From NCBI GenBank assembly GCA_023150835.1, contig JAKLKB010000080.1, positions 1-29,948 of the forward strand: a stretch of 29,948 nucleotides of DNA, written 5' to 3'. Shown in pieces: positions 1-29,948 of this stretch. The translations under genes were made by a program, and so were the position numbers. A model generated the notes under the pieces. That model saw only the letters and a list, made by a program, of their open reading frames with translations, ran no database searches and was not told the DNA's origin. The first letter of the stretch is position 1. Every line of letters begins with the position of its first letter. The DNA is from Myxococcota bacterium. GTDB taxonomy: Bacteria > Myxococcota_C > UBA6777.

Positions 1-733
1 GGGAGCCGTTTTGGGTGATCTGTGCGTAGACTTGGTGAGGGGGTGTGCCTTGTTCGAGAACAGCGCGGGATTCGTGGAGGGCTTGTTTGGCGGCGAGGGC
101 GAGCCGTTCGGCGTTGTGGGGGGGGGAGATGTATGCACCGTTGATGAAGAGGGCGGGTGTACCGGGAGAAGTGAAGGCAAGCAGGCTGCGGATATCGCGA
201 TCGATCCACATCTTGAAGGGGGCGTAGTGGAGATAGATCTCAAAAAGCTGTTTGGAGAGGCCGATCTTTTCGGCGATATCGAAGAGTTCTTCGTGGGAGG
301 GGGGAGTTTTTCGTTGAAAGAAGCGGTGGAGGTAGGGCCAAAAGCTGTTGTGTTGGTGAGCGGCGAGGAAAGCGCGGGCGTAGAGGTAGCCTTGATCTTG
401 GAGGATGGTGGGTGCGAGTCGGACTTCCCATCGGATGGCCCCGGGGAATTGTTTCCACAGGGATTGTCGGAAGTGGTGAATAGCGCGGCTGTCTGGATGG
501 GTGGGGTTGAGGTATTCGATGATCTGGATGGGGGCGTGTTGGGGGCCACGACTGATCTGGATGCGACCGTGACTGGGGATGCGATAGCGTTGTTGGAGCA
601 GGTTGGGGGGCGGGGTAGGGTGGGGGTTTCGGACTTGGGTGGTTTGGGTGGTGCAAGCGGCGAAGAGTAGCAGCGCAAGGCCAAGGCCAAGGCGGTGTGT
701 ATGCAAGGAGCGGAAAACAGATTTGTGTTGCAT
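1..733 (-). CDS. DsbA-fold lipoprotein without active-site cysteines (3' end outside window)
   Basis: Partial gene: 244 codons are present and the C-terminus lies beyond position 1. The ATG at 733 follows AAGGA seven bases upstream. The N-terminus is a lipoprotein signal with hydrophobic core LGLGLALLLFAAC and lipidated Cys27, so the product should sit on a membrane facing the periplasm. The body resembles DsbA/thioredoxin_4 proteins: a strand reading IQIIEYLNP where DsbA has its EFFDYQ strand, then a helical insert, then GTPALFINGAYI, which carries the conserved cis-proline (Pro193). The place of the catalytic CPYC is taken by His79-Pro80-Asp81-Ser82, so both redox cysteines are gone and disulfide chemistry is not expected. 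It may be a scaffold, binding protein or chaperone-like relative. It is divergent from murD with no obvious functional link. Fold assignment is fairly sure; role unknown. Confidence 0.72.
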   Translation of the reverse strand, partial: MQHKSVFRSLHTHRLGLGLALLLFAACTTQTTQVRNPHPTPPPNLLQQRYRIPSHGRIQISRGPQHAPIQIIEYLNPTHPDSRAIHHFRQSLWKQFPGAIRWEVRLAPTILQDQGYLYARAFLAAHQHNSFWPYLHRFFQRKTPPSHEELFDIAEKIGLSKQLFEIYLHYAPFKMWIDRDIRSLLAFTSPGTPALFINGAYISPPHNAERLALAAKQALHESRAVLEQGTPPHQVYAQITQNGS

Positions 734-786
734 CAGCGTTCCTTGGTGGGGGATGAAGTGAAAGAAGTGCGAAGGGGGCAGCGTTG

Positions 787-795
787 TGGTAGGCT
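787..795 (+). promoter_or_regulatory. candidate extended -10 element (TGGTAGGCT) for murD
   Basis: TGGTAGGCT fits the form TGnTAGnnT, which recurs ahead of two other genes in this window (minus strand 6632-6640 and plus strand 15669-15677). It lies about 87 bases upstream of the murD ATG in the 149-base divergent spacer. No good -35 hexamer is visible, as expected if the TG extension compensates. Function is inferred. Confidence 0.28.
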
Positions 796-806
796 GCGCG
801 GGGAAA

Positions 807-835
807 AAGGTAGGGGCCGAGAGTTAGGAAAACAA
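807..835 (-). promoter_or_regulatory. weak candidate sigma-70 promoter for the DsbA-fold lipoprotein
   Basis: Read on the minus strand, TTGTTT (830-835) and TACCTT (807-812) are separated by exactly 17 bases. They lie about 75 bases upstream of the lipoprotein ATG at 733. Each hexamer matches the consensus only in part, so this is a candidate only. Confidence 0.22.
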
Positions 836-882
836 GCCTTGTGTGGGCGAAGACAACGGCGTTTGGACGAGCGAGGTGATCG

Positions 883-2265
883 ATGAAGAAGCGAGATTTG
901 GCGGGTCGTCATGTGTTGGTGTGGGGGTTGCGAAAGACGGGGTTGGCGGGGGCGCGTTTTTTGTTGCGTCGAGGAGCGCGGGTGACGGTGGTTGCCTCGG
1001 GTGATGCGAGCGAATACAAGGAAGCGTTGGAGGCATTGAAGGATCAGTCGGTGTCTTTTTTGTGGGGGGATCGGATGGGATCGTGGGAAGGGATCGATGG
1101 AGTGCTGTTAAGTCCGGGAGTTCCGTATGATCGGCCTGAGTTAGAGCAAGCGCGTGAGTTGGGGATCGAGACGTTGTCGGAGATGGCGTGGGGGTTGTCG
1201 GAGTTGACGGTGCCTTGGGTGGGTGTGACGGGTTCAGCGGGCAAAAGCACGACGGTGTCTTGGGTGGGGGCGATGTTGGCGGCGTCGGGGCTGAGTGGGT
1301 TTGTGGGGGGGAATCTGGGGACGCCGCTGGTGTGTTTTTTGGATGAAGATCGGGCGGTGGATCGGGTGGTTTTGGAGTGTTCGAGTTTTCAGTTGGAAGC
1401 GACTCCCAACGCGCATCCGTGTGTGGGTGTGTTGACCAATCTTCAACCGAACCATCTGGATCGACATGGTACGATGGAGCGTTATGCAGCGTGCAAAGCG
1501 CCGTTGTTTGGGCATCTTGAGAAGGAGGATGCGTTGATCTTGTGCGGTGGGGAACCGAGTGTTTTGCCTGTGGTGCAGGAAAGTCGAGGGGAGCGGATCA
1601 CTTTTTGGAGGGAAGGAGAGGATGTGGAAGGAGCGATGTGTTGGGGAGAACAGATGATCTTGCGGCATCCGAGGTGGGGAGAGGAAGTGTATGATCTGCG
1701 GGGGATGCGTTTGCGCGGTGCGCACAATCGGGAGAATCTGATGGCGGCAGCGTTGGCGGCGCGTTGTGCGGGTGCGACAAAGGACGGGATACAGGCGGCG
1801 ATCGAGGGCTTTGGAGGACTGGCGCATCGTCAAGAAGAGTTGGGAGTTTGGCGTGGAGTGCGCTATGTCAACGACTCGAAGGCGACCACGCCCGATTCTG
1901 CGCTGCGAGCGGTGGAGGCGTGTGCAGAAAAAGGCGAGCGGCTACGTTTGTTGTTGGGGGGGCGCTCGAAAGGGACGGGCTTTTCGGGGTTGCGCGACGC
2001 GGTGTTGAGGGAGGTGGAGAAGTTGTATGTGTTTGGCGAGGCGCGGGCAGAGATCATGCGAGATCTGGGAGGTGTGGTGGAGACGGGAGAGTATGTTTCG
2101 ATGGAAGAAGCCTTGGACGCGGCGGCTTTGGACGCAAAGCAAGGGGAGATCGTGTTGTTAAGTCCGGCGTGTGCGTCATTTGATGCGTTTGAAAGTTTCG
2201 TGCATCGGGGCGAGGTGTTTGGCCGTTGGTTTCGGGCGTTGTGTTCGGGGTCGGTTGCGAAGTAG
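883..2265 (+). CDS. murD: UDP-N-acetylmuramoyl-L-alanine--D-glutamate ligase (MurD)
   Basis: Cytoplasmic peptidoglycan precursor enzyme. It adds D-glutamate to UDP-MurNAc-L-Ala using ATP. At 460 residues it has the normal family length. The ATG follows GAGGTGAT. The N-terminal Rossmann domain begins VLVWGLRKTG, and the next loop reads LLSPGVPYDRPE. The ATP-binding loop is VGVTGSAGKSTT, where many homologues have GTNGKST. The Mur central motif NLQPNHLDRHGTMERY is followed by the Lys-containing stretch YAACKAPL, expected to hold the carbamylated lysine. HNRENLMAA and YVNDSKATTPDSALRA mark the start of the C-terminal ligase domain, which ends with LLLGGRSKG and LLSPACASFDAFESF. It stands alone here, with no other division and cell-wall (dcw) genes beside it, and is followed by an unrelated kinase. 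The coding strand is strongly G-rich at third positions (TTG, GTG, GCG, GGG). Confidence 0.96.
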   Translation: MKKRDLAGRHVLVWGLRKTGLAGARFLLRRGARVTVVASGDASEYKEALEALKDQSVSFLWGDRMGSWEGIDGVLLSPGVPYDRPELEQARELGIETLSEMAWGLSELTVPWVGVTGSAGKSTTVSWVGAMLAASGLSGFVGGNLGTPLVCFLDEDRAVDRVVLECSSFQLEATPNAHPCVGVLTNLQPNHLDRHGTMERYAACKAPLFGHLEKEDALILCGGEPSVLPVVQESRGERITFWREGEDVEGAMCWGEQMILRHPRWGEEVYDLRGMRLRGAHNRENLMAAALAARCAGATKDGIQAAIEGFGGLAHRQEELGVWRGVRYVNDSKATTPDSALRAVEACAEKGERLRLLLGGRSKGTGFSGLRDAVLREVEKLYVFGEARAEIMRDLGGVVETGEYVSMEEALDAAALDAKQGEIVLLSPACASFDAFESFVHRGEVFGRWFRALCSGSVAK

Positions 2266-2393
2266 AGTGTAGCGGGTGTGTCGAGATCCGAGAACGCCCA
2301 TGCTTTCGAGCGGATGCCCATCGCGAAGTCGAGTATTGCGGGCATATCGAGTGTGTGGGTGGAACGTCGCAGCAAACGGGGAAGAAAAGAAGG

Positions 2394-4931
2394 ATGTCCG
2401 AGCAGAAAAACTGCCATGAAGTCGATTGTCCGGTACGTGGTCAGGGTTTGGCGGCAGCGAAGTTTTGCCCGAAGTGTGGCCGTTCGTTGCAGGCATCCGA
2501 GCAAGGGGCGGAAGATCCGTTGATTGGGGAAGTGATCGGGCAGCGTTATCGGATATTGCGGGTGATCGGGCGTGGTGGAATGGGGGTGGTGTACAAGGTG
2601 GAGCATATCGTCATGGGGAAGATCATGGCGATGAAGCTGCTGCATGGACACATCAACAATCGACAGAATGCGATCAAGCGTTTTCGCCAAGAGATCAAGA
2701 TCGTCTCGCGTTTGTCGCACGTGAACACGATCTCTGTGTTTGATTGCGGTGTGACGGCGGACGGAAACTTGTTCATCGTGATGGAGTATCTGCGAGGAAC
2801 CGACCTAGAGAGGTTGTTGGAGCACCAACAGTATCTCGGTTGTATCCGTGCAGCGCGGATCGCACGCCAGATCTGTGCATCGCTTGCAGAAGCCCATGAG
2901 ATCGGGATTATCCACCGCGATATCAAACCTGCGAACGTGATCTTGTTGCGAGACCGAGGGGCCGAAGACTTTGTGAAGGTGTTGGACTTTGGGATCGCGA
3001 AGCTACTCGAACCCGGCCAGAATATGGTGACAGAAGTCGGCTTGATCGTGGGGACGCCGTATTATATGTCTCCTGAACAGGCGATGGGACGGATGGATCT
3101 AGGTCCAGCGGTGGATATCTACAGCTTGGGGGTGGTGTTGTACGAGATGGTGGCGGGTCGGTTGCCTTTTTTGGGGGAGAACACCGCCGACTACATCCAC
3201 GCACATCTCAACATCGAACCTCCCAGACCATCAACAGTTTCGATGTTTCAGGATATCGATCGGGAACTGGACGAGTTGATTATGCAAGCGTTGCAAAAAG
3301 ACCAAAGGCGGCGCTTTGCGAGCATCGAAGCCATGCAATATGCTTTGGATAGGTATATTCACGGAACGCTTTCTCGGGGGCGTCAAGATTCTTTTGCTGT
3401 ATCGGGCGTTTTGGCGATGTCTCAAATTGCTCCGCTGGTGATCTTGGAGGAGCATTCGTCGAGCGGAGAGGTGGAGGCGGCTGGTGCTCAGGAGCGTACG
3501 GAGCTTCAGTCCGCAGAAAGCATTGAGCGGATGCAGCGCACCAAAGCAGCGGATGTTCGAGGAGGATCATCGAGTGATGGTGCTTCATCAAAGGTTGGAG
3601 TGGGAACAACACAGCCAAAAGCAGCGTTGAATGCAGCGGACGGACGGGGAGTCTCAGGGGGAAAGCCAAAAGCAGCGTTGGATACAGCGGATGGACAGGG
3701 AGTCTCAGGGGGAAAGCCAAAAGCAGCGTTGGATGCAGCGGATGGACGGGGGATATCGGACGTAGAGCCAAAAGCAGCGTTGGATGCAGCGGATGGGTAC
3801 GGTGTGTTGGGGGCGGCGGAAGGAGATCTTCAAAGCGCAGCTCGTCCAACGCAAGATCTGAAAGCAGCGGCTGGGAAAAAAAGCTCTCAAGCGTCGTTGG
3901 TTCCAGAAGTTCCGAGTTTGCCTGCGGCGTTGATCTCGGAGCCACCTGAAGAACAGTTGGCGACGCGGGCGGATTGGGAGCGTGTGGAGCGGGGTTGGCG
4001 GCGTTCGTATTGGTGGCAGACGTGGGGGGTGGTGTGGCTGTTGTTGTTGGTGGCGGTTGTTGGTGGCGGTTGGTGGGGATGGGAGCGTTGGACGGAGGTT
4101 CCTGTGCCTCGTGCGGCCTTTTACGACGAGGAACAAGAGAACAACAACACGATGGAGAAAGCGACACCGATCCGTCTGGGGGCGTGGGTGAAAGGTGAGT
4201 TGGGCCGTCGATTGAGCGAGACGTCGTCGGATCGCGATTGGTTTACGTTTGAGATCCCCGAAGGGAAGGCGCAAAGTGTCGCGATCCGTCTCCAGCCGCC
4301 TGCTGCGTTGGATGTGGAGTTGGGCCTGTATCGACAGCGCATCCGCCAAGAAGAGGGCAAGCGTGTGCGAGAACCCGAAGAGCTGATCTCGATCAACAAC
4401 GCACGACGGGGCGGAGAAGAGCGCTTGTTGGGTTATCGGTTGGAGGCGGGGCGTTATGAAGTGTTGGTGCGAGAGTTGGTGGTGATGGGCGAACCACCGC
4501 AAGAATACAAAGGAGCGTATCGTCTGCGCGTCGATCGGGTAGTGCTAGACAAGCACGCAGAGATCGAGCCAAACGATCAATTTGCTTTAGCGAATCGTGC
4601 GCCTGAAAAAGAGTTGGCGCGTGGATATCACGATCGGGCGGGCGATATCGACTTTTGGTATTTTGAGACCAAGAAAAAACAAGAGCAGCGGTATCGGCTG
4701 CGATTTTTTGGTGTGGCGGGTGTGACGGTGGATTTTGCGTTATTGGATGAGGGCGGACAGTCCTTGCGTTTTTGGGCGCGAAACAAGCGGATACGGCGCA
4801 AAGGAACCACCGCGATGTCGCTGCGAACCGATCTCTTTTTTTCGGCCAAAGGGCGGGTATTTGTGCGGATCTTGGCCAAAGAGGGCCACAACTTGGAGAT
4901 ACCGTATGCGATGCGTTTGATGGCGCGCTGA
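2394..4931 (+). CDS. transmembrane Ser/Thr protein kinase with zinc ribbon and PPC-like sensor domains
   Basis: An 845-residue eukaryotic-type kinase. The frame is open back to 2226, but the ATG at 2394 after GGGGAAGA avoids overlap with murD and starts just before a zinc ribbon (Cys7, Cys12, Cys25-x-x-Cys28). The kinase domain spans about residues 52-320: glycine loop GRGGMGVV, Lys81, HRDIKPAN (Asp176), DFG (Asp198) and GTPYYMSPEQ, so it should be active. Next is a low-complexity linker with four 17-residue repeats of the type PKAALDAADGRGVSGGK, then a Trp-flanked membrane helix at about 540-566. The outer part has two modules starting FYDEEQENNNTMEKA and EIEPNDQFALAN, each with a later DRDWFTF or DIDFWYF motif. 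This pattern resembles bacterial pre-peptidase C-terminal (PPC) beta-sandwich domains. It probably couples an envelope signal to cytoplasmic phosphorylation; the nearby FHA protein could read such marks (inference). Confidence 0.9.
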   Translation: MSEQKNCHEVDCPVRGQGLAAAKFCPKCGRSLQASEQGAEDPLIGEVIGQRYRILRVIGRGGMGVVYKVEHIVMGKIMAMKLLHGHINNRQNAIKRFRQEIKIVSRLSHVNTISVFDCGVTADGNLFIVMEYLRGTDLERLLEHQQYLGCIRAARIARQICASLAEAHEIGIIHRDIKPANVILLRDRGAEDFVKVLDFGIAKLLEPGQNMVTEVGLIVGTPYYMSPEQAMGRMDLGPAVDIYSLGVVLYEMVAGRLPFLGENTADYIHAHLNIEPPRPSTVSMFQDIDRELDELIMQALQKDQRRRFASIEAMQYALDRYIHGTLSRGRQDSFAVSGVLAMSQIAPLVILEEHSSSGEVEAAGAQERTELQSAESIERMQRTKAADVRGGSSSDGASSKVGVGTTQPKAALNAADGRGVSGGKPKAALDTADGQGVSGGKPKAALDAADGRGISDVEPKAALDAADGYGVLGAAEGDLQSAARPTQDLKAAAGKKSSQASLVPEVPSLPAALISEPPEEQLATRADWERVERGWRRSYWWQTWGVVWLLLLVAVVGGGWWGWERWTEVPVPRAAFYDEEQENNNTMEKATPIRLGAWVKGELGRRLSETSSDRDWFTFEIPEGKAQSVAIRLQPPAALDVELGLYRQRIRQEEGKRVREPEELISINNARRGGEERLLGYRLEAGRYEVLVRELVVMGEPPQEYKGAYRLRVDRVVLDKHAEIEPNDQFALANRAPEKELARGYHDRAGDIDFWYFETKKKQEQRYRLRFFGVAGVTVDFALLDEGGQSLRFWARNKRIRRKGTTAMSLRTDLFFSAKGRVFVRILAKEGHNLEIPYAMRLMAR
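3614..3817 (+). repeat. four 51-bp tandem repeats inside the kinase linker
   Basis: The string GCCAAAAGCAGCGTTG begins at 3614, 3665, 3716 and 3767, an exact 51-base period (17 codons). Units read approximately KAALDAADGRGVSGGKP, with scattered substitutions towards the last copy. Copy number could vary without breaking the frame, changing the distance between the kinase domain and the membrane helix. Confidence 0.9.
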
Positions 4932-4951
4932 ATGGCGGCGGGAGGGCGAGT

Positions 4952-5644
4952 TCACTTGCAGTTGAGTGTAAAGCGCCCGGCAGCGGGGGGAACGGTATAG
5001 GAAGAGTCGTTGTCTTCGAGGAATCCCGAGAAGAAAAGCAGCGTGGGTCGTTTGGCGAGTCCTTGGGCGGATTGTGCGGCGAGTTGGCAGGGGACGCGCC
5101 ATGCTTGAGAGAGTTGGGGGGGGTACTGTTTCGGGTCGCCGAGTTCGATGTTGAGGATCTCTTGTGTTTTTTCGTTGGGGTTGGTGGAGAGGTGACAGCG
5201 AGCAGAGAGGGGGGCTTGGGGATCTTGTCGTTCGCATTGCTCGAAAGCAAGGGGAAGACGGAGGACGGGGATCTCGATGAAATTTTTCTGCCGCAGTCGG
5301 GTCAGGATCTCGGCGCGTGTCATCTCGGGGGCGGGTTTGTCTGGAGCGTTGGGGGCGACCGCAGAACTCGGATCGAAGACCAATTGGACGCGGCGCAAGG
5401 CGACACGACCGTAGCAGGCGTCCACTTTGAGGACTGCGCGGAGGTCGGATACATCAAATTGAACGGGGGTTGTATCACTCCCGAGAGTGACTGTGAGGGT
5501 GCCTTCGGGTTGAGAAGAGATGAAAGAGTTCGGGCAACAGCGACAACCTTGGAAGGCGAACAGCAAGAACCCAAACGACAAGGCGAATAGACGCCAGCGA
5601 CGCTGTAGAAAAACCGAAGAGAAAAAGTGAATGTCTCGAAACAT
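4952..5644 (-). CDS. cysteine-rich putative lipoprotein of unknown function
   Basis: A 230-residue protein. The frame stays open to 5806, but that extension runs into repeat DNA. I chose the ATG at 5644 because it opens directly onto a signal peptide; the ribosome site is weak. The N-terminus has arginines, then LFALSFGFLLFAFQGC. Cys34 is a likely lipidation site although the residues before it (Phe-Gln-Gly) are not a textbook lipobox, and two more cysteines follow at once (CRCC). The mature part is about 195 residues, probably mostly beta: it opens TLTVTLGSDTTPVQFDVSDL and has further cysteines in DACYGR, EQCERQ, ARCHL and the C-terminal LNCK, suggesting disulfides. I do not recognise a family. 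It converges on the kinase gene with only 20 bases between stops. Confidence 0.72.
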   Translation of the reverse strand: MFRDIHFFSSVFLQRRWRLFALSFGFLLFAFQGCRCCPNSFISSQPEGTLTVTLGSDTTPVQFDVSDLRAVLKVDACYGRVALRRVQLVFDPSSAVAPNAPDKPAPEMTRAEILTRLRQKNFIEIPVLRLPLAFEQCERQDPQAPLSARCHLSTNPNEKTQEILNIELGDPKQYPPQLSQAWRVPCQLAAQSAQGLAKRPTLLFFSGFLEDNDSSYTVPPAAGRFTLNCK

Positions 5645-5742
5645 CGGGCCTAACTTTGAAAGGAGGGCTGCCATCTGCCGAGATCTCAGGGCAAGCCCTG
5701 ACGAGGAAGCGTCGTTTTGGAGTGGGATCGTTTTGGCATGAC

Positions 5743-5869
5743 AAAACTCCCCGTGTTCGCGGCACTTCAAGCGGCACAGGGGTTTGTTTGAAACACCATC
5801 GATCACCCCGCCCCTCTCGGGGTCAAGGGAGCCGCGCTCCCTTGTGGGGCGAGGGGTGAAACCCCACCC
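5743..5869. repeat. multi-hairpin dispersed repeat, copy A
   Basis: Intergenic sequence between the lipoprotein and FHA genes. It shares two identical blocks with the element at 19845-20018: 14 bases at 5762-5775 (19884-19897) and 21 bases at 5784-5804 (19906-19926), plus GAGCCGCGCTC at 5829-5839. Four stem-loops can be drawn: CCCCGTG with CACAGGGG (bulged), CCCCG with CGGGG, GGGAGC-CGC-GCTCCC, and GGGG-TGAAA-CCCC. The second, third and fourth occur in the same order in the other copy with changed but still pairing bases. No terminal inverted repeats are visible around this copy. A separate perfect hairpin, TCAGGGC-AA-GCCCTGA, lies at 5686-5701. Confidence 0.7.
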
Positions 5870-5896
5870 AAAAAAGCCGAACAGCGGGATACCTAC

Positions 5897-6562
5897 TTAT
5901 TGAAATTCAACGCGTAGGAGTTGTTCGCCGATGATCAGGACATCGTTGTGTTTGAGGTGGTGTTCTTTGCGGATGCGGATGAAGGTTCCGTTGCGGCTGC
6001 CGAGGTCTTCGAGGGCGTACTGACCGTTGAGGAAAGAGATACGAGCGTGGATGGCGGAGATGTAGCGATCGCCCGGGAAGGTGATCTGCCCGCGTTCACG
6101 GCCCATGTCGACTTGTTCGCCGCCGAGCAAGATCGCGTTGCCGCGTTTTCCGCCAGAGATGAGCTGCATGACGCGGCCCCAGTATTGGCTATAAGGGCTT
6201 CCCCAAACAGGAGAAGGCGCGTCGGTGTGTGGATCAAAGCCGTCTTCATCGGGGGGAGGGGCTTGGATCTTTTCAAAGAGAAAAAGCTGTTTACCGATCA
6301 GCATGGCGTCGTTGTGTTCGAGGGGGGTTTTTTCACGAAGGCGGAGGAAAAGGCCATTGAGGCTGTTTTCATCGCGAACGGTCATGCTGTTGCTGGAGGT
6401 GCGTTGGAAGGTTGCGTGGAGGGGAGAGACATAGGGATCGTCGAGAAAGAGGATATTGCCTTGTTGGCGTCCGATGCGTGTGATATCCGGTTTGAGGGGA
6501 TAGGTGCCTCCTTCTTGGCCGTTGGGCAGAAGGAGGACAAGACGTGCTAGAGAATCGCTCAT
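5897..6562 (-). CDS. protein with two FHA domains
   Basis: A 221-residue soluble protein consisting almost only of two forkhead-associated domains, modules that bind phosphothreonine peptides. FHA1 (about residues 27-97) has TRIGRQQGN, the ligand loop SPLHA and NSLNG. FHA2 (about 150-220) has DMGRERGQ, SAIHA and SRNGT. The Gly-Arg, Ser-x-x-His and Asn-Gly signature residues are kept in both, so both should bind phosphopeptides. There is no signal peptide or membrane helix. The acidic Pro-rich linker (PPPDEDGFDPHTDAP) separates them. The ATG follows GAGGT about ten bases upstream. The window encodes two Ser/Thr kinases, whose products or substrates are natural candidate partners; this is inference from family knowledge. 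Confidence 0.93.
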   Translation of the reverse strand: MSDSLARLVLLLPNGQEGGTYPLKPDITRIGRQQGNILFLDDPYVSPLHATFQRTSSNSMTVRDENSLNGLFLRLREKTPLEHNDAMLIGKQLFLFEKIQAPPPDEDGFDPHTDAPSPVWGSPYSQYWGRVMQLISGGKRGNAILLGGEQVDMGRERGQITFPGDRYISAIHARISFLNGQYALEDLGSRNGTFIRIRKEHHLKHNDVLIIGEQLLRVEFQ

Positions 6563-6631
6563 CGTTTTTTTACCTCAGGCATGGGGCGAAAAGCATCGTT
6601 TACAACACGCGAGAGAGTGTGTTTGGGGTGG

Positions 6632-6640
6632 AACCTAGCA
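6632..6640 (-). promoter_or_regulatory. candidate extended -10 element (TGCTAGGTT) for the FHA gene
   Basis: On the minus strand TGCTAGGTT lies about 70 bases upstream of the FHA start codon, in the 169-base gap after the GrpE-like gene. It matches the TGnTAGnnT form seen ahead of murD and the spermidine-synthase fusion. This suggests FHA is transcribed separately from the gene upstream. No convincing -35 hexamer is seen. Confidence 0.3.
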
Positions 6641-6731
6641 CAAAACAGAAAGTGAAGGGTAGGGGGAAAGGGTGGTTGGGGGTGTGGAATGTGCGGTAGG
6701 ATGGTGTGTTTAGAAGAAAACGAGGGTCGTT

Positions 6732-8387
6732 TTAAGGGGCGTATCGTTTGATCTCGACTTCCGTGGGGCGGAAGACTTTGTCTTGGAATCGAAAGCCTTG
6801 GCGAAAGATGCGGGAGATCTGTTGATCTTCGTTGGTGTGTGGGGTGTGGACTTCTTGGAGAGCGCGGTGGGAGGTGGGGTCAAACAGATAGCTATGGATG
6901 TCGATGGGTTCGAGTCCCTGTTCTTTGAGGGTGGAGAGCAGACGTTCGCGGAATCCCGAAGCTTCGAGGACAGCGGGGTGATGTTCGCCGTGTGTATCCC
7001 AAAGCGATCGATAACGAAGGTCTACGTAGTCAAAGAGCAAGAGCAGATCTTGGAAGATCGCGTAGAGGGCTTGAAAGCGTGTTTCTTCGCGATCGGTGTC
7101 AAGCTCAGCGCGCAAGCGTTCGATGGATCGGCGGAGTTCGCTATTTTCTTCGTGTTGTTTTTGCGCGAGGGTGCGTTGTTCGGTTGCGATATCGAGGAGA
7201 TCGCGGAGTTGGGCTTGTTGTTCTGTGATGGATTGTCGAAGAGAGGCGATCGCGTGGTGGGTTTGTGGATCAAGGGGGGATTGGGGAGGTTGTGGGATGG
7301 GGGTGGTTGCGGTGTGTTCGTGAGAGGAAGCCTCGGTGGTTTCGTGGAGTTCGCGGCTATCGTGACTTGGGTGTGAAGGGTGGATAGCGCGGAGTTCGCG
7401 GCTATCGTGTATCGGGCGTGAAGGGGGGATGGCGCGGAGTTCGCGGCTGTCGTGTGCTGGACGTGAAGGGGGGGGTGTGGCGTGGAGTTCGCGGCTTGCG
7501 TGTGGGTCGTGGAGTCTGTTGGTGAGGGGGGCGTCGTGGTGGTGGAGTTGATGGAGTTCATCGTCGAGAAAGTTGGTGTCTGCATCACGGAGATCGTGTT
7601 CGTCGTAACTCAGGTCGTGTTCGCTGTAATGGTTTGAGAAGTCGGAGTCGTTGGTGGGGGAGGATTGTGCGTGGCTGTCGTAGGTGGGAGGGTCTTGTGT
7701 TTCGTCGGCGTAGGCTTGGAGATCGGGAGGCGTGTGGGATTCGACAGGGGAGATGGGGGCGCGCCCGAGGGTTGCAGCGAGGGGGGCGGGGATGGCGTTG
7801 GGAGCGGCATCTTGTTCGTTGACTTGGGGGGAAGGGACGACGAGGGGCTTTTTGGGCTGAGGAGGGGCGGGGAGGCGCGGGTTGGCGAGGGTTCGTTCGT
7901 TGGGTTCGGGGGAGAGGAGTGGGTGGTTGTAGAGCGGGAGATCGGGTTGAGGTGGGGGAATCTTGGGGTTGTTGGTTTGGTTGAGGATCTCTTGGACTTG
8001 GGGGGCATTTTGGATGTGCGAGACCACGCGCTTGCTTTGATCGGGATCTTGCATCTCTTTTTTGAGGATGTCGGGCAGTTGCATTCCGGGGATGGTATGT
8101 TCGGAAAACTCAGGCAATTCTTGTTGAAGAGACAGGGGCGTGCTTTGGGATCGATTCTTTTGTGGGATGGAGGCTTCTTCAAAGACACTTTGCCATTCAT
8201 CGGGCAGATCGGGGCTAGACGGCGATGCGGGGTGATTCGCGGCTCGCTTTGCCGCTGAAGGTTGCGGCGTGACGGGTTCAAGGCCGACAGGGATCATCTC
8301 ACCGTTTGGACCTTCTTCGAGCAAGATCTTTCGCCACTCGGTGGGAGCTTCTTGCACAGGATGATGATCGCGTTTTGGTTTGTTCAT
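6732..8387 (-). CDS. GrpE-domain protein with long repetitive N-terminal extension
   Basis: A 551-residue protein, far longer than ordinary GrpE (about 200). The last 170 residues match GrpE organisation: a coiled coil (RQSITEQQAQLRDLLDIATE... through RRSIERLRAELD), a helical part YAIFQDLLLLFDYVDL, then the beta-domain hallmarks LFDPTSHRALQEV, RIFRQGFRFQDKVFRP and TEVEI. GrpE releases ADP from DnaK, but this protein is probably a specialised relative because about 380 residues of Pro/His/Ser-rich disorder precede the domain. The extension includes four HDSREL-type repeats and a His/Asp-rich stretch (HHDAPL, HDLRDAD). No signal peptide or membrane helix is seen. ATG at 8387 follows GAGG. No dnaK or dnaJ lies in the window. 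Confidence 0.82.
   Translation of the reverse strand: MNKPKRDHHPVQEAPTEWRKILLEEGPNGEMIPVGLEPVTPQPSAAKRAANHPASPSSPDLPDEWQSVFEEASIPQKNRSQSTPLSLQQELPEFSEHTIPGMQLPDILKKEMQDPDQSKRVVSHIQNAPQVQEILNQTNNPKIPPPQPDLPLYNHPLLSPEPNERTLANPRLPAPPQPKKPLVVPSPQVNEQDAAPNAIPAPLAATLGRAPISPVESHTPPDLQAYADETQDPPTYDSHAQSSPTNDSDFSNHYSEHDLSYDEHDLRDADTNFLDDELHQLHHHDAPLTNRLHDPHASRELHATPPPSRPAHDSRELRAIPPSRPIHDSRELRAIHPSHPSHDSRELHETTEASSHEHTATTPIPQPPQSPLDPQTHHAIASLRQSITEQQAQLRDLLDIATEQRTLAQKQHEENSELRRSIERLRAELDTDREETRFQALYAIFQDLLLLFDYVDLRYRSLWDTHGEHHPAVLEASGFRERLLSTLKEQGLEPIDIHSYLFDPTSHRALQEVHTPHTNEDQQISRIFRQGFRFQDKVFRPTEVEIKRYAP
7346..7500 (-). repeat. four tandem 45-48-bp repeats in the GrpE-like gene
   Basis: The plus-strand string GGAGTTCGCGG starts at 7346, 7391, 7436 and 7484, so spacing is 45, 45 and 48 bases. 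On the coding strand each unit reads roughly HDSRELRAIPPSRP. The repeats stay in frame and sit within the disordered N-terminal part. Confidence 0.85.
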
Positions 8388-8836
8388 AGGTCTCGCCTCG
8401 TGTCTGCGGTGGGTGCGAACCGCCCTGTGTGGGAATTGCGTTTATTTTGGGGTCAAAAAGGTGTTGTGTTGCGCAAGCAAAGCAGCGCCAAGATAACAAA
8501 GAGCGTGCGTTCTTGCAACGCGTCGGCGTTTGGAGGGGAAGATGCTCGGTGGATCGCTCGACGGATCTGTGGAATGGCGCGATCTTGCAAGGTGCGGAAG
8601 TTTGGGGTGAACACGGTCATTTGAGCAGCAGGGCCTCACCCCAAGGCGGGGCCTGTGTTGGACGAAAAAAATCAGCGAGGGTCTTGATTGTTTTGGAGGG
8701 TTGTTGTTGAGTAAGAAGTTGGCGAAACCTGTACGGAAAGGTCGCGGATGTTTGGCGTTCGAACAACGCACAAACCAAGGCACCACACGGGAAGGCAAAA
8801 GCTTGATGAGATAAGCGTGTAGGATAGGGCGAAACC
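8388..8836. other. 449-base divergent spacer between GrpE-like and sigma-factor genes
   Basis: Holds the 5' regions of both flanking genes and one short possible gene (8453-8620, minus). On the minus strand TTTTTGACC near 8450-8460 could be a -35 for the GrpE-like gene, but I see no matching -10. Just before the sigma-factor ATG the plus strand reads TGTAGGATAGGGCG; AGGAT probably serves as the ribosome site. I see no clear palindrome or terminator. Confidence 0.4.
8453..8620 (-). CDS. possible 55-residue hypothetical protein
   Basis: A short open frame starting MTVFTPNFRTLQDRAIPQIR and ending with a hydrophobic stretch TLFVILALLCL just before the stop. The N-terminal half looks amphipathic and basic, so a small membrane-associated peptide is possible. 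The ribosome site is poor (GAGGCC about 11 bases upstream), and no family is recognised. It would be co-directional with the GrpE-like gene, 65 bases upstream. It may be a chance frame. Confidence 0.22.
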   Translation of the reverse strand: MTVFTPNFRTLQDRAIPQIRRAIHRASSPPNADALQERTLFVILALLCLRNTTPF

Positions 8837-10765
8837 ATGGCGCAACAAACCGAAATGAACCTGCGTGCCTTGACAGAGCGGCTTCGAGAGAAAGCGCGGC
8901 GCAAGGTACCCGAAGCAGATGTCGAAGATCTCGTACAAGACGTGTTGGTCGTGTTGGTCGAAAAAGCACCGTCCAACCAGATCGGCGCAATCCAGCCCTA
9001 CGCAGAAGGGATCTTGCGCCATTTGATCTACGACTACTACCAAAAACGGGCCGAGCATAAGGTTCCTTTGGATGGCAAAGATGCGGAAAGCCTCGATGTC
9101 TCGCCAGAACAGCGGGTCTATTGGCAGCGTCATCTGCGTGTGGTGCGTGAGGTCTCTCAAGAAAACCCTGTGGACGAAGCACTCTTACACGAGCACTTTC
9201 TTTCGGGAGCGCCGTTGCGTGAGGTCGCTTCGGAGCTTGGCGTCTCTGCGGGAGTGGTCAACGGTCGGCTGTTTCGCTTTCGTCAAAAACTCTTGCAGCG
9301 CGTTGGACAGCTTTTCACCGTGAGTATGGCGCTGGGGGTGGGGCTATGGAGTCGGGCCAGTCGGGCGCTGTTTGTTGGACGCCTTCATCACGCGACTTCT
9401 TGGACGGTGGCTTTGTTGTCCGCCACGTCGGCGGGGACATGGTGGGCCCAACACACGCCTGAAAAGCAGCTTGTGTTTCCCTCCGCGATGCAGGCTTCCT
9501 CCGCTCGCTTCGAGCACAGCTCGATCACAAAGTACGAAGGACACCCCGCGTATCCATCCCTTTTCAAAAAAACCGAAACCTCGGCTGGATGGTCTCTTGC
9601 TGTTCGATCCGAATCCTCGATCTTTTTTCGTGGGCGATCCTCTGCTTCGGTCGGAGAATGGGGATGGTTCGGGGCTTATCCATCCGCACAGCCTCGCGAA
9701 TTATCCGCAGCTTCTGCATCTGCACTCACCTCTTCTCTAAATGCTCAAAACCCCCTTGCTTTGGCGAATTTCTTTTCGGGGGCTGCTTTGTTGGCGCAGT
9801 CTCGTGTCGCCCACAGTTCTCGCGTGGAATCGAACGATTCTTCCTTTGCGGTGGGTGGAGCCAACGCAGCAACTGGGCGCGATCTGCCCCAAGGCCGCAC
9901 AACGACTTCTCGCGACGGGCAATCTAGCGATCCCCACCATCCCAACACCCAAACCAAAGATCCAGCCTCCTCTCAGCAAGAACCCAAATCTTCTACAAAA
10001 GAACCACAAAACCCCAACAATCCGACCGATCCCAAACATCCGACCGATCCCAAACATCCGACAAATCCCAACCCATCCGATGCGCGCCAGTCCTTTTGCA
10101 TCAAGCGCGATGGGCGGCTCTATCGGTGCGATCAAGGCGGTCAACTCGGCGAAGATGTGAGCGGTGGGAACCAAAGCTCTTTCCAATGTGGCGGTGATAC
10201 TTCGTGCCGTCGGATGGTTAACGGCGAACAGGCGGGCGAGTCCCCTGTGGGTCCCGCACTCATCGTCGGCCAACAAAAAGCGCTGATCGTCGCGGGCGAA
10301 AACCGTTATCGTGAAAGTTATGATCAAGGGCGTTCATGGTCCGATCCCGAAACGCCCCCACAGCCCGATACTTTGTTGAAACAAGCTGTATTTGTTCTGA
10401 ACCAACGCGGGGAGATCTGGCAGCGCGATATCGCAAAGCAAACGTGGGCGTTGTTGCGCTCGGCCCACGAAAACACCGAACTGCGCGTCCATCTTGATGC
10501 GCGAGGTGGCTTGTGTTTTGAAGACTCCGTTGATTTTCGTTACGAAACCCGCATCCCGGGCATCGATCCTGTTGCCACTCCTCAACGTGGCGGTCTCAAC
10601 GCAGGCTCGGGCCTCAACGTACCAAAGATGCCGACACTTCGCCCCTTGCATATTCCCGATATCACACGTACCACCCTGCCTACACCCACCGAACTCCCGC
10701 AAGGATTGCCGCTCCCTCTTCCTGCGCCTCAAAAACAAATAACCATGCCCGTTTTGCCACACTGA
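8837..10765 (+). CDS. ECF-type sigma factor fused to hydrophobic segments and an Asp-box C-terminal region
   Basis: A 642-residue fusion. Residues 1-155 look like an ECF sigma-70: region 2 around DVEDLVQDVLVVLVEKAP and YAEGILRHLIYDYYQKR, and region 4 helix-turn-helix at about 127-154 (LREVASELGVSAGVVNGRLF). Normal ECF factors stop there (about 180-200 residues). Here two modest hydrophobic segments follow (about 159-171 and 187-205), then a Ser/Ala-rich stretch, a Pro/Asn/Thr linker with the repeat PTDPKH, and a C-terminal domain from about 415. That domain has CIKRDGRLYRC, FQCGGDTSCRR and a single Asp-box-like motif SYDQGRSW (Asp496), typical of beta-propeller blades. If one hydrophobic segment crosses the membrane, the sensor is outside and the sigma part is tethered inside. 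The ATG follows AGGATAGGG. A lipoprotein gene and lon follow closely in the same direction. Topology is uncertain. Confidence 0.85.
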   Translation: MAQQTEMNLRALTERLREKARRKVPEADVEDLVQDVLVVLVEKAPSNQIGAIQPYAEGILRHLIYDYYQKRAEHKVPLDGKDAESLDVSPEQRVYWQRHLRVVREVSQENPVDEALLHEHFLSGAPLREVASELGVSAGVVNGRLFRFRQKLLQRVGQLFTVSMALGVGLWSRASRALFVGRLHHATSWTVALLSATSAGTWWAQHTPEKQLVFPSAMQASSARFEHSSITKYEGHPAYPSLFKKTETSAGWSLAVRSESSIFFRGRSSASVGEWGWFGAYPSAQPRELSAASASALTSSLNAQNPLALANFFSGAALLAQSRVAHSSRVESNDSSFAVGGANAATGRDLPQGRTTTSRDGQSSDPHHPNTQTKDPASSQQEPKSSTKEPQNPNNPTDPKHPTDPKHPTNPNPSDARQSFCIKRDGRLYRCDQGGQLGEDVSGGNQSSFQCGGDTSCRRMVNGEQAGESPVGPALIVGQQKALIVAGENRYRESYDQGRSWSDPETPPQPDTLLKQAVFVLNQRGEIWQRDIAKQTWALLRSAHENTELRVHLDARGGLCFEDSVDFRYETRIPGIDPVATPQRGGLNAGSGLNVPKMPTLRPLHIPDITRTTLPTPTELPQGLPLPLPAPQKQITMPVLPH

Positions 10766-10797
10766 TCCGTTTGTGACCCGTTTCTTCGGAGGTTTGA

Positions 10798-11808
10798 ATG
10801 CGTTCTGTTCGCTTTCTTTGTGTTGCTTTTTTGCTGATCTCTTCGCTCACGTGGGGGTGTGAAGGATGCGAGATCCAAGAAGCCTCCACCACACTCAAGG
10901 TTCCCTTTGCAGACAACTTCGATCGCCCTTCGCTTGGGGCGATGTGGTCCTCGGAGATGGCGGGGCGTTGGCGGATCCAGTTCGACGAGCGCACCAAACA
11001 GGGTCGCTTGTGTGTCGAGCAAGCCCGCAACAATCCCTTGTTTTTGCGCGGGACGTTGCCTCGTGATGTCGTCGTTGAGTTCGATGCTTACGCACAAGAA
11101 AAAGACGGCGATGTCAAGATCGAGCTGTTTACAGATGGTCGCTTTCATGCCACAGGCTACGTTCTGGCTCACGGCGGCTGGCACAACGCGATGTCGATCA
11201 TCGATCGACTCGGTGAACACAACCGCGACTGTTCCGCCAAAGAGCAAAATGCCCGCGCCAACTGCCGCCGCTGGACGCGCCGCGAAAAAGTCATCATCGG
11301 AAAAGGCCATCACTGGAAGGTGATCCGTCATGGTGAAAAGCTGCTGTGGTATCTTGATGGCAAGCTGTTTATGCGTTATGACGATCCCCAACCCCTCGAA
11401 GGAAAAGGCCATCAGTTCTTCGCCTTCAGCAACTGGATCGCTCACGTCTGCTTTGATAATCTGACCATCCGACCCTACACTCCCGAAACAGCACAAAAAG
11501 AAGCCCCTGCTCCGTCTCCTGCTCGTGTTCTCGTTACGCCTTCTCCAACTCCCGTCCCTTCGACTCCTTCTGATCCTGCTTCTTCTGATCCTGCTCCTTC
11601 TGATCCTGCGCCGGCTTTTGTTGCGCCGTCCGCTGTTCGCTCGGGCGCGGTCTTGGTTCCTGCTCAGCCGCAGATCCGCGTCCAGTCCAATCCGCAGCCT
11701 CTTCGCTTGCACAATGCGGATCGTTTTCGGCACCTTGGCATCCAACGCTTGCAAACCCCTCTCCAAGCGCGACCTGCACTGCAAGCACAACCGACTCCCC
11801 AGCGCTAA
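10798..11808 (+). CDS. putative lipoprotein with concanavalin-like (jelly-roll) domain
   Basis: A 336-residue protein starting at ATG after GGAGG. The signal peptide MRSVRFLCVAFLLISSLTWGC gives lipidated Cys21. The mature part (about 30-230) starts FADNFDRPSLGAMW and contains VVVEFDAYAQEKDGDVKIELF, a GHHWKVIRHGEKLLWYLDGKLF strand pair and a late FSNWIAHVCFDNLTI strand. This pattern is common in glycan-binding or hydrolase-associated concanavalin-like folds, but I see no sure catalytic residues. The last 100 residues are Pro/Ser/Gln-rich (SDPAPSDPAPAF) and probably disordered. It lies 32 bases after the sigma fusion and 69 before lon, so the three may be one operon. It could be an envelope partner of the sigma fusion; that is inference. 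Confidence 0.8.
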   Translation: MRSVRFLCVAFLLISSLTWGCEGCEIQEASTTLKVPFADNFDRPSLGAMWSSEMAGRWRIQFDERTKQGRLCVEQARNNPLFLRGTLPRDVVVEFDAYAQEKDGDVKIELFTDGRFHATGYVLAHGGWHNAMSIIDRLGEHNRDCSAKEQNARANCRRWTRREKVIIGKGHHWKVIRHGEKLLWYLDGKLFMRYDDPQPLEGKGHQFFAFSNWIAHVCFDNLTIRPYTPETAQKEAPAPSPARVLVTPSPTPVPSTPSDPASSDPAPSDPAPAFVAPSAVRSGAVLVPAQPQIRVQSNPQPLRLHNADRFRHLGIQRLQTPLQARPALQAQPTPQR

Positions 11809-11877
11809 CCGACCCACACCACGCAAGCCCATTCACGGCAAGGTGTCCTGCTTTGATCAGACCGACGAGGTGGTCAC

Positions 11878-14376
11878 TTGAAATTCTTCGATGATGACGG
11901 AAAAAAAGGATGGTTTGAACGTGGCCGCAACCGACCGCGTATCCGCGAAGAACTGCCGATCTTGCCTCTCCGCAACACGGTGATCTATCCCGGCGTGGTG
12001 ATCCCACTCACCATTGGCCGCGAATCCAGCCTACGCCTTGTGGACGATGCCATCGAAGCCGATCGCATCATCGGTATCGTCGGGCAACGCGATCCTGATG
12101 TCGATGATCCCGATAGCAGCGAACTCTACAGCATGGGGACTGCCGCGCAGATCTTGCGTGTGATGAAGGTCAGTGAAGATTCCAAAAATCTGATCGCTCA
12201 TGTCCAAGGGCTGCAACGCCTTCGCGTCGTTCGCTATGTTCAACGACGCCCCTATCTTCGGGCTCGTGTGCAACTTATCGAAGAGCGCCCCGACGAAGAT
12301 ATCGAATCCCGCACGCTTTTCTCTTCTCTCCAAGAATCCGCTTTGCGGATCATCGAGCTTTCTCCGCACATCCCCCAAGAAGTCTCCGCTGTCGTCCAAA
12401 ATATGGAGTCCCCGGGCTACCTCGCCGATCTCGTGGCCGCTTATCTCAACATCCCCATGCCCGAAAAAGAAGAGATCCTCGAAACCGTCGAGATCAAGCC
12501 CCGTCTCCAAAAGGTTCTCGGCTTTGTGCGAAAAGAGCTTCAAATGTTGGAACTCAACTTCCGCATCCAAAACCAAGTCAAGGGCGAATTGGACAAAAGC
12601 CAACGCGAGTACTATCTGCGCAAGCAGTTAAAAGCCATCAAGAAAGAGCTTGGCGAAGAAGAAGATGAGATGGAGGAAGTCGACGAATTCCGCCGCCAGA
12701 TCAAAGCCGCCAAGATGCCCGAAGATGTCGAGAAAGAAGCCCTCAAAGAACTCACGCGACTTTCGCGTATCCCCCCACAATCTGCCGAGTATACGGTCTC
12801 TCGGACCTACATCGAATGGATGATCGATCTGCCTTGGTCTGTGACGACCGAAGATTCCCTTGAGATCAGGCGCGCACGCGAGATCCTCAACGAAGATCAT
12901 TACAGCCTCGACAAGATCAAGCGACGGATCTTGGAGTACCTCGCCGTGCGTAAACTCAAAAATGATATGCGTGGGCCGATCTTGTGCTTTGTTGGGCCTC
13001 CCGGGGTCGGCAAGACCTCGCTTGGCAAATCGATTGCGCGGGCGATGGGACGGAACTTTGTGCGCGTTGCGCTTGGCGGCGTCAAAGACGAAGCCGAGAT
13101 CCGTGGACATCGCCGAACCTATGTCGGCGCTCTGCCCGGACGTGTGATCCAAGGCATCAAAAAAGCCAAAAGCAACAACCCTGTCTTTGTCTTGGACGAG
13201 ATCGACAAACTCAGCCAAGACTTTCGCGGTGATCCCGCCTCCGCTCTGCTCGAAGTCCTTGATCCCGAACAAAACAACTCTTTCTCCGATCACTACCTCG
13301 AAGCCGCTTTCGATCTCTCCAAAGTGATGTTTATCGCCACCGCCAACCAACTTGAACCGATCCCTCCGCCCCTGCGCGACCGCATGGAGATTATCGAGAT
13401 CCCCGGATACACCGAAGAAGAAAAACTACACATCGCTGACCATTTCTTGATCCCCAAACAACACCGCGATCACGGCCTCCAAGACGGCCACATTACCTTT
13501 ACCAAAAAAGCCGTCCGTACCGTCTGCCGCGCCTACACCCGCGAAGCAGGCGTCCGAAACCTCGAACGCCAGATCGCCGCGATCTGTCGAGCCGTGGCGA
13601 TGCAAGTCGCCGAATCCAACACCGAACCTCGCACCGTCGACAGCGCCGATGTTGAAACCTACCTCGGCCCCGCCAAGTTTTTCTCCGAGATGTCCGAACG
13701 ATTGAACGAAACGGGCATCGCTACGGGCCTTGCGTGGACGGCGGCAGGCGGAGAACTGCTGTTTATCGAAGCTACCCGCATGATCGGCAAAGGCCAATTG
13801 ATCTTGACTGGCCAACTCGGCGACGTGATGAAAGAATCCGCCCAAGCTGCCCTCTCTTATATCCGCTCCAATGCTCCGCTGCTTGGCGTGGATGCACGCT
13901 TTATGGAAAATCACGATCTGCACATCCACGTCCCCGCTGGTTCCGTCCCCAAAGACGGACCGAGCGCGGGCGTCACGTTGTTTGCTGCCCTTGTTTCGCT
14001 GTTGACGAGTCGTAAAGTTCGCTCAGATGTCGCCATGACGGGCGAGATCACGCTGCGCGGTTCCGTCTTGCCTGTCGGCGGTATCAAAGAAAAGATCTTG
14101 GCGGCCCATCGCGCCGACGTCAAAGTGATCTTGTTGCCCGACAAAAACAAAAAAGACCTCGCCGAAGTCCCCGAAGAGATCAAAGCACAGATCCAATTCC
14201 ACTTTCTCCAGCACCTTGATGATGTGGTTCGCGAAGCCCTTGAACAACAATCCCCCGATACGCGGCCTCTTGCGCATGTCCTCCAACCCACCGACGGGAT
14301 GCCCGCTCTTGCCAGCGATCCCGAACCCCTCCCCAATCCCGATCCACCCCCAAAAAACAAAAGCGCCCGCCGCTAA
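11878..14376 (+). CDS. lon: ATP-dependent Lon protease
   Basis: An 832-residue LonA-type AAA+ serine protease that degrades damaged and regulatory proteins in the cytoplasm. The start is TTG at 11878, five bases after GAGGTGGT; the family's N-domain (LPILPLRNTVIYPGVVIPL) follows closely, which supports this start. The N-domain reaches about 210, and the coiled-coil region QREYYLRKQLKAIKKELGE precedes the AAA+ module. Walker A is GPPGVGKT (373-380) and Walker B VFVLDEIDK. The protease domain has the Ser-Lys dyad: Ser696 in KDGPSAGVT and Lys739 in GGIKEK, the 43-residue spacing known in E. coli Lon. The tail after about 800 is Pro-rich and basic and varies in the family. It ends 28 bases before the convergent site-2 protease gene. 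Confidence 0.97.
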   Translation: MKFFDDDGKKGWFERGRNRPRIREELPILPLRNTVIYPGVVIPLTIGRESSLRLVDDAIEADRIIGIVGQRDPDVDDPDSSELYSMGTAAQILRVMKVSEDSKNLIAHVQGLQRLRVVRYVQRRPYLRARVQLIEERPDEDIESRTLFSSLQESALRIIELSPHIPQEVSAVVQNMESPGYLADLVAAYLNIPMPEKEEILETVEIKPRLQKVLGFVRKELQMLELNFRIQNQVKGELDKSQREYYLRKQLKAIKKELGEEEDEMEEVDEFRRQIKAAKMPEDVEKEALKELTRLSRIPPQSAEYTVSRTYIEWMIDLPWSVTTEDSLEIRRAREILNEDHYSLDKIKRRILEYLAVRKLKNDMRGPILCFVGPPGVGKTSLGKSIARAMGRNFVRVALGGVKDEAEIRGHRRTYVGALPGRVIQGIKKAKSNNPVFVLDEIDKLSQDFRGDPASALLEVLDPEQNNSFSDHYLEAAFDLSKVMFIATANQLEPIPPPLRDRMEIIEIPGYTEEEKLHIADHFLIPKQHRDHGLQDGHITFTKKAVRTVCRAYTREAGVRNLERQIAAICRAVAMQVAESNTEPRTVDSADVETYLGPAKFFSEMSERLNETGIATGLAWTAAGGELLFIEATRMIGKGQLILTGQLGDVMKESAQAALSYIRSNAPLLGVDARFMENHDLHIHVPAGSVPKDGPSAGVTLFAALVSLLTSRKVRSDVAMTGEITLRGSVLPVGGIKEKILAAHRADVKVILLPDKNKKDLAEVPEEIKAQIQFHFLQHLDDVVREALEQQSPDTRPLAHVLQPTDGMPALASDPEPLPNPDPPPKNKSARR

Positions 14377-14404
14377 ACATCCAAAAATCAAATCATCCAA
14401 AAGA

Positions 14405-15574
14405 TTAAAGTGAAGGGGATCTTTGTTCGTCTTCCTCGTCCTCGACGCCCATCTTGCGGCTGAGAAATCGAACGAAGTCGGGCATCGCAAGTGTGCCGAT
14501 GTAGTGCTGATCTCGATCGAGTACAACAAGACGGCTGCTTTGTTGGCGATTCATTTGTGTGACGGCTTGGAGGGCGTCGCTTTCGCTGTCGATGGTCAGT
14601 TCGGGGGGACAAGGCTTGAGGAGCGCACGCAGCGTATTTCCGGGCCATTCGTGCGGATCGAGGGTGTAAAGGTCATCGACGTACACGCAACCTACGAGCG
14701 TTTGTGTGTGTGGATCGACGATCGGATAGAGGTCGTGCGATTCTTTTTCGACGTATTGCTCGAAAAATTGCTGTAGCGAAAGGGTGCTCGGCAAGCTGTC
14801 GTCGTGTTGTCGGATAAACGGGCGGATCGGCTCTCCACGCAATATCTCTCGCAAGCGCATCCGATGGTACGCCGCAACACTGGCGTTGCGCATAAAGATC
14901 CCCAGCAAAAACCACCAAAATGCTTGCACATAATTTTGATACGCAAACAGCTGGATCAGCGACAGCCCGACCATCAGCGAACCAAAACCGCCTCCAAGAT
15001 GGGCGGCGATCCGCGTGGCCCAAGGTAGATCGCCACGCCAAGACCATAGCAACGCCCGCAACATCCGCCCTCCATCAAGCGGAAAGGCTGGAATCAAGTT
15101 GAAGATCGCCAACAAGCCATTGAGCCAACCAAGATATCGGCACAGTCCCTCGACCGACTCGGGCCAGATCTGTTGGAGGCTCAACAGATAAAGGCCGTAG
15201 AATCCGCCTGCGAGCGCGAGGCTTGCCGCAGGGCCTGCCGCTGTCACCCAAAACTCCGCCCAAGCGTGCGGCGGTTCGTCCTCGATCTCCGCCACTCCGC
15301 CAAAGACAAACAGCGTAATGCTGCGGATCGAAAGCCCGTAGTGACGGGCCACCACCGCGTGCGCTAACTCGTGCAACAAGATCGACAGCACAAAGCCCAC
15401 CGTCCCCACGACCGCCATCCATGTGTACGTCTCGGCGGCCAGTTGCTCATACCAGTTCGGAAACAGCCCACGCGAAAGTGACCAACCCAACAACAAGATC
15501 AAAAACAACCAGCTAAAGTCGACTTGGATCGGGAAGCCCATCAGCCGAAAAAGAGTGATGCGTTTCGAGAACAT
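14405..15574 (-). CDS. site-2 protease (M50 family) with CBS domain pair
   Basis: A 389-residue intramembrane metalloprotease. The zinc motif HELAH is at 68-72 (Glu69 catalytic) in the second hydrophobic segment. The third ligand lies in NLIPAFPLDGGR (Asp167). Several hydrophobic segments, including FSWLFLILLLGWSL, TWMAVVGTVGFVLSILL, VTAAGPAASLALAGGFYGLYL and FWWFLLGIFM, make up the first 240 residues. The cytoplasmic C-terminus (about 248-378) has a CBS pair (YPIVDPHTQTLVGCVYVDDL and SRLVVLDRDQHYIGTLAMPDF), as in SpoIVFB-type enzymes where CBS domains bind nucleotides. These enzymes cleave membrane-bound anti-sigma factors or other tethered regulators. The tethered sigma fusion four kilobases away is a natural candidate substrate (inference). 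The tail is acidic. The ATG follows GGAAAG. Confidence 0.93.
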   Translation of the reverse strand: MFSKRITLFRLMGFPIQVDFSWLFLILLLGWSLSRGLFPNWYEQLAAETYTWMAVVGTVGFVLSILLHELAHAVVARHYGLSIRSITLFVFGGVAEIEDEPPHAWAEFWVTAAGPAASLALAGGFYGLYLLSLQQIWPESVEGLCRYLGWLNGLLAIFNLIPAFPLDGGRMLRALLWSWRGDLPWATRIAAHLGGGFGSLMVGLSLIQLFAYQNYVQAFWWFLLGIFMRNASVAAYHRMRLREILRGEPIRPFIRQHDDSLPSTLSLQQFFEQYVEKESHDLYPIVDPHTQTLVGCVYVDDLYTLDPHEWPGNTLRALLKPCPPELTIDSESDALQAVTQMNRQQSSRLVVLDRDQHYIGTLAMPDFVRFLSRKMGVEDEEDEQRSPSL

Positions 15575-15590
15575 CGTGACGATCTTTCCA

Positions 15591-15605
15591 CGCTCGATTC
15601 GAGCG
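15591..15605. promoter_or_regulatory. 15-base palindrome in divergent promoter region
   Basis: CGCTCGATTCGAGCG is a perfect inverted repeat around a single central base. It lies 17 bases upstream of the site-2 protease start codon and about 45 bases upstream of the -35 proposed for the divergent fusion gene. That is a good position for a repressor or activator site, but the binding protein is unknown. Confidence 0.4.
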
Positions 15606-15648
15606 TTTGCCTTGGAATGGCGGTTGAGCAGGTTTGTCGAGCGCGACC

Positions 15649-15677
15649 TTGGAAACCTTGGCGTGCGGTGTTAGCAT
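15649..15677 (+). promoter_or_regulatory. candidate sigma-70 promoter of the MFS/spermidine-synthase fusion gene
   Basis: TTGGAA (15649-15654) and TAGCAT (15672-15677) are exactly 17 bases apart, with TG one base before the -10, giving TGTTAGCAT. This is the best promoter I see in the window and belongs to the TGnTAGnnT group. It predicts a leader of about 110 bases before the ATG at 15797. Confidence 0.45.
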
Positions 15678-15796
15678 GCGAGCGCGCAGGCGTCGGGGTG
15701 CGGAGGATCGCACAACCACCGCCGCGATTCATCAAAAATCCATCGCAAGCGTAAGGCGCGTGGACGGGCGACGCAAGCGAAGAAGGAGCGGAGGTC

Positions 15797-18700
15797 ATGG
15801 CGAGTAGAGGTGCGAGGCGTGGTGTGCGTTGGGCTGTGGGGATGGCGTTCTTTTTCTCTGGCCTCAGTAGTCTCGTCTTGGAAAACTTGTGGGTGCGGAT
15901 GCTGACGTTGGTGTTTGGCGGTTCGACTCTTGCGATCGTCACGGTGCTGACCGCATTTATGAGCGGGCTGGCTTTGGGCAGTGCCATCTCGGCCCGTTAT
16001 GCCGATCGTTTGCAGCGCCCTGTCTTTGTGTACGGTTTCTTGGAGTGCGGCGTGGCCTTGTATGCGCTGTTGATCCCGTGGATGGTGGGATGGCTGCCTT
16101 TTGTGTACACATGGCTGCCCGAAGATATCTCCTCAGGCGCGATGGCGTTTCTGCGTTTTGCTTTGTGTTTTGGGATCTTGTTGTTGCCGACCACGCTCAT
16201 GGGGGCGACGCTTCCTGTCTTGAGCCGATTTTTTGTCCGAGATCGCCAAAGTGTCGGGGCGGATGTCGGCATCTTGTATAGCTTAAATACGTTTGGGGCG
16301 GTCTTTGGGGCGTTTAGCGGCGGGTTTCTGTTGATCCCGTTGTTGGGCATGCAACACACCTTGGGATGGGTCTCGGGCGTGTTGTTGGCCCTCGCTGTGG
16401 TCTTGATGGGCGTGGGCTTGCGCCTTCCCGCTCTGATCCCTGAAACCTCCGGTGCTGCCCAAAAAACGCCTCTCCCGCAGCGAGACATCGAACAGGCCGA
16501 GCAGAAACATCCGAAACAAGACGCCTCACAAGACACCCAACTCCGCCCCACACAAAGCACCACACAAGCCGAGCAGGGACGACTGGAACAACAAGCCGAA
16601 CAAGCTGATCGAGAAGCTGAACGTGAAGCCGAGCGAGAAGCCGACGAATGGAATCAGGCGTTTCACGGCGAGCGCAAGGTGTATGAAGCCTCGTTGTTTC
16701 GGCGTTTGCGTGGGGTGGTGTTGGGGACGTTGGCCTTGACGGGGGCGTTGGCGATGGTTGCGCAAGTGATCTGGTCGCGAGCGCTGGCGATGGTGATCGG
16801 TTCCTCGACGTATGCTTTTACATTGATCTTGGTGGTGTTTTTGGTGGGATTGGCGGGGGGAGCGGCGTGGGGGTCTTGGTTGGCGCGGCGGGTGGGCGAT
16901 GTGGTGTCGGTGTGGTCGCAGATGCTTGTTGCGACGGCGCTGACGGTGGGATTGGGCGTGCTGTTGATGGATCAGTTGCCTGTGATCTTTATTGCCTTGG
17001 TGATCGATATCGCCCACAACGTCAATGCCGTGGTGTTGTTTGCGATCAAGGCCGCTGTTTCCGCGATCCCGATCTTGATCCCAACATTTTTGATGGGGAC
17101 GTTCTTTGCGTTGGGTTTGGCGGTGTACACGCAAGATCAAGGCGAAGGGATCGGATGGAGTGTGGGGTATGTGTACTTTTTCAACACCGTCGGTTCGATC
17201 GTCGGATCGGTGTTGGCGGGCTTTGTGATCATCCCTTGGCTGGGCTTGCAGGGGGGCTTGGCGCTGTGTGTGGCGCTCTATCTTGTGTGTGCATTTGCGT
17301 TGGTGTGGGCGGTTCGGCACGAACAGCGCCTTGTCATCGGTTTGTTTTTGGTCTTTGGCGGGGTGGGCATCTTCTTTGTTCCGCCTTGGCACACGGGCAA
17401 GATGGGCTTGGGGATGTTTCGCTTGTCCCGTCTGCGCTCCGTCGATTACAAGACGGCGACCCGTCCGGGGGCAGTGTTGTTTTACCGCGAAGGCATCAGC
17501 GCCACCGTCTCCGTCGAAGGCACCGATACGCATCGCGCCCTCAAAGTCAACGGAAAGACCGATGCCTCCAATCTCGGCGATCGCTCCACACAGATCAGCG
17601 TCAGCGCACTCCCGATCATCGCACACGGAAACGCCCAAGATGTCGCCGTCATCGGATGGGGCTCTGGAATGACGGTCGGGGCTGCGCTGAAGTTTCCGCT
17701 GCGTCACCTTGTCGCCGCTGAACTCGAACCCGCCGTCGTCGAAGCCTCCAAACTGTTCGAGCCTTGGAACTTCTTTCCTCTGCGCGACAAACGCTTGCGC
17801 TTGCTCTACAACGACGGACGCAACTTCTTGGCTGCAACACGCCAACAATTCGACGTGATCGTCTCCGAACCCTCGAATCCTTGGATGAGCGGTGTCGCCA
17901 ATCTCTTCACCCAAGAATACTTTCAGATCGCACGCAAACGCTTGAAAAAAGGCGGGATGCTCTGCCAATGGGTCCAACTCTACGAACTTTCCTACGACAA
18001 CATCATCTCGATCTTGCGCTCGGTCAACTCGGTCTTTCCGTATGTTCAGCTTTATGAAGTCGAAACCGACAGCTACGACACCTTGTTGCTTGCCTCGATG
18101 ACTCCCTTTCGCGTACCGATGCGCCGCTACGCAACGTTGCTAAAAGATCCCCGCTACAAGGAGCTTTTGGGACAAGCCAAGGTCTACACCGCCCATGATC
18201 TCTTGCCGCGCTTTATGGTGGGAGAGCGAGAGATCCAACGCTTGCTCAAAACCAGCAAAGCCCCGATCAATACCGACGCACACAACCGCCTCGAATTCAC
18301 CGCTCCGCTCGATCTTGTTCGTGGGTCGAGCATCAAGGTGTTTGCGGAGTTTCAAAAGCAGGTCTACTTGGTGGGGCGGCGCTTTGATGCCTACCTTGCC
18401 CCCGAAGTCTTGGGCAACACACAGCCCGAACGTGCGCTGTTTTGGAACGAGACCGCACGAGCCATGCTGCGATACGGCTCTTTTCGACGCGCTCATCAAG
18501 CCCTCAAAACAGCCTCCTCCTTCGCTCCCAAGATGCCTGCGATCCTCGACACTTCTCGATTGTTGCGCCTGATGGAGAACAAAGAAGAAGCCCCCGAACT
18601 GCCCACCGAGCTACCTACCACCCGCCCCTCTGAGCGGCGCAAATGGCTCGCACAAACCCGCGATCTCTTGAAAGGCGCTCGGCACTTTATGAAAGATCAG

Positions 18701-18940
18701 CACAACCCCTGCGTCATGGCCCTTTTGCCGATCTCCGAAGATCGTGTCTTTGTTCAAAGCTATCCGCAGACCTTGTTTTATCTCGGGCTGTGTTATCGTT
18801 ATGCCGACAAGTACGCTGACGCGATCCGTCATTTTGAGGCGTATATGCGCCTTGCCCCCGCTCCGATCGTGCAAGAACCCCCCAAGATCCGACTTCACGA
18901 TCTCGAATCACCTTCGTCGCGCCCCGTCAAACGGCCCTGA
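15797..18940 (+). CDS. MFS-like membrane protein fused to spermidine-synthase-like domain
   Basis: A 1047-residue fusion of the type annotated as fused MFS/spermidine synthase. Hydrophobic helices fill about 12-215 and, after a charged cytoplasmic insert rich in Gln/Glu/Arg (QQAEQADREAEREAEREAD), about 305-540. From about 555 comes a Rossmann-type domain: FYREGISATVSVEGTDTHRALKVNG (positions near 565-590), the nucleotide loop VIGWGSGMTVG (from about 618), the acidic AAELEPAV, YNDGRNFL (Asp673) and EPSNPWMSG. These match polyamine aminopropyltransferase features, but the substrate of this fused family is not established. The C-terminal 300 residues are soluble and end in a TPR-like helix pair, LFYLGLCYRYADKYADAIRHFEAYMRLAP. 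ATG follows GGAGCGGAGG. Codon endings shift from G in the membrane half to C in the second half. Confidence 0.9.
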   Translation: MASRGARRGVRWAVGMAFFFSGLSSLVLENLWVRMLTLVFGGSTLAIVTVLTAFMSGLALGSAISARYADRLQRPVFVYGFLECGVALYALLIPWMVGWLPFVYTWLPEDISSGAMAFLRFALCFGILLLPTTLMGATLPVLSRFFVRDRQSVGADVGILYSLNTFGAVFGAFSGGFLLIPLLGMQHTLGWVSGVLLALAVVLMGVGLRLPALIPETSGAAQKTPLPQRDIEQAEQKHPKQDASQDTQLRPTQSTTQAEQGRLEQQAEQADREAEREAEREADEWNQAFHGERKVYEASLFRRLRGVVLGTLALTGALAMVAQVIWSRALAMVIGSSTYAFTLILVVFLVGLAGGAAWGSWLARRVGDVVSVWSQMLVATALTVGLGVLLMDQLPVIFIALVIDIAHNVNAVVLFAIKAAVSAIPILIPTFLMGTFFALGLAVYTQDQGEGIGWSVGYVYFFNTVGSIVGSVLAGFVIIPWLGLQGGLALCVALYLVCAFALVWAVRHEQRLVIGLFLVFGGVGIFFVPPWHTGKMGLGMFRLSRLRSVDYKTATRPGAVLFYREGISATVSVEGTDTHRALKVNGKTDASNLGDRSTQISVSALPIIAHGNAQDVAVIGWGSGMTVGAALKFPLRHLVAAELEPAVVEASKLFEPWNFFPLRDKRLRLLYNDGRNFLAATRQQFDVIVSEPSNPWMSGVANLFTQEYFQIARKRLKKGGMLCQWVQLYELSYDNIISILRSVNSVFPYVQLYEVETDSYDTLLLASMTPFRVPMRRYATLLKDPRYKELLGQAKVYTAHDLLPRFMVGEREIQRLLKTSKAPINTDAHNRLEFTAPLDLVRGSSIKVFAEFQKQVYLVGRRFDAYLAPEVLGNTQPERALFWNETARAMLRYGSFRRAHQALKTASSFAPKMPAILDTSRLLRLMENKEEAPELPTELPTTRPSERRKWLAQTRDLLKGARHFMKDQHNPCVMALLPISEDRVFVQSYPQTLFYLGLCYRYADKYADAIRHFEAYMRLAPAPIVQEPPKIRLHDLESPSSRPVKRP

Positions 18941-18983
18941 ACTCAACCGCCTCATTCCTCACCTACCGAAAGGAGAGTTTTTG

Positions 18984-19826
18984 ATGAGACACCGCCTCAC
19001 CCTTGTGCTTTTGTGTGCTTCTTTGGGGTTCGCTGCGCCGAGCCAAGCCGCCAATGTCCCGCGCCTAAACCAAGCGTGGGAGTCTTTGTTGGGGGCGCAG
19101 TTGATCTTTTTGTATTATGGCGTCGGAACACTCGGCGATCTTTACAAAAACAAGATCTACACCAGCCCCCAAGTGATCCGTTATCTCGGTATGTTGGAAC
19201 CGACCTTGCGCCAAGAGCAGTTGTTTCTTTCCCAGATCAAGCCCCTTGGCGCTGCAAAGAATCGTGAGATGTTTCGTCGCATCCGAGCCGTTGTGGATTT
19301 TCTCGTCCAAGAAGCCTCGACCTTGCGGCGTTTTGTCAACGAAGGCAAAGAAGAAGATTGGTCGCAGTTCGTCACGTATCGCCGCGCTGCTGTCGAAGAT
19401 ATCCAATACGTCTTGACCCACCAAGCCGTCCGTAGCTCGCGGAGTTTTCGCGGAGGCAGCAAAGCCGCTTATCGGCATCTTGGCCATTACCTCGGCGTCG
19501 ATCTGGTCTTTGGCTACTTTTTTGTCGGATTGGTCGCGGACGGGTATTTTCGGTTGTTGTTGCCTGCCGATCAAACGCGCCAACACCTCGGCTTGACGGC
19601 GCGCTTGCTCAACAACAACATTCAACAACTGGCTCGCGCCAAACACTCGATCCCAAAAGAAGATCGGGCGCGGGTGTTATCGATCGCCCAAGGCATGGCT
19701 ACCTTAGCTGAGACTGCAAAGGCGTTGGATACCTTTGCTGCCTCTCGACAACGCGACGCTCTCAAAAAGTATTGGCTCTTGCGCAAACGAACATGGAGCT
19801 ATGTTCGTATCCTCAGCGACGGATGA
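18984..19826 (+). CDS. exported alpha-helical protein of unknown function
   Basis: A 280-residue protein. The frame is open upstream into the previous gene, but ATG 18984 follows AAGGAGAG seven bases upstream and opens onto a clean signal peptide, MRHRLTLVLLCASLGFAAPSQA, with an AxA-type cleavage site. The mature protein is almost entirely helical, with amphipathic segments (LNQAWESLLGAQLIFLYYGVGTLGD, QVIRYLGMLEPTLRQEQLFL, RIRAVVDFLVQEASTLRRFV) and one glycine-rich hydrophobic stretch (LGVDLVFGYFFVGLVADGYF). It has no cysteine after the signal peptide. I do not recognise a family. It follows the spermidine-synthase fusion after 43 bases and is probably co-transcribed. Confidence 0.82.
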   Translation: MRHRLTLVLLCASLGFAAPSQAANVPRLNQAWESLLGAQLIFLYYGVGTLGDLYKNKIYTSPQVIRYLGMLEPTLRQEQLFLSQIKPLGAAKNREMFRRIRAVVDFLVQEASTLRRFVNEGKEEDWSQFVTYRRAAVEDIQYVLTHQAVRSSRSFRGGSKAAYRHLGHYLGVDLVFGYFFVGLVADGYFRLLLPADQTRQHLGLTARLLNNNIQQLARAKHSIPKEDRARVLSIAQGMATLAETAKALDTFAASRQRDALKKYWLLRKRTWSYVRILSDG

Positions 19827-19844
19827 TCCGCTCTTTTCTTTTTG

Positions 19845-20018
19845 ATAGGACTTACGCTGTTGACTAAAAAACCTGTGCTCGCAGCACTTCAAGCGGCTGT
19901 GCTGCTTGTTTGAAACACCATCGATCTCCCCGCGAACACGGGGCCCATAGAGCCGCGCTCTAAGGCCGAAGCGTGGGGGTCCAACCCCACAACACAATCC
20001 CAACCGCGTAAGTCCTAT
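19845..20018. mobile_element. MITE-like element B carrying the multi-hairpin core
   Basis: A 174-base element bounded by a perfect 13-base inverted repeat, ATAGGACTTACGC at 19845-19857 and GCGTAAGTCCTAT at 20006-20018. The ends include TA dinucleotides, as expected for elements that duplicate TA on insertion. It has no coding capacity for a transposase. Inside are GCAGCAC/GTGCTGC, CCCCG/CGGGG, TAGAGC-CGC-GCTCTA and GTGGGG/CCCCAC stems; the latter three occur in the same order in copy A at 5743-5869. The same ends occur at 23529-23644. The remaining 125 bases before the next gene show only T-rich sequence and a possible -35 TTGACT near 20034. Confidence 0.82.
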
Positions 20019-20143
20019 TTGATTCGGTTTTTTTGACTGTGCTGTTTTTTTTGTCCAAGCTTCGTCGCTTGTGTTGTCGAGGGTACGTTTCCCACCCCAA
20101 CTACAAACCAACGCCGCAAGGTGTTCGAGGATAGGGCAAAGCG

Positions 20144-22075
20144 ATGGACGCATTGAAACAAAGAGCAATCCGATGGATGTTGGGGATGGCGGTCTTTGGC
20201 TTTGGAGGGTGGGGGGTTTGGAGCCTTCACGGCCTTGCCTACGCCGACAACCCACCTCCCGCCCGATCTCCCTCCCCACACAAGACCACCCAGACATCAT
20301 CCCGCAACAAAAGCCCCAAGCGCACCAAGACCACGAAACGCACCAAGAAAACAGCGCGGCGTTTCTTCAAACGTCGCACCACACGAAAGCGCCGAGCATC
20401 GCGGTTTTTTCGCATACCTTGGCGCAGAAAGCCCCGCCCGCCCCGTCGTCCCGTCTGGAAGGACAACGTTCAACAGATGGTCGCTACCGCTCATCCGCTT
20501 GCGACACAAGCCGCGTTGGATATGTTAAAGCAAGGTGGAAACGCGATGGATGCTGCGGTCGCTGCGGGCTTTGTGCTGTCGGTTGTGGAACCGTATAGCT
20601 CTGGTATCGGTGGCGGCGGCTTTTTGCTGTACTACGATGCCCACAAAAAACACCTCAAAGCCTTGGACTTTCGCGAACGTGCGCCGCTCAAGTCCGATCC
20701 CCAGATGTACGCTCGCCACGACGAAAAAACCGCAGAAAAACTCTCCAAAGAAGGACATCTTGCAGCCGCCGTCCCCGGCATGGTCGCTGGACTCGCGGAA
20801 GCTGCCTATGCTTACTCGTTGCTGCCTTGGACCAAGCTGCTCGAACCCGCCCACAAACACGCCAAAGAAGGCTTCCCCGTCTATCGTCGGCTTGCGGGGG
20901 CCTTGCGCTATGCAAAGCCCAAACTTCGGAAATTTCGCGCCACACGCTCGATCTTTTTGAAAAGAGGAAAGCCCTTCGAGAAGGGCGAGATCCTCAAACA
21001 AGATCATCTCGCGTGGACCATCTCGCAGATCCAACGCTTTGGGCCGTATGCTTTTTATCAAGGCCGCGTCGCCCATTACATCCTGCGCGAGATGCAAAAA
21101 GGCGGGGGCCTGATCTCCGCAGATGACCTCAAAGCCTACAAGCCGCTGTGGGTCCAACCTGTTGTCGGTCGGTATCGCGGTTATACGATCTATTCGATGG
21201 GATCGCCTTCTTCGGGCGGAACCCATCTGATCCAGATGCTCAACATCCTTTCGGGCTTTCCCCTCCACAACATGAAACTTCGCGATCCCCAACGGATGCA
21301 CCTCGTGGTCGAAGCCATGCGCCTCGCCTTCGCTGATCGCGCTCGCTACCAAGGCGATGCCCGTTTTGTCAAAGTCCCCACTCACGGCTTGACTTCTCCA
21401 AAATACGCCGCTCTTTTGCGCAAACGCATCTCCGCACAACGCGCTACCCCCGATGGCTCCATCCAAGCGGGCGATCCCTACCCCTTCAATCACAAGCACA
21501 CCACCCACGTCTCGATCATCGACCGCTGGGGCAATGCCGCTTCGATGACCCTCACCATCAACACCACCTTCGGTTCAGGTGTCGTCGTCGATGGCACCGG
21601 CATCTTGCTCAACAACCAGATGGACGACTTCACCACACTACCCGGAAAACCCAACGCCTACAAACTGATCCAAAGCGTCAACAACACCATCGCACCCGGA
21701 AAATCCCCCCTTTCCTCCATGACTCCCACCCTGATCTTTGACGAAAAGTCCCTCCTTCGCGGGGCCATCGGTAGCCCGGGTGGACCCACCATCATCACCA
21801 CCGTCTTGCAACTCATCCTCCACCTGATCGACCAAGGTATCCAAGTCGAAGAAGCCATGAAGTTCCCCCGCCTCCACCACCAATGGCAACCCGCCCATCT
21901 CTTCGTCGAATCCAAACTCCGCACCCGTCACACCCTCCAAGGTCTCCAAAAACTTGGACACACCCTCAAGCGCAAGCCTTGGTGGGGAAACGCGATGGCG
22001 CTGTGGGTGACGAAGTGGCGTCAATTGACAGGGGCCGCTGATCCTCGCGGCGACGGTAGCGCCGAAGGCTTTTGA
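20144..22075 (+). CDS. ggt: gamma-glutamyltransferase
   Basis: A 643-residue N-terminal nucleophile hydrolase that cleaves or transfers the gamma-glutamyl group of glutathione and related compounds. The ATG follows GAGGATAGGG. A signal peptide (MLGMAVFGFGGWGV...HGLAYA) directs export. Residues 47-103 form an unusual linker dominated by Lys/Arg (KRTKTTKRTKKTARR and similar). The enzyme starts at VATAHPLATQAALDMLKQGGNAMDAAVAA and keeps GGGGFLLYYD. The autocleavage site lies before Thr453 in HTTHVSIID, which becomes the nucleophile of the small subunit. GILLNNQMDDF and GSPGGPTIITTVLQ are the substrate-binding motifs, so it should be active. The last codons lie in the duplicated segment shared with the start of the next gene's leader. 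Confidence 0.95.
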   Translation: MDALKQRAIRWMLGMAVFGFGGWGVWSLHGLAYADNPPPARSPSPHKTTQTSSRNKSPKRTKTTKRTKKTARRFFKRRTTRKRRASRFFRIPWRRKPRPPRRPVWKDNVQQMVATAHPLATQAALDMLKQGGNAMDAAVAAGFVLSVVEPYSSGIGGGGFLLYYDAHKKHLKALDFRERAPLKSDPQMYARHDEKTAEKLSKEGHLAAAVPGMVAGLAEAAYAYSLLPWTKLLEPAHKHAKEGFPVYRRLAGALRYAKPKLRKFRATRSIFLKRGKPFEKGEILKQDHLAWTISQIQRFGPYAFYQGRVAHYILREMQKGGGLISADDLKAYKPLWVQPVVGRYRGYTIYSMGSPSSGGTHLIQMLNILSGFPLHNMKLRDPQRMHLVVEAMRLAFADRARYQGDARFVKVPTHGLTSPKYAALLRKRISAQRATPDGSIQAGDPYPFNHKHTTHVSIIDRWGNAASMTLTINTTFGSGVVVDGTGILLNNQMDDFTTLPGKPNAYKLIQSVNNTIAPGKSPLSSMTPTLIFDEKSLLRGAIGSPGGPTIITTVLQLILHLIDQGIQVEEAMKFPRLHHQWQPAHLFVESKLRTRHTLQGLQKLGHTLKRKPWWGNAMALWVTKWRQLTGAADPRGDGSAEGF

Positions 22076-22165
22076 GCCACCACGAGGCCGCCTTGTGGTT
22101 TGGCGGGGATCTGTGGTCGCGCCGAAGGCTTTTGAGCCTGCCTTGTCGCGGGGGGGCATCTGTGT
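22059..22165 (+). repeat. imperfect 60-bp tandem duplication across the end of ggt
   Basis: A 20-base block ending TTTTGAGCC lies at 22059-22078 and again, identical, at 22119-22138. Each copy is followed by a related tail (CGCCTTGT...GGCGGGGATCTGTG and TGCCTTGT...GGGGGGCATCTGTG). The first copy contains the ggt stop codon. The unit lies in the 155-base leader of the M16 peptidase gene. Confidence 0.75.
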
Positions 22166-22230
22166 TAAGAGGCCCCTTCTGCCGCGCAAAGGTTGCGTGG
22201 TCGGAAGTTGCCAAATGTCGAGGATATCCG

Positions 22231-23526
22231 ATGAGTCAAGTGAGTTATCCAGAACCGTTGTTTTTGACCTTGAGCAATGGTTTGAAGGTGGGGTTGTGGC
22301 CGTTGCAGCACTTACACAGCGTGGGGGTGGGCTTGTATTGTCGCGTGGGGTCTCGTTATGAATCCCCCGAAATCTCAGGGATATCGCATTTCCTTGAACA
22401 CATCTTGTTTCGTGGGAACGCCCATTATGAAACCTCCTACGCGATGAATCGGGACTTTGAGTCTTGGGGGGGATCGATCAACGGCTATACCACCCGAGAA
22501 TACACTTATTTTTACGGTCGTGTACATCCGACCTTTTGCAAAGAAGCGCTGTCCTTTATGGCCGAACTTGGGCGCGAACCGAGATTCTCTGAAGTCGAGA
22601 CCGAACGCGCCATCATCTTGGAAGAACGCCTCGAAGATGTCGACGAAGACGGCCTTGACATCGATATCGACGATATCTCTTGGCGATCCTATTGGGGCGA
22701 TCATCCGCTTGCTCAAAAGATCATCGGAACCCCCCAAGCCCTGCGTTCGATCTCCGAAGCCCAGTTGCGCGAACACTTTGCCCGCTTCTTTTGTGGTGAA
22801 AACCTTGCGGTCTGTGTGACGGGCCGTTTTGAGGTGGACGAGATCATGCCCGTCCTCGAAGCCGAGTTCGGATCTCTCCCCAAAGGTCAACGCATCTCCG
22901 CTTCCCCTGTCCCCCGACCTTTCGCGCCACAACAACAGCCCGCTTTTGTCACCCACGACGATACGCAGATCGCCCTCCAGTTGTCTTTTCCCGGACCCGG
23001 ACCCAAAGATCCCGATTATCCAGCCTTTTTGCTCCTTGAGCGCATCCTCGACGACGGCATGAGCAGCCGCTTGTGGCGTCGCATCGTCGAAGAGATGGGC
23101 TTGTGCTACGATCTTTGGGCGCAGTTGGATGTCAATTACGACTTTTGTATGCTTGAGATCGGCGCGCAAGTCGCCACCGAGAAAGCCGTTCAGCTTGTCG
23201 AAACCCTCTACCAAGAACTGATCCTGCTGCGAGACCAAGGCCCCACCGACGAAGAACTCACTCTCGCCCGTCGCCGCTTGCGTTTTGGCCGCGAGTTTGC
23301 CCTCGATCAAAGCGAAACCATGAACGAATATCTCGGTGTGGCCATCCTTTATGAAAACTACGTCCCCATCGAGATCCGCCTCCGCCAACTCGAAGCCATC
23401 TCCAAAGACGATATGAAAGCCTTCTTGCATACTCTGTTTTGCAAAAACACCCAACTCCTCGCAGCGATCGGCTCCCTCACCAAAGGACTCAAAAAACGTC
23501 TGCGCGAAAGCATCGAAGTCCTCTAG
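22231..23526 (+). CDS. M16 family zinc peptidase (pitrilysin/processing-peptidase type)
   Basis: A 431-residue single-unit M16 peptidase. Although the frame is open from 22072, ATG 22231 follows GAGGAT six bases upstream and begins just before the family's first strand (FLTLSNGLKVGLWPL). The inverted zinc motif HFLEH lies at 53-57, with the third ligand expected at Glu131 or Glu132 in AIILEERLEDV, the usual 74-76 residue spacing. The second half has LLLERILDDGMSSRLWRRIVEEMGLCYDL, the non-catalytic half signature with the Arg-x-x-x-Glu-x-Gly-Leu-x-Tyr pattern. No signal peptide is seen, so a cytoplasmic location is likely, as for YmxG-like peptidases. It follows ggt and may share its transcript. 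Confidence 0.93.
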   Translation: MSQVSYPEPLFLTLSNGLKVGLWPLQHLHSVGVGLYCRVGSRYESPEISGISHFLEHILFRGNAHYETSYAMNRDFESWGGSINGYTTREYTYFYGRVHPTFCKEALSFMAELGREPRFSEVETERAIILEERLEDVDEDGLDIDIDDISWRSYWGDHPLAQKIIGTPQALRSISEAQLREHFARFFCGENLAVCVTGRFEVDEIMPVLEAEFGSLPKGQRISASPVPRPFAPQQQPAFVTHDDTQIALQLSFPGPGPKDPDYPAFLLLERILDDGMSSRLWRRIVEEMGLCYDLWAQLDVNYDFCMLEIGAQVATEKAVQLVETLYQELILLRDQGPTDEELTLARRRLRFGREFALDQSETMNEYLGVAILYENYVPIEIRLRQLEAISKDDMKAFLHTLFCKNTQLLAAIGSLTKGLKKRLRESIEVL

Positions 23527-23528
23527 GG

Positions 23529-23644
23529 TAGGAGTTACGCAGTTGAAGAGGGAAAGCGTGAAGAATCAACCCGTTGTAGGGGCGGTTCGCGAACCGCCCG
23601 CGCCCGAACATGGGCCTTTTTCGTATCGAACTGCGTAAGTCCTA
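23529..23644. mobile_element. MITE-like element C, same ends as B, different interior
   Basis: A 116-base element starting two bases after the M16 stop codon. The left end TAGGAGTTACGCAGTTGA and right end TCGAACTGCGTAAGTCCTA are inverted repeats with one internal mismatch. They match the ends of element B (TAGGACTTACGC). The interior differs from B and contains two strong hairpins and a T-run. It has no coding capacity. Confidence 0.82.
23580..23621 (+). terminator. probable intrinsic terminator within element C
   Basis: A perfect 20-base palindrome GGGCGGTTCGCGAACCGCCC (23580-23599) is followed by GCCC-GAACAT-GGGC (23602-23615) and a run CTTTTT. On the plus strand this has the layout of a Rho-independent terminator 55-95 bases after the M16 gene. 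The convergent histidine kinase gene ends 28 bases further on. Confidence 0.6.
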
Positions 23645-23649
23645 ACCAA

Positions 23650-25221
23650 TTAGCGAGGCAGACCGATCAAAAAGCGCGTGCCATGAGGGGGTAAGTTGTG
23701 GTGGGTGAGGGTACCGCCGTGTCCGAGGATGATCTGTTGTGTGAGCGGAAGCCCAAGCCCCGAGCCGTCGTCTTTGGTGGAAAAGAAAGGATCGAAGATC
23801 TTGTCTTGGTTTTCGGGGGGGATACCTGAGCCGTTGTCGTCGATCTGGATGGCGACGCCGTCTTCGGTGTGATCGATGCCGATGGCGATGCGTGGCGTTG
23901 CGGCTGGACCCGAAGAAGCCGCTTCGGTGGCGTTGCGGATCAAGTTAAGCAGGGCTTGTCGGATCTGGCGCTGATCGATGTGAACCAGCGCATACGTGGG
24001 GGCTTTGTTCCACGCCCAGATCACGCGACGGGCAGCCAGTTCGGGAGACAGAAAGCCCATGATATCTTGGAGTAGGGCGGCGATATTGGCTTCTTCAAGC
24101 TGTGGGGGAGGGAGTCGCGCAAAGTGGAGGTATTCTTCGGTGATCGAGGTGAGGCGCTCGACTTCGCGGGCGGCGGCATGGAGGACTGCAAGGGCTTCTT
24201 GGGGTTCGGGGAGTTGTTGGATATCGTCTTCGAGCAGTTCGAGGTTGAGTCCGATGGCATTGAGGGGGTTTCGGACTTCGTGGGTGATCTGGGCGGCGAG
24301 TCGGCCAATGGCGGCGAGGCGTTCGGAGCGCAGAAGTTTTTCGGAGCTTTGTTGGAGATCGCGGTAGGCCTCTTCGAGGGCGGTGCGTTGTTGGGCGAGG
24401 TGTTGATCGCGCTCGTGGAGAGAGCGGGCCATGCGGTTAAAGTCTTGTGCAAGCTGTCCGATCTCGTCGGTCGATGGGATATCGAGGGCTTGGATATAAT
24501 CGCCTTCGCTGATCCGCGCCGCCATCGCCGTCAAATGGCGGATCCGACTCAGCGGGATCACGCTCCACAACAAAGTCAACAAACCCATCAATAGCCCCGC
24601 ACCACTCGACAAGATCAGACCCAAGACCGCACGATGCTCTTCGCGCTCGGCATCCAACACCGCTTGCAACGGTCGAAAGTCCATGTGTTTGATTAATTGT
24701 TGCATCTCTGTGCGCAGCGCGTCATCCGCTCGTTGAAATCGCTGTTGATGCGTCCGCAGGGTGGCTTGCGCAACCGCCCCGAGTGTGTCTTGTGTTTGCA
24801 GCAACGCACGTTGCCTTTGTTCGGTAAAAAACAAGATCCGCTGGAAATGCAGATGAAGCTTTTGTACAAAGTCCGCATCGCGTTGTTGGGTATGTTGTGC
24901 AAGCTGCTTGATGATCGACACCGAAGCCACGAGCTTTGTGTGGACCGCAGGGGCAAAGGCCAGACGTTCGAGCCATTCCCGTTGGAGCGTTTGTGGTGTA
25001 GAGGCCAGAAAGCGCATCGCGTCATCGCGCTTGTTAAGTTGGAGGGCTTCGAGTTGTGAGATGCGGGTATTCAAGCGATACACGGGACGAAGTAGCCGCA
25101 GATGGAGTCCGATCTGCCGCAGTTGGTAGATGCTCCATAGATTCACGGCTCCAAACGTGAGCAAAAGCATCAAAAATCCAAGCAAGATACGGGTGGGGAT
25201 CGGAAGTCGAAGACGTGTCAA
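23650..25221 (-). CDS. membrane sensor histidine kinase
   Basis: About 523 residues from TTG 25221, which has GGAGA seven bases upstream. An in-frame ATG at 25269 would add 16 residues but has no ribosome site, so I prefer TTG. Order: membrane helix RILLGFLMLLLTFGAVNLW (about 11-31), a helical periplasmic domain of about 170 residues, a second helix (GLILSSGAGLLMGLLTLLW), a HAMP linker (RHLTAMAARISEGDY... DEIGQLAQDFNRMARSL), a HisKA dimerisation helix with phosphorylated His314 in ITHEVRNPLNAI, and a HATPase domain with LLNLIRNATEA (N box), IDDNGSGIP (G1), FDPFFSTKDDGSGLGL (F and G2). All catalytic boxes are intact. No response regulator gene is adjacent, so its partner lies elsewhere. Confidence 0.93.
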   Translation of the reverse strand: MTRLRLPIPTRILLGFLMLLLTFGAVNLWSIYQLRQIGLHLRLLRPVYRLNTRISQLEALQLNKRDDAMRFLASTPQTLQREWLERLAFAPAVHTKLVASVSIIKQLAQHTQQRDADFVQKLHLHFQRILFFTEQRQRALLQTQDTLGAVAQATLRTHQQRFQRADDALRTEMQQLIKHMDFRPLQAVLDAEREEHRAVLGLILSSGAGLLMGLLTLLWSVIPLSRIRHLTAMAARISEGDYIQALDIPSTDEIGQLAQDFNRMARSLHERDQHLAQQRTALEEAYRDLQQSSEKLLRSERLAAIGRLAAQITHEVRNPLNAIGLNLELLEDDIQQLPEPQEALAVLHAAAREVERLTSITEEYLHFARLPPPQLEEANIAALLQDIMGFLSPELAARRVIWAWNKAPTYALVHIDQRQIRQALLNLIRNATEAASSGPAATPRIAIGIDHTEDGVAIQIDDNGSGIPPENQDKIFDPFFSTKDDGSGLGLPLTQQIILGHGGTLTHHNLPPHGTRFLIGLPR

Positions 25222-25269
25222 CAACGATTCTCCGTGTGTTTGGGCGAGTAGAGACGAGAGGAAAAACAT

Positions 25270-26964
25270 TTGGTAACGATTCGTGCAGAAAATCCATTGA
25301 TTGTCCAGAGTGATCTAACGCTTTTGGTCGAGGTGTACAGTCCGCGTTATGTGCCGCTACGCGAAAAGCTGGCGCGTTTTGCGGAGTTGGTGCGCTCTCC
25401 CGAACACATCCACACCTATCGCATCACGCCCCTTTCCTTGTGGAATGCCGCTGCTTCGGGCTTGGCCACCGGCGATATCTGCTCGACCCTCACGGAGTTT
25501 GCCAAGTACCCCGTCCCCGAACACGTCTACCTCGAAGTCCGCGCCCAGATGGATCGCTACGGCATGATCCGCCTCTATGCCGATGAAGGCGGCCTCCGCC
25601 TTGAAATCGATGAACCCCTGCTGCGTGAACAACTCCGCCGTCACCCCAAGATCGCCAAACTCCTCCATCCCCACGCCCAACACAACGCCTTCTGGGTCGA
25701 AACCTTGCATCGCGGCGAAGTCAAGCAAGCCTTGATCAAACTCGGCTACCCCACCCGCGACGAAGCAGGGTTCACCACCGGCACGCCCCTGTCTGTTCGC
25801 TTGCGCACCACCACCCTCTCTGGCGAGCCGTTTGCCTTGCGCAGCTACCAAGAAGAATCCGTCGATATCTTTGATGCGGGCGGTGGACCCGAAGGCGGGC
25901 ATGGCGTGATCGTCCTCCCTTGTGGCGCTGGAAAAACCGTCGTCGGCATCGGCGTGATGGCTCGCGCTCAAGTCCAAACCTTGATCTTGGCCACCAATAT
26001 CTCCGCCTGTCGCCAATGGGTCCGCGAGATCCTCGATAAAACCCAGCTTTGCGAAGAAGATGTCGGCGAGTATTCGGGCGAACGCAAAGAGATCCGACCC
26101 GTCACCGTCGCCACCTACCAGATCTTGACCTACCGCCAAGACAAACTCGGTGACTTCCCACACTTTGGCGTGTTCCATGCCCAAAACTGGGGCTTGGTGA
26201 TCTACGATGAAGTCCATCTGTTGCCCGCCCCCGTCTTTCGCATGACCAGCGCCCTCCAAGCCCGCCGACGCTTGGGCCTCACCGCCACCTTGGTTCGCGA
26301 AGATGGCCTCGAAGATGACGTCTTCTGTCTGATCGGCCCCAAACGCTTTGATCTGCCTTGGCGTGAACTCGAAGAAAAGGGCTTTATCGCCGAAGCCCAA
26401 TGCCACGAATACCGCGTCGAAATGCCCCGCGATGCTCGCCTCGATTACGCCACCGCTTCCGAACGCTCCCGTGTTCGCTTGGCCTCCGAAAATCCCCTCA
26501 AACTCACCCTCTCCCAAGCCCTCTGCCAAAAACACCTCGACGATCACGTCCTTGTGATCGGACAATACATCGAACAACTCCGCGAATTCGCCCGCGTCCT
26601 TGATGCCCCCCTCATCACAGGACAAACCCGCACCGAACGCCGCGAAAAGCTTTACGAAAGTTTCCGCTCCGGAGAAACCCGTCTGCTCGTCGTCTCCAAA
26701 GTCGCCAACTTCTCCATCGATCTCCCCGACGCCAACGTCCTGATCCAGATCTCAGGCAGCTTCGGCTCCCGCCAAGAAGAAGCACAACGCTTGGGCCGCA
26801 TCCTCCGACCCAAAGATGGACTCGCTTATTTTTATTCTCTCGTCAGCCGCGATACCTGCGAACAAGACTTCTCCATGAAACGCCAACGCTTCCTCACCGA
26901 ACAAGGCTACCAATACCAAATCCACGAGATCTCCCGCGAAGACCTCGACAAAGGTCTCTTGTGA
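25270..26964 (+). CDS. XPB/Ssl2-family DNA helicase
   Basis: A 564-residue SF2 helicase of the bacterial XPB group, a 3'-5' DNA-unwinding enzyme thought to act in DNA repair. It starts at TTG 25270, seven bases after GAGGA; the family's opening NPLIVQSDLTLLVEV follows at once. The N-terminal damage-recognition-like domain contains SPEHIHTYRITPLSLWNAAASG. Walker A is CGAGKT (218-223), the DEVH box is at 313-316, and LTATLVREDG contains the Arg-Glu-Asp motif typical of XPB. The second helicase lobe ends with EEAQRLGRILRPKDG (motif VI). The start lies beside the divergent histidine kinase, so its promoter must lie in that gene's 5' coding end or the tiny spacer. Codon endings become strongly C-rich after the first hundred bases. 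Confidence 0.95.
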   Translation: MVTIRAENPLIVQSDLTLLVEVYSPRYVPLREKLARFAELVRSPEHIHTYRITPLSLWNAAASGLATGDICSTLTEFAKYPVPEHVYLEVRAQMDRYGMIRLYADEGGLRLEIDEPLLREQLRRHPKIAKLLHPHAQHNAFWVETLHRGEVKQALIKLGYPTRDEAGFTTGTPLSVRLRTTTLSGEPFALRSYQEESVDIFDAGGGPEGGHGVIVLPCGAGKTVVGIGVMARAQVQTLILATNISACRQWVREILDKTQLCEEDVGEYSGERKEIRPVTVATYQILTYRQDKLGDFPHFGVFHAQNWGLVIYDEVHLLPAPVFRMTSALQARRRLGLTATLVREDGLEDDVFCLIGPKRFDLPWRELEEKGFIAEAQCHEYRVEMPRDARLDYATASERSRVRLASENPLKLTLSQALCQKHLDDHVLVIGQYIEQLREFARVLDAPLITGQTRTERREKLYESFRSGETRLLVVSKVANFSIDLPDANVLIQISGSFGSRQEEAQRLGRILRPKDGLAYFYSLVSRDTCEQDFSMKRQRFLTEQGYQYQIHEISREDLDKGLL

Positions 26965-27395
26965 TCCCCTTCCCCCCCAGACCCATCTCTCCTCGTTGTC
27001 ATCCAACCAAAGAGAGTCCACGAAAAACACGGAAAACACGGAAAAAGAAAGGGACGGGGATCAGGCGGTATCGAGTAAACGTGCGGAGCGGGGAGCCGCG
27101 AAGCGACGGGGTGAGGTCAGCACAGTCAACAACGTGCGGATGGCCTTGAGAATACGAAATCCGCCCGTAGCGTGATCGTTAAACGTAGGGGCATACAGGT
27201 GTGGCTGCCCAACCGTAGGGCATCTACGCACGATCCTTGGATCACACATCTTGCGGATATCGTATGAGACACCCTCTCCGCACGTCACAACGCCATCGAA
27301 AGAAGGCGCGGGGGTGGCGTGTGGCTCTTGCTTCTCGGTCAGTTGTTTGTTTTGCTGTCGCTTTGGGGTTTTGAAAGAGTATACGGGAGGCTGCG
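26965..27395. other. 431-base non-coding gap with short repeats and hairpins
   Basis: I see no convincing gene. Three tandem copies of CACGRAAAA start at 27019, 27028 and 27037. A GGGCA/TGCCC hairpin lies near 27189-27210, and CGTAGGG(G)CAT is repeated at about 27184 and 27214. A 62-codon frame on the minus strand (27249-27061, beginning MCDPRIVRRCPTVGQPHLYA) has no ribosome site. The end of the gap, GGGAGGCTGCG, is the ribosome site of the next gene. Confidence 0.5.
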
Positions 27396-29519
27396 ATGGA
27401 CAAGAAAGCGCTGATGGAAGAATTGGAACAGTTGGGGAAGTTGCACCAAGCAGGCGTGCTATCGCAAGCAGAATTCGAGGCCGAAAAAGCCGATTTGTTG
27501 GGACAGTTGCGGGCTTTGCGTGGTGGGCAAGCGCCCGTGCTTTCGAAGGGCGGTGGCGGCGGCGCAGGTCAAGCGCATGGGGCGGATGTATTGGCAACGG
27601 GATTTGCGGAAGATCAAGGGCAAACGGGCTTTGGTGTGGGGAGCGTGGTGGGGGAGCGGCATCGGTTGGTGCGGAAGTTGGGGCAAGGCGGGATGGGCGA
27701 AGTGTGGTTGGCCGAGGATGTGCGGTTGGGTCGGGTGTTCGCGCTGAAGTTTTTAGCGGATGCACTGGTGGGATCAGCGGAAGCGTTGGGACGGATGCAC
27801 CGAGAATATGAAGTGTTAGAAAAGCTGTCGCATCCGAATATCGTGCGCGTGTTTGATATGGATCAGGACCAAGAGAGCGGACGTTGGTATCTGCGGATGG
27901 AGTATGTGGAAGGCGAAGACTTGGGGAAAAAGCTCAGCGAAGTCTCGCAACAGGCCAAACGACCGTTGTTTGGGATGGATGTGATGGTGGGATGGTTGGG
28001 GCAGCTTGTGGAGGCGTTGGAACACGCGCATCAGCGGGGGATCTTGCACCGCGATATCAAGCCCGCGAATCTGATGTTGGCGACGAGTGGAACGCTCAAA
28101 GTGATGGACTTTGGGATAGCGCGTATGGTGAGTGGGACGCATACCACGCAACATACCGCGATGATGGGGTCGATGTACTATGCCGCCCCCGAATTGTTGC
28201 GTGGCCAATCTGCGACTTTGGCGGCGGATATCTATTCGTTTGGGGTGTTGGCGTATGAGATGTTGATGGGGGATCTGCCGATGGGGCGGTTTGCGCTGCC
28301 GTCTTCGGTGTTTGGGGGATTCTCTGAGAGGGTGGATGATGCGCTAGAGCGGATGTTGCAGGTGAATCCCAAGCAGCGGGGAGAATCGTTGCGGGAGGCG
28401 TGGTTGCCTTTGCGCGATGCGCTGCTCGTGAAAGCGCCAGCGGTGGTGTCACCCAACCCTGCGCCGCCGTCTCCGAAGAACGAGGCGATTTCACCGCCGC
28501 TCCAACCCGCGTCCGATCTCAGGTTGTCGGCGCTCTCCGTATTGTCGCCAGAGATCGACGCCTTTGTATCGTCATTCCGACCCGATCTATCGTTGGCGTC
28601 TCCGCAGATCGAGGCCGTGATGCCGCCAAGCCAACCCAACGTCCCCGAGCCATCGACAAGACAACGGCAGGTCGCACCGAATCCGACGCCGTTGTACGCG
28701 ATCGACTACGATCGATCGGCAGGAGAACGGCGGGTGTTTCGTTTGGGCGGGGCGGACTTTGCGATGCGCTGGATTCCTGCGGGGCGCTTTCTGATGGGCG
28801 CAGGAGTCGACGACAACAAGGCTTTCAGCGATGAACATCCGCAACACGAAGTGACGGTGACACAGGGATTTTGGATGGGCGAAACGCCCGTCACACAAGA
28901 GCAATACCAAACGATCATGGGCAAGAACCCATCGTATTTTCAACGTGTGGGTGTGGGGGCACCTGTGGAGTCTGTGAGTTGGTACGATGCAGCGGCGTTT
29001 GCAAACCATCTGTCGGAATTGGAAGGTTTGTCGGCTTGTTTTGTGGGAACAGGGGAAAAGATGGAGGGGGTGGGGAACAAGGGCAGCGATTATCTGGGCT
29101 GTAAAGGTTGGCGTTTGCCGACAGAGGCGGAGTGGGAACACGCTTGTCGGGCAGGAACCACTTCGCCGCGCTACGGAGACGTGGACCCGATCGCATGGTA
29201 CCGCAAAAACAGCGGAGACCATACGTGTCTTGTGAGGCAAAAACAAGCCAACGCTTGGGGGTTATACGATATGTTGGGCAACGTCTGGGAGTGGTGTTAT
29301 GACTGGTATGGTGGTTATCCGGCCCAAGCCGCGACAGATCCGACAGGCACCGCTATCGGCGCAAGCTGCGTGTCACGGGGAGGCAGTTGGGACTCCGACG
29401 CCCACAGCGTGCGTGCGGCGACTCGCTATATCGGCACACCAACAAACCGCAACTACGCTCTCGGTTTTCGTGTCGTCAGGTCGGGTCGTGCGGGGAGCGC
29501 CAAAGCATCAGAAGGGTGA
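27396..29519 (+). CDS. SHOCT / Ser-Thr kinase / FGE-like fusion protein
   Basis: A 707-residue cytoplasmic fusion without membrane helix. Residues 1-40 resemble a SHOCT helix pair (LEQLGKLHQAGVLSQAEFEAEKADLL), often an oligomerisation element. The kinase domain (about 88-345) has GQGGMGEVW, Lys118, HRDIKPAN (Asp220) and DFG (Asp238); the usual GTP before the P+1 loop is GSMYYAAPE. A Pro/Ser linker with two SPEIDAF/SPQIEAV segments follows. From about 457 comes a formylglycine-generating-enzyme (FGE-sulfatase) fold: RWIPAGRFLMGAG, DEHPQHEVTV, PVTQEQYQTIMG, PVESVSWYDAAAFANHLS, WRLPTEAEWEHACRAG, NVWEWCYDWYGGY and RGGSWDSDAHSVRAATRY ... GFRVVR. True FGE has two cysteines after RGGSW; here they are Ser667 and Val672, so the domain probably binds rather than oxidises. 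ATG follows GGGAGG. Confidence 0.92.
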   Translation: MDKKALMEELEQLGKLHQAGVLSQAEFEAEKADLLGQLRALRGGQAPVLSKGGGGGAGQAHGADVLATGFAEDQGQTGFGVGSVVGERHRLVRKLGQGGMGEVWLAEDVRLGRVFALKFLADALVGSAEALGRMHREYEVLEKLSHPNIVRVFDMDQDQESGRWYLRMEYVEGEDLGKKLSEVSQQAKRPLFGMDVMVGWLGQLVEALEHAHQRGILHRDIKPANLMLATSGTLKVMDFGIARMVSGTHTTQHTAMMGSMYYAAPELLRGQSATLAADIYSFGVLAYEMLMGDLPMGRFALPSSVFGGFSERVDDALERMLQVNPKQRGESLREAWLPLRDALLVKAPAVVSPNPAPPSPKNEAISPPLQPASDLRLSALSVLSPEIDAFVSSFRPDLSLASPQIEAVMPPSQPNVPEPSTRQRQVAPNPTPLYAIDYDRSAGERRVFRLGGADFAMRWIPAGRFLMGAGVDDNKAFSDEHPQHEVTVTQGFWMGETPVTQEQYQTIMGKNPSYFQRVGVGAPVESVSWYDAAAFANHLSELEGLSACFVGTGEKMEGVGNKGSDYLGCKGWRLPTEAEWEHACRAGTTSPRYGDVDPIAWYRKNSGDHTCLVRQKQANAWGLYDMLGNVWEWCYDWYGGYPAQAATDPTGTAIGASCVSRGGSWDSDAHSVRAATRYIGTPTNRNYALGFRVVRSGRAGSAKASEG

Positions 29520-29558
29520 AGGCGAGCAGCGTGGGCCTCGCCAAGGCATCGGAAGGGT
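29499..29558 (+). repeat. short direct repeat over the end of the kinase-FGE gene
   Basis: GCCAAAGCATCAGAAGGGT (29499-29517) recurs as GCCAAGGCATCGGAAGGGT (29540-29558) with 17 of 19 bases identical, 41 bases apart. The first copy encodes the last residues of the protein (AKASEG) and leads into the stop codon. It may be a small local duplication. Confidence 0.6.
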
Positions 29559-29580
29559 CGAGGGCGATGTTGGGTTTCTC

Positions 29581-29618
29581 CCCCTCGCCTCCGCAGCGTA
29601 GCGTCGCGAGGAGAGGGG
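29581..29618. other. long imperfect stem-loop downstream of the kinase-FGE gene
   Basis: CCCCTC and CCTC on the left arm pair with GAGG and GAGGGG on the right arm around an 11-base loop, with single-base interruptions. No T-run follows, so it is not a standard terminator. It may be a REP-like element. Sequence 29619-29690 shows nothing else. Confidence 0.45.
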
Positions 29619-29693
29619 GCAGGGGGGTGAGGGGTTGATCGATCTCGAATCCTCTGTTTATTTCGCTTTTTGTACCCTTGTAAGCCGTGTTTT

Positions 29694-29948
29694 GGGGAGG
29701 GCGAAAAGTGGTCGTACGGGGGGACGGTGTGCTTTTGGGAGGGCGAAAAGTGGTTGTACGGGGGTACGGTGTGTTTTTGGGAGGGCGAAAAGTGGTCGTA
29801 CGGGGGTACGGTGTGTTTTTGGGAGGGCAAAAAGTGGTTGTACGGGGGTACGGTGTGTTTTTGGGAGGGCAAAAAGTGGTTGTACGGGGGTACGGTGTGT
29901 TTTTGGGAGGGCAAAAAGTGGTTGTACGGGGGTACGGTGTGTTTTTGG
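29694..29948. repeat. 42-bp tandem repeat array (six units, runs off the window)
   Basis: The string GC(G/A)AAAAGTGGT starts at 29701, 29743, 29785, 29827, 29869 and 29911: an exact 42-base period. Units differ at few positions (GCG/GCA; GTCGTACG/GTTGTACG; the first unit has GGGGGGACGG). Each unit holds a small hairpin CGTAC-GGGG-GTACG. Because 42 is a multiple of three and no unit has a stop codon in any frame, all six frames are open. On the minus strand one frame reads PSQKHTVPPYNHFL per unit; on the plus strand one reads GGRKVVVRGYGVFL. No start with a ribosome site is visible, so it may be non-coding or the end of a gene beyond the window. Confidence 0.9.

Follow-up and report, generated by a model that had tools for sequence, protein, structure and literature searches.

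A conserved and probably membrane-tethered one-piece ECF sigma factor encoded beside a lipoprotein gene and lon in a Myxococcota-like lineage

Introduction

An ECF sigma factor that continues in one frame into hydrophobic segments and a large C-terminal domain, with a lipoprotein gene, lon and a site-2 protease gene at its side, raises the question of whether such a locus encodes a membrane-tethered sigma factor together with the means of its release. We addressed this question for a stretch of 29,948 nucleotides (hereafter the window) from a poorly known, Myxococcota-like lineage. The product of the sigma factor gene (8837–10765, + strand), here called SIG, has 642 amino acids and comprises an ECF sigma factor, a predicted membrane segment, a linker and a C-terminal domain. 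It is followed on the same strand by a lipoprotein gene (10798–11808) after a gap of 32 bases and, 69 bases further on, by lon (11878–14376). A gene for a site-2 protease of the M50 type with a CBS domain (14405–15574, − strand) lies convergently, 28 bases past lon, and a gene for a GrpE-domain protein (6732–8387, − strand) lies divergently upstream of SIG. An earlier note on this DNA, which had the coordinates and strands of SIG and the three genes downstream all right, proposed a possible self-contained module in which the site-2 protease acts as the dedicated releaser and the liberated sigma factor is later turned over by Lon.

Release of one-piece ECF sigma factors by proteolysis has precedents. 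IutY of Pseudomonas putida (ECF243) is activated by proteolysis and cleaved by Prc and RseP (PMC8999054), and proteolytic release has been proposed for ECF48, ECF52 and ECF53 (PMC8999054; PMC5826349). No description of a SIG-type fusion with lon was found in the open literature. We compared the locus across a phylum sample of five genomes, including that of the window, which belong to a single family and three genera.

Results

The N-terminus of SIG is an ECF-type sigma domain, a type marked by sigma-70 regions 2 and 4 without region 3, as the earlier note had read it. Residues 20–155 match the NCBIfam model TIGR02937 (sigma70-ECF) with 47.8 bits, above the model's cut-off of 42.9, and residues 23–153 align by phmmer with the solved SigE of M. 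tuberculosis (E 0.0017). Region 2 (8879–9052, residues 15–72; like all parts of SIG, on the + strand) matches PF04542 (E 2.4e-5) with a Pfam score of 24.5, barely above the cut-off of 24. Region 4 (9185–9292, residues 117–152) scores 16.5 and stays below its cut-off of 25.7 (PF08281 at E 0.0065 and PF04545 at E 0.1, both sub-threshold); the same block is mostly invariant in all five homologues. The full fusion is present in each of the five phylum genomes, so that the search for homologues suggested earlier returned four in addition to the window's own. Overall identity between genera is 34–37%, rising to 51–57% in the part that spans the sigma domain and the predicted helix, where long invariant blocks cover regions 2 and 4.

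Two hydrophobic segments follow the sigma domain, within the residues 150–210 that had been singled out for a topology check. The first (9302–9361, residues 156–175) is short and conserved, with a GES hydrophobicity of 18 in the window and 18–29 across the five homologues; it is probably interfacial, and arginines 173, 176 and 182 lie at or just after it. The second (9389–9448, residues 185–204) is a predicted membrane helix, for which we relied on hydropathy scales, shuffled sequences and the positive-inside rule. Its GES value of 26.5 in the window is marginal, being matched by 2% of shuffled tails, and that of the same-genus homologue is similar (27.5). In the three homologues from the two other genera the helix stands at the same position with values of 37.8–41.6, which only 0.05–0.1% of shuffles match. 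A predicted helix after region 4, as in one-piece transmembrane ECF sigma factors, is thus present in 5/5 homologues, weakly so in the window's copy. Two to three lysines or arginines precede the helix and none to two follow it, which makes an orientation with the N-terminus inside and the C-terminus outside the better topology. We also considered a topology with two helices; it is less likely, as the arginines would then sit in a periplasmic loop.

The marginal hydrophobicity of the window's own helix would suit a soluble protein, in which the hydrophobic segments are no anchor and the C-terminal extension regulates the sigma domain within the cytoplasm, in the manner of ECF41 or CorE. We regard this as quite improbable, given that three divergent homologues show a clear helix in this position and that what lies beyond the helix looks extracytoplasmic. 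The linker (9464–10081, residues 210–415) is a long stretch of low complexity, in which proline, serine, threonine and alanine together make up 44–53% of residues 210–400 in all five homologues while the sequence itself is poorly conserved. It leads into a predicted all-beta domain (10082–10561, residues 416–575) with four invariant cysteines (421, 431, 451 and 457) and an Asp-box, SYDQGRSW (10316–10339, residues 494–501), whose pattern S-x-D-x-G-x-x-W is invariant in 5/5 homologues. Four invariant cysteines, an Asp-box and a Pro/Ser/Thr-rich linker fit an extracytoplasmic C-terminus.

The C-terminal domain was modelled by AlphaFold2 as all-beta (pLDDT 79, pTM 0.80). A search for a known fold gave a best Foldseek E of 0.03 and a best VIA-align Z of 3.6, with hits scattered among propeller-blade, lectin and jelly-roll structures, including sortilin and YCF48; since no solved structure matches well, we claim no fold. 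Profile searches yielded hints of sialidase Asp-boxes (E 0.008–0.03), with BNR/Asp-box hints in the C-terminal domains of three of the five homologues. Pfam had no match to this domain in the window's SIG when a carbohydrate-binding module like that of ECF52 was sought. We describe the modelled C-terminus as a small beta domain with an Asp-box and claim nothing further. The earlier description of a C-terminus containing cysteines and an Asp-box holds; the Asp-box is single rather than repeated.

No room for a built-in inhibitor is apparent between the sigma domain and the membrane. The spacer from region 4 to the predicted helix has about 31 residues, and neither a zinc-finger domain in this interval nor a FecR-like anti-sigma part anywhere in SIG gave a Pfam match at E values up to 1, which sets SIG apart from the IutY type (ECF243). 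The first cysteine of the window's SIG is residue 421, and a zinc finger of the ECF52, ECF53 or ECF48 kind is not present. A separate anti-sigma gene was not recognised beside SIG either. The earlier proposal of a sigma factor tethered within one polypeptide and lacking a separate anti-sigma factor is thus supported, and the short spacer together with the missing zinc-finger and FecR matches suggests that the membrane tether itself probably inhibits.

Beyond the phylum, a profile of the sigma-plus-helix part found nothing in 386 genomes except one weak protein (G188, L075:7146–8612, − strand; E 6e-9). Like SIG, this protein joins a sigma domain to a hydrophobic segment, beyond which about 290 residues follow; unlike SIG, it belongs to another phylum and shows no match to the SIG C-terminus, and the 16 kb read around it hold no lipoprotein or lon homologue. 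The full-length profile had no match in 195 genomes from the phylum of genome G032, a set that contains no positive control, and the sigma-plus-helix alignment profile had none in the PDB. Other ECF sigma factors with long frames in the window's phylum were considered as SIG homologues and set aside because their architectures differ. One of them, in genome G003 (L077:2150–3937, + strand), runs in frame from an ECF sigma domain into some 400 further residues that partly resemble the nucleotide-binding domain of F-type ATP synthase alpha/beta subunits (PF00006, E 2.4e-6, barely below the cut-off). Another, in G004 (L078:2435–3766, + strand), carries about seven hydrophobic segments in frame after the sigma domain.

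The lipoprotein–lon neighbourhood of SIG is firm. The order SIG, lipoprotein gene, lon on a single strand, with the GrpE-domain gene divergent upstream, recurs in 5/5 phylum genomes, with gaps of about 32–140 bases between SIG and the lipoprotein gene and of 41–216 bases between the latter and lon. Wider synteny includes the GrpE-domain gene in all five genomes, an FHA-domain gene in four and the protein kinase gene in G003; additional window genes also follow lon in G004. Since the GrpE and FHA genes share this synteny, the SIG–lipoprotein–lon order supports a functional unit and does not prove one; taken alone, it is weak evidence. The regions preceding SIG in four independent genomes were searched for a shared ECF-type promoter and yielded no common bipartite word, a result that shows little because these regions align poorly. 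On the far side of SIG, the GrpE-domain protein has an N-terminus of low complexity of about 380 residues. Further upstream, the Ser/Thr protein kinase gene (2226–4931, + strand; PF00069, E 1.3e-52) lies near a twin FHA-domain protein gene (5897–6562, − strand), in an area that is partly syntenic in G003.

The lon product is a genuine Lon by its score against TIGR00763 (996.5 bits), with intact Walker A and catalytic Ser/Lys motifs. Across the phylum the copies at this locus share 69–98% identity with that of the window, and all five, the window's included, begin with TTG. Each phylum genome holds about three full-length lon paralogues.

The lipoprotein has a conserved signal peptide, an invariant Cys21 and a Pro-rich C-terminus. 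Its domain matches PF06439, the 3-keto-disaccharide hydrolase family, in eight of nine relatives (best E 3.6e-7), with weaker hints of galectin and levanase; the match of the window's own copy remains below the cut-off. From the names of these matched families we infer a jelly roll of the sugar-binding type; the predicted structure (pLDDT 47) is too poor to use. Eight genomes from other phyla encode more distant relatives, one of which is a weak match (E 3.6e-4); in the seven neighbourhoods that were read, neither lon nor SIG has a match beside them.

Conservation decides differently for the site-2 protease. The protein itself appears intact, with a Peptidase_M50 match (E 4e-23), one CBS match and the motifs HELAH and NLIPAFPLDGG. 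Its orthologue (93% identity) stands beside lon in only one further genome, G001, of the same genus, g1, as the window, i.e., in 2/5 genomes. In G003 a gene for an MFS-spermidine-synthase protein directly follows lon, and in the window the same gene comes after the site-2 protease, which indicates that the protease gene was gained or lost between the two. In G004 it is absent from the 5 kb that were read downstream of lon, and the G002 contig stops 1.3 kb past lon. At other places in these genomes, the closest further matches reach 36–40% over the core only. As the fusion persists in G003 and G004 without an adjacent site-2 protease, this neighbour is not needed for it.

We therefore rejected the adjacent protease as a dedicated partner of SIG, and it is probably an incidental neighbour outside the system. 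The refuting condition set in the earlier note, that homologues of the fusion never occur near the site-2 protease or lon, gives a divided outcome: lon stands beside them in 5/5 genomes and the protease in 2/5. The full model of a dedicated CBS site-2 protease followed by Lon turnover of the freed sigma factor draws on two intact genes that stand side by side both in the window and in G001, and we now consider it highly improbable: besides its restriction to one genus, the protease gene is convergent rather than co-directional, and the lon at this locus has about two further paralogues in each genome. Several M50 proteases are encoded in each of the five phylum genomes, some scoring far better in the M50 family, so that a site-2 protease may still be the releaser, though the locus is not self-contained.

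Discussion

SIG is real and conserved, and most likely represents a variant form of one-piece transmembrane ECF sigma factor; our favoured reading, which we hold with somewhat better than even confidence, is that it is released by general cellular proteases. The sigma domain would lie on the cytoplasmic side, anchored to the inner membrane through one helix, with the linker crossing the periplasm. The four-cysteine beta domain may sense some state of the envelope, perhaps in concert with the adjacent sugar-binding-like lipoprotein. A signal would then trigger proteolysis within or close to the membrane helix, by a periplasmic site-1 protease and subsequently by one of the M50 site-2 proteases that all five genomes encode, and the freed sigma domain would turn on a regulon that plausibly includes the downstream lipoprotein gene and lon. 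Proteolytic release is what we infer from the known one-piece ECF sigma factors, IutY and ECF48/52/53, which are released in this way or are proposed to be, and release by general proteases is most likely the most economical switch for SIG. No cleavage site and no dedicated protease can be named.

An alternative is that SIG acts uncleaved in the membrane in the manner of ToxR or CadC, the sensor altering its conformation or oligomeric state so that RNA polymerase is recruited to the membrane. The lack of an inhibitory domain in the spacer that leads from region 4 to the helix would agree with such a mode, and the conserved hydrophobic stretch after region 4 could place the sigma domain at the membrane. 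Yet a sigma factor must accompany RNA polymerase to promoters, and membrane tethering hampers this travel. Moreover, IutY, the one-piece ECF sigma factor that has been tested experimentally, is cleaved (PMC8999054). We consider the uncleaved mode unlikely and retain release by general proteases as the preferred reading. A more ambitious version, in which the locus forms a signalling unit kept in all five genomes, made up of a transmembrane sigma factor that lacks any anti-sigma factor and bears a four-Cys/Asp-box outer sensor, a partner lipoprotein reading envelope glycans and a dedicated lon paralogue as off-switch or main output, is conceivable and in our view doubtful.

Among described systems, ECF52 (SCO4117 of Streptomyces coelicolor) resembles SIG in combining an ECF domain, a helix, a Pro-rich linker and an extracytoplasmic C-terminal domain in one polypeptide (PMC5826349). 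It differs in its zinc-finger anti-sigma-like domain before the helix and in being described as exclusive to Actinobacteria, and it ends in a carbohydrate-binding module (PMC5826349); SIG lacks the zinc finger, ends in a small predicted Asp-box beta domain that may differ from such a module, and has the sugar-binding-like domain on a separate lipoprotein. In IutY, too, a membrane segment links the sigma factor with its regulator in one protein (PMC8999054), but there the regulator is a membrane-bound anti-sigma factor of the kind used in iron cell-surface signalling, and SIG has no FecR-like match. Planctomycete ECF sigma factors share with SIG a C-terminal domain of the beta-repeat kind (PMC8567305); theirs carry multiple WD40 repeats, in contrast to the single Asp-box and the small beta domain of SIG, for which there is no good solved-fold match.

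SIG would extend the theme of ECF52 and IutY to another lineage and introduces no new principle. The described tethered ECF sigma factors retain an anti-sigma-like inhibitory domain; if SIG is inhibited by its membrane tether alone, it would show transmembrane sigma signalling at its simplest, and the conserved adjacent lon would link envelope sensing with protein quality control.
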